Assembly: GCF_018736065.1 (NCBI RefSeq)
Contig: NZ_CP076128.1
Coordinates: 1,550,001 to 1,614,000 of the forward strand
DNA: 64,000 nucleotides
Direction: 5' to 3'
Source of the DNA: Flammeovirga kamogawensis
GTDB lineage: Bacteria; Bacteroidota; Bacteroidia; Cytophagales; Flammeovirgaceae
Below the pieces are notes generated by a model, which saw nothing but the letters and a program-made list of their open reading frames with translations, had not been told where the DNA came from and did not search any database. The position numbers were made by a program, and so were the translations under genes. Shown in pieces: positions 1-64,000 of this stretch (position 1 is its first letter; each line of letters starts with the position of its first letter).

Positions 1-91
1 TAGGCTGTAATGTAATTCTAGAAGTTGGTAATTCAATTCCGTAGAGTTCTTTTACCGCTTCTGCAATACCATTTATGATTTGTTGCTCCAT
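1..91 (-). CDS. argS: Arginyl-tRNA synthetase, N-terminal fragment (runs off the window)
   Basis: The minus strand opens with ATG at 91 and reads MEQQIINGIAEAVKELYG followed by IELPTSRITLQP before leaving the window. This matches the start of bacterial arginyl-tRNA synthetases, where a short helix precedes a conserved LYG-(I/V)-(E/D)-LP segment opening the Add-1 domain. Only 30 codons are present, so no catalytic motif can be checked. The enzyme would charge tRNA-Arg in the cytoplasm. A TAnnTTTG-type promoter lies 46 bases upstream. The assignment rests on a short stretch and is likely but not certain. Confidence 0.7.
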   Translation of the reverse strand, partial: MEQQIINGIAEAVKELYGIELPTSRITLQP

Positions 92-136
92 TTTCTTTTT
101 TATATAAAATAAGTTGTCTTCCGACAATTCAGTCTG

Positions 137-165
137 CAAAATTAGTTCTTTGCTTCTAAAGTCAA
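137..165 (-). promoter_or_regulatory. Candidate promoter of argS
   Basis: On the minus strand TAATTTTG (144 to 137) fits the Bacteroidota -7 element TAnnTTTG. A TTG at 165 to 163 lies 18 bases upstream, near the usual 19 to 21 base spacing for the -33 element. Seen in sequence; use as a promoter is inferred. Confidence 0.45.
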
Positions 166-204
166 AAACAACATCCTTAATAGTTCTATCTTTTTTGCTT
201 TTTA

Positions 205-384
205 TTAGCGATTACGCTCAACAGCTATAGGATAGACCAAAATAGTTGCAACTATTACAGACACAAATATTAAAATAGAAAAGGTTAACTCTATGTTATC
301 TTCTGCAACAGTGGCAAAAAAAGCAGCTTCTGTTGCCACAAATAACATTGAAAGTAGTGAGAAAAAAAGGAATATTTTTTTCAT
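205..384 (-). CDS. Small hypothetical membrane protein (59 aa)
   Basis: An ATG at 384 opens a 59-codon frame ending in tandem stops (TAA at 207-205, then another). The product starts MKKIFLFFSLLSML, a signal-peptide-like segment. After a short acidic stretch (AEDNIELT) comes a second hydrophobic helix of about 18 residues, ending in a positive tail (VERNR). That suggests a small inner-membrane protein with one or two spans. It lies upstream of argS on the same strand with about 113 bases between them, and the argS promoter sits in that gap. I do not recognise a family. Start and hydrophobic pattern are convincing; expression is unproven. Confidence 0.55.
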   Translation of the reverse strand: MKKIFLFFSLLSMLFVATEAAFFATVAEDNIELTFSILIFVSVIVATILVYPIAVERNR

Positions 385-625
385 GATGAATAGTAGATAG
401 ATGAAGTATAAAAATTGAATAAGAACACAACATTTGTTCTAACTAAGGTTACGGTAATTAAGGAAGAAAAGAACGGTTATATTAACGTATATTTAATCTC
501 ATTAAAACTCTTTCACGCAATTTTCTACTTGTTTAGTTTTTCACCCACCTTAATAGGAGCAATATTGAATAGATTAGCATAAAATAATTCATCGATTCGC
601 TAATGGTTTTAAATCATTTCTTTTT

Positions 626-659
626 TTTGAAGTAGTTCTTCAATCAGTTAGTATCTTTG
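626..659 (+). promoter_or_regulatory. Promoter of the glycosyltransferase gene, possibly leaderless
   Basis: TATCTTTG at 652-659 matches the Bacteroidota -7 element and TTTG at 626-629 the -33 element, 22 bases apart. The start codon is at 665, six bases after the -7 box. Transcription would therefore begin at or next to the ATG. Confidence 0.5.
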
Positions 660-664
660 CCGCT

Positions 665-1459
665 ATGCAAAAAGTGAGCGTCATTACAATTTCTTACAAT
701 TGTGAATCAGAAATAGAGCCTACATTAAAAAGTGTTATTGCTCAAGACTACAAAGCTATTGAGTTTGTAGTGATAGATGGTGCATCAAAGGATAGGACTT
801 TTGATATTATATCTGAGTACAAAAATGATATTGATGTATTGGTTTCTGAAGCTGACAAAGGAATTTATGACGCAATGAACAAAGGTGTGCAAAAAGCATC
901 TGGAGATTGGGTTATTTTCATGAATGCTGGTGATACTTTTTATAATGAGAAGGCAATCTCTTCTATAATGAGTAAAGCAGATGAAGACACACAATTACTT
1001 TACGGAGATCATGAAGTAGTTTATGATCATTTGACAAAAGTGAAAAGTGGTATTCCTGTAGAAAATTTATGGAAAGGGATGATTTGTAGTCATCAAGCAC
1101 TATTTGTAAAAAGAGAGCTATTGCTTTCTTATCCTTTTGAATGGAAAAATTGGAAAATTTCTGCAGACTTCCATTTCATCTTTAACAGATGGCAAGAGGG
1201 ATACAAATTTCAGCATGTACCTGTATTTATTGCAAAATTTGCTGCAGGAGGACTTTCAGAAGTTAGCTCTGTTCCTTCTAAAATTGAGACATGGTCTATT
1301 GTAAAAGAGAAAATCAACACAAAAGAGGTTGATGACTATTACAGTAAACTTATTCGATATGAAAAGCTTGTCAATATCCCTAGAAATTTACTAGGGGCTA
1401 AAAGTTTTGAGTTACTTATGAAACTCAAAAATAAAATAACAGGCAAAAAATTAAAGTAG
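665..1459 (+). CDS. Family 2 glycosyltransferase (WcaA/WcaE-like)
   Basis: Transfers a sugar from a nucleotide-sugar donor, probably during capsule, exopolysaccharide or O-antigen assembly at the cytoplasmic face of the membrane. The protein (264 aa) has a GT-A fold N-terminus: the strand VSVITISYN at residues 4-12, the donor-binding VIDGASKD around 36-43, and SEADKGIYDAMNKG at 61-74, typical of colanic-acid-type GT2 enzymes. NAGD at 87-90 takes the place of the metal-binding DxD. No membrane helix is obvious. It is separated by 35 bases from the downstream methyltransferase gene and may be cotranscribed with it, although the functions are unrelated. Acceptor and donor cannot be told from sequence. 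Confidence 0.85.
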   Translation: MQKVSVITISYNCESEIEPTLKSVIAQDYKAIEFVVIDGASKDRTFDIISEYKNDIDVLVSEADKGIYDAMNKGVQKASGDWVIFMNAGDTFYNEKAISSIMSKADEDTQLLYGDHEVVYDHLTKVKSGIPVENLWKGMICSHQALFVKRELLLSYPFEWKNWKISADFHFIFNRWQEGYKFQHVPVFIAKFAAGGLSEVSSVPSKIETWSIVKEKINTKEVDDYYSKLIRYEKLVNIPRNLLGAKSFELLMKLKNKITGKKLK

Positions 1460-1494
1460 CTTGTCTACAACATCAAAATTGAAACAAACAGATT

Positions 1495-2682
1495 ATGTTA
1501 GAAAAAATATACATTAAAGGAAATAAGTTAAAGGCTTTAGACAATAGACACCCTTGGGTTTACTCTGGTGCTGTTGCCAAGATGCCAGAAAACATAGAAG
1601 ATGGTGATATTGTAGAACTAGTACACGGTCAAGATAAATTGATTGGTTACGGATTTTATGCTCCAGGTAATCAAATTGTTTGTCGTGTTTTTGAATATAC
1701 ACGCAAACCAATAGACCCAACTACACAAGAATATTGGTCTGAGAAAATTGCAAAAGCTTATGCTATGCGTAAAGCACATGTACTTTCTGAAGAAACAAAC
1801 TGTTTTAGATTAATTCACGGAGAAGGCGATTTCTTCCCTGGTTTAATTGCCGATGTCTACAATGATCTTGTTTCTGTTCAAATTCTAATTAAAGGAGTAG
1901 ATAAAATTGCTCCAATGATTATTAAGGCCTTACAAGAAATTGGTTTTGAACGTATTTACAATAAGAGTAAAGAAATTTCTAAACGTCTAGAAAACGTTGA
2001 AACTCCAAAGGGTTGGTTGACTGAAAAAACAGGATCGCCAAAAGTAGAAGTACTAGAAAATGGAGTGAAATTTATGGTTGACGTTGAAACTGGCCAAAAA
2101 ACTGGTTTCTTTTTAGACCAAAGGGATGCCCGTTCTTTAGTGGCAAAATATTCTAAAGATGCTCGTGTTTTAAACACGTTTAGTTACAGTGGTGGTTTTA
2201 GTATGTATGCTTTAAAAGCAGGTGCTAAATTAGTACACTCTGTAGATGCTTCTCAGCCAGCAATTGATTTATGTAATGAAAATGCAGTTATAAATGGCTT
2301 CGATAATGGCGAGCATGAAGGATATTGTGCAGATGTTTTTGAACATTTGACAAAGATGCAACCAAATGATTATGATGTTGTAATTCTTGACCCTCCTGCC
2401 TTTGCTAAATCTGCTAAAGCCGTAACTGCTGCCGCTAGAGGGTATAAACAATTGAACCTAAAAGCTTTACGAAAAATAAAACCAGGCGGAATTATTTTTA
2501 CTTTCTCTTGTTCTCAGAAAATTGATAAAGACCTGTTTAGAAAAATTGTATTCCAGGCTGCTGCTGAAGCACACAGAAACGTAAGAATTTTACATCAAAC
2601 TACTCAACCAAACTGTCACCCTATAAACATTTTCTACCCAGAGAATGAATATTTAAAAGGATTAGTACTTTTTGTAGAGTAA
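1495..2682 (+). CDS. Class I SAM-dependent rRNA methyltransferase, RlmI-like
   Basis: Probably methylates a cytosine (m5C) in 23S rRNA, as RlmI does in E. coli. The 395-residue length matches the family. Residues 1 to about 70 form a PUA RNA-binding domain (HPWVYSGAV at the start). The catalytic half carries FFLDQRDAR near residue 203, a family hallmark, then the SAM-binding SYSGGFSMYA near 228. DPPAFAKS, the motif IV equivalent, is near 299, and FSCSQ near 334 supplies the catalytic Cys. It follows the glycosyltransferase gene by 35 bases. The class is certain; the exact base modified is inferred from family. Confidence 0.85.
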   Translation: MLEKIYIKGNKLKALDNRHPWVYSGAVAKMPENIEDGDIVELVHGQDKLIGYGFYAPGNQIVCRVFEYTRKPIDPTTQEYWSEKIAKAYAMRKAHVLSEETNCFRLIHGEGDFFPGLIADVYNDLVSVQILIKGVDKIAPMIIKALQEIGFERIYNKSKEISKRLENVETPKGWLTEKTGSPKVEVLENGVKFMVDVETGQKTGFFLDQRDARSLVAKYSKDARVLNTFSYSGGFSMYALKAGAKLVHSVDASQPAIDLCNENAVINGFDNGEHEGYCADVFEHLTKMQPNDYDVVILDPPAFAKSAKAVTAAARGYKQLNLKALRKIKPGGIIFTFSCSQKIDKDLFRKIVFQAAAEAHRNVRILHQTTQPNCHPINIFYPENEYLKGLVLFVE

Positions 2683-2754
2683 AAGCTTCTTCCCTATCAA
2701 AATTTACGAGAAGTGTACGTTATAAAACAAACTAAAAAGATCGTATCTATTATT

Positions 2755-2807
2755 TTGATTTGGGACTTAATTAATTGTAATTTCGTGCTATCCTATCTTG
2801 GGTAGCA
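2755..2807 (+). promoter_or_regulatory. Candidate dcd promoter with a hairpin at the transcript start
   Basis: TTG at 2755-2757 and TAATTTCG at 2778-2785 (one mismatch to TAnnTTTG) are 20 bases apart. Just downstream TGCTATCC (2786-2793) pairs with GGGTAGCA (2800-2807), with one G-T pair and a six-base loop. The transcript could begin with this stem. About 120 bases of leader would follow before the dcd ATG at 2930. Confidence 0.35.
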
Positions 2808-2929
2808 TGAAGTGATACATTCTTTCGTATTTAATCAATTTTAATTGATGAATTTTTGAGTGACTACATCATTAAAAGCAGTTTAAAAACGTACGCACTC
2901 CTTCTCAAAAATTTAGCTTAATATTTGAA

Positions 2930-3466
2930 ATGGTTCTTTCAGATTCAAAAATATTAGAAGAAATTGAAAAAGGCTCAATACTTATTGAACCTTTCGATCC
3001 TAATGCATTAGGAACAAATTCTTATGATGTTCACTTAGGTAGACATATTGCTTTATATAAGAATGAAGTTTTAGATGCCAAACAACATAACGAAATAGAT
3101 ACTTTTGAAATTCCAGATGATGGTGTTGTATTACACCCAGGGAAAATTTATCTTGGTGTAACAAAAGAATATACAGAAACCTTAGAACACGTTGCATTTT
3201 TAGAAGGCCTATCAAGCGTTGGTCGTTTAGGTATTAGCATTAATGCAAACTCTAGAGCTGGTGATGTTGGTTTTTGCAATACATGGACTCTAGAAATAAC
3301 GGTAGCTCAACCTGTGAAAATATACAAAGGAATGCCTATCGGGCAGTTATTCTACCTTTCTGTTGAAGGAGATATCAGTAATTATTACCATGTTAAAAAA
3401 GATGCAAAGTATATAAATAGATCTATGAAACCTGTAGAATCTATGATGTATAAAAACAAATTTTAA
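2930..3466 (+). CDS. dcd: dCTP deaminase
   Basis: Deaminates dCTP to dUTP, feeding dTMP synthesis through dUTPase. The 178-residue protein has the trimeric dUTPase-like beta fold. It starts LSDSKILEEIEKG, then EPFDPNALGTNSYDVHLG in the N-terminal substrate-binding region. SSVGRLG lies near residues 95-101, and SRAGDVGF followed by TLEITV near 107-125 carries the catalytic Glu. The MPIGQLFYL segment is also typical. The C-terminus is shorter than in E. coli Dcd but normal for Bacteroidota. The next gene starts one base after its stop, so dcd and the MbnP-like lipoprotein are almost surely on one transcript. Confidence 0.9.
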   Translation: MVLSDSKILEEIEKGSILIEPFDPNALGTNSYDVHLGRHIALYKNEVLDAKQHNEIDTFEIPDDGVVLHPGKIYLGVTKEYTETLEHVAFLEGLSSVGRLGISINANSRAGDVGFCNTWTLEITVAQPVKIYKGMPIGQLFYLSVEGDISNYYHVKKDAKYINRSMKPVESMMYKNKF

Positions 3467-3467
3467 A

Positions 3468-4256
3468 ATGAAAAAACTACTTACTTTACTCTTTACAATA
3501 GCTTTAACTTCATTATTTTCTTGCGATACTTACAAAGAAAATTTTGATGTTGACGGTACAGGGTCTATTACAATAAAATTTAACTTCTTACACGATAGAG
3601 CTCCATTAGAGTACAACAGACAATACATTAATGCTCTTGGACAAAATTATACGCTAAGTGATTTTAGAATGTATATTTCTAACCTTACTTTAAGAGATAC
3701 ATCTGGTACTAATTTTTATAAAGTTGAAGACAGTTATCACCTCTTAGAAATTATTGAAGAAAGTGATACCTCTATTGTAATTACAGGCTTACCCAATAAG
3801 TCGTATTCTGAATTGCAATTTTCTGTAGGTGTAGATAATGCAGCCAATTATAATACAGACCAAGTTGGTGATTTAGATCCAGCAAATGGTATGGCTTGGA
3901 ATTGGGACACTGGTTATAAATTTATGCTAGTAGAGGGACTTCATCTAGTTGATTCTATTTCTACTAAAGGTTTGGTTTACCATATTGGTGGAGATGCCAA
4001 CTACAGAGTTGTTAAGTTTAGCGAGCAAGAAATAAACTTAGCGAATACACCAACAATGTATATAGAACTTGACGTAAATGTGGATTATATTTTTGGTGAC
4101 AAATCAGAATATGGTTTACCTGAAGACCAACGTAAAACAAATTTCATAGATCTAAATGATGATACAGATCAGGATACTATGTTTGGTCCTAATACTCAAA
4201 AAATTGCCGATAATTACGCACAAATGTTCACATGGAAAGACATTATTGGTCAGTAA
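3468..4256 (+). CDS. MbnP-like copper-associated lipoprotein
   Basis: A 262-residue lipoprotein: the signal peptide ends in SLFSC with the lipid-modified Cys at 19. The body starts with GSITIKFNFLHDRAPLEYN, the usual opening of MbnP-family proteins. It contains MAWNWDTGYKFM around residue 143, the conserved Trp-rich segment of the family. MbnP proteins bind copper in the periplasm, and a partner di-heme enzyme (MbnH) converts a Trp in MbnP to kynurenine. That partner type is encoded immediately downstream, overlapping by 25 bases, which strongly supports the assignment. Which Trp would be modified cannot be settled here. Metal role is inferred from family. Confidence 0.8.
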   Translation: MKKLLTLLFTIALTSLFSCDTYKENFDVDGTGSITIKFNFLHDRAPLEYNRQYINALGQNYTLSDFRMYISNLTLRDTSGTNFYKVEDSYHLLEIIEESDTSIVITGLPNKSYSELQFSVGVDNAANYNTDQVGDLDPANGMAWNWDTGYKFMLVEGLHLVDSISTKGLVYHIGGDANYRVVKFSEQEINLANTPTMYIELDVNVDYIFGDKSEYGLPEDQRKTNFIDLNDDTDQDTMFGPNTQKIADNYAQMFTWKDIIGQ

Positions 4257-5242
4257 TTACACTACTCATTTGTAGTATATATTTAGAAGCTTGTGATTCC
4301 TCATTTAAAGAGGAAACACAAGCTTCTGTCATTTCATATCAAAATATTCCTGCTCCAGAGCGGAACAAAATGAATGCTGAAAAGGTGGCTTTAGGCAAAA
4401 TGCTCTTCAATGAAACCATTTTATCTAAAGATTCTTCCATTGCTTGTGTACATTGCCATGAACCTCAATATGCAAATGGAGAAAATGTAGCATTAAGCAC
4501 TAAAGGAGTATCACATAAAAAATTACAACGCAACTCTCCCGCACTTATAAATGTGGCTTGGGCAAAAGGATGGTTTTGGGATGGTGGTGCCAAAAATATT
4601 GAATCGCTTATTTTTGGTCCTTTAACCCATGAGGATGAAATGAATGCCGATTTAAAAGAAATACTTGTTCGGCTAAATCAAACGCCAATTTATAAGGCTG
4701 CATTTAGAAAAACATTTGATATTGAAGAAATTAAAAGTGCACATTTAGCTAGAGCATTAGCCCAATATGTTCGGTCATTATTATCAAATCAAACAAAATA
4801 TGACGCTCATTTAAAAGGGAACTATCAATTTACTAAAAATGAACAAAGTGGTTTAGAAATTTTTAAACGCCATTGTCAGCAATGTCATACTCCTCCATTT
4901 TTTACTGATTTTGACTACCACAATAATGGACTAGATAAAGATGATTTCTTTACCGATTTAAATGAAGGCATGAGTAAAGGTAGAGGACGGATATCAAGAA
5001 ATAAAAAAGATAATGGAAAATATAAAACACCAACATTAAGGTATCTAAATACCTCATCTCCATACATGCATGATGGAAGGTTTGCTACTCTTGATGAAGT
5101 TTTTGACCATTACACCACTACTATTCTAAAAAGTGAAACACTAGACAGCCTTTTATATCAAAGAATTACATTAACAAAAGAAGATCGTTTAATGTTAAAA
5201 GCATTTCTTCATACCTTAGATCAACCTAATTCTGAAATATAA
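4232..5242 (+). CDS. Di-heme cytochrome c peroxidase, MbnH/MauG-like
   Basis: A 336-residue periplasmic di-heme protein. Two c-type heme sites are visible: CVHCH near residues 71-75 and CQQCH at 215-219. The N-terminal 20 residues are hydrophobic and end in LEAC (Cys 21), so it is likely a lipoprotein. The order fits the CcpA/MauG superfamily: SKDSSIACVHCH, NVAWAKGWFWDGG, and PTLRYLNTSSPYMHDG near the end. It overlaps the MbnP-like gene by 25 bases, so translation is probably coupled. Members either reduce peroxide or oxidise protein tryptophans; pairing with MbnP favours the second. A simple peroxidase is the alternative. Confidence 0.85.
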   Translation: MERHYWSVITLLICSIYLEACDSSFKEETQASVISYQNIPAPERNKMNAEKVALGKMLFNETILSKDSSIACVHCHEPQYANGENVALSTKGVSHKKLQRNSPALINVAWAKGWFWDGGAKNIESLIFGPLTHEDEMNADLKEILVRLNQTPIYKAAFRKTFDIEEIKSAHLARALAQYVRSLLSNQTKYDAHLKGNYQFTKNEQSGLEIFKRHCQQCHTPPFFTDFDYHNNGLDKDDFFTDLNEGMSKGRGRISRNKKDNGKYKTPTLRYLNTSSPYMHDGRFATLDEVFDHYTTTILKSETLDSLLYQRITLTKEDRLMLKAFLHTLDQPNSEI

Positions 5243-5244
5243 AA

Positions 5245-5274
5245 AAGGCCTTAAGAATTAAATCTTAAAGCCTT
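5245..5274. terminator. Bidirectional terminator between mbnH-like and DUF4625 genes
   Basis: AAGGCcTTAAGA (5245-5256) pairs with TCTTAAaGCCTT (5263-5274). The stem is flanked by an A run on the left and serves both convergent genes. Confidence 0.7.
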
Positions 5275-5305
5275 CATTTATGCCAATAATCTAAGCATTT
5301 ATTTT

Positions 5306-5875
5306 TTAGTGATCGTGATCGTGCTCTTCTGAAGTTACTTCAACAGTTAACACTTGATTAGCTTCATTATCTGAAGAGTTATCTGCTTTTGCACCAATAA
5401 ATAATTGGAAATGATAATTTCCTTCATAAAGTGGTTTTCCATCAATTGTTGTTGGAATATCAATTTCTTCATCAAAAGCAAAAGTTGTAGGATAGTCACC
5501 TTCACCAGTTAAACCACCTTCTTTACCAAATTCCCAAGTTTGATTAAACGTCCATTTTACAGAATCTGTAGCTGTTAAACGTGCATGATCATGGTGATCA
5601 TCATCACCAAAGTGAACATTTAGTTTTACATAAGTCAGCCCTTGCTGAGCAGATAAATCTGCTTCAATTCTAGCTTCTTCACCTACAATAACAATTGCAG
5701 CAATATCATCATCATGATCATGATCGTGATCATCATCAGATGTTCTTGCGTGATCGTGCTCTACAGGCGTTATAGTGTAGTTCTTAATTTCTGGAGCAGG
5801 TCCCTTTTCTGTTTCGTTGTTACATGAAACAAACCCGATTAATAAAAAGGAGATAAATGCGATATACTTTTTCAT
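5306..5875 (-). CDS. His-rich DUF4625-type lipoprotein
   Basis: A 189-residue lipoprotein with signal peptide MKKYIAFISFLLIGFVSC (lipid Cys 18). The ATG at 5875 is preferred over a TTG six codons upstream, because it starts a standard signal peptide. Three His/Asp clusters stand out: DDDHDHDHDDD near residues 47-57, DDDHHDHA near 91-98 and EHDHDH at the C-terminus. Such runs bind divalent metals. The body has a beta-sandwich pattern and resembles DUF4625 lipoproteins of Bacteroidota. The gene faces the MbnP/MbnH-like pair across a shared terminator, which hints at a common metal theme. Metal and role are inferred. Confidence 0.75.
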   Translation of the reverse strand: MKKYIAFISFLLIGFVSCNNETEKGPAPEIKNYTITPVEHDHARTSDDDHDHDHDDDIAAIVIVGEEARIEADLSAQQGLTYVKLNVHFGDDDHHDHARLTATDSVKWTFNQTWEFGKEGGLTGEGDYPTTFAFDEEIDIPTTIDGKPLYEGNYHFQLFIGAKADNSSDNEANQVLTVEVTSEEHDHDH

Positions 5876-6078
5876 ATTTTCTTGTTTTTGCAATACTGTC
5901 GCAAGTACGTAAAGATTATTCTAAAATAAAAGCGATCATTAAAAATAAATAGGGACTTTAGAGTTATTAATGATCTTAGGAAAAACAATTCGTATTTTTG
6001 TAGTATATAAATTACCTTTCTTTACTACCTAATCAAAATAAAGAAGAGAATTAAACAAAACAGTTGGGAGATTAATAA

Positions 6079-8292
6079 ATGAATAAATTACTAAATTTTT
6101 ATAAATCCATACACCTTTCTAATGGCTTACGTATGACAATTTCAATTGTTACACCTCTAACTATTGGTTTGTTATTTGGAGATATCTACGCTGGTACTTC
6201 TGTTGCATTAGGAGCACTTTGTGTTGGATTATCAGATTCTCCAGGCACATGGTCAGAAAAAGCGAAAGGTTTAATAGGTGGAGCATTTATTTACCCCTTA
6301 ACAGCAATGGGAATGGCCTATATGGTTAACTGGCCATGGGTTGGAGCAATTTTCCTAACGGTAATCTCTTTTGCTGCAGCATTACTTTCAATATTTGGTA
6401 ACAGGTCTACTTTAATTGGAAATAGCATACTAATTTCCATAAGTTTAGGCATTTCTTTCGGTGCACCTATTCTTGAATTAACAGAAAATGCTTTATGGAT
6501 GTTGGGCGGGGGTTTATGGTATAGTATGCTCTCTTTAGTATTATGGCAAATACGTCCTTACGCAAGTATCGAAAAAGTTTTAGGTGAATGTTATGAGTTG
6601 ATGGGACAATACCTACAATTTAAAGCTATTTTATTTACAAATCCTTCTAAAAAAGAAATTGAGAAAAAAGTCTTTTCATTACAAACAAAGATAGATCATA
6701 AACAAGAAGAAGTAAGAAATTTACTATTACGTCAACGTTCTGCTTTACAAGGAGCTACTCCACACGGTCGTTCTTTAATTTTACTCATGAGAATATCAAT
6801 TGATATTTTTGAAAGAGCGTCTGCAACACACATTTCTTATAGCGATCTTCATAATAGTTTTAAAGGTACATCACTTCCAAAACAGCTTCATGACTTGTTT
6901 ATTGATTTAGGGAAAAACTTAGATGAAATTGGGATAGCAATCATATCAAGAGAAAGAATTGAAACACTTCCTATTTATAAAAAATCTTTTGATCAATTAC
7001 AGTTTACATTTGAGGAATTAAGAGATAATAAAGACCGTACAATTCCTATTTCACAATTTGCAGAGGTTAAAAATATCATTAGAAACTTTAATAGAATTGA
7101 TAGATACTCTAGAGAAGCTGCTTCTTTTACAGATTGGAATAATATTAAAGAAAAAAGTTATACTGACGGATTAAAATTACCTTCTTTTATTACAAAGTCG
7201 GATCAGGGTACTTTTGCTGATAACCTTAACTTACAATCAGGGCACTTTAGACATGCAATTAGAGTATGTGTAGCAATGTTAATTGGTTATTTATGTAGCT
7301 TATTTCTTGGGTTAGATAGAGGATATTGGGTTTGGTTATCCATCTCAGTGATCATGAAACCTTCGTTCTCTATTACTAAACAAAGAATGATAGCTAGAAC
7401 TATTGGTACAACACTAGGAATAATTATAGCAAGTGCATTAGTTTTCATTACAAAGAATGCATATCTATATCTCCTATTTATGCTTCCTCTTGGGATTATC
7501 ACATTTGGTACACTCACAAAAAATTATCGCGTTGGTATGACCTTCCTAACGCCATTTATCTTATTAATTATTGCAACATCTACACAATTTGAAATAAATG
7601 TATCACTTTATAGAGTGGCAGACACCGCTTTGGGTGGACTTATCGCTTTTGCTGTAAGCTTTTTGCTTTTCCCTGAATTTGAAGTTAAAAACATTAAAAG
7701 TAAACTAATTACTGCGGTAAGAGCAAATTGCACCTATTTTTCTGAAGTAAGTATTGGTTATACTGGACAGCAAAATGTTGATCCAAATAATTATCGACTT
7801 GCACGTAAAGCTGCACAATTAGCTAATGCGAATTTAGCCATGAGCTTTCAAAATATGTTGAGCGACCCTAAAAATAAACAATTAACAACATCAGATTTAT
7901 ATGAATTTATTGCCGCAAGTCGAATGATATTTGCACATACTGCTACACTTTCAGCCAACGTTGAACGATTGTCTAAAAAATATAAATTCCCTGATTTAAA
8001 ACCGTTTATAGCAACTGCCCAAGCTCAATTTGAATATATTATTGCAGGAATAGAAAAAAGTAAAATTACCGTTAAAGAAATTAGTTTTAATGATTTACTG
8101 AGTGAGTTTAATCAAGAGTTAGAACTATTAGAACTTAATAGAGAGATTGAGATAAGAAATGGCATTAAAGATTCACTACTTATAAAAACTCTTTCCGATT
8201 ATGTTTTGATTACTAATCAACTTAAACGTTTAGGAAAAAACATTAATTATTTAGAAAATTGTGCTGCGGCTCTAGTTAGTAATACAAAATAA
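6079..8292 (+). CDS. FUSC-family inner membrane protein (YccS/YhfK-like)
   Basis: A 737-residue protein with two copies of a membrane block. Residues about 20-165 hold the first set of helices and about 391-535 the second, which begins RHAIRVCVAMLIGYL. Cytoplasmic helical domains follow each block. This duplicated layout is that of the FUSC/YccS family, related to plant aluminium-activated malate channels and to AaeB aromatic-acid efflux pumps. Substrate is unknown; efflux of organic acids is a plausible guess from relatives. The gene stands alone, with 186 bases before it and 224 after. ATTCGTATTTTTG at 5988-6000 contains a TAnnTTTG match that may be its -7 element. Confidence 0.8.
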   Translation: MNKLLNFYKSIHLSNGLRMTISIVTPLTIGLLFGDIYAGTSVALGALCVGLSDSPGTWSEKAKGLIGGAFIYPLTAMGMAYMVNWPWVGAIFLTVISFAAALLSIFGNRSTLIGNSILISISLGISFGAPILELTENALWMLGGGLWYSMLSLVLWQIRPYASIEKVLGECYELMGQYLQFKAILFTNPSKKEIEKKVFSLQTKIDHKQEEVRNLLLRQRSALQGATPHGRSLILLMRISIDIFERASATHISYSDLHNSFKGTSLPKQLHDLFIDLGKNLDEIGIAIISRERIETLPIYKKSFDQLQFTFEELRDNKDRTIPISQFAEVKNIIRNFNRIDRYSREAASFTDWNNIKEKSYTDGLKLPSFITKSDQGTFADNLNLQSGHFRHAIRVCVAMLIGYLCSLFLGLDRGYWVWLSISVIMKPSFSITKQRMIARTIGTTLGIIIASALVFITKNAYLYLLFMLPLGIITFGTLTKNYRVGMTFLTPFILLIIATSTQFEINVSLYRVADTALGGLIAFAVSFLLFPEFEVKNIKSKLITAVRANCTYFSEVSIGYTGQQNVDPNNYRLARKAAQLANANLAMSFQNMLSDPKNKQLTTSDLYEFIAASRMIFAHTATLSANVERLSKKYKFPDLKPFIATAQAQFEYIIAGIEKSKITVKEISFNDLLSEFNQELELLELNREIEIRNGIKDSLLIKTLSDYVLITNQLKRLGKNINYLENCAAALVSNTK

Positions 8293-8516
8293 ACAATAGT
8301 ACCTTACTTTTCACGTTTCAATAAGAGAGCATATTTATTTTTTCTAAAAATTAGAATAAGTTTTTTTGATAGCATCCAAGATTTATGACAGACTACTTAA
8401 TATTCTATCTTTCTATTGAATGTTCATTAAATTATGGCTAATTTACTTTTATAGAAATATACCACCCTATCGCTACAATAATTCTTTAACTTAAAATACC
8501 CACCTGCCTTCAACAA

Positions 8517-10052
8517 ATGCAGATTTTTTGTAAACATATTGTTTTATTCTTATTCATACTTCTAGGTTTGAATAGCATTACTCTAGAAGCAAAAACGCTT
8601 AAAAGAACTAATGTATTGTCGGCTCATAAAGAGAGAAGAATCTCTTTATGTCTTATGGATTTAGAAGATAAACCTATCTCTGATGCCCTCGTTTTATTTG
8701 ATCACAAAATTTATCATTCTAACTTAAGAGGTTATCTAGAGATAAAATCTGATCTAAAAATGAATATGGGATCAGGTTTAAGTGTTCTATCTTATTCTGT
8801 TAAGGATATAAATTATGATGGCAAAGAAGGATTATTTAAAATTAGATGCAAAAAACTAAATCCATCACGTCAAGAGCATGTATTTTTAAACATCTATTCA
8901 AATATCGAAAATGAAAATTTAATCAATAAAAAAGCTATTGCTGAGTTAAATCAAAATTTAGATAAAATTAAATTTCCTTCTCAACAACCATATTCTGAAC
9001 AAGATAAAATAGTACAATCATTTATTAATGCATTAAAAAGGCAACTTTCTGAAAAAGAAACATTACTTAGCAACTTTAAAAAAGAGAATCAAGTAATTGA
9101 TTATTCTCTTCAAAAAGAATCACTTGTATATATACTCTCTTCATTAATTTTACTTTTACTAAGTATTGGATTAATAGCCGTTGTCAGACGTTCTTATATT
9201 CAAAGAAAAAAAGTTGAAAATGTAAAAAATGAGCTTGATTCTGCAATGACACAAGTTAATGATCAGAACATAAAAATTAAAAATAGTTTAAGAGCTGCTC
9301 ATACAATACAAACTGCAATACTTCCTCCTATTGAATTACTAAAAAGTAAATTTTCTAACTTTTTCTCTATATATAGACCAAAAGATATTGTAAGTGGTGA
9401 TTTTTATTGGTATGCTGAAACACGCAATCAAGAAGGGCTTTTAATAAAATTTTTCGCACTTGTAGATTGTACAGGCCACGGTGTACCTGGAGCTCTAATG
9501 TCTATGATAGGTAAAAGTATATTACAGGAAATAATAGACAAAAATATGTCTAGAGACCCTGCCACTATTCTTAAAATACTTGATGAAAGAGTAATTGCCT
9601 ATCTACGCCAACAAGAAAATACTGTTAATGATGGGATGGAATTAGCCATTTGTAAATTTGTAGAACCAGAGCAAGAAGGACATACACCTTTACTCTATTT
9701 TGCAGGAGCAAAAAGTGACTTATATATTGTCAATAAAAAAGAACATTCTTTAGAAAGATATAGAGGAAATAGAGCTTCAATTGGAGGAACGATTAAGAAT
9801 AGTAAAGTTTTTCAAACTCAACAAATAAAAATTAATTATGGAGATCTTTTATTGTTAATTACAGATGGTATTTTAGATCAGAATAATCATGAAAATGAGA
9901 AGCTTGGACGTAAATATTTTGAAAGATATGTCAAAAACAATTTGGATCAACCTTTAAAAGATTTAGGAGATTTATTAGAAGCAGCTTTAGATGTTCATCA
10001 AGGCACAGTTCCTCAGAGAGATGATATTACTTTTATTGGTATTGAAGTATAA
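8517..10052 (+). CDS. Membrane-anchored SpoIIE/PP2C-type serine phosphatase
   Basis: A 511-residue signalling protein. An N-terminal signal or anchor segment (about 1-25) precedes a roughly 170-residue extracytoplasmic region without obvious repeats. One transmembrane helix lies near 198-222 (LVYILSSLILLLLSIG), then a coiled coil (about 228-260). The C-terminal SpoIIE phosphatase domain shows metal-binding GDFYW at about 294-298, DCTGHGVPGAL near 317-327, DGILDQ, and QRDDITFIGIEV at the end. It would sense something outside the cytoplasmic membrane and dephosphorylate a serine on a partner, typically an anti-sigma factor antagonist. No STAS or anti-sigma gene is adjacent, so the target is unknown. 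Confidence 0.85.
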   Translation: MQIFCKHIVLFLFILLGLNSITLEAKTLKRTNVLSAHKERRISLCLMDLEDKPISDALVLFDHKIYHSNLRGYLEIKSDLKMNMGSGLSVLSYSVKDINYDGKEGLFKIRCKKLNPSRQEHVFLNIYSNIENENLINKKAIAELNQNLDKIKFPSQQPYSEQDKIVQSFINALKRQLSEKETLLSNFKKENQVIDYSLQKESLVYILSSLILLLLSIGLIAVVRRSYIQRKKVENVKNELDSAMTQVNDQNIKIKNSLRAAHTIQTAILPPIELLKSKFSNFFSIYRPKDIVSGDFYWYAETRNQEGLLIKFFALVDCTGHGVPGALMSMIGKSILQEIIDKNMSRDPATILKILDERVIAYLRQQENTVNDGMELAICKFVEPEQEGHTPLLYFAGAKSDLYIVNKKEHSLERYRGNRASIGGTIKNSKVFQTQQIKINYGDLLLLITDGILDQNNHENEKLGRKYFERYVKNNLDQPLKDLGDLLEAALDVHQGTVPQRDDITFIGIEV

Positions 10053-10201
10053 TTTATTGAGACCTTTCGTTACTTTCTTACTCTTAAATTGATTAATTGG
10101 TATAGTTATCGTCTATTTTTTATAGATAGATTGGAGATTTGATTTATGAATGAAATTTTCTTACTAATTTACACGCTTAAAGCGACTTTTTAAATTTTTA
10201 T

Positions 10202-12025
10202 ATGGACCAGCATACTCCTGAAATTCTCTTAGAAATTAAAGACTTATCTATTTCTTTTAACCATGAAGAAAGAGGGCACCACGTTGCTGTTGATAATGTC
10301 AACTTTGTTTTAAACAAAGGGGAGACATTGGGTATTGTTGGCGAATCTGGTTCTGGAAAATCAGTCACTGCTTTATCATTATTACAACTCCTGCCAAAAA
10401 CTGGAGTAAATATTAATGGAGAAGCTGTATTTAACAGTAAAGACGGGAAAGTTGATTTATTAAAACTCAACAGACAGCAAATAAGAAAATACAGAGGTAG
10501 AGAAATCGGAATGATTTTCCAAGACCCTATGAGTTCTTTGAACCCTGTACTTACATGTGGGTATCAATTGATTGAGACAATTAAAATTCACGAAAAAATT
10601 AGTAATAGTGAAGCAAAAAAGAAAGCTTTAAAAACTTTTGAATTAGCTCAACTCAAAAACCCAAAGAAAGTATTTCATTCCTACCCGCATCAAATTTCTG
10701 GAGGACAAAAACAACGAGTACTTATTAGTATTGCTCTTGCTTGTAATCCAAGTTTATTAATTGCAGACGAACCAACCACTGCATTAGATGTTACTTCTCA
10801 GAAAGGTATTTTAGAACTGTTTAATCAGTTTAGAGATACAATGAATACTGCTTGTATGTTTATTTCCCATGACTTGGCAATTGTTGCTCAAATGGCGGAT
10901 AAAATTGCAGTAATGCGCAAAGGTAGAGTAGTAGAATATGGAACTGTATTTGATGTTTTTACAAATCCACAACATCCCTATACAAAAGGCTTACTTGCCT
11001 GTAGACCACGGATTGACATCATTCTTAAAAGATTGCCTACACTTAATGATTTTATTGAGGACAAAAATAGAACTGGTAAATCAAAAGCTCGTTTTATGTC
11101 TGTTGGGCAAGCTCTTATTTTAAATGCTCAAGACGAAGATGTTGTAAAAGAAACACAAAAACAGATTCTTGATAAACCTCCTATTCTAGAAGTTTCAAAC
11201 CTTTCTACAATATATCCTGTTAAGAAAAATATTTGGGGAAAAGTAACAAAAACATTTACTGCTGTAGATAATGTTACTTTCCAAGTAAACGAAGGTGAAA
11301 CGTTAGGATTAGTTGGTCGTTCAGGATGTGGAAAAACAACATTAGGGCGAAGTATTTTAAGGTTAATTGAACCAACATCTGGTAAAGTTCTCTTTGAAGG
11401 TAGAGATCTCTCTACAATGAAAAAAAGGGAATTAAATAAACTGAGAAGTGATATTCAGATTATCTTCCAAAACCCTTATACCTCTCTTAACCCTAGAAGT
11501 ACAATTGGCCAAGCGATTATTGAACCAATGAAAGTGCATAATATTTATTCTGACGAAAAAACGATGAAGCGTGAAGCTATTCGGTTATTAGAAACTGTTG
11601 GTTTAAGTAGTGCTTATATGAATAGATATCCTCATGAATTTTCTGGTGGTCAGCGCCAACGAATTTGCATAGCGAGAGCTTTATCAACAAAGCCAAAATT
11701 TATTATTTGCGATGAGTCTGTTTCTGCATTAGATGTTTCTGTTCAAGCAATGGTTTTAAACTTATTGTGTGATTTAAAAGAGGAATTTAACCTAACCTAT
11801 ATTTTTATATCACATGATTTAGCAGTCGTGAAATTCATTTCTGACCGAATTATAGTAATGGATAAAGGTGAGATTAAAGAATGGGGCTTATCTTACGATA
11901 TGTATCAATCACCAAAATCAGATGTTACCAAAAAACTTATTGAAGCTATACCAAGTGCAGACTTTAGCCAAATAAGAAAGAACATGATCAGAAGAAAAAT
12001 GATGTACAAAAAAAACACCCAATAG
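10202..12025 (+). CDS. Fused double-ATPase subunit of a peptide/nickel-type ABC transporter
   Basis: A 607-residue protein with two ABC ATPase domains, as in YejF or GsiA. Domain 1 has Walker A GESGSGKS near residues 46-53, signature SGGQKQR near 166 and Walker [10 protein letters not shown] near 188. Domain 2 has GRSGCGKT near 370, SGGQRQR near 481 and a Walker B ending CDESVSALD, where Glu is followed by Ser as in this class. Oligopeptide-type tails follow both (HPYTKGLL after the first). It would energise import of peptides or similar solutes. No permease or binding protein gene is next to it, so those subunits must be elsewhere. Confidence 0.9.
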
Positions 12026-12051
12026 CTTAAATAATACCATTGCGTGTTTTT
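12011..12051. terminator. Terminator overlapping the end of the ABC transporter gene
   Basis: AAAAACAC (12011-12018) pairs with GTGTTTTT (12044-12051), and inner CAAT/ATTG pairs extend the stem. The stop codon lies inside the left part of the structure. Confidence 0.5.
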
Positions 12052-12076
12052 ATACTTATTGAGATCTAGTAATTCA

Positions 12077-13516
12077 CTAGAACTTATTATCTACAATATT
12101 AATAAAGTCCATAACAGCACTTGTAGTAAAATCCCACTCATACTGCTGTGCATAATCCGATTTAATTAAACCAATTGCCTCAGTATAATCTTTACAATTA
12201 TCTAACTTTTCAATTGCAAGGTTCATTACGTCTGCATTATTATCAAATAACTCTTTTTGGAATACAAATTTCTGATTAATATTTATTGATGCCTTAATAC
12301 TGGCATCATTAGAAGATGCTCCTCTTAACTTATCTAATAAAGTTGTTTGCTCTCCTTCCTCATGCACTGTATTATTTAATGCTTGTAGAACATCTGGAGT
12401 ATCATTAATAGGTTCTTCCTCCTCAGAAGTTTCACCTACAATGTCATCATTAACTACTTCTTCGATTTCTTTATCTTCATCTTCTCCAAAATGAATTACT
12501 GTAACTTCAGATTCAGAAGATGCTAAACTCTCTAATGAAGATTCCAATGCATTTTCAAAAGATGAATCTTCTGTTTCATTAACTGCTTCTTCCTCTTTTT
12601 CTTTAGGTAAATCTACTTCAGTTATTGAATTTGATTCTAAATCCAAGTTTACTTCTTCTAACTCTACAACAACAGGTTCTACTTCAGAACTTAATTCTTC
12701 TAATGTCTCCTCTTCTTTCTCCTCTTCGGCAGTAATTAAAGTTTCCTCTTTTTCTTCCTCAATTTCTTTTTCTGCTTCTAAATCAAAACTTATAATATCT
12801 TCAGATAACTTTTCAATATCAATTGATGCTTTCTCTGAATCTAAATCAATATTTTTCTCTTGAACAGGAGGTTGATCTAAATACCCTGGGTGCAATTCAA
12901 ACAATCCTACAGGTAATACTTCATTAAATAATGCTACTATATTTTTAGGATCATCTATTAATTCAGGATGATGAGATATAGTATTTCTAGCAATATTAAT
13001 AGCATCAATTCTACTAATATTAACTGACGCTTCTTCTTCTAAAGCTAAAAGTACTTGAGCAGATAGTTTTGGATGTATTTTTATATACCCAAACATCGGT
13101 ACTAAATAATTCTTTAAAGGAATCTTCATTCCCTGCATTCCAAAAAACTCTTCGTAAAAAATTTCTGGAGCAAATGTAAGAACAAGTACATCTCTTACAG
13201 CTTTTTGTAAAAGAGGCAAGAAATGTATGCGTGAAATATTTATATTTTTAGATAGTGCATTCATTAAATGCTCTAATGAAGTACGAACGGAATCTGCTGA
13301 ATAATCAAAGTAAGGACTTTGAATACGAACAGCTTCTTTCTGCCAGGTTTCAAATATTCTCTTTAAAACAAATAAATTGACGCTTTCTATAGTCGTCAAA
13401 TTAGTAATTTGAATTCCTGTTATATAATTATGTTTTGAGAAGAAATCATCACAAATAGCGTCTGCAAATTTTTCAGAATAAATATCTATTGCAGCTAGAT
13501 TTGGTTTATTGCTCAT
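12077..13516 (-). CDS. Unknown protein with a long Glu-rich middle region (479 aa)
   Basis: I do not recognise this protein. The ATG at 13516 (MSNKPNLAAIDIYSEKFAD) is chosen over a TTG six codons upstream. Residues 1 to about 215 look like an all-helical globular domain with short hydrophobic helices and no signal peptide. Residues about 225-400 are dominated by Glu, Asp and Ser (runs such as EEKEEETLEE), likely disordered. The last 75 residues are again compact and helical, ending in a stretch rich in aromatic residues. It is a cytoplasmic protein by composition. It converges on the ABC transporter gene and stands alone. Glu-rich linkers of this type often join two interaction domains; no function is claimed. 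Confidence 0.7.
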   Translation of the reverse strand: MSNKPNLAAIDIYSEKFADAICDDFFSKHNYITGIQITNLTTIESVNLFVLKRIFETWQKEAVRIQSPYFDYSADSVRTSLEHLMNALSKNINISRIHFLPLLQKAVRDVLVLTFAPEIFYEEFFGMQGMKIPLKNYLVPMFGYIKIHPKLSAQVLLALEEEASVNISRIDAINIARNTISHHPELIDDPKNIVALFNEVLPVGLFELHPGYLDQPPVQEKNIDLDSEKASIDIEKLSEDIISFDLEAEKEIEEEKEETLITAEEEKEEETLEELSSEVEPVVVELEEVNLDLESNSITEVDLPKEKEEEAVNETEDSSFENALESSLESLASSESEVTVIHFGEDEDKEIEEVVNDDIVGETSEEEEPINDTPDVLQALNNTVHEEGEQTTLLDKLRGASSNDASIKASININQKFVFQKELFDNNADVMNLAIEKLDNCKDYTEAIGLIKSDYAQQYEWDFTTSAVMDFINIVDNKF

Positions 13517-13919
13517 ATTAAAAGTATGGTCCAAGGGAATATTTAATACTAATATAGTGCGTAGGAGTCAAATCTAAAAAAAAGTTTACATTGTTCTTTA
13601 AGAATAGTTAAGATTATCTTCTTTTTGTCACTTTCTTACCAAGAGAATACAATAAGAGTCACATTTTAAAGAATTAAAATTACATACGACAAAAATAAAA
13701 TGCAGTTTAATATTGAAGCAAAGCCAAAAATTACAATACCTCCTAATACAACATTTTATAAAATTCTGTCCTTTTTTATGGAGTAAATTATAGCTTAAAT
13801 TGATGAACTACATTAAAGTTTATTATATTAAAGAAAAGAATACTTGTGTTTCAAGTTTGAAACCTTAATTTTGTGTTGACTATGCGCATTCAGTCAAACA
13901 AACACTATTTAAAGAGTTT
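13517..13919. other. Intergenic region between divergent genes
   Basis: About 400 bases that hold the promoters of two divergent genes. I find no credible reading frame; the longest ATG-started one (13803 onward) is about 21 codons. The only clear structure is the inverted repeat at 13876-13897. Confidence 0.6.
13876..13897. promoter_or_regulatory. Inverted repeat upstream of the small lipoprotein gene
   Basis: TTGACT (13876-13881) and AGTCAA (13892-13897) flank the palindrome ATGCGCAT (13882-13889). The repeat ends 22 bases before the ATG at 13920. It could be an operator or a leader hairpin; no regulator is identified. Confidence 0.35.
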
Positions 13920-14150
13920 ATGAAAAAGTTTTTTATCTATAGCAGTGTTCTTGCTCTTTTAGCAACACTAACTTCGTGTTTTGGCCAACACAACCACGCT
14001 CCTAATCCGGGTGTTCATTTAAACAGTAAAAGAATCTACGGGCCAAGCAGAGATGCAGCTCCAGAGCAATTGGAAAATCAATATCCAAAAGCTGATTCTG
14101 AACTTTTAATGAGAGTTGAAGACATTCGTAATAAGTTATATCCTAACTAG
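13920..14150 (+). CDS. Small hypothetical lipoprotein (76 aa)
   Basis: A 76-residue protein beginning MKKFFIYSSVLALLATLTSC, a clear lipoprotein signal peptide with lipid Cys at 20. The mature part has about 56 polar residues, including QHNHAPNPGVHLNSKR and a C-terminal helix VEDIRNKLYPN. It has its own terminator 22 bases downstream and an inverted repeat just upstream, so it is a stand-alone unit. No family is recognised. Size and signal peptide favour a real envelope protein. Confidence 0.7.
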   Translation: MKKFFIYSSVLALLATLTSCFGQHNHAPNPGVHLNSKRIYGPSRDAAPEQLENQYPKADSELLMRVEDIRNKLYPN

Positions 14151-14172
14151 GAAATAATTCGTTATAAAGAAG

Positions 14173-14201
14173 ACACCTTTTTCAGTAGTTGGAAAAGGTG
14201 T
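14173..14201. terminator. Terminator of the small lipoprotein gene
   Basis: ACACCTTTTTC (14173-14183) pairs with GGAAAAGGTGT (14191-14201), followed by a T run. It lies between convergent genes and runs into the stop codon of the DnaJ-TPR gene. Confidence 0.75.
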
Positions 14202-14205
14202 TTTT

Positions 14206-15390
14206 TTATTGGCAATTTTCAGATAACCAATTCGTTGCTTGTAAATGACCTAAATTAGTTGCTTTACGCATGGCAACACATGCAGCATTATTTTCACCTT
14301 TTCCTTTAAAAGCTAATCCTAATAAATAATTGAGTTTTGGATCATTCGGTTTTAATCTAAGCGACCATTTACAATCTCTTATTACATGCTCGTATTCCCC
14401 TCTTTCCATATGTAGACGTGCTCTCAAAAAATAAATAGCAAGGTGTGTATATGGTATTTCATTACCTTCTAAAACTAAAGCATAAGCATCTCCATAAAAG
14501 TCTTTATAATACTCTACAGTTACATCCACTCCTTTAGTTAAAACTTCTATTGCTCTTTCAGAATCATTGAATCCTGAAGCATAAACTTCAGAAAATGCAG
14601 GGTAGATTGATAAATCATATTTGTTTTTCTGAATCAAATAATTGAAGGTCACTTCTGCTCCCTTATAATTCCCTTTATTGAACTGTGCAATAGCTAATTG
14701 CCATAACATTTCTACAGGTGTTTTCTCCTTTAACTCATGTTGTACATCACCAACAACTTGAATTACTTTTTCATATTCCCCCTCTTCAAAAAGAAATAAA
14801 GAATACTCCTCAATTTCTGATAAAAGGCTATCATAGATCTCATTGCTACGATCCGAAAAATAAGTAAGTTTATAATGGAGTGAATCTGCTTTTATTAAGG
14901 CTTTTCCATAATTACCATTATCAGATAAATACAAAACTTTATTAATCTCTTGTTTTTCTGATGAAATTCGTCTTTGCTCTTCTTTATTTTCAAAGTAGTT
15001 ATGCGTCACAATAAATAAGAACACAACACCTATTAAGACGGCTGTAGTACCTAGCCCCCACATTATTACCTCTTTATCTTCTTTTTCTTTATCGGCTTGT
15101 GAATAAGCAGGTTTATAATTTATTAATGCCTCAGATTTTTTCTTAAAATTTTCTTCTTCTTGCTCTTCTTCTAACCGAGTATACTTTAACCATTCGTCAT
15201 ACATTAACCTTTGGTAAGGGTCTGAAAGGTTTTGGTAGGCAGTAGAAATTAATTTAAAATATTCTTCAGATTTGAGGTTGTTTTTATTTTTATCAGGGTG
15301 GTATTTTTTGGCCATTACTTTATAAGCCTTCTTAATTTCGGAAGGAGTAGCAGTAGTGTTTATTTCTAGTATTTCGTAATAAGAAAACAT
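14206..15390 (-). CDS. Membrane-anchored DnaJ-domain protein with TPR repeats
   Basis: A 394-residue protein. Residues 1-66 are a J domain with HPD at 31-33, the DnaK-contacting motif. A charged linker leads to one membrane helix at about 107-130 (WGLGTTAVLIGVVFLFIV). The remaining 260 residues form helical pairs with TPR-like spacing, for example FNKGNYKGAEVTFNYLI and LKPNDPKLNYLLGLAFKGKGENNAAC near the end. With the J domain in the cytoplasm, the TPR part would face the periplasm, so the protein could link DnaK to an envelope process. It lacks the Gly/Phe and zinc regions of true DnaJ. The topology is inferred from charge. Confidence 0.8.
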   Translation of the reverse strand: MFSYYEILEINTTATPSEIKKAYKVMAKKYHPDKNKNNLKSEEYFKLISTAYQNLSDPYQRLMYDEWLKYTRLEEEQEEENFKKKSEALINYKPAYSQADKEKEDKEVIMWGLGTTAVLIGVVFLFIVTHNYFENKEEQRRISSEKQEINKVLYLSDNGNYGKALIKADSLHYKLTYFSDRSNEIYDSLLSEIEEYSLFLFEEGEYEKVIQVVGDVQHELKEKTPVEMLWQLAIAQFNKGNYKGAEVTFNYLIQKNKYDLSIYPAFSEVYASGFNDSERAIEVLTKGVDVTVEYYKDFYGDAYALVLEGNEIPYTHLAIYFLRARLHMERGEYEHVIRDCKWSLRLKPNDPKLNYLLGLAFKGKGENNAACVAMRKATNLGHLQATNWLSENCQ

Positions 15391-15599
15391 AAAAAACCTG
15401 TTTTAATATAATAAAGCCTATACCGATTGAAATTGTTTAAGATGAACACTTTACACATAATTTAACTAATCAAACTAAAACAAAGTATATAAAAACAAAA
15501 AATGGATAATTATTGTCATTAATTGATCTAAATCAGTTTATTCTTGATGATCTTTTGTGTTTATTTGCGCAAAGAAAAACTTCTTAAAATATTATCAAG

Positions 15600-17324
15600 A
15601 TGGATCAAATAATAAACCAAAATGTTGCTGCATGGTTAGAAGGACCTTTCGACGATGCAACAAAACAAGAAATTAAACGCCTACAAGCAGAAGACACTCA
15701 AGAATTAAAAGAAAGTTTCTACAAATCACTAGATTTTGGAACAGGTGGTCTACGTGGTATTATGGGAGTTGGTACTAACAGAATGAACAAATACACAGTT
15801 GGTATGGCTACTCAAGGCCTTGCCAATTATGTAAAACAAGAAGTTGAAGGTACTCCTAAAGCTGCAATTGCATATGACTGTAGAAATAACAGTGCATATT
15901 TTGCAGAAGTAGCTGCAAACGTATTAGCTGCTACAGGATTTACAGTCTATTTATTCGATGCTTTACGCCCTACTCCAGAATTATCTTTTGCAATTAGAGA
16001 GTTAGGATGCCACACTGGTATTGTAATTACTGCATCTCATAACCCTAGAGAATACAATGGCTTTAAAGCCTATTGGTCTGATGGTGGACAGGTTGTTGCT
16101 CCTCATGATACAAACATTGTTAACGAAGTTCGTAAAATCGAATCTATTGATGATGTCAACTGGGAAGGTGGAGAAGGTTCAGTAATTAAAATCAATAAAG
16201 AAGTTGATGAGCCATATTTAAAAATGCTTGAGGGACTTTGTATCTCACCAGAAGCAATCAAAGATCAAAAAGATTTAAAAATTGTTTTCACTTCAATTCA
16301 TGGTACAGGTATTACAATGGTACCACCAATCTTGGAACGTCTAGGATTTGAAAATGTACATATTATTGAAGAGCAAAAAGTTACAGATGGTAACTTCCCT
16401 ACTGTAGTTTATCCAAACCCAGAAGAAGCAGAAGCATTAAGTATGGCGCTTGCAAAAGCAAAAGAAATTGATGCTGATATCCTTTTAGGTACTGATCCAG
16501 ATGCTGACCGTGTTGGTATTGCAATTAAAAACCATAAAGGTGAGTGGACGTTATTAAACGGTAACCAAACTGCTGCTCTTTTATTTAATTATGTAATTTC
16601 TGCTCGTAAGAAAGCTGGTTTAAATAAAGAGAATGATTTCGTTTGTAAGACAATTGTTACTACAGACTTAATCGACCGTTTTGCTGCTGCACATAACATG
16701 CCTTGTTACAATGTTTTAACTGGGTTTAAATTTATTGCAGAAGTAATTAAAGAAAAAGAAGGCAAAGAAAACTTTATTGTTGGAGGTGAAGAATCTTACG
16801 GTTACCTTATTGGTGATGCTGTTCGTGATAAAGATGCTATCGCTGCTTCTGCAATGATTTGTGAAATGGCTGCTTTCTATAAAAATGAAGGTAAATCTAT
16901 GTTCGATCAGCTAATTGATATTTATGCTGAACATGGTTACTTTAAAGAAAAACTTATTTCTATTACAAAGAAAGGAATGAGTGGTGCAGACGAAATCGCT
17001 CAGATGATGAAAGATCTTCGTTCTAATCCTCCTGCCACTATTAATGGCTCAAAAGTTTTAGAAATGAGGGATTACCAGTCTTCTATTTCAACAGATTTAC
17101 AAACTAAAGAAGAAACAGTAATTGATCTACCAAAATCTAATGTACTTCAATTCTTATTAGAAGATGGTACTAAGATTTCTGCTAGACCTTCTGGTACTGA
17201 ACCAAAGATCAAATTCTACTTTAGTGTAAATACTTCTTTAAGTTCTGCTGATGAATATGATGCGGCGGATGAAGTACTTGAGACTAAAGTTGCTAAGATT
17301 ATTGAAGATATGAAATTGAACTAA
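15600..17324 (+). CDS. Phosphoglucomutase/phosphomannomutase family enzyme
   Basis: A 574-residue phospho-sugar mutase that interconverts sugar 1- and 6-phosphates, most likely glucose. All four active-site blocks are intact: TASHNPREYNG near 143-153 with the phosphoserine, the metal-binding GTDPDADRVG near 297-306, the sugar-binding GGEESYGYLIG near 395-405, and the phosphate-binding RPSGTEPK near 528-535. The early GTGGLRGIMG motif places it in the longer PgcA-type subgroup common in Bacteroidota and Firmicutes. It stands alone and ends in a strong terminator. Glucose versus mannose specificity cannot be fixed from sequence alone. Confidence 0.9.
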   Translation: MDQIINQNVAAWLEGPFDDATKQEIKRLQAEDTQELKESFYKSLDFGTGGLRGIMGVGTNRMNKYTVGMATQGLANYVKQEVEGTPKAAIAYDCRNNSAYFAEVAANVLAATGFTVYLFDALRPTPELSFAIRELGCHTGIVITASHNPREYNGFKAYWSDGGQVVAPHDTNIVNEVRKIESIDDVNWEGGEGSVIKINKEVDEPYLKMLEGLCISPEAIKDQKDLKIVFTSIHGTGITMVPPILERLGFENVHIIEEQKVTDGNFPTVVYPNPEEAEALSMALAKAKEIDADILLGTDPDADRVGIAIKNHKGEWTLLNGNQTAALLFNYVISARKKAGLNKENDFVCKTIVTTDLIDRFAAAHNMPCYNVLTGFKFIAEVIKEKEGKENFIVGGEESYGYLIGDAVRDKDAIAASAMICEMAAFYKNEGKSMFDQLIDIYAEHGYFKEKLISITKKGMSGADEIAQMMKDLRSNPPATINGSKVLEMRDYQSSISTDLQTKEETVIDLPKSNVLQFLLEDGTKISARPSGTEPKIKFYFSVNTSLSSADEYDAADEVLETKVAKIIEDMKLN

Positions 17325-17351
17325 TCATTCAATTCAAATTATCATATAAAG

Positions 17352-17388
17352 AAAACCGTATTAGCGTTAAAATACTCTAATACGGTTT
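17352..17388 (+). terminator. Terminator of the phosphoglucomutase gene
   Basis: AAAACCGTATTAG (17352-17364) pairs perfectly with CTAATACGGTTTT (17376-17388), followed by TCTTTTTTT. The 13-bp stem is one of the strongest in the window. Confidence 0.85.
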
Positions 17389-17536
17389 TTCTTTTTTTAA
17401 GAGTATTACTCATTGTTAAAGGAATGTGGTTAAAAAAAGTATTATAATAGAAAAACATTTGTGAAAAACTCCTTCCCTTTCCAACCAATTACCTGTATTG
17501 CCGTTGATTATACTATGATAAAAATGTCATTAGGCA

Positions 17537-17911
17537 ATGGAGAAAACAACTACAATAAAATATCGTAACATTCTAATTAGAGAACAGCAATACTTATTTA
17601 TTACTGTATTGTTTTTAGTTATTGGAAGTATTCCATTTATGACCGGGAGTTTTAAAATTACACCTCCTATTATGGACCATTCTGTAGATGAAGGAGAATT
17701 AATTAATGATGAAGTTTTAATAAGTACACATAGTACTCCAACTGTAAGTTCTTCAATTATGATATTTGACTCAGAACCAGTCCCTTCAAAAGACAGACAT
17801 CCCGTTAATGAACGTCTATTTTATATAATATTTTCGGCAGTAGTTATTTTTATCGTGTACCCTGTTCGCTATTTAATTTACCTCCTTAATTACCTTTTAG
17901 AATTAGAATAA
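17537..17911 (+). CDS. Hypothetical membrane protein with two helices (124 aa)
   Basis: The protein has one helix near residues 18-36 (YLFITVLFLVIGSIPFM), a polar loop of about 55 residues, and a second strongly hydrophobic segment near 94-121. By the positive-inside rule the loop probably faces the periplasm. No family is recognised. It is followed after 115 bases by an outer-membrane-type protein gene on the same strand, and the two could be related in function. Codon use looks normal for the window. Confidence 0.6.
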   Translation: MEKTTTIKYRNILIREQQYLFITVLFLVIGSIPFMTGSFKITPPIMDHSVDEGELINDEVLISTHSTPTVSSSIMIFDSEPVPSKDRHPVNERLFYIIFSAVVIFIVYPVRYLIYLLNYLLELE

Positions 17912-18026
17912 TTTATAAATAATTGTTATTTTTTTAACTTATTTTAAAATAAGAGAATACAAATAGTAATGTTAGCATATAGATCAGTAGTTTTACTGTT
18001 GATTTTATTAACTCTTATATTACTGA

Positions 18027-18860
18027 ATGAAAAATCTATTCTTTTTTGTTATCCTAATTTTCGTATCATTCCCCAATTTTGCCCAACATAACTCTTCTAA
18101 ATTACCTAAAAAAGGCACATTATCTGTAACATGGGGATGGAATTGGAGTGCGTATACTCCTTCAGATATACATTTTAAAGGAGAGGGTCATGATTTCACT
18201 ATCAGAGATGTAAAAGCATCAGATAGACCTTCAACATTCGATATGAATACTTACTTTGTTCATTTCACAACACCTCAATACAATTTTAAGTTAGCTTATT
18301 TTTTAACCGATAATTGGAATTTTTCTTTTGGGGTAGATCATATGAAGTATGTAATGACTCAAGATCAATATGTAACTATTGATGGCACTATTAATACCGG
18401 AGGACCCTATGACGGTCAATATAATAGTGAAACAATTCAGTTAACTAGTGATTTTCTCACATTCGAACATACCGATGGTTTAAATTATCTCTATTTAGGA
18501 GTTAACAGGTTTGATGAACTTTTTAACTTTGAGAAAATTAATTTTGCCAATATTGCTATCAACCTTACTGAAGGAGTTAGTGGAGGTGTGTATTACCCTA
18601 AAACGAATTCAAAATTATTGGGTAACGATAGGTTTGATGAGTTTAGAGTATCAGGTTTTGGTTTCGATGCCAACATTGGTTTAAACATTACGTTCTTTAA
18701 TTATTTCTTTATTGAGGGAGATCTAAAAGGTGGATATGTTAATATGCCAAATGTGTATACGACCCCTAATCCTTCAGATCGAGCAGATCAAACTTTTTTT
18801 TACACACAATATAATTTTGTTCTAGGGGCTAATATTCCACTAGGTAAAAAGGAATCTTAA
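18027..18860 (+). CDS. Predicted outer-membrane beta-barrel protein (277 aa)
   Basis: The protein starts with a signal peptide (MKNLFFFVILIFVSFPNFAQ, cleavage after FAQ or just before). The rest alternates polar and hydrophobic residues with many aromatics, as in small beta-barrels: segments such as YNFKLAYFLTDNWNFSFGVDHM and FFIEGDLKGGYVNM. The end (YTQYNFVLGANIPLGKKES) has the look of a last barrel strand plus a short tail. I do not recognise a family, and the function is unknown. It would sit in the outer membrane. It may be cotranscribed with the two-helix membrane protein upstream. Confidence 0.65.
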   Translation: MKNLFFFVILIFVSFPNFAQHNSSKLPKKGTLSVTWGWNWSAYTPSDIHFKGEGHDFTIRDVKASDRPSTFDMNTYFVHFTTPQYNFKLAYFLTDNWNFSFGVDHMKYVMTQDQYVTIDGTINTGGPYDGQYNSETIQLTSDFLTFEHTDGLNYLYLGVNRFDELFNFEKINFANIAINLTEGVSGGVYYPKTNSKLLGNDRFDEFRVSGFGFDANIGLNITFFNYFFIEGDLKGGYVNMPNVYTTPNPSDRADQTFFYTQYNFVLGANIPLGKKES

Positions 18861-19089
18861 TCGAACTCTTTAAATAGTATAGTTTTATTAAAGGTTGAAT
18901 AGCATAAAAGAATGCCATTCAATCTTTTTTAATGTTAATTGTACATTTATCATAAAATTGATGTCGTATAACCTCAAAATTATGCCTCTTAGCTAAAACT
19001 TTTCTTGCTAATACTCATAAGAAGTACTTTGCAATAGTTATTTAGATTGAAACAAACTATCGGGAAGCCGAATTACATATACGACATTT

Positions 19090-21606
19090 ATGAAAACTCA
19101 ATTTATTTTCTTCTACTTGTTATTAATTTCCCTTGCATCTTGCGTAGGAACAAAGGAAAGTAACAAAAAAGACATTGCTATCCATTGGAAACAACAGGCT
19201 AATGATGTTAATGACAAACATGAATCGTTTGCGGAATTAACTATTAAAAATGTAGGTTCTACTCAATTAAACAAGTCAAATTGGGCACTTTATTTTAACA
19301 ATAAACCATGTACCCAATTAGATGTTGCAAAAGCAGGATCAGATGTTTCTATCGAAAGAATTAATGGTGATTTCTTTAAAATAACACCTAAAAAATCTTT
19401 TAAAGGTTTAAATAGCGGAGATAGCATTGTAGTTTCTCTATATACAAATAGTCCTGTTATTAAATACACAGATAGAGCTGTTGGTTTCTATTTTGTATTT
19501 GATAAAAATGGAAAAGAAGAATTTTACGAACCAGCCTATTCCTATGGTTCTTTATCCCCAGAAATGGCTCAGATGTCTAAATCAGATACTTATGTTGTAG
19601 AGACAAATGAAATTAGATTTGAAGAAAATAAGCAACTAAGCAAAATCGCACTTTCTACTAAAGATAAAATCATTCCTACTCCCCTAAATGTAACTGAAAC
19701 TAAAGGAGTGTTTGATGTATCAAAAATAAAAGAAATAGTTGCAGATAAGAATACACAACCACAAGCTCAGCTTCTTAAAGAATACATTAAATCTACTCTT
19801 AATCAAGAAGTAGTTATAGTAGATAAAGCCTCTACACCTTCTGCTATCCAATTAATAAAGAAAGAAATTAATTCCAATACTGAAGCCTATTCATTAACTA
19901 TTAAATCTTCAGGTATTGAAATTACTGGTAGTAATAAAGGTTTAGTATATGGTATTCAAACTTTAAGAGGTCTATTACCTTTAAAAGGAGAAAGTAATGC
20001 TATTCAATGTGCAAAAATCATAGATCAACCACGTTTTGAATATAGAGGTTTTATGTTGGATGTTGCACGAAACTTCCAAACTAAAGAATCTATCTTAAAC
20101 TTGTTAGATGTAATGGGATTCTATAAAATGAACAAGTTACATTTCCATTTAACTGACGATGAAGGTTGGAGAATTGACCTTAAGAAATTCCCTGAATTGG
20201 TTGAAGTTGGTAGTTCTAGAAAACACCCAACTGATAAATTTTCAACTATCCCATCATACGGTTCAGGCCCAAGAGGTACTGAAGGAATCTCTAACGGTTA
20301 CTACACTAGAGCTGATTATATTGAAATTCTTCAATATGCAAAAGCAAGAAACATTGAAGTAATTCCAGAAGTTGACGTACCAGGCCATGCTAGGATTGCA
20401 ATTAATGCGATGCGTTTACGCTCTGACAGATTAAAAACACAAGAAAAGCTTAAAGAAGCAAATGAATTTACATTAGACGATCCAGAAGATGCTTCTGAAT
20501 ATTCTTCGGTTCAAGGATTTAATGATAATACTATTTGCCCTTGTGAGAACTCTTCATATAACTTTATTGACGCCTTAATTGGTGAGTTTAATGATATCTA
20601 CACAGAAGCAGGTGTTCCTTTAGAAACAATGCACCTTGGTGGAGATGAAGTTGCACATGGTGTTTGGGAGAAATCTCCTTCATGTAAAGAATTTATGAAA
20701 GAGAACAACCTAGAAGATATTGAAGCATTAAAAGGATATTATGCTTTACGTATTGCCAAAATTGCAAAAAGAAACAATGTAAAGCTTCAATTATGGGATG
20801 ATATTCTTCATCACGCTAAAGGAATGTCTCCTGAAAATCTCACATTAAATGCTTGGGATAATACTTGGGGAGCAGGTACTGAAGACTTTGGTTATAAACG
20901 TGCAAATGAGGGGTATAATGTAATTATGACATCTGTTTCAAGCTTATACTTTGATATGGCTTATACTAAAGAAGTAGATGAACCTGGTTTCTATTGGGGT
21001 GATTACAACAACACTAGAAATATATTTAACTACCTCCCTACTAATTTATTTAGTACAGATCACAAATTAAGATTAGGTGGTATAATAACTAAAGAAGAAT
21101 TAAGTTCGAAAGAAACCTTAACTCCAAAAGGTTTAAAGCATATAAAAGGTATTCAAGGGGCATTATGGTCAGAAACATTAAAAGGACAACAAGATGCTGA
21201 GTACTTATTATATCCTAAAATGTTGGCACTTGCCGAAAGAGCTTGGTCTACATCTATTGTAAAAAGAGGTGATTCAAAGAAAAAGATAGGAGAACGTTTA
21301 AATCAAGATTGGAATGTTTTTGCAAATGCAATTGGCCAAAGAGAGTTTAACCGTTTAGCTTCTTGGAAAAGACACTTTAGAATACCTCCTGTAGGAGCAA
21401 TTGTCAAAGATGGAAAAGTTGAAGCAAATACTGCCTTTCCTGGATTAACAGTAAGATATGCTTCAACATCTGATACGCTAGATGAAAATTCTAAAATATA
21501 TACTACTCCAATCCCTTTGACGGAAGCGTTGCAATTTGCAGCATTTGATAAATACGGAAACAAAGGTAGAATTCAAATCATTTCGTCTTCAAAAAAATCG
21601 ATATAA
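19090..21606 (+). CDS. Beta-N-acetylhexosaminidase, GH20 lipoprotein
   Basis: An 838-residue surface or periplasmic enzyme that removes terminal N-acetylhexosamine from chitin oligomers or glycans. The signal ends in SLASC (lipid Cys 18). An N-terminal carbohydrate-binding domain of the CHB_HEX type spans about 25-160, and the GH20 N-domain about 195-310. The catalytic barrel contains HFHLTDDEGWR from H351 and HLGGDEV at 515-521, where D519 and E520 are the substrate-assisted catalytic pair. A small C-terminal beta domain closes the protein. It fits with the chitinase 17 kb downstream, since chitobiose released there would be cleaved here. It stands alone and ends in its own terminator. Confidence 0.93.
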   Translation: MKTQFIFFYLLLISLASCVGTKESNKKDIAIHWKQQANDVNDKHESFAELTIKNVGSTQLNKSNWALYFNNKPCTQLDVAKAGSDVSIERINGDFFKITPKKSFKGLNSGDSIVVSLYTNSPVIKYTDRAVGFYFVFDKNGKEEFYEPAYSYGSLSPEMAQMSKSDTYVVETNEIRFEENKQLSKIALSTKDKIIPTPLNVTETKGVFDVSKIKEIVADKNTQPQAQLLKEYIKSTLNQEVVIVDKASTPSAIQLIKKEINSNTEAYSLTIKSSGIEITGSNKGLVYGIQTLRGLLPLKGESNAIQCAKIIDQPRFEYRGFMLDVARNFQTKESILNLLDVMGFYKMNKLHFHLTDDEGWRIDLKKFPELVEVGSSRKHPTDKFSTIPSYGSGPRGTEGISNGYYTRADYIEILQYAKARNIEVIPEVDVPGHARIAINAMRLRSDRLKTQEKLKEANEFTLDDPEDASEYSSVQGFNDNTICPCENSSYNFIDALIGEFNDIYTEAGVPLETMHLGGDEVAHGVWEKSPSCKEFMKENNLEDIEALKGYYALRIAKIAKRNNVKLQLWDDILHHAKGMSPENLTLNAWDNTWGAGTEDFGYKRANEGYNVIMTSVSSLYFDMAYTKEVDEPGFYWGDYNNTRNIFNYLPTNLFSTDHKLRLGGIITKEELSSKETLTPKGLKHIKGIQGALWSETLKGQQDAEYLLYPKMLALAERAWSTSIVKRGDSKKKIGERLNQDWNVFANAIGQREFNRLASWKRHFRIPPVGAIVKDGKVEANTAFPGLTVRYASTSDTLDENSKIYTTPIPLTEALQFAAFDKYGNKGRIQIISSSKKSI

Positions 21607-21642
21607 CTAATAACTAGCACAAACAAACAAATAACTTCGAAT

Positions 21643-21678
21643 AAAGGTTGTTTTAGAGGAAACTTTAAAGCAACCTTT
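21643..21678 (+). terminator. Terminator of the hexosaminidase gene
   Basis: AAAGGTTG (21643-21650) pairs with CAACCTTT (21671-21678), followed by a short T run. Confidence 0.65.
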
Positions 21679-21737
21679 TTCGTTTGTTCTACCTTATTTT
21701 CACATCAAAATCATTATTATTCTTTTTTGTTAACCTA

Positions 21738-21751
21738 TTAAGGCGACTAAA
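21738..21751 (+). repeat. 14-bp motif TTAAGGCGACTAAA, copy 1
   Basis: An exact match to 29902-29915. It lies 72 bases before the start codon of the gene at 21810; the other copy lies 57 bases before the lipid kinase gene. A looser form (TTAAAGCGACTTTT) is at 10177-10190 before the ABC transporter gene. Confidence 0.5.
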
Positions 21752-21809
21752 CTGAAATTAGATTTTGGTTTATCAAATGATCTTATGAACTTTGCAAAAA
21801 AATATAGAT

Positions 21810-22208
21810 ATGGAAAATACACCAGAATTAAATAGTCAAGGAAAATACTTAGGTACAATTACTAAAGATTTTATCAAAGTATACTCTGTTTTACAAGAAG
21901 CCTCTTATCAAATTAGAAAGAGAAATTTTTCTAATTATCCTATTTTCCCTGTTTCTAAAACACAACTCAGCATTGGTCAACACCTTGTAGGTCCAGATCA
22001 GAAAGAGTTTTTAACATGGAATTATGGTGTTTCTTACGCCGAAGAATTTTTACAAAAAGAATTGATTTTAGCTGATAAATTTGAAGAGTTTAAAAAGTCT
22101 TACAAAAATGCAAACGAATTTTGTTGTCTATTTGTTATTGATGATGAGTTTGTAAATTTTGTTTACATCCCTTACCCTCTTGATGAAGAAGGAAACGAAG
22201 TGTTGTAA
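21810..22208 (+). CDS. Conserved hypothetical protein (132 aa)
   Basis: A 132-residue soluble protein with no signal peptide. The ATG at 21810 (MENTPELNSQGKYLG) is used in preference to a TTG six codons earlier. The sequence mixes helix and strand: FIKVYSVLQEASYQIRKR, then SIGQHLVGPDQKEFLTWNYGVSYAEEFLQK, then FCCLFVIDDEFVNFVYIPYPLDEEG. The last part looks like a central beta strand followed by an acidic tail. I do not recognise a family. It lies between two terminators, so it is a single-gene unit, with the 14-bp GCGACT motif in its promoter region. Confidence 0.65.
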   Translation: MENTPELNSQGKYLGTITKDFIKVYSVLQEASYQIRKRNFSNYPIFPVSKTQLSIGQHLVGPDQKEFLTWNYGVSYAEEFLQKELILADKFEEFKKSYKNANEFCCLFVIDDEFVNFVYIPYPLDEEGNEVL

Positions 22209-22254
22209 AATAATTTGACCACAGATACGTAAGTGATCAAAATTTTATATAAAA

Positions 22255-22290
22255 AAAGGGATTGAAGTTATTTTAAACATCAATCCCTTT
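22255..22290. terminator. Bidirectional terminator before ornithine aminotransferase
   Basis: AAAGGGATTGA (22255-22265) pairs with TCAATCCCTTT (22280-22290), with A and T rich flanks. It serves both convergent genes. Confidence 0.75.
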
Positions 22291-22306
22291 CTATTTATAT
22301 TACATT

Positions 22307-23548
22307 TTACTTTTTAAAGTTCATTACAACATCAGTAATAATATTGATACAATCTTCTAGTTGCTCTTCTGTAATTACCAATGGAGGTGCAAAACGAATA
22401 ATGTTACCATGTGTAGGTTTTGCCAACAATCCTTTATCCATTAATTTATAACAGATATTAGTAGCTGTTTTACTATCCTCAGAATCATTTACTAATAAAG
22501 CATTCAGAAGTCCTTTACCTCTTACACCTAATAATAAATCTGTTTTACCAGATAATTCTTCCATTTTAGATCTGAAAATTTCTCCTAAACGGAAAGCATT
22601 TTCCATCATTTTCTCCTCTTTCAGCACTGTAAGAGCTTCCATCATTACAGCACATCCTAGCGGGTTACCACCATATGTAGAACCGTGTTCACCTGGGTTA
22701 AATACATCCATCACTTCAGAAGATGTAAGTACACAAGAAACAGGATAAAAACCACCTGAAATAGCTTTACCAAGGATTACCATATCTGGTTTTATTTCAT
22801 CGTAGTCTGAAGCTAATAATTTGCCCGTTCTACCTACACCTGTTTGTACCTCATCTACCATAAAGAGTACATTGTGTTTGGTGCATAACTCTTGAGCCGC
22901 TTTTAGATACCCATCTTGAGGTACATAAACACCTGCTTCTCCTTGAATTGGTTCTAACCAAAGTCCAGCAACGTTTGGATTCTTTAATGCTTCTTCTAAA
23001 GCAGATAGATCGTTGTAAGGTACAATTTCAAAACCTGGCATATATGGGCCAAAGTTTGTTGTTGCTACTGGATCTGTAGATGCGGAAATAATAGTAGTTG
23101 TTCTACCATGAAAATTCTTTTCAACACCAATAATCACTGCTTCATTAGCTGGAATACCTTTTTTCTCGTATCCCCACTTACGTGCAAGCTTAATTGCTGT
23201 TTCATTACCTTCTGCACCTGTATTCATTAAAATAGCACGTTCAAAACCAAAAGTTTCACATAGCATTTTCTCTGCTAAACCCAATTGATCTGAATAAAAT
23301 GCTCTAGATGTTAGCGTAAGCTTTGACGCCTGCTTAATCATTACATCCAAAATTCTTGGATGAACATGTCCTTGATTTACTGCACTGTATGCAGACAAGA
23401 AATCATAGTATTTGTTTCCTTCTACATCCCAAACGAAAACTCCTTCTCCTCTCTCTAGAACTACTGGTAGCGGAGCGTAATTATTAGCACCGTATTTTTT
23501 TTCTAGTTCGATCGCTTCTTTCGATGAGATAGTCATTACATTTTCCAT
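22307..23548 (-). CDS. rocD: Ornithine aminotransferase
   Basis: Transfers the delta-amino group of ornithine to 2-oxoglutarate, giving glutamate semialdehyde and glutamate, so it links arginine and proline metabolism. The 413-residue class III PLP enzyme reads EKKYGANNYAPLPVVLERGEG at the start, typical of RocD. The cofactor-binding GAEGNETAIKLARKW lies near 110-125, DEVQTGVGRTG near 233, and the Schiff-base lysine K261 in ILGKAISGGF. Acetylornithine transaminase is the main alternative, but the N-terminal segment and NQGHVHPRI favour ornithine. It stands alone on the minus strand. Confidence 0.9.
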   Translation of the reverse strand: MENVMTISSKEAIELEKKYGANNYAPLPVVLERGEGVFVWDVEGNKYYDFLSAYSAVNQGHVHPRILDVMIKQASKLTLTSRAFYSDQLGLAEKMLCETFGFERAILMNTGAEGNETAIKLARKWGYEKKGIPANEAVIIGVEKNFHGRTTTIISASTDPVATTNFGPYMPGFEIVPYNDLSALEEALKNPNVAGLWLEPIQGEAGVYVPQDGYLKAAQELCTKHNVLFMVDEVQTGVGRTGKLLASDYDEIKPDMVILGKAISGGFYPVSCVLTSSEVMDVFNPGEHGSTYGGNPLGCAVMMEALTVLKEEKMMENAFRLGEIFRSKMEELSGKTDLLLGVRGKGLLNALLVNDSEDSKTATNICYKLMDKGLLAKPTHGNIIRFAPPLVITEEQLEDCINIITDVVMNFKK

Positions 23549-23633
23549 AATAGTAAGATTAGTATGTGCGTGTGTATGTTTATATATTATAGTTTCTCAA
23601 ATATGAAATATATGTTTCTACTTTCCAAACTAA

Positions 23634-25727
23634 TCAATCTTCTCCCCAGTCTACATCATCATCAGATACAGGTACTGAAATTCTATATTCATCCAAAAAG
23701 ATCTTAAACTCCACTCTTCTATTTAATCTTTTTTCTTCTTCGTTAGAGGGATGAAGAATGATTGGGTCATTATCTCCTTTACCATCTGCAATTACTCTAT
23801 TATCATCTAACTCTCCGTAGTTAATAATAAATTCCTTGATCGATTCGGCTCTTTCTCTTGATAGTTTTACGTTTGCTTCAGAATTACCATCTGCATCAGT
23901 ATGCCCCGTTACAATCAACCTATAATTAGTATGTTTCACTAAAAAATCAACCACTAAGTGTAAGTTGTTTTCCATTTCAGGTTTCAACTTTGCACTTCCC
24001 GGATCAAAATCAATTGATGCAAACGACAATGAACTATTAACAGAAATTGCAGGAATCTGAACATGTTTATCCCCTTCAACAAAAAATATCTCTTCTATCT
24101 GAAAAAAGTTATCTCCTTCAATTACTAATAAATACTTTTTATCATTTATTAATTCAAAGTCAAAAGAGCCATCTTCTCTTATAGATTTTGGCGCAACTTC
24201 TACTTTATCAGATAAATCAATAACAGTAACAACCCCTTTAAAAACTTCTCCTGTTGATTGTTCTGTCACCCTACCTGAAAAACGCACCGTATTATTTGGT
24301 TTAGCTTCCATAGGTAAAGGAAATGATTGTAGATCTAGGTTTGGATCTCCTTTTACTTTAGATTTTGCGTAATACAATTGTTTTGCATCAGCATCAATAG
24401 CAAAATAATACTCATCTCCACCACCATTTACTAACGGACCAACATTTTTAGGTTCACTAAACTGCCCGTCTACAATAAATGATTTATAAATATCGAATCC
24501 ACCAAAATTTACCACGCCTAAAGAAGAACTAAAATACAAAACAGGAAATTTTACATGTGGATATGGGCTTAACTCACTTCCTCTTGAATTAATAAATGGG
24601 CCAACATTTTTAGCTTTACCCCAAGTACCTTTCTCAGACTTTATACTCATATAAATATCACTGTTTCCAAATCCTCCTTTCCTGTCAGAGGCAAAAAACA
24701 AGGTATCTTCAGTCATTGATAAAGAAGGGTGTGAATCCCATGCATAAGAATTTATATTTGGACCTAAATTTACAGGCTCACTCCAAGTCGAATCTCCTAC
24801 TCTATTAGAATAATAAATATCACAATCTCCTAAACCCCCTGGAGCCATACATCTAATAAAATACAGCGTTTTTCCATCTTTTGATAAATACGGAGACCCT
24901 TCATTATAATTAGAGTTTATAGCTTCAAAGGCAACAGCCTCTCCCCACATATCAAATTCTGTCTTCTCACTTATATAAATATCTTCATTTGCTGTTTTAG
25001 GGTTAAACTGTTGGTTAAAAGCAGAGGTATCTCTATCACTCCTATTACTTGTAAATAGTAATTTATTTTGATCCTCCCCACCTAAAGTCATTCCATAATC
25101 AGAAAATTGAGAATTGACCTGATCACCCATGTCAACTAAAACATCTTCTGGAGGGGTTAAAGTATCAATTAATGCTCTTTTATCAACAAGCCTGTAGTAG
25201 TCTTCAAGGTTTGCATATAAAGGTTTTTCAAATAAAGTCAGCGATTCATAATGTTTTAACGCTCTACTAAAGTCTCCACGGTAGTGTCTTAGAATTAATC
25301 TGTATGCTTCTTTTGCTAAAACTCTATCTCCAAGATATTCAGATACATTAGCTAAACGCCAAAGTAAATCCATATCTTCTTTAACAATAAAGTTATTTAT
25401 GCCAAATGAAGTAACATATACATAAAGTTGTTCTCTGTATTCGTCCCATTGTTTATTACGTTCAAGCCTAGCTATTAAAGCTAGTTGCTGATCGTTTCTA
25501 TAATATGGTCTAACATTAATATTAGGGAATTTCAAACCAGGCAACTTGACTACCTTATTAATTTTAGTAGGCTCAAATTCCGTAATTTTCAATCCACTAT
25601 CTTGTTGCTCTTTTTTTTCTACTTCCTTTTTTTTCTTTCTTTTCTTTTGGGAGAAAGATGGGCTAGAAAAAACTGCAATAATTAGTATAAAGAGTATAAA
25701 ACCGCTTCTTGTGAAGATGCTTCTCAT
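23634..25727 (-). CDS. OmpA-family protein with PD40 repeats, PorE-like
   Basis: A 697-residue envelope protein with a signal peptide ending SPSFSQ and a very basic start to the mature chain (KKRKKKKEVEKK). A helical TPR-like region (about 75-190) is followed by PD40/WD40-like beta-propeller repeats (about 205-470), recognisable by FFASDRKGGFGNSDIYMS and YFSSSLGVVNFGGFDIYKS. Next comes a carboxypeptidase-regulatory-like domain (about 485-560). The C-terminal OmpA domain (about 575-680) contains GHTDADGNSEANVKLSRERA and ends RRVEFKI, so it should bind peptidoglycan. This order is that of PorE in the type IX secretion system, but many Bacteroidota carry similar paralogues, so the specific role is tentative. 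Confidence 0.75.
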   Translation of the reverse strand: MRSIFTRSGFILFILIIAVFSSPSFSQKKRKKKKEVEKKEQQDSGLKITEFEPTKINKVVKLPGLKFPNINVRPYYRNDQQLALIARLERNKQWDEYREQLYVYVTSFGINNFIVKEDMDLLWRLANVSEYLGDRVLAKEAYRLILRHYRGDFSRALKHYESLTLFEKPLYANLEDYYRLVDKRALIDTLTPPEDVLVDMGDQVNSQFSDYGMTLGGEDQNKLLFTSNRSDRDTSAFNQQFNPKTANEDIYISEKTEFDMWGEAVAFEAINSNYNEGSPYLSKDGKTLYFIRCMAPGGLGDCDIYYSNRVGDSTWSEPVNLGPNINSYAWDSHPSLSMTEDTLFFASDRKGGFGNSDIYMSIKSEKGTWGKAKNVGPFINSRGSELSPYPHVKFPVLYFSSSLGVVNFGGFDIYKSFIVDGQFSEPKNVGPLVNGGGDEYYFAIDADAKQLYYAKSKVKGDPNLDLQSFPLPMEAKPNNTVRFSGRVTEQSTGEVFKGVVTVIDLSDKVEVAPKSIREDGSFDFELINDKKYLLVIEGDNFFQIEEIFFVEGDKHVQIPAISVNSSLSFASIDFDPGSAKLKPEMENNLHLVVDFLVKHTNYRLIVTGHTDADGNSEANVKLSRERAESIKEFIINYGELDDNRVIADGKGDNDPIILHPSNEEEKRLNRRVEFKIFLDEYRISVPVSDDDVDWGED

Positions 25728-26088
25728 AGTTTATAGGCTTACAGTACTAAAAACAGTAACTGTAACTTGTTCTTTTATTATAATTAACTCCATAATTTAA
25801 CGAAAAATTAAGTATCATTTACCTAAATATTTCTATTTAAATCCATTCTTATAATTAATCTCACATTCATTAAATTGAAGTTGATATTTTATTAACGATA
25901 AAAAAGTATTTTCAGTACCTTTGTGGGCCTTGAACTTAATATCAAGAAATATACACTTCCATAGTTGTGCCACATTTGTCAGTTTAAACTGAAAATATGT
26001 CAGTATTTACCAATTAGGTACAATTATGTATAAAATAAGTAAATGAATAGTCGATTTGGCATTCATAAAAGATCAGACAAACCTCAGC
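25728..26088. other. Intergenic region with lon promoter and leader
   Basis: About 360 bases between divergent genes. It holds the putative lon -7 box at 25916-25923 and a leader of about 160 bases with a perfect 12-bp palindrome (CAGTTTAAACTG, 25980-25991). A mini-frame of 18 codons (26043-26099) overlaps the Lon start. Nothing else is recognisable. Confidence 0.5.
25916..25923 (+). promoter_or_regulatory. Candidate -7 element of the lon promoter
   Basis: TACCTTTG matches TAnnTTTG and is identical to the boxes at 40195 and 53925. No good TTG element is found at the expected distance upstream. Confidence 0.45.
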
Positions 26089-28551
26089 ATGAGAAGTAAA
26101 GATACATTAGCCCAAGGGCTCCTATCCAATATAAATAACGATGCTATTATTTCTGTTATAGCAGATGATGAAACTGAAAGTTATAATTTAGATAATATTG
26201 AAGAATTAGAAGTACCCATATTACCTCTTAGAAATATGGTATTATTCCCTAATGTACTTATCCCTATCACAATTGGTAGAGAGAAGTCAAATAAATTAGT
26301 GGAACATGCTTATTCTAATAAGAAATTTATAGCCGTTGTAGCACAAAGAGACGCTTCTGTTGAAGATCCTGCTAAAAAGGATTTATATCAATTTGGTACA
26401 TTAGTTCAGATAATTAAAATTTTAAAACTTCCTGATGGCAATAGTACAATTATTGCTCAGGGACGTAAAAAAATAGAATTAAAAGAATTAACTTCTGAAG
26501 AGCCATTCCTTTCTGGACAAGTGGTTATTCATGAAGAAGATTTTTCTAAGATTAAGAAAACAGAAGAGAAAGCTTTAGAGTCTTCTTTAAGAGATGTTGC
26601 TTATGAAATCCTTAGTTTAAATAGAGATATTCCTCAAGAGGCTTCTTTAGCTTTAGAAAATATTAAAGGTTTAGATTTCCTTGCCAATTTTATTGCTACA
26701 AACATTAATGCTGAAGTTAATGACAAGCAAAAAATATTAAGAATTTCTGATGGAAAAGTTAAAGTTGAAAGGCTATTAAAGCTGATGAACAAAGAGGTTA
26801 ACTTATTAGAAATTAAAAACGAAATTGCAGGAAAAACAAACGTAGATATTGATCAACAACAACGTGATTATTATTTACGTCAACAAATGAAAGTCCTTCA
26901 AACTGAACTTGGTGCTGAAGGACCTGATGAAGAGATTGCTGCATTAAAAGAACGTGCCGAGAAAAAAGATTGGCCAGATAATGTAAAAGATCACTTTTAC
27001 AAAGAATTAGCAAAACTAATGCGTTCCAATCCTGCAGCTGCTGACTTTGCAGTATCTATGAACTACTGTGAGTTTATGTTGGACTTGCCTTGGAATAAAA
27101 TTACTGAAGATTCTTTCGACTTAAAAAATGCTCAGAAGATTCTTGATAAAGACCATCAAGGTTTAGAAAAAGTAAAAGAACGTATTTTAGAATACCTTGC
27201 TGTTCTTAAGCTTAAAAATGACATTAAAGGACCTATTCTTTGTTTATATGGCCCTCCTGGTGTTGGTAAAACATCATTAGGGAGATCAATTGCCAAAGCA
27301 TTAGGTAGAGAATATAACCGTATTTCATTAGGTGGTTTACACGATGAAACAGAAATTAGAGGACACCGTAAAACTTACGTAGGTGCTATGCCTGGTAAGA
27401 TTATGCAGAGCATAAAAAAATCTGGTGTATCTAACCCTGTTTTTATTCTTGATGAAATCGATAAAATTGGAAATGACTTTAGAGGCGACCCTTCTTCTGC
27501 ATTTTTAGAAGTTCTTGATCCAGAACAAAACAACGCATTTACTGATAATTACCTTGAGGTGGAGTACGACTTATCGAAGGTATTATTTATTGCTACTGCC
27601 AACTCTTTAGATACCATTCAACCTGCATTACGTGATAGAATGGAAATTATTGAGATTACAGGTTATACGTTCGAAGAAAAAGAAGAAATTGCCAAAAAGC
27701 ATTTAATTCCTAAACAAAGAACTGAACATGGATTAAAAGCAAAAGATTTTACAATCTCTGCAAAAGGTTTAAAATTCTTAATCGAGAATTATACTAGAGA
27801 ATCGGGTGTTCGTGGTCTTGAAAGAACAATTGGCTCTGTAATTAGAAAAGTAGCAAAATCTATTGCTATGGAAGAAGAGTACAAAAAATCTATCGGACCT
27901 GACGAAGTAATTAAATACTTAGGAGCACCTATTTTTGAAAGAGAAACATATCAGGATAATGAGTATGCTGGTGTTGTTACTGGATTAGCATGGACACAAG
28001 TTGGTGGTGAGATTTTATTTATTGAAAGCTCACTAAATAAAGGAAAAGGAAGATTAACACTTTCTGGTCAACTTGGAGATGTGATGAAAGAATCTGCAAC
28101 TACAGCTCTTTCATGGTTAAAAGCTAATGCTGATAAGTATGGGATTGATCATAGAGTTTTTGAAACATACGATTTACACATTCACGTTCCCGCAGGTGCT
28201 GTTCCAAAAGACGGACCTTCTGCAGGTATTACAATGCTAACATCTATGGTTTCTACTTATACTCAAAGAAAAATCAAATCTAAGTTAGCAATGACTGGTG
28301 AGATTACTTTAAGAGGTAAAGTACTACCAGTTGGCGGAATTAAAGAAAAGCTTTTAGCTGCAAAAAGAGCAGGTATTAAAGAAATTATTTTCTCTGAGAG
28401 AAATCAACGAGATGTAAAAGATATTCCTGAAAAATATACTGATGGATTAAAGCTTAATTTTGTAAAAGACGCAAAAGAAGTTTTAGAAATTGCTTTAATG
28501 AAAACTAAAGTAGACGATCCTATCAATTTCGAATTCCCTAAGGAAAAATAA
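26089..28551 (+). CDS. lon: ATP-dependent protease Lon
   Basis: An 820-residue cytoplasmic AAA+ serine protease that removes damaged and regulatory proteins. The LonB-type N-domain begins LPILPLRNMVLFPNV-like around residue 45. The ATPase has Walker A GPPGVGKT at 388-395. The protease domain has KDGPSAG with the nucleophile S711 and GGIKEK with the dyad lysine K754, 43 residues apart as in E. coli Lon. The ATG at 26089 is chosen; a TTG 33 bases upstream is the only longer in-frame option. A mini-frame on another register starts at 26043 and overlaps the first codons. A strong terminator follows 28 bases after the stop. Confidence 0.95.
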   Translation: MRSKDTLAQGLLSNINNDAIISVIADDETESYNLDNIEELEVPILPLRNMVLFPNVLIPITIGREKSNKLVEHAYSNKKFIAVVAQRDASVEDPAKKDLYQFGTLVQIIKILKLPDGNSTIIAQGRKKIELKELTSEEPFLSGQVVIHEEDFSKIKKTEEKALESSLRDVAYEILSLNRDIPQEASLALENIKGLDFLANFIATNINAEVNDKQKILRISDGKVKVERLLKLMNKEVNLLEIKNEIAGKTNVDIDQQQRDYYLRQQMKVLQTELGAEGPDEEIAALKERAEKKDWPDNVKDHFYKELAKLMRSNPAAADFAVSMNYCEFMLDLPWNKITEDSFDLKNAQKILDKDHQGLEKVKERILEYLAVLKLKNDIKGPILCLYGPPGVGKTSLGRSIAKALGREYNRISLGGLHDETEIRGHRKTYVGAMPGKIMQSIKKSGVSNPVFILDEIDKIGNDFRGDPSSAFLEVLDPEQNNAFTDNYLEVEYDLSKVLFIATANSLDTIQPALRDRMEIIEITGYTFEEKEEIAKKHLIPKQRTEHGLKAKDFTISAKGLKFLIENYTRESGVRGLERTIGSVIRKVAKSIAMEEEYKKSIGPDEVIKYLGAPIFERETYQDNEYAGVVTGLAWTQVGGEILFIESSLNKGKGRLTLSGQLGDVMKESATTALSWLKANADKYGIDHRVFETYDLHIHVPAGAVPKDGPSAGITMLTSMVSTYTQRKIKSKLAMTGEITLRGKVLPVGGIKEKLLAAKRAGIKEIIFSERNQRDVKDIPEKYTDGLKLNFVKDAKEVLEIALMKTKVDDPINFEFPKEK

Positions 28552-28579
28552 TCTTTTCTAAATAGAATATATTATTGAA

Positions 28580-28608
28580 GAGCTATATCAAGTAGATTGA
28601 TATAGCTC
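28580..28608 (+). terminator. Terminator of lon
   Basis: GAGCTATATCAA (28580-28591) pairs perfectly with TTGATATAGCTC (28597-28608), loop GTAGA, followed by TTTATTTTTTTT. Confidence 0.88.
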
Positions 28609-28819
28609 TTTATTTTTTTTATTTAAAACATTATAAAACTAGGTTTTATTCTTAATTATGAGACATTAAGATTTTTTTTCTTAAAAAAATCACGTTTAGT
28701 TAATGTTCTTTTTCGATAATCGATTTTATTTCTTTTTTTTGCATCAATATTGATTAATATCACCGTTTTATGGTAATATCAATTGATTAACACACAATCA
28801 CATTAAAAGTAACCAAGAT

Positions 28820-29809
28820 ATGAGTCCATTGTACGCTGCAATTACCGCTGTAGCAGGTTGGGTTCCTGAGGACAAACTCACAAACCACGATTTAGAAAAA
28901 TTAGTGGAAACTAGCGACGAGTGGATCACCTCACGCACAGGTATTAAAGAACGACGAATTTTAAAAGGTGAAAATCTTGGAACTTCGACGCTTGCAATAA
29001 ATGCAGTCTCTGCACTTCTAAAGAAAAAAAATATCGATGGAAGTGAAGTAGACCTTGTTATTTGTGCAACTTCTACTCCTGATATGGGATTTATCTCAAC
29101 CGCAAATATTGTTTGCGAGGCTATTCACTCTAATGCCATGAGTTTTGATATATCAGCTGCTTGTTCAGGTTTTATATACGGACTAGAAATGGCTTCTAAC
29201 TTTATAAAGTCAGGCAATTACAAGAAAATTGTAGTAGTTGGTGCAGACAAAATGTCGTCTGTAATGGATTACAGCGATAGAAATACATGTATTTTATTTG
29301 GTGATGGCGCAGGAGCTGTGCTTATAGAACCAAGTGAAGAATATGGCCTAATCGATTCTGTAATGCATTCTGATGGATCAGGCAAAGACTTATTACATGT
29401 AAAAAGAGGTTCTGCCTATCCAATAAGCTTAGAACAACTAGCTGAAAAGGAACATTATTTTTACCAAGATGGTAAATCTGTATTTAAGCATGCTGTGACG
29501 AATATGGCTTCTGCTGCTGAAAGCATCATGAAGAGAAATGAATTATCATCTGATGATATTGCCTATTTAATTCCGCACCAAGCCAACTTAAGAATTATAG
29601 ATGCAACAGCCAAGAGAATGGGTGTTAGTAAAGACCGTGTTTGTATTAATATAGAAAAATATGGTAATACAACTGGTGCTACTATTCCATTATGTCTTTG
29701 GGATTTTGAAAAGCAATTCAAAAAAGGAGACAACTTAGTTTTTGCTGCATTTGGAGGTGGTTTTACTTGGGGCTCTATTTATCTAAAATGGGCATACGAT
29801 ACTGAGTAA
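28820..29809 (+). CDS. fabH: 3-oxoacyl-[acyl-carrier-protein] synthase III
   Basis: Condenses acetyl-CoA or a branched acyl-CoA with malonyl-ACP to start fatty acid synthesis. The 329-residue thiolase-fold protein has the complete triad: C115 in ISAACSGF, H253 in IPHQANLR and N283 in KYGNTTGA. TSDEWITSRTGIKERR near residue 31 is also typical. It is not beside plsX or rpmF here, unlike the usual fab cluster, so it may be a second copy used for a special starter unit; the rest of the genome is needed to tell. Strong terminators flank it on both sides, so it is monocistronic. Confidence 0.9.
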   Translation: MSPLYAAITAVAGWVPEDKLTNHDLEKLVETSDEWITSRTGIKERRILKGENLGTSTLAINAVSALLKKKNIDGSEVDLVICATSTPDMGFISTANIVCEAIHSNAMSFDISAACSGFIYGLEMASNFIKSGNYKKIVVVGADKMSSVMDYSDRNTCILFGDGAGAVLIEPSEEYGLIDSVMHSDGSGKDLLHVKRGSAYPISLEQLAEKEHYFYQDGKSVFKHAVTNMASAAESIMKRNELSSDDIAYLIPHQANLRIIDATAKRMGVSKDRVCINIEKYGNTTGATIPLCLWDFEKQFKKGDNLVFAAFGGGFTWGSIYLKWAYDTE

Positions 29810-29834
29810 GCACTACATTTTCTAAGATATCAAC

Positions 29835-29875
29835 AACAGGAGTATGTTTTATCACCTATTAAACATACTCCTGTT
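29835..29875 (+). terminator. Terminator of fabH
   Basis: AACAGGAGTATGTTT (29835-29849) pairs perfectly with AAACATACTCCTGTT (29861-29875), then a T run. The 15-bp stem is the longest simple terminator in the window. Confidence 0.9.
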
Positions 29876-29901
29876 TTTTTTATGTTAATAGTTTACTACT
29901 T

Positions 29902-29915
29902 TTAAGGCGACTAAA
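29902..29915 (+). repeat. 14-bp motif TTAAGGCGACTAAA, copy 2
   Basis: Identical to 21738-21751, and at a similar distance (57 bases) upstream of a start codon, here the lipid kinase gene. Confidence 0.5.
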
Positions 29916-29958
29916 AAACAACAAATGTTACTCTTCTTACTTGCATCTAGTATAATTA

Positions 29959-30852
29959 ATGAAAAACATCGTATTAATTGCCAACCCAGTGTCCGGGAAT
30001 GGCTTATCAGTTAAGGCTGCAGAAATTACTCAACAAACATTAGCAGCTAAAGGGCTAAATGTACATATTTCTTATACCCAACATGCAGGTCACGCTAGTC
30101 AATTAGCTAAAAACTTTATTAATGAATTTGACATTATTGTTGCCATAGGTGGTGATGGAACAGTAAATGAAATAGCATCAGCTTTGGTTAATTCGCCCGC
30201 TATTTTAGGAATTATACCAACAGGATCCGGCAATGGTTTAGCCAGACACCTTAAAATTCCTATGAATTTAAAAAGTGCTATAAAATGCTTGTACAGAGAG
30301 AAAGTTGTCAAAATAGATGCTCCTAAAGTAAATAATGAGTACTTCTTTTGTACTGCTGGTATTGGCTTTGATGCTCAAGTCAGTCATTCTTTTGCTAATA
30401 TGAAAGGAAGAGGATTTATGAACTATATCAAAGCTACTTTTCTTGAATACTTTAAATATCGCTCTAAAAACTATGCACTCTATTTGGACACAAAGAAAAA
30501 AGCTCTAGATGCTTTTGTTATTACAATTGCGAATGCGGCTCAATATGGTAATAATGCATATATAGCTCCTAAGGCAAAAATTAATGATGGATTATTAGAA
30601 GTTACATTACTGCCAAAACCCTCATTTTTTGATGCTATCAATTTTTCTATCCGTTTATTTACTAAAAAAATACATAAGCACAATAAAGTAAAAACGTTAC
30701 AAACAGAAACAATTAAAATTGATGTTCCTACTGAGAATGGTGATATTTATGGACACAAAGATGGAGAACCAGAAATATGGCATTTACCTCTAGAATTTAG
30801 TCTAAAATCTAACGATAAGTTAACTGTAATTGGCAATACTGATAAGCTTTAA
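29959..30852 (+). CDS. YegS/BmrU-type lipid (diacylglycerol) kinase
   Basis: A 297-residue member of the diacylglycerol kinase catalytic family, which phosphorylates diacylglycerol or a related lipid at the inner membrane. The nucleotide-binding GGDGTVNEIASAL is near residues 64-76, with PTGSGNGLARHL near 90-101. The C-terminal beta-sandwich half (about 120-297) contains GIGFDAQVSHSF and ends in DGEPEIWHLPLEFSL. The start IANPVSGNG at 6-14 is a standard family opening. It stands alone. The lipid substrate cannot be read from sequence; sphingolipids are a possibility in this phylum. Confidence 0.85.
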   Translation: MKNIVLIANPVSGNGLSVKAAEITQQTLAAKGLNVHISYTQHAGHASQLAKNFINEFDIIVAIGGDGTVNEIASALVNSPAILGIIPTGSGNGLARHLKIPMNLKSAIKCLYREKVVKIDAPKVNNEYFFCTAGIGFDAQVSHSFANMKGRGFMNYIKATFLEYFKYRSKNYALYLDTKKKALDAFVITIANAAQYGNNAYIAPKAKINDGLLEVTLLPKPSFFDAINFSIRLFTKKIHKHNKVKTLQTETIKIDVPTENGDIYGHKDGEPEIWHLPLEFSLKSNDKLTVIGNTDKL

Positions 30853-30896
30853 TAACTACATCAGTAGTACTATATACTCTAAAAATACTACTCAAC

Positions 30897-32057
30897 TTAT
30901 ATCATAGATTTCACTAATAATTGAAATAATTCTCTAACCGAATACATAGTACTTAAAAGTGGTAAAAAAGGAACTAGTAATATTGTTGCTAATACAACAA
31001 GTAAGCGTGTATCCACAGGTATAATACTCATTCCTTTTACAAATTCATAGCTCCCATTTATGTCGCACATTGATGATGGATCTGCACTGCCTAAAAGTTC
31101 TTTAACTTCTTGTTCAGGTTTGTCAAACCATTTTTTTTCAAAGAATTTATGATGATTCTGAATCAACATTCCAAATTTATAAATGGTATCTGAACGTAAT
31201 TTAGAAATCTTTGGAGCTAAAATTAATAAGGGAGAAAAACAGACTAAAGGCACCATAATGGCAAATGCAATTATGATAAATTTATAATCCATCAAGGTCT
31301 TTAACCCATCAATAATATCACTATACATTATTGATGATAAATTAATTCCAATGGCCACAGAACATATCCCAAAAAAGAAAGGTACAAAATTTAAATACTC
31401 TAAACCGGCTAACTTATCTCCATGCATTGCATGAATATCCCATCTATATCTATTAAAAATAACCAAAGATGTAATCCATAAAAGCCATCTCCAAACCCAT
31501 CTAACAAATAAAAATTGATATAAAGGAATGGATACAAATACAAACCACCATCCACTTTTACTTAATTTTAAAGCTCCTAATTGATTGTGTTGATATAGCC
31601 AAGATGACTCTTGAGAATCACTTACGTTTGCCCAAACTGCTGTAGAAATAACTAACAATAACAGTAGTATTAATTCTGGAATTGATGAGCGAACTACATT
31701 AGAAAACTTATCTAGATTCTTATCTAAAGCAGGTCTATCTTTATCATTAATCAATAACTTAGTGTAACTAATATAATTATTAAAAGGACTTTCAAAATAT
31801 TGCTCAATATAGATTAAAAAAGGTATTACAATAAATAGGCGACTCATTATTTCAATATCATCGAATAACGCTACAGCATCACCACCCCCAAAAAGAGTCC
31901 CATCAATTCCATTAAATAAAACGATTGGAAAAACTGCAATAAAAAGAAAAACGGATAAACGAATTGAGAATTTTGAAGAGTAATCTTTTGCTTTAAACAT
32001 TTTATTTATTAAGCCATTTACTCCTCCCCCTGTGAAAGAAAAATCATGTTTTTTCAT
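30897..32057 (-). CDS. Unknown multi-pass membrane protein (386 aa)
   Basis: I do not recognise a family. The protein has about six membrane helices: near residues 30-50, 73-87, 130-147, 170-195 (SGWWFVFVSIPLYQFLFVRWVWRWL), 225-240, 260-285 and a final one near 355-375. Between helices two and three is a basic amphipathic loop (NDKDRPALDKNLDKFSN). A large cytoplasmic loop (about 288-350) follows the sixth helix. Trp and Arg clusters (RWVWRWLLW) suggest a functional pore or binding region. It converges with the lipid kinase gene; the 44 bases between them show no obvious terminator. It stands alone and transport is only a guess. Confidence 0.7.
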   Translation of the reverse strand: MKKHDFSFTGGGVNGLINKMFKAKDYSSKFSIRLSVFLFIAVFPIVLFNGIDGTLFGGGDAVALFDDIEIMSRLFIVIPFLIYIEQYFESPFNNYISYTKLLINDKDRPALDKNLDKFSNVVRSSIPELILLLLLVISTAVWANVSDSQESSWLYQHNQLGALKLSKSGWWFVFVSIPLYQFLFVRWVWRWLLWITSLVIFNRYRWDIHAMHGDKLAGLEYLNFVPFFFGICSVAIGINLSSIMYSDIIDGLKTLMDYKFIIIAFAIMVPLVCFSPLLILAPKISKLRSDTIYKFGMLIQNHHKFFEKKWFDKPEQEVKELLGSADPSSMCDINGSYEFVKGMSIIPVDTRLLVVLATILLVPFLPLLSTMYSVRELFQLLVKSMI

Positions 32058-32297
32058 ATACTGCTAATACTATAGATGTCCTTCTTTAGGACTATTATTT
32101 GGGTTATCTTTTAATTATACAATGAAATTAGATTTAATAATTCAGTTATAATAATCTTAAGGGTAGAAATATTATTGAAATGTAGAAAAACACAATTTTT
32201 ATAAAATAATCAGAAAAGAAAGCCTAATGTTATTTAAAAGCGTTCAAATTCTTAAAAGTTAAACGTTATAATCTAAACTTTTATGCAAGTATTTGAT

Positions 32298-32305
32298 TAG
32301 CTTTG
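32298..32305 (+). promoter_or_regulatory. Candidate -7 element of the gltX-glnS promoter
   Basis: TAGCTTTG matches TAnnTTTG. It lies 39 bases before the gltX ATG at 32345. The expected TTG about 20 bases further upstream is not seen. Confidence 0.45.
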
Positions 32306-32344
32306 CAGACTGAAAAAGATATTGATATCATACACATATAAAAG

Positions 32345-33889
32345 ATGGAAAATAAAGTAAGAGTACGTTTTGCTCCTAGTCCAACAGGACCACTTCACAT
32401 TGGTGGAGTGCGTACAGCATTATTCAATTATCTATTTGCCAAACATAATGGTGGCGATTTCCTTGTTCGTATTGAGGATACAGACCAAAACCGTTTTGTT
32501 GAGGGTGCAGAAGAATATATTAAGCAGAGTTTAGAATGGGCAGGAATCGTTGCAGATGAAGCGCCTTGGAACCCTGGTGACTGTGGACCATACCGACAGT
32601 CTGAAAGAAAAGATATATACAAAGAATATGCTGACAAGTTAGTTAAAAACGACCTTGCTTATTATGCTTTTGATACTTCAGAAGAATTAGAGGAAATGCG
32701 CGAACGCTTAAAGCAAGCACGTGTAAATACACCTCAATATAATTCTATGACACGTATGCAAATGACGAATTCATTAACATTATCTGCTGAAGAAGTTCAA
32801 AAACGTTTAGATAATGGTGATCCCTATGTTATTCGTCTAAAAGTTCCTCGTAAAGAAGAAATTAGATTAAATGATATGGTTCGTGGTTGGGTTATGGTTC
32901 ACTCACACACTATTGATGATAAAATTTTGATGAAGTCCGATGGTATGCCTACATATCACCTAGCTAATGTTGTTGATGACCATTTAATGGGAATCACTCA
33001 CGTAATTAGAGGTGAAGAATGGTTACCTTCTGCACCACTTCATGTATTATTATATAGATATTTAGGTTGGGAAGATTCTATGCCTCGCTTTGCACATTTA
33101 CCTCTTTTACTTAAGCCTGATGGTAATGGTAAATTAAGTAAGCGTGATGGTGACAAGATGGGATTTGCTGTTTTCCCTCTTGAATGGAAAGACCCTGCTA
33201 CAGGCGATATTTCTAGAGGTTTTAAAGAAGATGGTTTCTTAGCAGATGCATTTATCAACTTCTTATCTTTCTTAGGTTGGAACCCAGGTGATGAGCGTGA
33301 ATTCTTTACATTAGAAGAGTTAATTGCTGAATTTACTATGGAACGTGTTACTAAGGCAGGTACTAAATTTGATATCGATAAGGCTAAATGGTTTAACCAA
33401 CAATACCTTAAAGAAAAGCCAGATGCTGAGTTAGCAAAATACCTTTTAGCTGATATGGCTAAAGATGGTGTGGAATCTACTCCTGAAAAAGCTGCTTTGG
33501 TTTGTAACCAACTAAAAGAACGTGTTACTTTCCCTCAAGAAATTTGGAGAGATGGACGTTTCTTCTACGAAGCGCCAACTTCTTACGATGCTAAAACGGT
33601 AAAGAAAAAGTGGAAACCTGAAGGTGTCGCTGTCTTAACTGATTATGCTGCTGCAATTGAAAATGCGGATAGCTTTACTGCTGATGATGCTAAATCAATT
33701 TTCATGGGTATTTTAGAACAACATGAAATGAAAATTGGTCATGTAATGCCTGCATTAAGAGTGGCTATCTCTGGTAAAGGTGGAGGTCCTGATTTGATGA
33801 TTATGCAAGAAATCTTAGGAAAAGAGGAAGTTGCTAACAGAATCAAAGTAGCAATTGAAGAGATCAGTAAATTAAAAGAAGGAAATTAA
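32345..33889 (+). CDS. gltX: Glutamyl-tRNA synthetase
   Basis: Charges tRNA-Glu in the cytoplasm. The 514-residue class I synthetase has APSPTGPLHIGG with the HIGH-type motif at 18-21 and the KMSKS-type loop KLSKR at 263-267. DTDQNRF and the anticodon-binding C-terminal half (about 345-514) are complete. It is followed after 44 bases by glnS on the same strand, so both glutamate-family charging enzymes are probably made from one transcript. Since glnS is present, this GltX need not misacylate tRNA-Gln. Confidence 0.97.
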   Translation: MENKVRVRFAPSPTGPLHIGGVRTALFNYLFAKHNGGDFLVRIEDTDQNRFVEGAEEYIKQSLEWAGIVADEAPWNPGDCGPYRQSERKDIYKEYADKLVKNDLAYYAFDTSEELEEMRERLKQARVNTPQYNSMTRMQMTNSLTLSAEEVQKRLDNGDPYVIRLKVPRKEEIRLNDMVRGWVMVHSHTIDDKILMKSDGMPTYHLANVVDDHLMGITHVIRGEEWLPSAPLHVLLYRYLGWEDSMPRFAHLPLLLKPDGNGKLSKRDGDKMGFAVFPLEWKDPATGDISRGFKEDGFLADAFINFLSFLGWNPGDEREFFTLEELIAEFTMERVTKAGTKFDIDKAKWFNQQYLKEKPDAELAKYLLADMAKDGVESTPEKAALVCNQLKERVTFPQEIWRDGRFFYEAPTSYDAKTVKKKWKPEGVAVLTDYAAAIENADSFTADDAKSIFMGILEQHEMKIGHVMPALRVAISGKGGGPDLMIMQEILGKEEVANRIKVAIEEISKLKEGN

Positions 33890-33933
33890 TTCCACTAAGT
33901 TTGATGTTAAATCAAATGATCTAATTGATTACA

Positions 33934-35625
33934 ATGGAAGAAAAAAATATAGAAAAAAGAATGGACTTTATTCGTGAGAAAATCACAGAAGAAGTAAAGT
34001 CTGATAAAAATGGAGGCGAACTTTTATTCCGTTTTCCACCAGAACCAAATGGTTACTTGCATATCGGTCATGCAAAATCTATTTGCTTAAACTTTGGGTT
34101 ATCTCAAGAATTTGAAAACGCAGGTACTAACCTTCGTTTTGATGATACTAACCCTACAAAAGAAGATCAAGAATATGTAGATGCCATTAAGGCAGATATA
34201 GAATGGTTAGGATTTAATTGGGTTGGTGAACCTAAATTTACATCCGATTATTTTGATCAATTGTATGCATGGGCTATTCAACTTATTAAAGAAGGTAAAG
34301 CTTATGTAGATGATCAAGATGCAAATACCATTGCTTCTCAAAAAGGAACTCCAACTACTCCTGGTACTAACTCTCCATTTAGAGAACGTTCTGTAGAGGA
34401 GAATTTAGAGTTGTTTGAAGGGATGAAAGAGGGCAAATTTGATGAAGGTTCTCGTGTATTAAGAGCCAAAATTGATATGGCTAACGCAAACATGCACCTT
34501 CGTGATCCTTTCTTATATAGAATTATTAAAAAGGCTCACCATAGAACTGGTACTACTTGGAATATTTATCCAATGTACGACTGGGCACACGGGCAATCAG
34601 ATTACATAGAAGGAATTACAAACTCTTTATGTACAACTGAATTTGAAGTACACAGGCCTTTGTACAATTGGTTCTTAGATCAAATTGCAGATAAAGATAA
34701 GGTTCGTCCTGAACAAACTGAATTCTCTCGCTTAAATCTTAACTATACTGTTATGTCTAAGCGTAAACTTTTACAGTTAGTAGAAGAAGGTGTTGTAAAT
34801 GGATGGGATGACCCACGTATGCCTACAATTTCTGGCTTAAGAAGAAGAGGATATACTCCTGCTTCTATCAGAAACTTTGCAGAAACAGTTGGTATTACTA
34901 AACGTGATAACGTAATCGACGTATCTTTATTAGAATTTGCTGTTCGTCAAGATCTAAATAAAACTGCTCCTCGTGTAATGGCAGTTTTAGATCCTATCAA
35001 ATTAGTAATTGATAATTACGAAGAAGGTGCAGAAGAATGGTTAGAAGCTGAAAATAATCCTGAGGATGAAAATTCTGGTACTCGTAAAGTACCTTTCTCT
35101 AAAGTTTTATATATCGAAAGAGATGACTTTAAAGAAGAAGCAAACCGTAAATTCTTCCGTTTAACACTTGGTAAAGAAGTTCGTTTAAAGAACGCCTATA
35201 TTATTAAGGGTGAAAGCTGTGTGAAAGATGAAGAGGGGAATGTTACAGAAATTCACTGTACTTATGATCCACTTTCTCGTTCGGGTAGCGGTACAGAAGA
35301 GTCTAAACGAAAAGTAAAAGGTACATTACACTGGGTTTCTGCAGCTCATGCTGTAGATGCTAAAGTAAACCTTTATGATCGCTTGTTCTCTGATGAAGCA
35401 CCAGATGCTGATAAAGACAAAGATTTTAAAGAGTTCTTAAATCCTAACTCTTTAGAAGTAATTGAAGGTTGCAAAGTTGAACCATCTTTAAAAGACAATA
35501 AGGCTGGAGATAACTTCCAATTCCAACGTTTAGGTTACTTTATCTTAGATAAGGAATCTACTCCTGAAAATATGATTTTCAATAAAACTGTTGGATTGAA
35601 AGATTCTTGGGCGAAGAAGAAATAA
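33934..35625 (+). CDS. glnS: Glutaminyl-tRNA synthetase
   Basis: Charges tRNA-Gln directly. The ATG at 33934 (MEEKNIEKRMDFIREKI) is chosen over a TTG three codons upstream. The 563-residue protein has FPPEPNGYLHIGH with HIGH at 43-46 and VMSKRKL with MSKR at 274-277. It carries the two beta-barrel anticodon-binding domains after about residue 340. Length is close to E. coli GlnS (554 aa). It is the second gene of a gltX-glnS pair ending in a terminator. Its presence means the organism need not depend on the GatCAB transamidation route for Gln-tRNA. Confidence 0.97.
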   Translation: MEEKNIEKRMDFIREKITEEVKSDKNGGELLFRFPPEPNGYLHIGHAKSICLNFGLSQEFENAGTNLRFDDTNPTKEDQEYVDAIKADIEWLGFNWVGEPKFTSDYFDQLYAWAIQLIKEGKAYVDDQDANTIASQKGTPTTPGTNSPFRERSVEENLELFEGMKEGKFDEGSRVLRAKIDMANANMHLRDPFLYRIIKKAHHRTGTTWNIYPMYDWAHGQSDYIEGITNSLCTTEFEVHRPLYNWFLDQIADKDKVRPEQTEFSRLNLNYTVMSKRKLLQLVEEGVVNGWDDPRMPTISGLRRRGYTPASIRNFAETVGITKRDNVIDVSLLEFAVRQDLNKTAPRVMAVLDPIKLVIDNYEEGAEEWLEAENNPEDENSGTRKVPFSKVLYIERDDFKEEANRKFFRLTLGKEVRLKNAYIIKGESCVKDEEGNVTEIHCTYDPLSRSGSGTEESKRKVKGTLHWVSAAHAVDAKVNLYDRLFSDEAPDADKDKDFKEFLNPNSLEVIEGCKVEPSLKDNKAGDNFQFQRLGYFILDKESTPENMIFNKTVGLKDSWAKKK

Positions 35626-35652
35626 GTTTCTTTAAATAAAGAAAATAGAACT

Positions 35653-35684
35653 AATGGAGACTTTACAATTGTAAGGTCTCCATT
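35653..35684. terminator. Terminator of glnS
   Basis: AATGGAGAC (35653-35661) pairs with GTCTCCATT (35676-35684). An inner TTAC/GTAA stem extends it, and T residues follow. Confidence 0.8.
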
Positions 35685-35732
35685 TTTTATAGTCCATAAT
35701 AAATTGAAATCCCTCCCCAACCAAATAGATTC

Positions 35733-36100
35733 TTATTCTCCATAATTATCATTTTCTACTACTCGATAATAACGAAATTTGTTCCATATATATGGTCTAT
35801 CTGATGAGCCTACTTCATAAAGTTCTGTATTTTGAGGCGTGTCCTATTGAAAGGCTAAACTCTTTATAAGTAGAATTCTTCATACCTATTAAAACCCAAT
35901 CTGTACCTTATTATCAAATATATTACTAGCCCAAGTAACATGAATACCATTTATAAATTTCTATCAGATTGCAACCAATACTGATAAAAATCGTTTTGAG
36001 ATGATATAGATACATATTTACTTTGCTCTTTTTGAGGTAAAGTTTATTGTGCTCTACAATTAATCGATATAAAAAGAAGTAGAAAAAAGATTTTATACAT
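35733..36100 (-). pseudogene. Decayed gene for a small secreted protein
   Basis: The minus strand holds a broken frame that reads well only if four defects are repaired. The ATG at 36100 opens MYKIFFLLLFISINCRAQ, a signal peptide, but an in-frame TAA follows at once. The same frame then continues TLPQKEQSKYVSISSQNDFYQYWLQSDR. A shift leads to FINGIHVTWASNIFDNK, another (one base lost in an A run) to GTDWVLIGMKNSTYKEFSLS, and a last one to ELYEVGSSDRPYIWN and RYYRVVENDNYGE before the stop at 35733. The VTWAS and YYRVVENDNYG segments recall a fibronectin type III domain, but this is a guess. Several breaks make sequencing error unlikely as the sole cause. Confidence 0.6.
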
Positions 36101-36248
36101 ATCTCATTTTAGATTTAAGTCAAGTTTGAATCTATTCACACTCAATTTAACAGATATTAAACGAGATATTGTAATCATTCATCGACTTCAGTTGTTTCAT
36201 TATTGTTCACCGATTGGTAGTCAAATACATAATTAATACTGTTTATAT

Positions 36249-36434
36249 ATGGCAAACTATACTGAATCAAATCAAATTGATATTCTTGTATCAAAAATTA
36301 AAAAGAATTTATCTGAGAGTAAATCTTTAGAAAATGAACTGCATATTCTTGATCAAGAGTACATGCATTTACATGAAAAAATAGCGGCTTTACGTGCACT
36401 TACATATCAGTCTAGAAAACTGAAAAAATCTTAA
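36249..36434 (+). CDS. Small coiled-coil protein (61 aa)
   Basis: A 61-residue soluble protein almost entirely helical. Heptad-like spacing of Ile and Leu runs from residue 10 (DILVSKIKKNLSESKSLENEL) to about 50, ending in the basic tail SRKLKKS. It has no signal peptide or Cys. It could be a small dimeric scaffold or DNA-associated protein, but no family is recognised. It lies between the decayed gene and the chitinase promoter region, 244 bases upstream of the chitinase start. Coding status is plausible from composition, not proven. Confidence 0.5.
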   Translation: MANYTESNQIDILVSKIKKNLSESKSLENELHILDQEYMHLHEKIAALRALTYQSRKLKKS

Positions 36435-36435
36435 G

Positions 36436-36555
36436 TTGTACCCCTGAATTTTCTCTTATATAAAGACTATAAAACCAATTCTCACAAACTTTTGTACCCC
36501 TTTTATTTTTAAACTAAGGTTTTCTTGTACCCCTATTTGTACAACATTGTACCTC
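36436..36555 (+). repeat. Cluster of TTGTACCCC repeats upstream of the chitinase gene
   Basis: TTGTACCCC occurs exactly at 36436-36444, 36492-36500 and 36525-36533. Near copies are at 36537-36545 (TTGTACAAC) and 36547-36555 (TTGTACCTC). A C run (TTGCCCCCC) follows. All lie on the plus strand, between 125 and 243 bases before the chitinase start. The unit stands out because the region is otherwise very AT-rich. It could be a regulator-binding array, or the remains of tandem duplication. Confidence 0.65.
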
Positions 36556-36678
36556 TATTTGCCCCCCTTTCTTGAATTGAAAACATTACAATTTTTCTTT
36601 GTTTAGTGAAATAAACCTTCATTCCGTTTTTTTAAACGATAGTATATGAAGACATTTTAAAACAGCACTACTACACTT

Positions 36679-39525
36679 ATGAAAATTGTACAACTACTAC
36701 CTTTATTACTGTGCGTATGTTTACTTTTTGTAAACAACACACAAGCTTCGAAGTACATTTCTACTTCATTTGCTACTTCCGCTTGTGACGGCATTCCTGA
36801 ATGGAACTCCACAACTACCTACAACGTAAACGGCACTAAAGTAACCTATAACGGTGTACTTTACCGTAATAAATGGTGGACAAAAGGAGAAAACCCTGAG
36901 ACACAATGGGGACCTTGGGAAGCCCTAGGAGAATGTGATAACAACTTAGCTCCAACAGTTTCTTTTACTGCTCCAGAAAACAATGCAAGTTATGTCTTGG
37001 AAGAAACAACATCAATTACAATTTCAATTGTAGCTACTGATGATGATGGAACAATAGCCAATACAGTAATTGATATTGATGGTAACTCATTTGCTTCAAC
37101 AACAGCAAATTGGACGCCTACAAAAGCTGGAGATTTCACAATTACTGCTACAGCTACTGATGATAAAGGAGCAACCTCTACAACATCAAGAAGTATTACT
37201 ATCACTTCGAACGAACCTGTTCCTCCAACCGTTCAAATAACATCTCCTGCTAACAACGAAGTAATTCAACAAACATCACTACAATTAGTAAATATTACTA
37301 CTTCAAGTGCTGACGCTGATGGTACAATAGAATCTATATTAATAGAAGTAGATGGAAAATCATTTACTACTAATTCAGCAAATTGGACTCCTTCTGCATT
37401 TGGGACTTTTGAAATTACAGTTACGGTAATGGATAACGATGGCCTAACATCTACAACAACATCTTCAGTAACAATAGAGGAAAAAGTGGATAGTGGTTGC
37501 TCATCTCCTGAATATGGACCCTACCCAAATGTATACAATACCAATGATGTTGTTGTGTTTAACGGTGATTTGTTCGAAGCTCAAGTAGATAATTTATACA
37601 ATGTTATTCCTGGCGAAGCAGATCATTTCTGGAGAGCTTTAGGACCTTGCGTTGACACTAATACAGCTCCTTCAATTTCTACCGTAAACACTACTGTTAT
37701 TGGACTTATACCACAAACATTAACAGCTACCATTATTGATGCTGAAGGTGACAATATTACAGCTACATTTTCTGTTGATGGAAATACCTTAACTGCTGAA
37801 GGTGTAAGTGATATTTATACAACATCATGGACACCTTCTACATATGGCACCTATACTGTTTCAATCCAAGCAGTTGATGATAAAGGAAAGTCTAACTCTT
37901 CAGATTATTTATTAACTATTGAAGAACCAACTGGTCCACAAAATCCAGTGATTACATCAATTACACCAGCTAATGGCACTACTATTAAACAAGCGAGTTT
38001 ATCGGCAGTAGAAATTGTAGTAAATGCTTCTGATATTGATGGAACAATTGTCTCAACTTTAATAGAAGTAGGTGGAATGAGTTACTCATCAAATACAGCC
38101 AATTGGACACCATCTTCTTTTGGCAATTATACGATAACCACTACTGTTACAGATAATGAAGGGTTAACAACTACAGCAACATCATCTATATCAATAATAG
38201 AAAATTTAGCATTTACAGATAAAGTATTAGTAGGATATTGGCACAATTGGAATTTATCTAGTTGCCCCTACATTAGATTAAAAGATGTAGACGATAGATA
38301 TAATGTAATTTGTATTGCATTTGCCGAGCCAAAAATTAGAGATGTTGATAATACTATGATTTTTGATCCTGTAGACATCTATAATTTCCAAAACGAGCCA
38401 ACTGATAGATCAAGACAGGAATTTAAAGAGGATGTTGCTTTACTTCAAAGTCAAGGTAAGAAGGTTATTTTATCTCTTGGTGGAGCAAATGGAGTAGTAC
38501 ATTTAGATAATGATGAAGAGCAGCAAAAATTTGTCAATTCAATGATTTCTCTTTGCGACACATATGGTTTTGATGGAGTTGATATTGACTTAGAAGGTTC
38601 ATCTCTTACATTAAATGCCGGTGATACAGATTTCACAAACCCAACTACACCAAGAATTTTGAACTTCATTCAAGGAATGCAAGAAATTAAAGCTCATTTT
38701 GGTCCGTCTTTTTTATTAACCTCTGCTCCTGAGACTGCGTATGTTCAAGGTGGACAAACTGCTTATGGTGGAGCATGGGGTGGATACCTTCCTATTCTAC
38801 ACACATTAAGAGAACAATTAGATTATGTACATGTTCAGCTTTACAATACTGGTAGTCTTGGAGCCTTAGATGGGAAAGCATATACGCAAGGAACAGCAGA
38901 TTTTATTGTTGCAATGACAGAAATGTTATTACAAGGTTTTGAAACAAAAAGTACAGCAGGATTTTTCCCTGCCTTTAGAGAAGATCAAGTTGCTTTAGGT
39001 TTACCTGCTAATAAACCAGCTGCTCCTGCTGGTGGATACACAACACCAACTGAAGTCCAAAAAGCCTTAAATTACCTTGTTAATGGTGTACCATTTGGCG
39101 GAGCTTATACACTCATCAATAGTAATGGTTACCCAGATTTAAGAGGAATGATGACATGGTCTATCAACTGGGATAAAACAACTGCATATGAATACGCTGA
39201 GAGTTATGATACTTTCTTTAACGGATCAAATGCAAGATTGATAGACACTGACCTTGAGGAAGAATTGAAAGGTGAGATTGGGCAACTTTACCCTAATCCA
39301 TTCGAAAATTCTTTCAATATCTCTATCAGTTTAAAAGTAGACGAAGATATTGATGCTTTTATATATAACACAAATGGAACCTTAATTGGTAAACATCACA
39401 GCACAGCTTTAATTAACGGAACACAAAAATTCACAGTTCCAACTCAACAACTAACTAGCGGTATTTATCTCATAAAAGTTCACACTAATAGCGAGCAAAA
39501 AGTTTTTAGAGTGATCAAAAAATAA
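36679..39525 (+). CDS. Secreted GH18 chitinase with CBM5/12, Ig-like domains and T9SS sorting tail
   Basis: A 948-residue extracellular chitinase. The signal peptide ends near residue 24. A CBM5/12 chitin-binding domain (about 34-86; NGVLYRNKWWTKGENPE, GPWEALGEC) is followed by two Ig-like domains (about 89-272). A second, diverged CBM (about 274-330, closing with FWRALGPC) and two more Ig-like domains (to about 510) come next. The GH18 barrel spans about 513-860 with DGVDIDLE at 632-639, E639 being the catalytic acid. The tail (about 866-948; LYPNPFENSFNISI to VFRVIKK) is a type A T9SS sorting domain, so the protein is exported by T9SS and anchored or released. All key residues are intact. 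Multiple repeats lie upstream. Confidence 0.93.
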   Translation: MKIVQLLPLLLCVCLLFVNNTQASKYISTSFATSACDGIPEWNSTTTYNVNGTKVTYNGVLYRNKWWTKGENPETQWGPWEALGECDNNLAPTVSFTAPENNASYVLEETTSITISIVATDDDGTIANTVIDIDGNSFASTTANWTPTKAGDFTITATATDDKGATSTTSRSITITSNEPVPPTVQITSPANNEVIQQTSLQLVNITTSSADADGTIESILIEVDGKSFTTNSANWTPSAFGTFEITVTVMDNDGLTSTTTSSVTIEEKVDSGCSSPEYGPYPNVYNTNDVVVFNGDLFEAQVDNLYNVIPGEADHFWRALGPCVDTNTAPSISTVNTTVIGLIPQTLTATIIDAEGDNITATFSVDGNTLTAEGVSDIYTTSWTPSTYGTYTVSIQAVDDKGKSNSSDYLLTIEEPTGPQNPVITSITPANGTTIKQASLSAVEIVVNASDIDGTIVSTLIEVGGMSYSSNTANWTPSSFGNYTITTTVTDNEGLTTTATSSISIIENLAFTDKVLVGYWHNWNLSSCPYIRLKDVDDRYNVICIAFAEPKIRDVDNTMIFDPVDIYNFQNEPTDRSRQEFKEDVALLQSQGKKVILSLGGANGVVHLDNDEEQQKFVNSMISLCDTYGFDGVDIDLEGSSLTLNAGDTDFTNPTTPRILNFIQGMQEIKAHFGPSFLLTSAPETAYVQGGQTAYGGAWGGYLPILHTLREQLDYVHVQLYNTGSLGALDGKAYTQGTADFIVAMTEMLLQGFETKSTAGFFPAFREDQVALGLPANKPAAPAGGYTTPTEVQKALNYLVNGVPFGGAYTLINSNGYPDLRGMMTWSINWDKTTAYEYAESYDTFFNGSNARLIDTDLEEELKGEIGQLYPNPFENSFNISISLKVDEDIDAFIYNTNGTLIGKHHSTALINGTQKFTVPTQQLTSGIYLIKVHTNSEQKVFRVIKK

Positions 39526-39550
39526 GTAGAATAACACACAGTAAATCTTA

Positions 39551-39577
39551 AAAACCCACCTTCATAAGGTGGGTTTT
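39551..39577. terminator. Bidirectional terminator after the chitinase gene
   Basis: AAAACCCACCTT (39551-39562) pairs perfectly with AAGGTGGGTTTT (39566-39577), followed by T. The GreA-like gene ends just beyond on the other strand. Confidence 0.85.
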
Positions 39578-39579
39578 TG

Positions 39580-40029
39580 TTATTGATGTACTAATTTTAT
39601 TTTAGTTAAAGTAGGACCTACCCTTACTACCTCTCCTTCTTTTTTACCTGTTAAGAATTTATAGATTGGAGCATCTTTATCTATCCCAACCAATTGTTTT
39701 CCATTGTAAAAAATTGGAGGAAAATTACATCCCATAATCAAGATCAATTTATCAGTTTCGAAAACAGTACCCATTCTAATATCACTCTTGGAGTCATCTA
39801 CTTCTTCGAATTTTTTGAGGGTCTGAATTGAATCTGCTAACCGATCTAAGCTATAACTTCCAATTGTAATATTGGTAACTTCTTCCTCTACATTGTCTTC
39901 GTATAATTTTGTATCATTGTCCGAAGTAGATGATTTTAAAGAGCTTTCTTCATGCAGCTGAATATCATCAATTGATTTTTGTAAAGTAGAGATTGTAAAT
40001 TTTAAAATATCCGATCTACTCGATGCCAT
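39580..40029 (-). CDS. GreA/GreB C-terminal-domain-like protein
   Basis: A 149-residue cytoplasmic protein. The ATG at 40029 (MASSRSDILKF) is chosen over a TTG seven codons upstream. Residues 1-75 form a helical, acidic region comparable to the coiled coil of Gre factors but not closely similar. The C-terminal half contains DAPIYKFLTGKKEGEVVRVG, which follows the pattern of the GreA C-terminal domain (S-P-hydrophobic-G-x-A-L-L-G-K-x-x-G-D). It probably binds RNA polymerase or a relative of it. Whether it stimulates transcript cleavage cannot be said, because the acidic tip residues of GreA are not clearly recognisable. It stands alone. Confidence 0.7.
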   Translation of the reverse strand: MASSRSDILKFTISTLQKSIDDIQLHEESSLKSSTSDNDTKLYEDNVEEEVTNITIGSYSLDRLADSIQTLKKFEEVDDSKSDIRMGTVFETDKLILIMGCNFPPIFYNGKQLVGIDKDAPIYKFLTGKKEGEVVRVGPTLTKIKLVHQ

Positions 40030-40194
40030 AGTGTTGTGTGAGTTAAACAATTTGATTTACTATTATAAAAGATCATCATTTTATAACCAATATTAAAGCC
40101 TTTAAGAAAAGATCATTGCTGTATCTTACAAAAAGCTCTTTTTGTACAATTTATATTCTGATAGCATATTAGTTCGTTAACTACTACCTTTGAA

Positions 40195-40202
40195 GATAGA
40201 TT
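40195..40202 (+). promoter_or_regulatory. Candidate -7 element of the DUF819 gene
   Basis: TACCTTTG, identical to the boxes at 25916 and 53925, 69 bases before the ATG at 40271. Confidence 0.4.
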
Positions 40203-40270
40203 TGACAGAAAAATCAACTTTAAATCAATAGTAGAATAACTATTTTTGATCGAACTTAAAACAAACTAGT

Positions 40271-41389
40271 ATGCTACAGGCATTTGTAATGATATTAGCA
40301 CCTCTACTTCTAAATTGGGGTGCAAAAAGATTTTCGTGGATAGAAAATATAGGTACTGTAATTCTAGCCTATGCACTTGGTATTTTTTTAGGAAACAGTT
40401 CTCTAATTATAGATACAGAAGTTTCTAAAACTATTGTCGAAGTTGCCGTACCACTTTCAATCGGCTTACTTTTATTATCATCTAATATTAAACAATGGAT
40501 TAAAAGTGCAGAAAAAACAATATTGTCTTTCTTTCTCTGTCTATTTGCCATAACAATTGGGGCAATATTCGCCTTCCTTTTATTTAATGATGTACTCCCT
40601 AGTGCTCCGTTTTTGGCAGGTATGTCCATAGGCTTATATACTGGAGGAACACCAAATATGTCTGCTATTGGGTTAGCATTAGAGGTAAAAGATGAGGCTT
40701 TCATTTTAATGAATACTGCAGATATGATAATTGGTGGTATTTGGATGCTAGTACTCCTAACCATAGCTAAAAAAATATTTGGATATGTATTACCAACAGC
40801 TGATACTAACACAATCAGTAACGAGGATTTAAAAATAAAAGCCTTAGAAGGACCTACACCAAAATCAATAATATCAAGCATTGGAGTAATACTAATAATA
40901 TTAGGTGCTTGTATTGGAACTTCCCTTCTTTTATTTGGTGCAATGAATGAAATATTCATTATATTAGGTGTAACAACCTTAAGCTTAGTTGCTTCTTTAA
41001 ATACTTCAATCAGATCTATTAAAGGAAGCTTTTTAGTGGGAGAATATTTTGTTCTCTTATTTTGTATTGGGTTAGGAAGTATGTCTAATTTTGAAAGTTT
41101 ATTAGATTCTGGAACACTATATATTGGCTTTGTTTCTATTGTAATGTTTACTGGTATATTTATTCACCTTCTTCTTTGCAAACTATTTAAAGTTGATGTA
41201 GACACTTTTTTAATTACATCTACAGCTTGCCTTTACGGACCTGCATTTGTAGGACCTATTGCAAAAGCAATTAACAATAAGAAAGCAATACTATCAGGAA
41301 TGACCGCCGGTACATTAGGATACGCAATTGCAAATTACTGGGGAATCATCATAGGAAAAGCCCTTTCACTTTGGATAATTTATTTATAA
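40271..41389 (+). CDS. DUF819 family membrane protein (YjcL-like)
   Basis: A 372-residue polytopic inner-membrane protein with about 10 to 11 helices. It contains the conserved GLYTGGTPNMSAIGLAL near residues 120-136, a family signature in a helix break, and a matching break near the C-terminus (YGPAFVGPIAKAINN), suggesting inverted structural repeats. Family members are annotated as DUF819 and are presumed transporters; the substrate is unknown. The gene stands alone between the GreA-like gene and the nitroreductase gene. A separate promoter for the latter lies at 41421-41451, so they are probably not one operon. Confidence 0.8.
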   Translation: MLQAFVMILAPLLLNWGAKRFSWIENIGTVILAYALGIFLGNSSLIIDTEVSKTIVEVAVPLSIGLLLLSSNIKQWIKSAEKTILSFFLCLFAITIGAIFAFLLFNDVLPSAPFLAGMSIGLYTGGTPNMSAIGLALEVKDEAFILMNTADMIIGGIWMLVLLTIAKKIFGYVLPTADTNTISNEDLKIKALEGPTPKSIISSIGVILIILGACIGTSLLLFGAMNEIFIILGVTTLSLVASLNTSIRSIKGSFLVGEYFVLLFCIGLGSMSNFESLLDSGTLYIGFVSIVMFTGIFIHLLLCKLFKVDVDTFLITSTACLYGPAFVGPIAKAINNKKAILSGMTAGTLGYAIANYWGIIIGKALSLWIIYL

Positions 41390-41420
41390 TCTAATTTTTT
41401 TTCAGAAACCTCTAAAAACA

Positions 41421-41451
41421 TTTGATGTTTAATTAGATATTTATACATTTG
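41421..41451 (+). promoter_or_regulatory. Promoter of the nitroreductase gene
   Basis: TTTG (41421-41424) and TACATTTG (41444-41451) are 19 bases apart, a full match to the Bacteroidota primary-sigma consensus. Expected transcription start is near 41457, leaving a leader of about 23 bases. Confidence 0.7.
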
Positions 41452-41479
41452 AACATAATTTGTTTAAACACATATAGAA

Positions 41480-42109
41480 ATGGCATTATTAGATTCACTC
41501 AAATGGAGATATGCAACAAAGAAATTTGATGCATCAAAAAAGGTTGACGAGACAACGTTAAACACAATTTTAGAAGCTGGTAATTTATCAGCATCATCTT
41601 ATGGTTTACAGCCTTGGAAATTAGTTGTTGTAGAAACGAAAGAATTACGCGAAGAATTATTAGCTCACTCTTGGGGACAAAAACAAGTTGTAGACGCTTC
41701 ACATTTAATCGTAATTGCTCGCGAAGCTAATTTAACAGCAGATCACGTAAATACTTTTGCAGACAATGTTAAAGCTGCAAGAAATTTACCAGAAGAAGCA
41801 ATTGCAGATTACAGAGGAATGATGTTGAATACAGTTAACTCTCTTCCTGATGAGGTAAAAGATATATGGAATTCAAAACAAGCTTACATTGTATTAGGCT
41901 CTCTTTTAGCGGCATGTGCAGACTTAAAAGTTGATAGTACACCAATGGAAGGTTTTGTACCAGAAAAATATGATGAAGTTTTAGGTTTTGATAAACTTGG
42001 TTTAAAAAGTACAGTTATCTTGCCAATCGGTTACAGAGCGGAAGATGATGGCTACCAACATTTAGCAAAATACCGTAAACCATTAGACGAAGTAGTTGTG
42101 AAACTATAA
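41480..42109 (+). CDS. NAD(P)H-dependent nitroreductase-family oxidoreductase
   Basis: A 209-residue FMN enzyme of the NfsB/YfkO type. The start LLDSLKWRYATKKFDASKKV has the typical Arg-Lys FMN-phosphate contacts, and SASSYGLQPWKLVVVET near residues 37-53 is the conserved flavin-binding segment. The C-terminal ILPIGYRAEDDGY and KYRKPLDEVV are also typical. It reduces nitroaromatics, quinones or similar substrates; the natural substrate is unknown. It has a strong consensus promoter and a long terminator, so it is a single-gene unit. Confidence 0.88.
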   Translation: MALLDSLKWRYATKKFDASKKVDETTLNTILEAGNLSASSYGLQPWKLVVVETKELREELLAHSWGQKQVVDASHLIVIAREANLTADHVNTFADNVKAARNLPEEAIADYRGMMLNTVNSLPDEVKDIWNSKQAYIVLGSLLAACADLKVDSTPMEGFVPEKYDEVLGFDKLGLKSTVILPIGYRAEDDGYQHLAKYRKPLDEVVVKL

Positions 42110-42120
42110 GTTTTAGGTAA

Positions 42121-42161
42121 AAAAAAGAGGTTGATTATTTATGATAATCAACCTCTTTTTT
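42121..42161. terminator. Terminator between nitroreductase and hydrolase-OsmC genes
   Basis: The 18 bases at 42121-42138 (core AGAGGTTGATTAT) pair perfectly with 42144-42161 (core ATAATCAACCTCT). The stem has A and T runs at its ends and serves both convergent genes. Confidence 0.9.
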
Positions 42162-42180
42162 TTTGCTTAAATTCTAATGA

Positions 42181-43362
42181 TTAATCAAGTAACTCTGTGT
42201 GAATAACTGGATTATTCTCTAATGTTCTATGTACAGGACATTTATTTGCTATTTCTAACAAGCGTTCTCGTTGCTTTTCTGTAAGATCTCCTTTGACTTG
42301 AATATGACGGTATAAGTTATCAATTTTAGCAGTACGCTTATTGGCATTTTCTGCATCCTTTAAATATTCATTTTCATGATTTAAATGGACAGTCACTTCG
42401 TCTAAATTCCATTTTTTATGGTTTGCATACATTCTCAATGTCATGGCTGTGCAAGCCCCAAGTCCTGCCAATAAAAACTGATACGGGTTAGGACCTAAAT
42501 CTTTCCCTCCATCTTTTATTGGCTCATCTGCAATCTGATGATGTACTCCAGCCTTTACTTCTGTAACATATTTAGTTGTTCCAATCCTTACAGCTGTTTG
42601 GTATTGTGTCTCCAATGGGTCTTCTAACTCCATTTCAACATATCTTTCTGCCCAGCTGCCAATCATATTCCCTACATACTGACCATTTTTAGGTGTTGAC
42701 AAAAAATGATTTGCATTATCTAAAGAAATAAAGCTCTTAGGGTGAAAGGCATTTTTATAAATTTTCTCTGCATTTTTTATGTCTACAACTGCATCAAATG
42801 GAGAGTGAAAAATCAAAATTGGCAGTTTAATTTTATGAATGATATCAGCATAATTAGGAGATGATATTTGATTGATAAAACTAGATTTTACTTTAAACTC
42901 TTTTACCAAAAGATGAACATTGGCATAATCTCCTTCAACATCTGCTACTTTCTCAATACTTTTTACTTTAGCAAAAGCACTTATAGTTACAATTGCATCT
43001 ACAGAAGCAATTCTATTTGCTAATAAAATTGCAGCACTTCCTGCTAAAGAATGTCCTATTAATAATTGTGGAGATTTAAGGTTTTCAGCCATATAATCAG
43101 AGGCAGAAAGAATATCTTCTATACTTGCTGCATATCCTGGGTTTTGCTGAGAGTAACCCGTAATATCTAAACTAAAAACAGCTATTCCTTTTTGGTTTAG
43201 CTCTCTAACGATACTATTTACAACTGTTGTTTCTTCTAATGACGAGAAGAAGCAGTGTGCAAATAATGCGTATGCGTGAGGTTTTTCATCTGCGGGTAAT
43301 GACAACGAGGCAACTAAAACATCGCCTTGGTTGTTCTTAAAATTTATAATTGAAAATGACAT
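42181..43362 (-). CDS. Alpha/beta hydrolase-OsmC fusion protein
   Basis: A 393-residue fusion. The ATG at 43362 (MSFSIINFKNNQGDVL) is chosen over a TTG nine codons upstream that lies inside the preceding gene. Residues about 1-245 form an alpha/beta hydrolase with the elbow IGHSLAGS (S105) and a late His in NANHFLS. Residues about 260-393 form an OsmC peroxiredoxin-like domain with the two family cysteines in GLGACTAMTLRM and ANKCPVHRTLE. OsmC proteins reduce organic hydroperoxides. The fusion is a known architecture in bacteria; its substrate is not known. It is the last gene of the 43-48 kb operon, 11 bases after the aldehyde dehydrogenase, and may detoxify by-products there. Confidence 0.85.
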   Translation of the reverse strand: MSFSIINFKNNQGDVLVASLSLPADEKPHAYALFAHCFFSSLEETTVVNSIVRELNQKGIAVFSLDITGYSQQNPGYAASIEDILSASDYMAENLKSPQLLIGHSLAGSAAILLANRIASVDAIVTISAFAKVKSIEKVADVEGDYANVHLLVKEFKVKSSFINQISSPNYADIIHKIKLPILIFHSPFDAVVDIKNAEKIYKNAFHPKSFISLDNANHFLSTPKNGQYVGNMIGSWAERYVEMELEDPLETQYQTAVRIGTTKYVTEVKAGVHHQIADEPIKDGGKDLGPNPYQFLLAGLGACTAMTLRMYANHKKWNLDEVTVHLNHENEYLKDAENANKRTAKIDNLYRHIQVKGDLTEKQRERLLEIANKCPVHRTLENNPVIHTELLD

Positions 43363-43373
43363 AATAGGTTTAT

Positions 43374-44741
43374 TTATACTTCTCTCCAATGATACGCCTT
43401 AGGCAGCGTAAATGCTCTAATTCCTTGTACTGATAAAGTTGCTCCAAGTCCAGAATTTTTCCGACCTGACCAAGGTACATTTGGACTAACTCTATCGCAG
43501 CAATTCCAATATACTGTACCTGAGTTCATTTGATCAAAAACATGATCTGCTCTCGTTCTACTTGTTGAAAACACTGCCGAAGTTAAGCCATATTCTGAGT
43601 CTTTCATCAAATCTATAGCCTGTTCGTCATTATTCACTTTTTGAATACCTATTATTGGTCCAAAAGATTCTTCTCGCATCAGTTTCATTTCATGATTAGC
43701 ATCTTTAAAAACAGTTGGTTCAAAATAATTACCACTGTTATTAACTTCTGTGCCACCTGTCATTAATACACCACCTTTGGTTAATGCATCTTCTACCTGA
43801 TGCTGTAAAATGGGTAATTGTGCTTTTCTAGTTAAAGGTCCTATAAAAGTCTCTTTATCTAAAGGATCACCCATTTTATAATTATTCACTTCTTTAACTA
43901 ATTCTTTTACAAATTCATCATAAATAGCAGCATGAACATAAATACGTTCAAGAGCACAGCAACTTTGTCCATTATTATAAAAAGCACCTTCTGCTGCATT
44001 AATAGCTGCTATTTTAACATCAGCAACATCTTCCATTACATACAAAGGATCTTTTCCACCTAGTTCTAATTGTACAGGTACTAATTTATGTGCTACCTTC
44101 TTAGCAATGTACTGACCTGTTTTATGAGATCCTGTAAAAAAGTAACCATCAAAATCACTTTCTAATAGATATTCTCCAACCTCTGCTCCTCCAATAATAC
44201 AATGGAAAACGTTTTCTGGAACACCTGCTTCATACAACAACTTTTGAAATTGTAATCCTGTTAAAGTAGCATATTCTGATGGTTTATAAGCCACAGCATT
44301 CCCTGCAACTAAAGCATATAAGAAAACATTATAACCTACATTATAAGGAAAGTTCCATGCTGAGATATTACATATCACACCTAATGGTTCATAAATAATT
44401 TTCTCGTATGTTGTTTCTAAACCTTCAATAACTTCTTCTGCTAACCACTTTTCTGCATTTAATTTTAAATGCTCAATCCTATTTTGTGCTCCCTTTATTT
44501 CATTAATTGATTGTTGAATAGGCTTACCTGTTTCTTCAGTCAAAATAGTAGCCAATTCATTTACATTTTCAAGAACTAATTCTCCAAAACGAACGATACA
44601 CTCCAACCTATGTTTTACTGTCTGTATTGCCCAATCTTTTTGACCAAGTCGTAAATGATCTATTTTATCTGAAAGAACTTCAATCGAATCTTCTGTTATT
44701 GAGGTTATTATTGAATCATTTGCAGGGTTAATAATGTCCAT
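43374..44741 (-). CDS. NAD(P)-dependent aldehyde dehydrogenase (GabD-like)
   Basis: A 455-residue aldehyde dehydrogenase. The general-base glutamate is in QLELGGKDP near residue 225 and the catalytic cysteine is C261 in NGQSCCALER. NISAWNFPYNVG near residue 130 and ESFGPIIGIQK near 355 are standard. It resembles succinate-semialdehyde dehydrogenases of the shorter type. In this operon, between a gamma-glutamyl amidase and the hydrolase-OsmC fusion, its likely job is to oxidise a gamma-glutamylated aldehyde to the acid. The stop is 11 bases before the next start. Alternative: free succinate or glutarate semialdehyde oxidation. Confidence 0.88.
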   Translation of the reverse strand: MDIINPANDSIITSITEDSIEVLSDKIDHLRLGQKDWAIQTVKHRLECIVRFGELVLENVNELATILTEETGKPIQQSINEIKGAQNRIEHLKLNAEKWLAEEVIEGLETTYEKIIYEPLGVICNISAWNFPYNVGYNVFLYALVAGNAVAYKPSEYATLTGLQFQKLLYEAGVPENVFHCIIGGAEVGEYLLESDFDGYFFTGSHKTGQYIAKKVAHKLVPVQLELGGKDPLYVMEDVADVKIAAINAAEGAFYNNGQSCCALERIYVHAAIYDEFVKELVKEVNNYKMGDPLDKETFIGPLTRKAQLPILQHQVEDALTKGGVLMTGGTEVNNSGNYFEPTVFKDANHEMKLMREESFGPIIGIQKVNNDEQAIDLMKDSEYGLTSAVFSTSRTRADHVFDQMNSGTVYWNCCDRVSPNVPWSGRKNSGLGATLSVQGIRAFTLPKAYHWREV

Positions 44742-44746
44742 AGATG

Positions 44747-45484
44747 TTATTTTATATGTGATAAGAAAGTATCGTAAAGTGGATTAGGATCTAAGATTTG
44801 ACTTCCTAATGTTTTAGAAAATTCTGGGTGCCATTGTACTGCCATTACCATTCCTTCTGATTTCCCGTTATAACCAAATGCTTCTACCAGTCCATCATCA
44901 GAAGTAGCCCAAACGTCTAAACCTGTTCCGAGCTCTTTTACCGATTGATGATGAATTGTATTTACATATGGATTGGAATTATTTGGATACAATGAAGCTA
45001 AAAAAGAAGACTCTTTAATGACCAAAGGGTGTTTAATAGTATCATATAGCTCTGCAGAACGATGGTTATTAACTCCTTCTTTTTGAGTTAAAGTATCTTG
45101 ATATAATGTTCCTCCAAAATAAACATTCATCAACTGAAACCCCCTGCATATTCCAAATATTGGTTTATCATTTTTAATGGCATAATCAATAATTTGTAAT
45201 TCATAATCATCTCTATATTTATCTCCTTTCCATTGCCCTATAGGTTTTTCTCCATACGATTCAGGAGCTAAATCTACTCCTCCCTGCAAAATAAAACCTT
45301 GCATTTCATCTAGAATATCCTTCAATAATGGTTTATCAATATCTGGTAGTAAAACAGGTAATATACCTTTTCGAGCAATGTAAGTCATCATGTCGTTTTC
45401 CACATAAGTTAACGATTTCGGACCGTATACTGCTCTATTACTATCAGGATACATGAAGCTTGGAGTAATACCTATTTTTATCAT
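44747..45484 (-). CDS. Gamma-glutamyl amidase, PuuD-type (class I glutamine amidotransferase-like)
   Basis: A 245-residue peptidase C26 enzyme that cleaves gamma-glutamyl amides, as PuuD does for gamma-glutamyl-GABA. The ATG at 45484 (MIKIGITPSFMYPD) is chosen: it comes one base after the upstream stop and begins the conserved first strand. An overlapping ATG at 45496 is also possible. GVDLAPESYGE near 84-94 and GICRGFQLMNVYFGG near 110-124, with the nucleophile Cys about 112, are diagnostic. QWHPEFSKT near 220 supplies the His and Glu. In this operon it would release glutamate from the final glutamylated acid. Confidence 0.9.
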   Translation of the reverse strand: MIKIGITPSFMYPDSNRAVYGPKSLTYVENDMMTYIARKGILPVLLPDIDKPLLKDILDEMQGFILQGGVDLAPESYGEKPIGQWKGDKYRDDYELQIIDYAIKNDKPIFGICRGFQLMNVYFGGTLYQDTLTQKEGVNNHRSAELYDTIKHPLVIKESSFLASLYPNNSNPYVNTIHHQSVKELGTGLDVWATSDDGLVEAFGYNGKSEGMVMAVQWHPEFSKTLGSQILDPNPLYDTFLSHIK

Positions 45485-45485
45485 C

Positions 45486-46637
45486 TTATAATGCATTTCT
45501 ATAGATTTGCTCAAACTCCTCTTCAGTCACTATTTTAGGGTTACTTGGCAAACAGAAATCTTTTACTGCCAATGCTGCAAGTGGTTTTATATGTTCTTCC
45601 TTTACTCCAATTTGAGACAAGGAATCTGGCAAGCCTAGTTGCTGATTTAAAATTTCTATATGGTCTACAAGATTCTTTCCTTGGTTGGTCCCTAGGTTCA
45701 TTGAATACGCCATAAAGTTGTATTTATCTTCAAACCCTTGATAATTAAACTTTAAACCATGAGGTAAACAAATAGCATTTGCCAAGCCATGATGTGTATC
45801 TAAAAGAGAAGATAATGGATGTGCTAAACTATGCACAATACCTAAGCCCTTCTGAAAAGCGACAGCTCCCATCAGTGAACCAATCATCATTTTTGAACGA
45901 GAAAACATATTTGGCTCTTTTGTAGCTTGCACAATTGAAGTACCTATTAATCTCATTCCAGAAATTGCTATACCATCACACATGGGGTTAAACCCTCTTG
46001 ATAAATAAGCTTCCATGTTATGCGTTAATGCATCCATGCCGGTTGCTGCAGTAACAAAAGGAGGTAAATCAAGTGTTAACATTGGATCTGCAAACACAAT
46101 TTTAGCCAACAGTTTGGGTGAAAATAAAATTTTCTTTTGCCTTGTTTCATCATCAGAAATAATGGCACTTCTACCAACTTCACTTCCCGTTCCTGAAGTA
46201 GTTGGAACTGTTATAAAGTGAGGAACTTCTTCTGTTACATATTTATCTCCACCAATTAAATCATCATAATCAAAAAGGTCTCTTGTGTGGTTTACACGTA
46301 AAACAATTGCTCTTGCAACATCCATTGCTACACCTCCACCAATTCCAATAACAGCATCACACTCATGTCCGTGGTAGGCATCTCCTCCTTTTAAAACATC
46401 AGATTTTAGCGGATTTTTATGCATATCGTAAAAAACGGCAGGTGAAATTCCTTCTCTCTCTAAATCTGCAATAATGTTTTTAAAGAATGGCAATCCAAAA
46501 ACTAATTCATCCGTCACTAACAACGGTCTTGACAGGTTATGTTCTTTTAGATAAGGTCCTAATTCTTTGACAACTCCAATTCCAAAACGTATTGTTGTAG
46601 GAAAGTTATAGGTGTAAGTAGCGTGAATGTCTAACAT
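45486..46637 (-). CDS. Iron-containing alcohol dehydrogenase
   Basis: A 383-residue group III alcohol dehydrogenase. It has the NAD-binding GIGGGVAMDVARA near 98-110 and TVPTTSGTGSEV near 140. The iron ligands are in ATGMDALTHNMEAYLS (Asp, His) and in GLGIVHSLAHPLSS and DTHHGLANA (two His). It oxidises a primary alcohol to an aldehyde with NAD. It lies three bases after the PuuA-like gene and one base before the PuuD-like gene, so it is part of the same operon. An alcohol dehydrogenase is not part of the standard Puu pathway, which uses the FAD oxidase PuuB, so the substrate here should carry a hydroxyl group. Confidence 0.9.
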   Translation of the reverse strand: MLDIHATYTYNFPTTIRFGIGVVKELGPYLKEHNLSRPLLVTDELVFGLPFFKNIIADLEREGISPAVFYDMHKNPLKSDVLKGGDAYHGHECDAVIGIGGGVAMDVARAIVLRVNHTRDLFDYDDLIGGDKYVTEEVPHFITVPTTSGTGSEVGRSAIISDDETRQKKILFSPKLLAKIVFADPMLTLDLPPFVTAATGMDALTHNMEAYLSRGFNPMCDGIAISGMRLIGTSIVQATKEPNMFSRSKMMIGSLMGAVAFQKGLGIVHSLAHPLSSLLDTHHGLANAICLPHGLKFNYQGFEDKYNFMAYSMNLGTNQGKNLVDHIEILNQQLGLPDSLSQIGVKEEHIKPLAALAVKDFCLPSNPKIVTEEEFEQIYRNAL

Positions 46638-46640
46638 ATC

Positions 46641-47999
46641 TTATATTATTTCAAAATATCTTTTTGTTTCCCAATCAGTAACATGATTCATAAATTGTTT
46701 CCACTCCCACTCTCTTGACAGTGTGAAATGTTCTACGAATTCTTCACCAAATAAATCCTTCATTAGAGAAGAGTTTTTCATTTTCTGCGTTGCATCCCAA
46801 AGATTAGAAGGTAAAGTTCCATTTTTAAAATCTTCATAACCATTTCCAATTGTTTTGGGGGTATCTAGCTTTAATTTGTTTTCTATTCCATACAATCCAG
46901 CAGCTAAACAGGCTGACATTGCCAAATATGGATTAACATCAGAACCCACTACTCTTGTTTCTAATCTAGCAGATTTTTTACCATGAGGTAATGCCCTTAA
47001 TGCTGTTGTTCTATTATCAACTGCCCAGGTTAAGGTTGTTGGCGCCCAAGCCCCTTCTACTAACCTTTTATAACTATTGATAGTAGGAGCCAACATAGGA
47101 AGCATAAACGGTAAACAATGCAATTGTCCAGCAATATAAGATTGCATTATATCACTGATATTATCTTCTTTATCAGCATCATAAAATAAGTTTTGTGTTT
47201 TATCAATATTCCATAAACTTTGATGAACATGGCCACTACAGCCAGGTAATTTCATGTTCTGTTTAGCCATAAAACTAGCTATTATACCATGTTTATAACC
47301 AATCTCTTTTGCAGAAGATTTAAATAAGGTTGCTCTATCTGCGGCTTCAACAATATCACTATATTGAATTGCTGCTTCATAAACTCCTGGTCCTGTTTCT
47401 GTATGTAGACCTTCTAAAGGGACTTTAAAATCTTCCATCATATCAAACAATGCATGAAAGAAATCGCTATTTTCGGATGCTCTTAAAATAGAATACCCAA
47501 ACATTCCTTCTGTAAGTGGTTTTATATTATTGAAGTCTTTTTCATGTAATTCTGTAGTTGTCTGCTTAAAATTAAACCACTCAAATTCCTGAGAAAAGAG
47601 TGGAGCAAAACCTAAATCATTTGCTTTAGTATTTATTCTTTTGAGTAAAGCTCTAGGTCCTACAGTTTCTTCGTCTTTATTTTCTCTGCTAAAATCAGCT
47701 AAGAAAAAAGGAACATCATCTTCCCAAGGAACTTGTCTAAAAGTATTTACATCTATCCTAGCAGGAGCATCTGGATAACCTGTATGCCAACCTGTTACTT
47801 TAACATTATCATAAGATTCATCGGCCATATCCCAACCAAAAACAACATCACAAAATCCAAATCCACTATCAAGAGAAGAGATAAATTTATTGATGTGCAT
47901 GTATTTTCCACGGAGGACTCCGTCAATATCTACAATAGCAACTTTTACTTTTGTATGTCTACTATCTTCAAGTAGATCAATAATTTCTTGTTTGGTCAT
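46641..47999 (-). CDS. Glutamine-synthetase-family gamma-glutamylamine ligase (PuuA/GlnA4-like)
   Basis: A 452-residue protein of the glutamine synthetase type III-like PuuA group, which joins glutamate to an amine with ATP. It starts with a short N-domain (VAIVDIDGVLRGKYMHINKF). The catalytic domain has ETGPGVYEAAI near 215, SGHVHQSLWN near 265 and the cofactor segment RTTALRALPHGKKSARLETRVVG split near 325-347 with Arg residues intact. Unlike true GlnA it lacks the adenylylation-site Tyr loop region in recognisable form. It is the first gene of the operon. Ethanolamine is proposed as substrate from the alcohol dehydrogenase next door; putrescine and monoamines are alternatives. Confidence 0.85.
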   Translation of the reverse strand: MTKQEIIDLLEDSRHTKVKVAIVDIDGVLRGKYMHINKFISSLDSGFGFCDVVFGWDMADESYDNVKVTGWHTGYPDAPARIDVNTFRQVPWEDDVPFFLADFSRENKDEETVGPRALLKRINTKANDLGFAPLFSQEFEWFNFKQTTTELHEKDFNNIKPLTEGMFGYSILRASENSDFFHALFDMMEDFKVPLEGLHTETGPGVYEAAIQYSDIVEAADRATLFKSSAKEIGYKHGIIASFMAKQNMKLPGCSGHVHQSLWNIDKTQNLFYDADKEDNISDIMQSYIAGQLHCLPFMLPMLAPTINSYKRLVEGAWAPTTLTWAVDNRTTALRALPHGKKSARLETRVVGSDVNPYLAMSACLAAGLYGIENKLKLDTPKTIGNGYEDFKNGTLPSNLWDATQKMKNSSLMKDLFGEEFVEHFTLSREWEWKQFMNHVTDWETKRYFEII

Positions 48000-48088
48000 A
48001 TAAGGTTAGTCGTCTAGAACAATAAGAGAGTTTATCTATATAAATTAGAGTTTTTTGCTGTAAAACGGAAATCCCACAAACAAAAAAA

Positions 48089-48112
48089 GCCTACAATTCA
48101 AAAATTGTAGGC
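48089..48112 (-). terminator. Terminator of the AhpD-like gene
   Basis: GCCTACAATT (48089-48098) pairs perfectly with AATTGTAGGC (48103-48112), and a T run follows on the minus strand. It separates the AhpD-like gene from the amine operon. Confidence 0.85.
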
Positions 48113-48132
48113 CATTATAAGAAAAATGCAAC

Positions 48133-48489
48133 TTATTTCTGTTCTTCTATTTCTTTAAATAAAGCATCTAAGTATTCTACAGCTCTTCTTAAATGAGGAA
48201 TTACAATTGTACCACCAACTACGTTAGCTACACCCATACCTTCAATAATTTGTGCTTTAGAATATCCTAACTCTACACATTTTTCTAAATGATATTTTAC
48301 ACAATCATCACAACGTAAAACAAGAGATGTTGTTAAACCGATGATTTCTTTTGTTTTTTCGTCTAAAGCACCTTCAGCATAAGTAATAGTATCAAGGCTA
48401 TAAATTCTTTTAATTACTTTATCTGCATTGTCTATTACTTTCTTATTCTGACTGGCTCTTCTTTCTCTATATTCGTTTAATAAATCCAT
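48133..48489 (-). CDS. Carboxymuconolactone decarboxylase/AhpD-like protein
   Basis: A 118-residue small helical protein with the redox motif CDDC at residues 60-63 and a following His at 67 (VKYHLEKC). This CxxC-x3-H layout is that of AhpD-type peroxidase partners, not of true carboxymuconolactone decarboxylases. It probably acts in the cytoplasm on peroxides or disulfides. The DUF417 membrane protein gene lies 51 bases upstream on the same strand and the TetR gene beyond that, so the three may form a stress-response unit. Function within the family is inferred. Confidence 0.8.
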   Translation of the reverse strand: MDLLNEYRERRASQNKKVIDNADKVIKRIYSLDTITYAEGALDEKTKEIIGLTTSLVLRCDDCVKYHLEKCVELGYSKAQIIEGMGVANVVGGTIVIPHLRRAVEYLDALFKEIEEQK

Positions 48490-48540
48490 AATGGTAAAAT
48501 TAGTAGGTGTGTATAATTGCTAATTTTGATGAATATTTTT

Positions 48541-49005
48541 TTAGGTCAAAGTATTTCCTTGAATTTTTAATGAAGAAAGTGCTTCACCCAAGCTCCAAAC
48601 ACTAAAGCCTAAAAGAAGTAAATCTTTTAAAATAAAACCATTTGGAACGTACATCCATTCTACCATTTTAAACATTCCTGGAGTGGTAAATAAAAATGAT
48701 AAAGTTCCTATAAAAGTAACTACTGCTAATGCACTTCCTAAAGCTGTTAATTTAGCAGATAGAGGTCGTAGTGCTATAGCTATTGCTGTTATTATTTCTG
48801 TAATACCAATAAAATTAGACACCTGTTGAAGTGTCATAACAGAAAGCATCCAGTTAAAAAAAGGACTATTTTCTATTAATGGTTTAATAGCTTCGGCTTC
48901 AGTAGCTGTAAATTTAAATACTCCATACCAAAGTAGTATAAGTACTAAACCGTAACGACTGATGTTTGCTCCAATTTTTTGAAACATTAATGATTGATTT
49001 TCCAT
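48541..49005 (-). CDS. DUF417 (YkgB/RclC-like) membrane protein
   Basis: A 154-residue inner-membrane protein with four hydrophobic segments, near 17-35, 55-75, 82-105 and 125-145. The start (QKIGANISRYGLVLILLWYGVFKFTA) and TPGMFKMVEWMYVPNGFILKDLLLLG are characteristic of DUF417, to which RclC of the reactive chlorine resistance system belongs. The upstream TetR gene and the downstream AhpD-like gene fit an oxidative-stress role. The molecular activity of DUF417 proteins is not known. Confidence 0.82.
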   Translation of the reverse strand: MENQSLMFQKIGANISRYGLVLILLWYGVFKFTATEAEAIKPLIENSPFFNWMLSVMTLQQVSNFIGITEIITAIAIALRPLSAKLTALGSALAVVTFIGTLSFLFTTPGMFKMVEWMYVPNGFILKDLLLLGFSVWSLGEALSSLKIQGNTLT

Positions 49006-49052
49006 GAAAGTAATTGTTTATTTAGTTATACATAAGAGGTACTTATGAACAG

Positions 49053-49634
49053 CTATTTTATAAAATTTAGGTTGTAATTAATGATGTCTAATAGATCTTG
49101 TTTGTTTTGATAAACCCTTCGAGTAACGTTTATTCCATTCCAAAAATTAATCAGATGTTTTGCTAGAAATTCAGGACTTTGTGTTCCTATAATTTTACCT
49201 TCTAATTTTGCTTTTCTGATGTAAATCGTAAAGATGTTTTCCAATTTTAATAAGTAATCGACAGCTATTTCTTTGATTTCCTCATCTTTACCAATAAATT
49301 CAATAATTGTATTTCCTAAAATACATCCTTTACAGTTAGCTAAATAAGAAGCATCTGCAATACCAAGAAACATATTTTTTATTATTTGAATAGGATCTTC
49401 ACTTTCCGCTAATGCTTTCTCAAAATTATCAAGTGCTTTCCCTTCTAATGCGTGTAAACCCGCTTTAAAAAGTTCTCTTTTACTTTTAAAGCTATTATAT
49501 AAGCTACCTTTATTTAGATTTACTTCTTTTAGTAAATCGTTTGTACTCGTAGCTTCATAGCCGTTTTCCCAAAACAACTGAATCGTTTTATCTAATACTT
49601 CTTCTTGTTTAAATATTTTTGGTCTACCTGCCAT
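49053..49634 (-). CDS. TetR/AcrR-family transcriptional regulator
   Basis: A 193-residue repressor. Residues about 5-55 form the TetR helix-turn-helix (TSTNDLLKEVNLNKGSLYNSFKSK). The C-terminal ligand domain carries two cysteines in ANCKGCILGN near 100-109, a pattern of the TetR_C_33 or YxaF/LmrA-like group, where Cys residues can sense reactive electrophiles. It is the first gene of the possible TetR-DUF417-AhpD unit. An inverted repeat in its own promoter (49676-49693) points to autorepression. Ligand is unknown; a reactive aldehyde, quinone or chlorine species is a guess. Confidence 0.9.
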   Translation of the reverse strand: MAGRPKIFKQEEVLDKTIQLFWENGYEATSTNDLLKEVNLNKGSLYNSFKSKRELFKAGLHALEGKALDNFEKALAESEDPIQIIKNMFLGIADASYLANCKGCILGNTIIEFIGKDEEIKEIAVDYLLKLENIFTIYIRKAKLEGKIIGTQSPEFLAKHLINFWNGINVTRRVYQNKQDLLDIINYNLNFIK

Positions 49635-49662
49635 ATTAAAAATTTAGATTTTTATTATGGGG

Positions 49663-49728
49663 CAAAAGTAATGTTTTTGACCAACAAGTCAAATATAAAT
49701 CAAAGTATTTTTGACTGACCGGTTTAAA
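49663..49728 (-). promoter_or_regulatory. tetR promoter with overlapping operator
   Basis: On the minus strand TACTTTTG (49670 to 49663) is the -7 element and TTG (49692 to 49690) the -33 element, 19 bases apart. The inverted repeat TTTGAC-CAACAA-GTCAAA (49676-49693) fills this space and covers the -33 element. A second candidate site with central ACCGGT is at 49708-49728. Blocking here would shut off the promoter. Confidence 0.6.
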
Positions 49729-49743
49729 ATAAGAGAAACTATT

Positions 49744-49983
49744 CTAATATTCGTAATTAGAATCTTCTTGATTTCTATTTTCTTGGTAAATTTTAAAAGG
49801 GAGAATGAAACAGTTACAAATAAAAATAAATTGGATAAAGATATTCAACTTCTCTAAATGTGGGTAATGGGGCGTGAGAACATATGAAAAAAGTATCACT
49901 CCTAATAGTGATATAAAAAATGCGATGTAATAGATTTTTGATTTACTCATAAAAGCCCTTGATTTTTTGAATAATTGAAGCAT
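49744..49983 (-). CDS. Small hypothetical membrane protein (79 aa)
   Basis: A 79-residue protein with two hydrophobic segments (about 18-36 and 48-65) joined by a short polar turn, and a polar tail (ENRNQEDSNYEY). The basic N-terminus (KKSRAFMSKSK) favours an N-in topology. ATG codons exist at 49983 and 49950; the first is used. No family is recognised. It lies upstream of the TetR gene on the same strand, with the tetR promoter starting just after its stop, so it is probably a separate unit. Confidence 0.45.
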   Translation of the reverse strand: MLQLFKKSRAFMSKSKIYYIAFFISLLGVILFSYVLTPHYPHLEKLNIFIQFIFICNCFILPFKIYQENRNQEDSNYEY

Positions 49984-50096
49984 TAAAATAATTTATTTTT
50001 TCATTAAAAGCATCCTTACGTAATAAGAATCATTAAAATACATTTTTACAAATGTAAATAATACACAATAAAATACATGTAAGTTTAAATACATGA

Positions 50097-50134
50097 AAGA
50101 AGTCTCTCTTCCATTACTGAAAAAGAGACTTCTT
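50097..50134 (-). terminator. Hairpin after the first sulfatase gene
   Basis: AAGAAGTCTCT (50097-50107) pairs with AGAGACTTCTT (50124-50134), but the T run on the minus strand is short, so termination may be weak. Confidence 0.5.
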
Positions 50135-50153
50135 CTCTATTTTTTATTTAAGA

Positions 50154-51722
50154 TTATTCACCCGCTTTTGCAGCTCCTTTATCCATCATTTGGTATAACA
50201 TTTCTTGCATTTTACCAGGAGATAATGTTTCTGGACGCTGACGTGGAGGGAAGTCTTTAAAACTCATAAAGAACTGACCTAACATTTGTTTTGCTGGAAC
50301 AAATAACCACATTTTTTGACCGTACCATTTTAAGTACATTCCAGAGTGATCTGCTGCTTCGTATGGATCTTGAGCTAAATTGTAAATCTTAGGCCATGAA
50401 ACTTCAAATCTGTGACCTGAGAACCACATATCTGGACCTTCGCCTTCTTGGATTACAAAGTGAATTTTCCAATCATTCCAACGCATTGCTTGTACCATAC
50501 CATTGTCTGCAACATAGAAGAAAGTATCTCTTGCTGATTTTTCTGATTTACCAGTGAAGTAATCCCATTGATTATAACCATCTAAATGTAATTTGAATGT
50601 TTTATCACCAACTGTCATCCCTTCTTTCATTTTTTCAACCAACTTAGTATCACCAGTTGCTGCTGCGTACAATGTAGGCATCATATCTTCATGAGAAACA
50701 ATACCGTTTAATCTACGTCCTGTGTTTTTGATTCCTTTTGGATATCTAATGACAAATGGTACACGAACACCACCTTCCCAAGTAGATCCTTTCTCACCAC
50801 GGAATGGAGAAATACCACCGTCAGGCCATGTCATTTTTTCAACACCATTATCTGTAGTGAAAATAACAATTGTATTTTCTGCAACACCTAATTCTTCTAA
50901 TTTATTTAATAATAAACCAACATTATCATCAAGTTCTTTCATACCTGCACCGTATAAACCGTAATCATGAAGATACTGTTTGTATTTATCATTTAAGTGA
51001 GTAAATGCGTGCATACGAGTAGAGTTAAACCAAACAAAGAAAGGTTTATCATCTTTAACTGCTTGTGTCATGAATCTTTCAGAAGCTTGTAAGAAATCCT
51101 CATCTACATCTTCCATTCGCTTTTTTGTTAAAGGACCCGTATCAGAAATATGTCCATCAGCATAAGAATGAATTACTCCTCTAGGACCATATTTTTTCTT
51201 GAATGCCGGGTCTGTAGGGTAAGCAGGGTCTTCTGGCTCTTCCTCAGCATTTAAATGATAAAGGTTACCGTAAAATTCATCAAAACCATGATTTGTTGGT
51301 AAGAACTCGTCTCTATCGCCTAAATGGTTTTTACCAAATTGACCTGTGGCATAACCGTAAGGTTTTAATAGTTCAGCAATTGTTGCATCTTCATCTTGTA
51401 ATCCTATTTTAGAACCTGGCATACCAATAGTAGTTAAACCCGTTCTTAATGGTGATTGACCTGTAATGAAAGCTGCTCTACCTGCAGTACAAGATTGTTG
51501 ACCATACTCTGAAGTTAAAACAACACCTTCTTTACCTATTTCGTCAATATTTGGAGTTTGATAAGCAAGCATGCCATTATTGTATGTACTAACGTTCCCA
51601 TACCCAATGTCATCACCCATAATTACTAATATATTCGGTCTATCTTTTGTCTTGCTTTTTTGAGCAAAAGCACCCAATGACGTCATCAGTAAGAAACCAA
51701 CTGTAATTAATTTTTTGTTCAT
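50154..51722 (-). CDS. Secreted formylglycine sulfatase, copy A
   Basis: A 522-residue type I sulfatase that removes sulfate esters, most likely from marine polysaccharides. The signal peptide ends near residue 20 (LGAFAQ). RPNILVIMGDDIGYGN at 28-43 holds the metal-binding aspartates D37 and D38. CTAGR at 78-82 is the formylglycine motif, with C78 converted by a maturase. GKNHLGD and TTDNGVEKM supply further active-site residues. The Ala form (CTAGR rather than CxPxR) is accepted by known maturases. It is a tandem paralogue of copy B 357 bases upstream. Substrate is not known; no maturase is in the window. Confidence 0.92.
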   Translation of the reverse strand: MNKKLITVGFLLMTSLGAFAQKSKTKDRPNILVIMGDDIGYGNVSTYNNGMLAYQTPNIDEIGKEGVVLTSEYGQQSCTAGRAAFITGQSPLRTGLTTIGMPGSKIGLQDEDATIAELLKPYGYATGQFGKNHLGDRDEFLPTNHGFDEFYGNLYHLNAEEEPEDPAYPTDPAFKKKYGPRGVIHSYADGHISDTGPLTKKRMEDVDEDFLQASERFMTQAVKDDKPFFVWFNSTRMHAFTHLNDKYKQYLHDYGLYGAGMKELDDNVGLLLNKLEELGVAENTIVIFTTDNGVEKMTWPDGGISPFRGEKGSTWEGGVRVPFVIRYPKGIKNTGRRLNGIVSHEDMMPTLYAAATGDTKLVEKMKEGMTVGDKTFKLHLDGYNQWDYFTGKSEKSARDTFFYVADNGMVQAMRWNDWKIHFVIQEGEGPDMWFSGHRFEVSWPKIYNLAQDPYEAADHSGMYLKWYGQKMWLFVPAKQMLGQFFMSFKDFPPRQRPETLSPGKMQEMLYQMMDKGAAKAGE

Positions 51723-52079
51723 TATTATATCATTTTTAATTTAATAATCACTTATTTTTTAAAATGTAATACTTATTTAATAGAACATCTTAATAAGTTA
51801 TATATAATGAAAACGCCACTTGATGTTTTTTGTTTCATATCAAACTAAATATTTAAAGTTGTTAAATCACAATAAGTAATTTTAGACTTTTTATGATATT
51901 AAGTAATCGCTTTTTGATATTAAATTCAGCAATTAGAATGAAACATCAAGAGTAAAAAGCAACTTTTAATAAATCAGAATAATACCAAAATGTATATAGA
52001 TTGATATTAAACATAAAAACCCCTTATATGTATTCACATATAAGGGGTTGCAAATGATACTATCTAAAATACACTCAAA
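51723..52079. other. Intergenic region between the two sulfatase genes
   Basis: 357 bases containing the copy B terminator (52018-52049) and presumably a promoter for copy A. I find no credible gene and no TAnnTTTG box on the minus strand. The region is very AT-rich. Confidence 0.5.
52018..52049 (-). terminator. Terminator of sulfatase copy B
   Basis: AACCCCTTATATG (52018-52030) pairs perfectly with CATATAAGGGGTT (52037-52049). On the minus strand it is followed by TTTTT. Confidence 0.85.
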
Positions 52080-53642
52080 TTAGTTCTTTGGTGTTCTATC
52101 CATCATTTGATATAACATCTCTTGCATTTTACCAGGGCTTAATAATTCTGGTCTTTGGCGAGGAGGAAACTCTTTAAAACTCATAAAGAATTCGCCTAAT
52201 TTTTCTTTAGCAGGAACAAATAACCACATTTTTTGTCCGTACCATTTTAAGTACATTCCAGAATGATCAGCTGATTCATAAGGATCTTGTGCTAAGTTAT
52301 AGATCTTTGGCCATGAAAGAGCAAATCTATGACCTGAGAACCACATATCTGGACCTTCACCTTCTTGAACAATAAAGTGGATTTTCCAATCATCCCAACG
52401 CATTGCTTGGATCATACCATTATCTGCAACATAGAAGAAAGTATCTCTTCTCGATTTCTCTTCTTTACCTGTAAAGTAATCCCATTGGTTATAACCATCT
52501 AAATGTACTTTATAAGTTTGCTCATCACCTTTGTAACCTTTAGTCTTTAAAGTTTCCTTTAAATCATCTTTTCCAGTTACTGCTGCATATAATGTAGGCA
52601 TCATATCTTCATGAGAAACAATACCATTTAATTTACGTCCTGTATTTTTAATTCCGTTAGGGTATTTGATTACAAATGGTACACGAACACCACCTTCCCA
52701 AGTAGATCCTTTCTCGCCACGGAATGGAGAAATACCACCGTCAGGCCATGTCATTTTTTCAACACCATTATCTGTAGTGAAAATAACAATTGTATTTTCT
52801 GCAACGCCTAATTCTTCTAATTTATTTAATAAGGTACCCACCTGATCATCTAATTCTTTCATTCCAGCACCGTATAAACCGTACTTGTTTACTAATTTCT
52901 TAGATTCTTCTGTAAGGTGTGTAAATACGTGCATACGAGTGGAGTTAAACCAAACAAAGAATGGTTTATCTTCGTTTACAGCTTTCTCCATGAAGTTGAT
53001 AGAAGCATTCATAAATTCTCCATCTACAGTCTCCATTCTCTTCTTATTTAAAGGACCTGTATCAGAGATACGTCCGTCTGCATAAGAATGAATAACACCT
53101 CTAGGGCCATATTTTTTCTTGAATGCAGGATCTGTAGGGTAAGCAGGATCTTCTGGCTCCTCTTCTGCATTTAAGTGGTAAAGGTTACCAAAAAACTCAT
53201 CAAAACCATGGTTTGTAGGCAAGAATTCATCTCTATCGCCTAAATGGTTTTTACCAAATTGACCAGATGTATAACCTAATGGTTTTAAAATTTCTGCAAT
53301 TGTAGGATCTTCTTTTTGAATACCAATTTTAGAACCTGGCATACCAATAGTAGATAAACCTGTTCTTAATGGCGATTGTCCTGTAATGAAAGCAGCACGT
53401 CCTGCAGTACAAGATTGTTGTGCATATTGTGAAGTTAATGTCACCCCTTTTTCACCAATACCATCAATGTTTGGAGTTTGGTATGCCAACATTTTATTAT
53501 TGTAAATACTGATGTTTCCGTATCCAACATCATCACCCATAATTACCAAAATATTTGGCTTTTTATTTTTCTTAGATTTTTGAGCGAACATTGCTCCGGC
53601 AGTCATTAATAAGACTGAAATTGTTAGTAAAACTTTTCTCAT
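52080..53642 (-). CDS. Secreted formylglycine sulfatase, copy B
   Basis: A 520-residue type I sulfatase, close paralogue of copy A over its whole length. The signal peptide ends near residue 20 (GAMFAQ), D37 and D38 are the metal ligands, and CTAGR sits at 78-82 (C78). Differences cluster in the region near residues 365-390 (TGKDDLKETLKTKGYKGD here, shorter in copy A) and in the C-terminal tail. The central segment around TTDNGVEKMTWPDGGISPF is identical at protein level and almost identical at DNA level. Each gene has its own terminator, so they are expressed separately. They probably act on related sulfated substrates. Confidence 0.92.
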   Translation of the reverse strand: MRKVLLTISVLLMTAGAMFAQKSKKNKKPNILVIMGDDVGYGNISIYNNKMLAYQTPNIDGIGEKGVTLTSQYAQQSCTAGRAAFITGQSPLRTGLSTIGMPGSKIGIQKEDPTIAEILKPLGYTSGQFGKNHLGDRDEFLPTNHGFDEFFGNLYHLNAEEEPEDPAYPTDPAFKKKYGPRGVIHSYADGRISDTGPLNKKRMETVDGEFMNASINFMEKAVNEDKPFFVWFNSTRMHVFTHLTEESKKLVNKYGLYGAGMKELDDQVGTLLNKLEELGVAENTIVIFTTDNGVEKMTWPDGGISPFRGEKGSTWEGGVRVPFVIKYPNGIKNTGRKLNGIVSHEDMMPTLYAAVTGKDDLKETLKTKGYKGDEQTYKVHLDGYNQWDYFTGKEEKSRRDTFFYVADNGMIQAMRWDDWKIHFIVQEGEGPDMWFSGHRFALSWPKIYNLAQDPYESADHSGMYLKWYGQKMWLFVPAKEKLGEFFMSFKEFPPRQRPELLSPGKMQEMLYQMMDRTPKN

Positions 53643-53967
53643 TTCTAATTTGTATTTTGTCTTTTAAAGACATTCTAGTTATCTCATTTTTATCAGTTGA
53701 AGTTGATCAGGCTTCTACCGTTTTGTTGATACAAATATTAGAAATAAATTTGGTTTAATCTCTAACTATATTTTTAATTTAACACATTTAATAATTGATT
53801 AACTGCATTTTATAAATAAAATTTAATAAGTTAATTTCATCAACAACATTACAAATAACTTATCTATAACTAAATACAATACAAGCATAGAAAATTTCAA
53901 TTTACAATTACCAGCTGTTCGCATTACCTTTGAATTATAAATTAATTATTAACTTAATCTATTGAAC
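53643..53967. other. Intergenic region with divergent promoters
   Basis: About 325 bases that hold promoters for sulfatase B (minus) and the CPNCWG gene (plus; -7 box at 53925). No other structure is seen; it is mainly AT-rich. Confidence 0.5.
53925..53932 (+). promoter_or_regulatory. Candidate -7 element of the CPNCWG gene
   Basis: TACCTTTG matches TAnnTTTG and lies 35 bases before the ATG at 53968. No clear -33 TTG is found. Confidence 0.45.
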
Positions 53968-54129
53968 ATGAATAATCAAGAACAAGTAATAGACTGCCCA
54001 AACTGCTGGGGTTACCAAGAATATCAAGAAGAACAAAAAGCAAAAAACTTTGATGAGGAAATAAGTACTCCTCTAAAAAAGAAAGTCTTGTTTTCTATAA
54101 AAGGAGAAGAAATTATTGATCACGAATAA
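53968..54129 (+). CDS. Small CPNCWG-motif protein (53 aa)
   Basis: A 53-codon gene in an otherwise gene-free gap. The product starts MNNQEQVIDCPNCWGYQEYQ, contains one CPNC pair, then an acidic and basic tail ending FSIKGEEIIDHE. The CPxC-W-G-x-Q-E-Y pattern recurs in small conserved proteins of Bacteroidota as I recall them. A single CPxC can bind half a zinc site, so it may dimerise or join a partner, or act as a redox pair. It has a promoter box upstream and a terminator 105 bases downstream, so it is a complete transcription unit. Function unknown. Confidence 0.65.
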   Translation: MNNQEQVIDCPNCWGYQEYQEEQKAKNFDEEISTPLKKKVLFSIKGEEIIDHE

Positions 54130-54234
54130 AAAATGAATTATTGGGATAAATCAAATTATTGGATTTGAAATAACCGATAGTAATGCATTCAAAAATTATA
54201 ATGTCAATGATTTTATTTTATTTTTTGAGTAATT

Positions 54235-54272
54235 AAAAAAGCGATAAACTTTACTTAGTCTATCGCTTTTTT
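54235..54272. terminator. Terminator between CPNCWG and DUF4249 genes
   Basis: AAAAAAGCGATA (54235-54246) pairs with TATCGCTTTTTT (54261-54272). It works in both directions. Confidence 0.8.
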
Positions 54273-54292
54273 ATTGATCATTACAACTCAAC

Positions 54293-55456
54293 CTAAAAAC
54301 AAGTATTTAATGAATTAGATTTTACTAAATCATCTGTCTTCAGTTCTAAAACCTGTCCATTAACATTTTTAGTTTGTTGATAAGAACAATCGTTTATATT
54401 AATTGAAATTTGATTTACTGTATATTCAATTGTTGCTTTCATTTCGCCATTCTCTTCTAATAAATAGAAAGTGCCATCAATGATATCTAATTGTCCATTC
54501 TCTAAAATTTCGATTATAGCCTGATCACCTTTTAGCAATTTTACTCTTATGTTCTGTTTATTTTTAATGGCAAAATATTGGTTATAATACTTGCTCTCTG
54601 TTCCTGAAGTATTCGGGTAATATACTTTTTTATCACTTGTATAGCTCCCTACATAGCCTACACCATTGTGTACATTACTGTAAATATTCTTATTATTTTG
54701 TTCTCCAGAAGAACCTCCAAAACTCATTGCATCTTTGTGGTATTTATAAAAATGAACATCTGATGTGTGTAAGCTATAAACAACACTATCCACATCATTA
54801 AAGTCTTCTACTTTCAAATCAAGCTTAGACCCGTTATCTAATTCACCATAATCAAACCCTATATAATTACTATTATTGAAAGAGTACCCAGTAAAGGCAA
54901 ATAGCGAAAGATATCCTGTAAAATTAGATGGTTTTACTAAATTCATTTTGGTATTATAAATAGTTGCACCATCATCATTATATACATTCACTGAGTAATT
55001 TTTTATAGTTATTGTATTTAATGGAACAGTAGTTTCGCCATAAATATATTTACCATCTATAAAAGCTGATATTCTATACTTTTCACCTTTTATAATTGGA
55101 AAAACTCTACTCTCTAGATAATAGCTATCTGCTTTTAATTCTGTAAGATGTTCATCTACCAAGTACCTATCATTTTCTGGGATAAAATTAAGACGTATGG
55201 AATCTTGCTCATGTACTATATATACATTTGCATTTTTTACACGTAACGAATTATTGATAACCTGATTTGTATACAAGGGAGCTGTTTTTTCTATTACAAC
55301 ATTAATAAATTTATTATTTGGAGATAAAGAAGAGTAGATTCCCGTTAATTGCTTTTTGTTTTCTCCATTTAGAAGATCGATATCATAAACTTCTTCAACT
55401 GTTTCACATGAGAAAACAATAACACCTAGAATTATATATATTATTTTTTTAAACAT
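54293..55456 (-). CDS. DUF4249 lipoprotein
   Basis: A 387-residue lipoprotein with lipid Cys 17 (GVIVFSC). The body is rich in beta strands and opens with LTGIYSSLSPNNKFINVVIEKT, the usual DUF4249 start. ANVYIVHEQDSIRLNF and YLVDEHLTELKADSYYLE are also typical. DUF4249 proteins sit directly downstream of TonB-dependent receptors in Bacteroidota and are presumed to be surface partners, as SusD is for SusC. Here it starts five bases after the receptor stop. The ligand is unknown. Confidence 0.85.
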   Translation of the reverse strand: MFKKIIYIILGVIVFSCETVEEVYDIDLLNGENKKQLTGIYSSLSPNNKFINVVIEKTAPLYTNQVINNSLRVKNANVYIVHEQDSIRLNFIPENDRYLVDEHLTELKADSYYLESRVFPIIKGEKYRISAFIDGKYIYGETTVPLNTITIKNYSVNVYNDDGATIYNTKMNLVKPSNFTGYLSLFAFTGYSFNNSNYIGFDYGELDNGSKLDLKVEDFNDVDSVVYSLHTSDVHFYKYHKDAMSFGGSSGEQNNKNIYSNVHNGVGYVGSYTSDKKVYYPNTSGTESKYYNQYFAIKNKQNIRVKLLKGDQAIIEILENGQLDIIDGTFYLLEENGEMKATIEYTVNQISININDCSYQQTKNVNGQVLELKTDDLVKSNSLNTCF

Positions 55457-55461
55457 GATTT

Positions 55462-57861
55462 TTAGAATTGAAATTTATAAGATACGTAAGGTAACATTCT
55501 AAAAAGACCATTCTTCTCAAGAATTGATCTCTGGTTTTCTACTTTTGAATTGTAGTAAAAAACATTATTTCGAGCATAGGTATTATAAATGCCAACTTCC
55601 CATGTTCTCATTCTCCCTTTTCTTTTAAACTTATGGAATTGAGCTGATAGATCTAACCTGTGATAGGCTGCTCCCTGAAAGTTACTTCTGCTATTGTAAA
55701 TATCTACTTTACTATCTTGATGGTCCATGGCTGGTGAAAACCCATTTGTATTTGCCATACCTACTGGTAATGTATAAGGACTTCCTGTTCCATAAGTAAA
55801 TACAGAAGAAAACGTTCTAGTCTTTTTAGGCTTGTAAATTGTAACTAAGGTAAAATCATGTCTTCTATCCCAAGGTGCCATAAACTTTTTACCATTATTT
55901 AGTTCTTTAAAATCTAAATATGCCCATGATAAAGTATAACCTACCCAACCAGATATTTTACCAATTTTCTTTTGAACCATAAATTCAACCCCATAAGAAT
56001 TTCCTTTCCCTGTTGTTACGGTCTTATCCCATTCCGTTTGATTAAAATCACCAGAGTAATTATCTAAATCAATATCCAAAGGAGACTCTCCATTTTTCAT
56101 TTGAACCACATCGTTAAGTACTTTATAATACCCTTCAATAGATAAAGAAAGTCCCTTAAACTTTGTAATATCTTTAGCTATACCTATTGCTATTTGATCA
56201 GATTGTTGAGGTTTTATATTCTTATTAGCTGAAACATATAAATCTGTTGGCATTCCAACTTGTGGACTTTGCAGTCTTACTAAATACTGATTCATTCTTG
56301 CATAAGAACCTTTTACACTCAGATTATCATTAATTTTATAAGCAACATTTAACCTAGGTTCCAAATTATTATAAGATGCTCCATTATTCTTAAAATAAGA
56401 CCATCTCAATCCGTATTGTAACCTCCATTTTTCCGTAGGTAACCATAAATGTTGAATGTACCCCCCAGATTCTATTGCATTAAATGATGGTTTGATCGAC
56501 TTTATATCTGCTCTATTATCTATTCTATTTTCAATTTCAATCTGTTTTGGGTAAAACATATGCTTAGTACCAATAACACCTATTTTAAAAGTGTTTTTTG
56601 AGTTAACAACAAAATCCACATCATATTTTACTGTATAATCTTCAATAGATGATTTATAATTCAACCCCTTAAACTGTGTTTCTGTAATACCACTGTTTTC
56701 TGAGTCAAATCTTGTATCCTCGGCATTAAAAAAATCAAAATGATATTTATTGTAAACTACCGAAGTATTGCTAATGATATTATCAGAAAAGAAATGAGTC
56801 CACTTTAAAGTATTTGTGAAATTCCCCCATTTAATACCCGCTTCTCCATCTTCTTTAATAGAAACACCTAACTCATAAGATCTTTTATCAGTTACTTGTT
56901 TAAATTTATCTCTACCTAAATAAGTTGAATAAGTTAGTTTGTTGTTTTTATTTAAATGATAGCTCAACTTTAGATTGAAATCATAAAAATTAAATTTAGT
57001 TTTTGTCTCTTCGTCATTCATCATCTGTCCTAAAATAAGATCAGCATAAGAACGCCTTGCAGAAAAGATAAAAGAAGATTTATTTTGTTGCAACGGTCCT
57101 TGAAGCATAATAGAAGAAGATATTAATCCTAAAGCCACTTTTCCGTGATATTCTTCTAGATCACCCTCCTTCATTCTCATATCCATCACCGAAGATAAAC
57201 GGCCGCCATATTCTGCAGGAAAACCTCCTTTATATAAATCTGCAGATTGTAAAGCATCTGCTGTAAATACAGAAAACATACCACCTAAATGCTGTCCATT
57301 ATAAATTGGAGCATCATCTAGTATAAATAAATTTTGATCTCCAGATCCTCCTCTTACAAATAAATCTGTAGAACCTTCGCCACTAGATTGAACACCTGGC
57401 ATTAGTTGAAAAACCTTAATTACATCCTTTTCGCCAAATACCGATGGAATATCATTTATTTGTTCCATTGGTAAATTAACTTTTGACATTTGAGGAACAT
57501 CGGAGATTTTTTGTTGCCTTGTAGCTTTTACAACTACCATATCTAGTTCTGTAGAAGAACTATTTAAAATCATATCAATAGATTGATCTTTTGATAAAGC
57601 TAATTGTACTTCTTTTGCTTCGTAACCAATAAATCTAAATTGAATTTGATGTTCTCCTCCGGGTAAGGACAGTTGGAATGATCCATCTGATGTAGATGTA
57701 GTACCTAAACCGGATTTTACATCAAAGATTGTCACTCCAGGAATAGCTTCAGATGTTTCTGAATCTTTAATTGTACCATTTAATATATATTTTTTATTCT
57801 GTGCAACAGCAACTGTTGTTAGTAAATAAAAAATAAAAAAAACTATATTTCTGATTTTCAT
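55462..57861 (-). CDS. TonB-dependent outer-membrane receptor
   Basis: A 799-residue receptor. The signal peptide (to about residue 21) is followed by a carboxypeptidase-like CarbopepD_reg domain (about 25-110; GTIKDSETSEAIPGVTIFD). The plug (about 125-225) contains SDVPQMSKVNLP and FVRGGSGDQNLFILDDAPI, and the 22-strand barrel ends in FRMLPYVSYKFQF with the terminal Phe. It imports a ligand too large for porins, using TonB energy. The paired DUF4249 gene follows by five bases. A strong hairpin lies in its leader (57879-57911). No extracytoplasmic sigma factor is adjacent, so its inducer is not visible. Confidence 0.92.
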   Translation of the reverse strand: MKIRNIVFFIFYLLTTVAVAQNKKYILNGTIKDSETSEAIPGVTIFDVKSGLGTTSTSDGSFQLSLPGGEHQIQFRFIGYEAKEVQLALSKDQSIDMILNSSSTELDMVVVKATRQQKISDVPQMSKVNLPMEQINDIPSVFGEKDVIKVFQLMPGVQSSGEGSTDLFVRGGSGDQNLFILDDAPIYNGQHLGGMFSVFTADALQSADLYKGGFPAEYGGRLSSVMDMRMKEGDLEEYHGKVALGLISSSIMLQGPLQQNKSSFIFSARRSYADLILGQMMNDEETKTKFNFYDFNLKLSYHLNKNNKLTYSTYLGRDKFKQVTDKRSYELGVSIKEDGEAGIKWGNFTNTLKWTHFFSDNIISNTSVVYNKYHFDFFNAEDTRFDSENSGITETQFKGLNYKSSIEDYTVKYDVDFVVNSKNTFKIGVIGTKHMFYPKQIEIENRIDNRADIKSIKPSFNAIESGGYIQHLWLPTEKWRLQYGLRWSYFKNNGASYNNLEPRLNVAYKINDNLSVKGSYARMNQYLVRLQSPQVGMPTDLYVSANKNIKPQQSDQIAIGIAKDITKFKGLSLSIEGYYKVLNDVVQMKNGESPLDIDLDNYSGDFNQTEWDKTVTTGKGNSYGVEFMVQKKIGKISGWVGYTLSWAYLDFKELNNGKKFMAPWDRRHDFTLVTIYKPKKTRTFSSVFTYGTGSPYTLPVGMANTNGFSPAMDHQDSKVDIYNSRSNFQGAAYHRLDLSAQFHKFKRKGRMRTWEVGIYNTYARNNVFYYNSKVENQRSILEKNGLFRMLPYVSYKFQF

Positions 57862-57878
57862 AAATTGTCATTATTTAG

Positions 57879-57911
57879 TCAGGTGAGTTATATATTTACA
57901 CAACTCACTGA
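57879..57911 (-). promoter_or_regulatory. Hairpin in the TonB receptor leader
   Basis: TCAGgTGAGTT (57879-57889) pairs with AACTCACTGA (57902-57911), a 10-bp stem with one bulged G and a 12-base loop. It starts 18 bases upstream of the receptor ATG. It could be an operator or an RNA element that governs translation. Confidence 0.45.
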
Positions 57912-58114
57912 TCAAACAAGACAGAATAATTCCAATTTATTAACTTCTTTCAAAGACTTCGATATACACAATTAAGACCATGAATATCAATTACTTTATT
58001 GATAAAAGAATATTAAAAAGACTACCATCAAATTAAATATATTATGTTCTCTAAGGTTATCAGTCAAAAATAAGAATAGAAAATACAACTTTAAAATTTG
58101 TTAAAAACAAAACA

Positions 58115-58149
58115 TTTGTTTGAACAACAATTATCAATACATATATTTG
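58115..58149 (+). promoter_or_regulatory. Promoter of the YceI gene
   Basis: TTTG (58119-58122, with another TTTG at 58115) and TATATTTG (58142-58149) are 19 bases apart, a full consensus match. Expected start near 58156 supports the ATG at 58192. Confidence 0.75.
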
Positions 58150-58191
58150 TATCAACAAAAAAATAAAGAAAACACTCTTACATTAATCATT

Positions 58192-58758
58192 ATGAAAAAA
58201 TTAGTTATCACAATAGCAGCAGTTGCATTAAGTATTGCATCATTTGGTCAAAAGATCAATCAAGAAGTTTCTAAAGTAAACTGGACGGCATATAAAGTCG
58301 TTGGATCTTCTCACACTGGAGACATTGCTATTAAAGAAGGTTCTTTTAAAGTAAAAAAAGGAGAAGTAAAAGAAGGTGAAATCGTTATCGATCTTTCTAC
58401 TTTAAATAGTACAGATTTAGAAGGTGAATGGAAAGGTAAACTTGATGGTCACTTAAAATCTGCTGATTTCTTTGACGTAGAAAAGTATCCTACTGCAACA
58501 TTTGTACTTAAAGAAGCAATTAAAGAAGGTGACAATCACAAACTAAAAGGTGATTTGACAATTAAAGGAATTACTCAAGAAGTTGTTTTTGATTCAAAAC
58601 TTCAAAAAGTTGATAAGAACCATGTTCTTGAAGGACAAATTAAAATTGACAGAACTAAATTTGGCTTAAAATACGGTTCTAATTCATTCTTTGATAACTT
58701 AGGTGATAAGGCTATTGCAGATGAATTCGAAATTGATTTCAAAGTGCAAACTATCTAA
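58192..58758 (+). CDS. YceI-family periplasmic protein
   Basis: A 188-residue lipocalin-like protein with a signal peptide (MKKLVITIAAVALSIASFGQ). The ATG at 58192 is chosen because a longer TTG-start frame begins inside the promoter. The mature part starts KINQEVSKVNWTAYKVVGSSHTG and contains GHLKSADFFDVEKYPTATFVLK, the YceI family signature, then GDLTIKGITQEV. YceI proteins form a beta barrel that binds isoprenoid-like molecules in the periplasm. A consensus promoter and a terminator bracket it. Function in the cell is uncertain. Confidence 0.93.
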   Translation: MKKLVITIAAVALSIASFGQKINQEVSKVNWTAYKVVGSSHTGDIAIKEGSFKVKKGEVKEGEIVIDLSTLNSTDLEGEWKGKLDGHLKSADFFDVEKYPTATFVLKEAIKEGDNHKLKGDLTIKGITQEVVFDSKLQKVDKNHVLEGQIKIDRTKFGLKYGSNSFFDNLGDKAIADEFEIDFKVQTI

Positions 58759-58776
58759 GTCAGTAAAAATATAGTT

Positions 58777-58804
58777 AAAGCCCAAGGTTAATTCTTTGGG
58801 CTTT
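58777..58804. terminator. Bidirectional terminator between YceI and permease genes
   Basis: AAAGCCCAAG (58777-58786) pairs with CTTTGGGCTTT (58794-58804), then a T run. The minus-strand permease gene ends inside it. Confidence 0.8.
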
Positions 58805-60119
58805 TTTTGTGTTCAATTTTTCTGTAATTGATGATAAAATAGCTAAATGTACCAAGCATAATTACTATAAAAATGATGGCTAAATAGAGGTTATAATACG
58901 TCATTGCTACTAAAGATACGGTTGCAATAACTAAAGCTATTAATGGGAAAAAAGGATAAAAAGGAACTTTAAACGGACGATTTAAATTGGGTTCTTTTTT
59001 TCTTAATGAAAAGAATGAAAGCATTGAAATAATATACAAAACTAGTGCTCCAAAGCATGCAATGGTAATAATTTCAGCTGTTTTACCTGTAAACAAAGCA
59101 ATTATACCAATAATCATGTTTACTAATAAAGCAGCTATTGGTGTTTTAAATTTAGGATGTATTTTACTCAAAAATTTTGGTGCATAACCTTCTCTCCCAA
59201 ACTCAAAAGTAGAACGACCGGCAGCTAAAATTATACCATGAAAAGAAGCAACTAAACCTAATAAACCAACTCCAATTAATAGTTTATATAAAATATTACC
59301 TTCTGATACTACTTGCCCCAATGCTAGAGGTAATGGTGAGTCTGATGGAACAGTACTTGACGGTAAGTAAACAATAGCTTCCCAACCTCCTACTCCAACT
59401 GCAGAAACAAAAGTGAGTACACATAAAACTACCAATGTTATAATAGATGACCCAAAACCTAATAAGATACTTTTTGATGGATTTTTTGTCTCCTCTGCAA
59501 CATTTGCTACTCCTTCAATGGCTAGAAAAAACCAAATTGCAAAAGGAATTGAAGCAAAAATACCCGGTATTCCATTTGGAAAGGCATTGTATGTTAAATT
59601 AGAAAATTCGAAATGAGGTAATGTTACTCCAGAAAAAATCAATAATTCTAGAACAGCTAATATTGTAATGATCAACTCGAAAGTAGCAGCTAGTTTTACA
59701 CCTAAAATATTAATAGCAGTGAATATAAAATATGCTGCTATTGCAAAATAGAGAGTATCTATTGATGGATATAACAAGTTAAGGTATGCTCCTATTGCTG
59801 AAGCAATAGCGGGTGGAGCAAAAATAAATTCTATATTTTGAGCCATGCCACCAAGAAAGCCTAATTTCGGACCTAACCCTCTCTTTGCATATTCAAAAGC
59901 GCCTCCTGCCTTAGGAATTGCACAAGCTAATTCTGTATATGAGAAGGTAAATGTAACATACATTATTACCACAAAAAATGTAGCAATAGCTAACCCTAAT
60001 GTTCCTCCTTCTGCTAATCCTAAATTCCATCCGAAATACATTCCAGAGATTACATATCCAACACCTAACCCCCATAACATTAATGGAGTAAGGGTTTTTG
60101 TTAATTGAGGAGCACTCAT
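58788..60119 (-). CDS. APC-family permease resembling ethanolamine transporters
   Basis: A 443-residue, 12-helix amino acid-polyamine-organocation permease. The start WGLGVGYVISGMYFGWNLGL and the segment AIPKAGGAFEYAKRGLGPK with MAQNIEFIFAPPAIA closely recall ethanolamine permeases (eat type) from memory of the family. Other conserved parts are AIEGVANVAEETKNPSKSI near helix six and GRSTFEFGREGYAP near helix eight. It would import ethanolamine or a similar small amine with protons. No eutBC genes are near; an alternative ethanolamine route may be encoded at 43-48 kb. It could instead carry an amino acid. Confidence 0.8.
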   Translation of the reverse strand: MSAPQLTKTLTPLMLWGLGVGYVISGMYFGWNLGLAEGGTLGLAIATFFVVIMYVTFTFSYTELACAIPKAGGAFEYAKRGLGPKLGFLGGMAQNIEFIFAPPAIASAIGAYLNLLYPSIDTLYFAIAAYFIFTAINILGVKLAATFELIITILAVLELLIFSGVTLPHFEFSNLTYNAFPNGIPGIFASIPFAIWFFLAIEGVANVAEETKNPSKSILLGFGSSIITLVVLCVLTFVSAVGVGGWEAIVYLPSSTVPSDSPLPLALGQVVSEGNILYKLLIGVGLLGLVASFHGIILAAGRSTFEFGREGYAPKFLSKIHPKFKTPIAALLVNMIIGIIALFTGKTAEIITIACFGALVLYIISMLSFFSLRKKEPNLNRPFKVPFYPFFPLIALVIATVSLVAMTYYNLYLAIIFIVIMLGTFSYFIINYRKIEHKKSPKN

Positions 60120-60164
60120 TATATAGTTGCTTTTAGGTTAAATTTGTTTGTATTAAAAAGTAAA

Positions 60165-60192
60165 AAGTCATCCACTTTTAAATGGATGACTT
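60165..60192 (-). terminator. Terminator of the acyl-CoA ligase gene
   Basis: AAGTCATCCA (60165-60174) pairs perfectly with TGGATGACTT (60183-60192). On the minus strand it is followed by TTTAC and T residues. Confidence 0.8.
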
Positions 60193-60199
60193 CTTTATA

Positions 60200-61840
60200 T
60201 TATTCAAAAATTACAACTTCATCTTTACTGAACCAATCAGCATAAAATGGAGTATGAATTTTCTCTAAGTTATTTCTCTTTAATTTTAATGTTGGAGTCA
60301 ATAAACCATTGTCAATTGTCCAATCTTCTTTCATTACAATAACTTTAGCTATTTTTTCGTAATTAGGAAGCTTTTGATTTAAGGTATCTAAAGACTCTTT
60401 TAAAGATTGTTTTAAAGCATCTTGAGATAAATCTTTACCTCCTTCAGAAGGAACAATTAATGCTATTGGCTGAGGGATACCAGTACCTACAACACAAACT
60501 TGTTCAATATTAGGATTATCAGATAAAGGTAACTCTAAATGATTTGGAGAGATATACTTTCCTTTATCCGTTTTAAATTGATCTTTTACTCTACCTACTA
60601 TTGATAGGTAACCGTCATGATCGTACTCTCCTAAATCTCCAGTTTTTAAGAAACCATCTTCATCAAATAATGCCGCAGTTTGAGCTTCATCTTTAAAGTA
60701 GCCCATAGTTAGACAATCACTCTTAAGACAAACTTCTCCCTCACCAGATAATTTAGTTTGAATATGTGCATATTTCTGCCCTACTGAACCTATTCTGTTC
60801 ATACCAGGAAAGTTCATATGAGATACACAAACATCTTCTGACATACCGTATCCTTGATTTACATCTAAACCTAACGTTTTAAACCATTCTTGTAAATCTG
60901 GAGAGATTGGTGCTGCACCAGAGATAACAGAAACAGCTTCCTGTAAACCTAAAGCAGATACAATTTTCTTTCTGATTACATTATTTATAAAAGGTATTTT
61001 TAATAAGATGTTCAATTTATTTTGAGGCATCTTTTTAAGTATACTTTCTTGGAATTTTTGGAAAATTCTTGGTACTGCAAAGAACATGTGAGGCTTAGCT
61101 TCTGCAAGGTTTGCAGGGAAAGACTCTAAAGATTCTGGGAAAGCAATACTTCCTCCTAAATATAAGCCAATAAACTCATAGGCTGCTCTTTCTGCAATAT
61201 GTGCTAAAGATAAGAATGCAAAGAATCTTGGGTTTTTAGGCAAATCAAAGTGATGTTCAAATTCACTAACAGCAAATTCAACACTACCATAAGAGTGCAT
61301 TACACCTTTAGGATTACCTGTTGTTCCAGAAGTATACAAGATTGTCATCAAGTCTTCTTTTTTAGGCTTAAAGATATCTTGAAGTGGTTCATTTTTTCCA
61401 ACTAAATCATCCCAACCTAATTCCTCATTCATACCATGCATTTCAATTCCTATTTTCGGAATATCAGTCACCCCATCTTTTTGAGAAACATAATCATCTA
61501 GCTTACCAATAAAAATGGCTTTAGATTCTGAATGATTAAGAATCTGATTAATTGTTTCTTTATCAGTAGTAGGATAAATAGGAATACTCACGCATCCTGC
61601 CATTAAAATAGCAATATCAGCCATAATCCAATGTGAGCAATTCTTTGATAAAATTGCAACATGGTCTCCACGTTCCATACCAATAGATTTCAAGCCTGAA
61701 GCTATCTTTCTAATTTGGTCTCCTGCTTCTTTATAAGATAAAGTAACTTTCTTACCATTAATATTTTGATGAAGAAAAGGTTGATTAGGTGTTTCTTTTT
61801 CCCACTTCTGGAATGCATCCAAGACTGATATAAAACTCAT
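60200..61840 (-). CDS. Long-chain fatty acid-CoA ligase (AMP-binding)
   Basis: A 546-residue ANL-superfamily enzyme that activates fatty acids to acyl-CoA through acyl-AMP. The P-loop LYTSGTTGNPKGV is near 168-180, the second motif NQGYGMSEDV near 325-335, and KTGDLGEYDHDGYLSIVGRVKD near 400-420 holds the adenylate-binding Asp and hinge. The C-terminal lid is short compared with typical ligases. SYGSVEFAVSEFEHHFDL and the overall pattern are those of the FadD15/FACL group. It stands alone, with its own terminator, next to the permease gene. Chain-length preference cannot be read. Confidence 0.9.
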   Translation of the reverse strand: MSFISVLDAFQKWEKETPNQPFLHQNINGKKVTLSYKEAGDQIRKIASGLKSIGMERGDHVAILSKNCSHWIMADIAILMAGCVSIPIYPTTDKETINQILNHSESKAIFIGKLDDYVSQKDGVTDIPKIGIEMHGMNEELGWDDLVGKNEPLQDIFKPKKEDLMTILYTSGTTGNPKGVMHSYGSVEFAVSEFEHHFDLPKNPRFFAFLSLAHIAERAAYEFIGLYLGGSIAFPESLESFPANLAEAKPHMFFAVPRIFQKFQESILKKMPQNKLNILLKIPFINNVIRKKIVSALGLQEAVSVISGAAPISPDLQEWFKTLGLDVNQGYGMSEDVCVSHMNFPGMNRIGSVGQKYAHIQTKLSGEGEVCLKSDCLTMGYFKDEAQTAALFDEDGFLKTGDLGEYDHDGYLSIVGRVKDQFKTDKGKYISPNHLELPLSDNPNIEQVCVVGTGIPQPIALIVPSEGGKDLSQDALKQSLKESLDTLNQKLPNYEKIAKVIVMKEDWTIDNGLLTPTLKLKRNNLEKIHTPFYADWFSKDEVVIFE

Positions 61841-62002
61841 AGTAGTTTAGAATTAAGAGTGATGTTTAAAGTAATTATATTAAATGAATTTGAGTACTGA
61901 TCTGAAAAATCTGTATTTATAATTAAATTAACAAATATTTAAACAGATAATATTAACATTTAAACTTTAAATCACCTACTCATACACCAATTAATCAATT
62001 GT

Positions 62003-62905
62003 TTATTTATATAATCCTATTTCCATTGCAGAGATATGATCTGTTCCCATCATACAGCAACCTCCAATTAAACTTGCTCCTAACATTTCCCATTCTTTCG
62101 CCATCAATGCACAATGTGATGGATCGGAAATACCTGACCATGTTTTTGTATCTGCATGATACACCTGTCCAGAATTAGGGTATACTACAATATCTATTTC
62201 TGAATTACCTTTTTTAATTTCATTGATTAATGATGAAATGTATTTAGGTTTAGTGCAATTTACACCAAATGCAATTACATTTTTCTTTCCTTTTAAATAT
62301 GCTGCAACTTCTTTAATAGGTGTTCCATCATTAAGGTGTTGTCCATCTTTACAAGAACAACTAATCCATCCTTTATGTACGGTGTTATCTAACAAGCTCA
62401 CTATTGCTTTCACTTCATCAAAACTTGGTATTGTTTCACAAGCAAGTACATCAATCCCCGTTGAATCAATAAGCATTAATCGCTCTTTATGGAATGCTTT
62501 TAACTCATCTACCCCTATTCCATAATCACCTCTATATTCTGATCCATCAGCTAAAAAAGCACCAAAAGGGCCAATACTTCCAGCTACAAACAATGGTCTT
62601 TCAACTCCTTTCTTTAACGCTTGTTCTTTAGCTTTTACACCCAAAGTCGTTGTTTTTTTAATTAATTCAATACTCTCCTCTCGTGAGTTTCCATATTTCA
62701 TTAACCCATCAATAGTAGCTTGGTAACTTGATGTTATAATACAACTAGCCCCTGCCAAGTAATATTCAAGATGGGCCTTAACAATAGCCTCTTCATCTTC
62801 TTTCAATAGTTTTGCAGACCATAGTTCGTGGTTTAAATCTATACCCTGTGCTTCCAAAGCATTTGATAACCCTCCATCTAAGAGTATTGTTTTTGAGATT
62901 TTCAT
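62003..62905 (-). CDS. Homocysteine S-methyltransferase (MmuM-like)
   Basis: A 300-residue zinc enzyme that transfers a methyl group from S-methylmethionine or SAM to homocysteine, giving methionine. LLDGGLSNALEAQGIDLN opens the TIM barrel. The zinc ligands are C217 in GVNCTKP and C283 and C284 in GGCCMMG. TSSYQATIDGL near 60 is also typical of MmuM rather than of betaine- or cobalamin-dependent enzymes. It stands alone, with 162 bases to the acyl-CoA ligase gene downstream. No S-methylmethionine permease is adjacent. Confidence 0.9.
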   Translation of the reverse strand: MKISKTILLDGGLSNALEAQGIDLNHELWSAKLLKEDEEAIVKAHLEYYLAGASCIITSSYQATIDGLMKYGNSREESIELIKKTTTLGVKAKEQALKKGVERPLFVAGSIGPFGAFLADGSEYRGDYGIGVDELKAFHKERLMLIDSTGIDVLACETIPSFDEVKAIVSLLDNTVHKGWISCSCKDGQHLNDGTPIKEVAAYLKGKKNVIAFGVNCTKPKYISSLINEIKKGNSEIDIVVYPNSGQVYHADTKTWSGISDPSHCALMAKEWEMLGASLIGGCCMMGTDHISAMEIGLYK

Positions 62906-62975
62906 GTTTATAAATTAGGTGTTTTATGCTATGAGTAGCCTCATAAATATATGACACATAAATAAACCAAAAAAA

Positions 62976-63004
62976 ACTGGAAGTACCCAATGGATACTTC
63001 CAGT
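62976..63004 (-). terminator. Terminator of the SusD-like gene
   Basis: ACTGGAAGTA (62976-62985) pairs perfectly with TACTTCCAGT (62995-63004). On the minus strand a run of eight T follows. Confidence 0.88.
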
Positions 63005-63063
63005 AATATATTTAAATCTACTTCCATGAAGCCACGTAATTCGTCTACCTGTCTAAAGTATTA

Positions 63064-64000
63064 TTACCAACCTTCGTTTTGTTTTAAATTTGGGTTTGAT
63101 GATAATTCTTCAATTGGGATAGGGAAGTATGCATTCTTTGCATTAAATGTTCTAACATCAGAGTTTAACTCTCCATCTTTAACTTTTTGATTTTCAAAAT
63201 CAGAAAATGATGATAAAGTAGCGTCTAATTTCCCCCATCTTCTAAGATCAAACCATCTATGTCCTTCGAAGGCTAACTCTGCCATTCTTTCATATTCAAT
63301 ATCATCCATTGTTACATTTGATGCTAGAGTTGAATAACCAGCTCTTGCTCGAACTTCGTTGATATAACTTGCAGCAGCTGCTCCCTCTCCTAACTGTACT
63401 TTTGCTTCTGCAGCTAATAATAAAACTTCAGCATAGCGTAAGATTCTCTCGTTTGTACCCGCTGAAAATTCCCATTCAGGTTCAGCTCTCTCCGTTGTTC
63501 TGGCATCGTATTTTAGTCTTAAATACCCTTCAATTTGCCATCTTTTAGTTTCCCATCCAGACCATTTTACTGAATCTGCTACAGTAGGTATATAATCTGC
63601 AGGTTGATCTGCGATATAAGTTTCATAAACTCCACCTGGTTCATAATACTTTGCTTTATAATCATCCCAAGAAATTAAACTTTGGTCACGTCTTGGATCA
63701 TTCGCATCAAACTTTTTATAAATCCATTCTGTTGGATTTTGAAAACCCCATCCACCTCTATTTATTGTATGTGCTCCTGCAAAATCACGAGGTCCGCAAA
63801 GTACCATATTAATAGAACTTTCAGCATCATCAGGATTCCAAGGAAACGAATTCTCATATGGATTGTTAGATCTGAAGCCAATTTCCCACAATGATTCTTT
63901 TCCCCATTCACCAGGTAAGTGTAGAACGTCATCAAACTTTTGCTCTAAAGAATATTCTCCAGATTTAATTACCTTATCTAATAAATTAAATGCAGCTGCA
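63064..64000 (-). CDS. SusD/RagB-family lipoprotein, C-terminal part (runs off the window)
   Basis: The last 311 residues of a SusD-like glycan-binding lipoprotein. The frame is open to the window edge: before the TTG at 63891 it reads FNLLDKVIKSGEYSLEQKF and EWGKESLWEIGF, the usual SusD middle. The C-terminal half contains RYAEVLLLAAEAKVQLGEGA, then AASYINEVRARAGY and EGHRWFDLRRWGKLD, both SusD signatures, and ends with PIPIEELSSNPNLKQNEGW. It binds an oligosaccharide outside the cell and delivers it to a SusC receptor. The partner susC should lie beyond 64000. Glycan unknown. Confidence 0.95.
   Translation of the reverse strand, partial: AAAFNLLDKVIKSGEYSLEQKFDDVLHLPGEWGKESLWEIGFRSNNPYENSFPWNPDDAESSINMVLCGPRDFAGAHTINRGGWGFQNPTEWIYKKFDANDPRRDQSLISWDDYKAKYYEPGGVYETYIADQPADYIPTVADSVKWSGWETKRWQIEGYLRLKYDARTTERAEPEWEFSAGTNERILRYAEVLLLAAEAKVQLGEGAAAASYINEVRARAGYSTLASNVTMDDIEYERMAELAFEGHRWFDLRRWGKLDATLSSFSDFENQKVKDGELNSDVRTFNAKNAYFPIPIEELSSNPNLKQNEGW

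Follow-up and report, generated by a model that had tools for sequence, protein, structure and literature searches.

We identified, in a 64,000-nucleotide stretch of the Flammeovirga kamogawensis genome (hereafter, the window), a four-gene operon and a separate permease gene, eat, which together very likely form a B12-independent catabolic module converting ethanolamine to glycine and glutamate, a module for which we infer the substrate and each of the reactions. Ethanolamine from phosphatidylethanolamine, a membrane lipid, serves as a source of carbon and nitrogen. The route itself is already known in other phyla; what is new is its probable occurrence in Bacteroidota, the separate branch to which the ligase belongs, and the combination with an amidase of the Peptidase C26 family and an Eat permease.

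Operon and proposed route

A sequence-only reading of the window had placed four enzyme classes in one minus-strand operon, and all four were recovered from open reading frames (ORFs) and profile matches at 43374-47999: a glutamine synthetase (GS)-like ligase, an iron-type alcohol dehydrogenase (Fe-ADH), a PuuD-like amidase and an aldehyde dehydrogenase (ALDH), with 3, 1 and 5 bases between consecutive ORFs. The features of the locus are:

42181..43389, minus strand: alpha/beta hydrolase-OsmC protein (PF02566, PF12146), overlapping the end of the ALDH gene
43374..44741, minus strand: ALDH, proposed gamma-glutamylacetaldehyde dehydrogenase (455 aa; PF00171, 412.3 bits)
44747..45484, minus strand: Peptidase C26 (PuuD-like) amidase, proposed gamma-glutamylglycine hydrolase (PF07722, 183.5 bits)
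45486..46637, minus strand: Fe-ADH, proposed gamma-glutamylethanolamide dehydrogenase (383 aa; PF00465/PF25137)
46641..47999, minus strand: GS-like ligase, proposed ethanolamine gamma-glutamylase (452 aa; PF00120, 313.6 bits)
48088..48113, minus strand: terminator-like stem-loop (11 pairs, 4-base loop, T run), between the ligase gene and an upstream AhpD-like gene
58788..60119, minus strand: Eat-family ethanolamine permease (443 aa; TIGR00908 over cut-off)

In the proposed route, Eat would import ethanolamine, and the ligase, spending ATP, would attach it to glutamate at the gamma-carboxyl group, yielding gamma-glutamylethanolamide. The Fe-ADH would then oxidize the hydroxyl to give gamma-glutamylacetaldehyde, the ALDH would convert this aldehyde to gamma-glutamylglycine, and the C26 amidase would release glycine while recycling glutamate. 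The glutamyl cap would hold the aldehyde in bound form and mask the amine, and the glycine could be used by the glycine cleavage system; the genome encodes a glycine decarboxylase, which supports the ethanolamine reading.

The individual enzymes are compatible with these assignments. The Fe-ADH shares 36-38% identity with its counterparts in three plasmid operons of the ethanolamine type (L165, L167, L168) and 39% with that of a Legionella lytica operon. In plasmid operons that follow the published Phaeobacter ethanolamine cluster in gene order, the ligase, ALDH and Fe-ADH are homologs of those in the window (34-38% identical), again in support of ethanolamine as the substrate, and in one ethanolamine-type enzyme set, serine hydroxymethyltransferase and serine ammonia-lyase follow downstream, which fits glycine as the product. 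The ALDH carries the ELGGK and NNGQSCC motifs. The amidase, 33% identical to PuuD, would be 255 aa long if TTG 45514 were its start, but ATG 45484, one base past the Fe-ADH stop, is the more likely start; its Cys123, His229 and Glu231 (numbered from TTG) align with PuuD Cys114, His222 and Glu224, which we take to be the catalytic positions. Fusions of the amidase with ALDH in five related loci (Pfam domains checked for one) further favor the ethanolamine reading.

The stem-loop at 48088..48113 probably ends the upstream AhpD-like gene, with the operon starting at the ligase, as judged from sequence; terminator-like matches in this stretch are no commoner than in shuffles (2 versus a mean of 2.7). 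A promoter scan yielded nothing above chance (27 versus 28.7 expected).

Ligase

All metal-, glutamate- and ATP-binding residues checked are kept in the ligase, except for N264 of GS, which is replaced by P, whereas two ammonia-site residues of GS are changed (Y179 to F and E327 to W). This combination supports the ethanolamine reading, and an assignment as glutamine synthetase was set aside given the replaced Y179 and E327 and scores below the TIGR00653 and TIGR03105 cut-offs. The D retained at the position aligned with GS D50, where the alignment is poor, counts against ethanolamine. The predicted fold (AF2 model, pLDDT 84.9) does not discriminate between an ethanolamine ligase and a glutamine synthetase, because its Foldseek matches include true glutamine synthetases along with 11zs, 8wwu and 5dm3 (by entry title, Chromohalobacter Csal_0679).

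The ligase had been described as PuuA/GlnA4-like. Its GS-like character (PF00120) holds, but a place in the Eto/GlnA4-type branch does not: a single clade of the window ligase with 5dm3 and the TRAP-linked ligases was rejected (AU p 2.3e-6, in a tree with long branches), and we accordingly discarded an Eto/GlnA4-type assignment in favor of a separate branch. The large ligase tree used 123 of 124 rows (one ligase row shorter than 430 aa was dropped) and covers 28 of the 41 ligase-bearing genomes, namely our own, 7 small loci and 20 fetched stretches; the 13 that lie outside it belong without exception to family group f25, and none of them has eat over the cut-off or EutB. The careful tree and AU test were based on 37 hand-chosen rows of the large tree plus two PDB sequences. 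GlnA4 itself is outside the tree, which includes the ligases of two Bacteroidota clusters of GlnA4-cluster make-up.

Permease and its link to the ligase

The permease, which had been noted for its resemblance to ethanolamine transporters, scores 476.7 bits against a cut-off of 381.75 on the curated TIGR00908 profile, "ethanolamine permease". Its gene lies 10.8 kb from the ligase operon. In the permease tree, whose bootstrap is not fully settled, it groups with ligase-linked permeases (support 100/97), and both the window permease and the window ligase group with counterparts from Saprospiraceae, Flavobacteriaceae and Sphingobacterium. On this phylogenetic ground, and despite the distance, eat is the predicted matching partner of the operon, and the shared lineages are consistent with ethanolamine as the substrate. 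The eutB-linked permeases, 45-51% identical to the window permease, form their own group (93/84), which includes an amine-oxidase-linked one; thus, given the separate groups and this level of identity, a common substrate across groups is not guaranteed. The tree comprised 20 hand-chosen ligase-linked permeases, that of the window, 12 further permeases and 4 from plasmid records (of 17 matches), with PuuP as the outgroup.

Across 395 Bacteroidota genomes, eat was detected over the cut-off in 20. Eight of these encode EutB (6 adjacent to eat, 1 at 0.7 kb and 1 on another contig), and another eight encode a ligase of the window-type clade, clade A (7 adjacent, our own at 10.8 kb). Two (G158, G064; families checked for G158) have a set composed like the GlnA4 cluster, ligase-SDR-ALDH-amidotransferase-eat, and in the remaining two, none of these is near eat. 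EutB and clade A never occur together in the 20 genomes, with a chance of 0.004 if genomes were independent, which they are not. This alternation points to ethanolamine as the substrate of the clade A operons.

Related Bacteroidota loci

Among 55 clade A loci with enough flanking sequence, the gene immediately upstream of the ligase gene is an eat homolog in 40 (39 under a stricter spacing rule), and in 35 of the 55 the fetched stretch holds genes for Fe-ADH, amidase and ALDH as well as adjacent eat. This recurrence in other Bacteroidota argues against a chance gene set, and both counts favor the ethanolamine reading. However, eat is absent from the fetched flank in 13 of the 55, and five loci have eat but no Fe-ADH (L046, L052, L064, L092, L093), which counts against it. 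Of the 13 loci without eat in the flank, five (L042, L043, L049, L050, L080) encode Fe-ADH, amidase and ALDH, and the other eight lack the full enzyme set too.

A further set of ligases near that of the window, group B (n = 25: 5 of the 80 named loci and all 20 fetched stretches), is not one clade in either ligase tree. These ligases are encoded beside a protein of about 348 aa without a Pfam match, not beside eat and Fe-ADH, and a HAD hydrolase is found within the stretch in 24 of 25 loci. For the 348-aa neighbor, the best PDB sequence match had an E value of 0.94, and the AF2 model had a pLDDT of 44. Resemblance to the window ligase does not suffice for calling an enzyme an ethanolamine ligase, and the group B enzymes should not carry that name.

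Alternative substrates

The case against ethanolamine rests further on the ligase, which lies outside the clade of the ethanolamine-type ligases, is only 33-35% identical to them, and is slightly nearer to IpuC, the annotated gamma-glutamylisopropylamide synthetase (38.5%) that is the closest substrate-named ligase among those compared. One rival reading keeps the four reactions but assumes a different primary amino alcohol, for example 3-aminopropanol, which would yield beta-alanine, or alaninol, which would yield alanine; ethanolamine would then be a side substrate at best. In its favor, the enzyme set suits any amine with a terminal hydroxyl, and the ligase is closer to IpuC. We consider this improbable, because the permease family accompanies this operon, EutB or a GlnA4-type operon, and EutBC and GlnA4 both act on ethanolamine, according to PMC6529630. 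The closeness to IpuC could also suggest an Ipu-like route, in which an alkylamine without a hydroxyl is glutamylated and first hydroxylated; with no Pfam match to monooxygenase, cytochrome P450 or ferredoxin families in the six ORFs at 42181-48489, whereas P450, ferredoxin and reductase genes neighbor the ligase gene in the ipuC locus of Paenarthrobacter pTC1, such a route is hard to credit.

A Puu-like route for putrescine or another polyamine, with an unusual oxidation step, appears just as implausible. The ligase and amidase do resemble PuuA (28%) and PuuD, and two more distant relatives adjoin aminotransferase and spermidine/putrescine-type ABC genes. Nevertheless, the same six ORFs contain no aminotransferase family by Pfam, as the sequence-only reading had it, the Fe-ADH would have no evident role on a diamine, and the permease is an Eat protein, 24% identical to the compared part of PuuP. 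PuuB had no match in the genome at E<=0.001, using a single E. coli query without a positive control. The ligase reaches 192.6 bits on the gamma-glutamylputrescine synthetase profile NF045547, below its cut-off of 650. The putrescine reading was set aside. The eut route was set aside: EutB had no match in the genome, whereas the E. coli control was detected, in agreement with the initial failure to see eutBC. Conversion of ethanolamine to glycine through gamma-glutamyl intermediates, as initially proposed, remains the favored reading.

Comparison with known routes

That proposal had pointed to GlnA4 and had named no known description in Bacteroidota. The latter part agrees with our search, in which no description of the route in Bacteroidota appeared among the matches listed in open-licence PMC, by titles and abstract starts; the former needs amendment, as the route is better documented in Phaeobacter, Chromohalobacter and Agrobacterium (PMC10132767). 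The same paper gives the Phaeobacter cluster as ETAGA-GAADDH-GETADH-GGAH with EtoVWX and assigns about 94% of marine etoX matches to Alphaproteobacteria. Flavobacterium is among the ethanolamine-using genera in PMC6529630 and PMC9397018, with no route given in their accessible portions.

The alphaproteobacterial operon shares the four proposed steps with that of the window, but its amidase is an N-formylglutamate amidohydrolase, its transporter is a TRAP system, and its ligase comes from another branch; no regulator lies directly beside the window operon. The Streptomyces GlnA4 cluster likewise combines a ligase that has lost GS Y179 and E327, alcohol and aldehyde dehydrogenases, an amidase and an associated permease, but its alcohol dehydrogenase is an SDR enzyme rather than an Fe-ADH, and its amidase is of the glutamine amidotransferase type rather than C26 (PMC6529630). 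The B12-dependent ethanolamine ammonia-lyase, eutBC plus eat, has the permease family and the proposed substrate in common with the window operon, whose route would involve neither B12 nor acetaldehyde. E. coli Puu resembles the window operon in glutamylation, the ALDH step and a C26 amidase with conserved triad positions, but has an amine oxidase where the window operon has an alcohol dehydrogenase; the window permease is not PuuP-like, and the operon encodes no aminotransferase.

More broadly, Bacteroidota probably built their own ethanolamine-to-glycine route, in which a GS-like ligase lineage would have gained activity apart from the Eto/GlnA4 lineage, together with a C26 amidase and Eat. 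As a B12-free alternative, it would be interchangeable with eutBC alongside one shared permease family, and it would occur widely in Flammeovirga, Pedobacter, Sphingobacterium, Cyclobacterium, Chitinophagaceae and Flavobacteriaceae. If so, surveys based on etoX, glnA4 or eutBC miss Bacteroidota ethanolamine users with the second ligase lineage, ethanolamine use in Bacteroidota is predicted to need B12 with eutB but not with a clade A operon, and a whole clade of GS-like ligases gains a testable function.

The alpha/beta hydrolase-OsmC gene is possibly co-transcribed with the operon; its protein is outside the proposed route. This gene is also found 3' of the ALDH gene in both other Flammeovirga loci (L042 and L043).

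The operon and a nearby permease

The four-gene operon proposed in the sequence-only reading is present at 43374-47999, with an open reading frame (ORF) for each gene and families assigned by Pfam:

46641-47999, minus strand: glutamine synthetase (GS)-like ligase
45486-46637, minus strand: iron alcohol dehydrogenase (Fe-ADH)
44747-45484, minus strand: Peptidase C26 amidase
43374-44741, minus strand: aldehyde dehydrogenase (ALDH)

The intergenic gaps are 3, 1 and 5 bases, the value of 1 assuming that the amidase starts at the ATG at 45484. A stem-loop with a T run (48113-48088) separates the ligase from its upstream gene, and thus the ligase is probably the first gene of its transcription unit. 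The permease at 58788-60119, previously likened to ethanolamine transporters, indeed scores above the curated ethanolamine-permease cut-off (TIGR00908; gene eat). An AMP-dependent acyl-CoA ligase gene (60200-61840) stops 80 bases ahead of eat on the same strand, a pair that could serve the use of membrane lipids (fatty acid plus ethanolamine). Two similar tandem genes, sulfatase-like by eye (50154-51722 and 52080-53642), lie between the ligase operon and eat.

The reading of this operon as a gamma-glutamyl route from ethanolamine to glycine is supported, as a series of predicted steps. The window ligase is 85% identical to those of Flammeovirga sp. EKP202 and F. aprica. Of the residues examined at the metal, glutamate and ATP sites of GS, it retains all but N264, which is P in the window ligase versus A or V in the ethanolamine-type sequences; D also stands opposite D50, in a poorly aligned stretch. 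The ammonia-site residues Y179 and E327 are replaced by F and W, respectively. The catalytic Cys-His-Glu positions of PuuD are conserved in the amidase, and ELGGK and NNGQSCC motifs are present in the ALDH. The ligase was modelled with AF2 (pLDDT 84.9), and a Foldseek search with this model matched both GS-like enzymes and genuine glutamine synthetases, the first 50 rows including 11zs, 8wwu (1-naphthylamine ligase), 9qur (methylamide synthetase) and 5dm3 (titled Chromohalobacter salexigens Csal_0679). In section 12 of PMC6529630, GlnA4 and PauA7 are also described as lacking Y179 and E327, and the Y179 change is interpreted as making space for a larger amine.

Gene neighbourhoods of related ligases

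Related loci were taken as the best 80 of 594 confirmed stretches from a scan of genome contigs. In a tree of 123 ligases, the window-type clade (clade A; 82 rows, SH-aLRT 98) comprises 74 of these loci, 7 genomes and the window. Another 5 of the 80 belong to a group beyond this clade, and the tree does not contain L094 (411 aa). With those 5 set aside, 55 of 75 loci had at least 1.5 kb upstream and at least 4.5 kb downstream. A permease homologue, called by blastp to the window permease rather than by TIGR00908 score, lies directly upstream of the ligase on the same strand in 40 of the 55 (39 by the spacing rule) and anywhere in the fetched stretch in 42. Fe-ADH directly follows the ligase in 40 loci and is found anywhere in 46, the amidase is present in 41 (fused to ALDH in 4), and an ALDH over 45% in 42; an adjacent permease together with all three enzymes anywhere in the stretch occurs in 35/55. 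However, five loci, two of them Flammeovirga, have the three enzymes but no permease in the fetched flank, five have the permease without Fe-ADH, and eight lack both the permease and the full enzyme set. Single-gene amidase-ALDH fusions were identified in L049, L050, L059, L063 and L074, and Pfam finds both domains in that of L063.

Alternation with EutB

Among 395 Bacteroidota genomes, 20 encode a permease above the TIGR00908 cut-off, 12 encode EutB and 41 a ligase at E<=1e-100. EutB is present in 8 of the 20 eat genomes, adjoining eat in six (G394, G387, G253, G099, G214, G249), 0.7 kb off in G363 and on another contig in G371. A clade-A ligase is likewise present in 8, adjoining eat in seven (G162, G126, G033, G300, G091, G391, G150) and 10.8 kb away in the source genome (6.97 Mb in 4 contigs as searched). 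EutB and a clade-A ligase co-occur in none of the 395 genomes; such zero overlap between two groups of 8 among 20 has a chance of 0.004 if genomes are independent, which they are not. In five of the eat genomes with EutB, a ligase homologue is encoded as well, but it belongs to groups B (several near ligase groups) and lies elsewhere in the genome. Two further eat genomes (G158, G064) carry a ligase-SDR-ALDH-amidotransferase-eat operon with another ligase type (gene families checked for G158), and two (G190, G215) have neither EutB nor ligase near eat. This Bacteroidota operon (L145:4973-10491, L146:5300-10901) matches the Streptomyces GlnA4 cluster in gene content.

Among plasmid records, three of four fetched eat genes (of 17 matches) adjoin eutB and eutC, and the fourth a primary-amine oxidase gene. 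Such an adjacency in Paraburkholderia (L170:5992-9481) suggests a further ethanolamine route.

Phylogeny and the published route

In the permease tree, the window protein joins those linked to ligases in Saprospiraceae, Flavobacteriaceae and Sphingobacterium (8 rows, 100/97); in the ligase tree, the ligases of these lineages and of the window likewise fall together (13 rows, 98). Given these shared partner lineages, eat, now distant, was very likely the operon's partner originally and has since moved away. The eutB-linked permeases cluster with the amine-oxidase-linked one (93/84); two permeases of GlnA4-like operons are 69% identical to that of the window and are not split from the ligase-linked ones (an open fork).

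According to PMC10132767, the Phaeobacter cluster encodes a regulator, gamma-glutamylglycine amidohydrolase, the TRAP transporter EtoVWX, ethanolamine gamma-glutamylase and aldehyde and alcohol dehydrogenases, several of these proteins being raised on phosphorylethanolamine. The same paper presents related genes of C. salexigens and A. tumefaciens as demonstrated, crediting Vetting et al., whereas PMC6529630 terms the Chromohalobacter pathway an in silico prediction. Plasmid operons of Qingshengfaniella, whose ligase is 74% identical to 5dm3, and Marinovum share the Phaeobacter gene order, their alcohol dehydrogenase being annotated as iron-containing or class IV. A Salipiger enzyme set without transporter is followed by serine hydroxymethyltransferase and serine ammonia-lyase, consistent with a glycine product.

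Compared with their counterparts in the operons of Qingshengfaniella, Marinovum and R. leguminosarum (L168), the window proteins show 34-35% (ligase), 35-38% (ALDH) and 36-38% (Fe-ADH) identity, and the window ligase clade is separate from the Eto/GlnA4-type ligases. A tree that forces 14 window-clade ligases into one group with 8 of the Eto/GlnA4 type is worse by 49 log-likelihood units, and membership of the window ligase in that group is rejected (AU p 2.3e-6), with long branches present. The chemical route itself is already known; what is new is the phylum, the distinct lineage of the ligase and its combination with Eat and an amidase of the C26 type. No description of the route in Bacteroidota was found among the matches listed in the open-licence literature, which misses most subscription papers; PMC6529630 and PMC9397018 mention ethanolamine use by Flavobacterium.

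Other near ligases

Among the plasmid records examined, the ligases of Legionella lytica and Photobacterium, which sit in ligase-ALDH-FeADH-amidotransferase sets, count among the nearest relatives; others adjoin GMC oxidoreductase or aminotransferase genes, and these differing neighbours suggest that the substrate has probably varied within the broader branch. Groups B ligases, which are not one clade, precede a protein of ~348 aa (L131:7759-9665, L088, L105, L108, L112, L117 and stretches L122-L141) that has no Pfam match and carries the motif VDWNIGNF...RWDYDW, reminiscent of APH/choline-kinase-like enzymes. A HAD-IIA-like hydrolase is found in the stretch in 24 of 25 loci with this protein, and among the groups B loci a 337-aa GS-like protein is also encoded in 9 and a GGACT cyclotransferase in 6.
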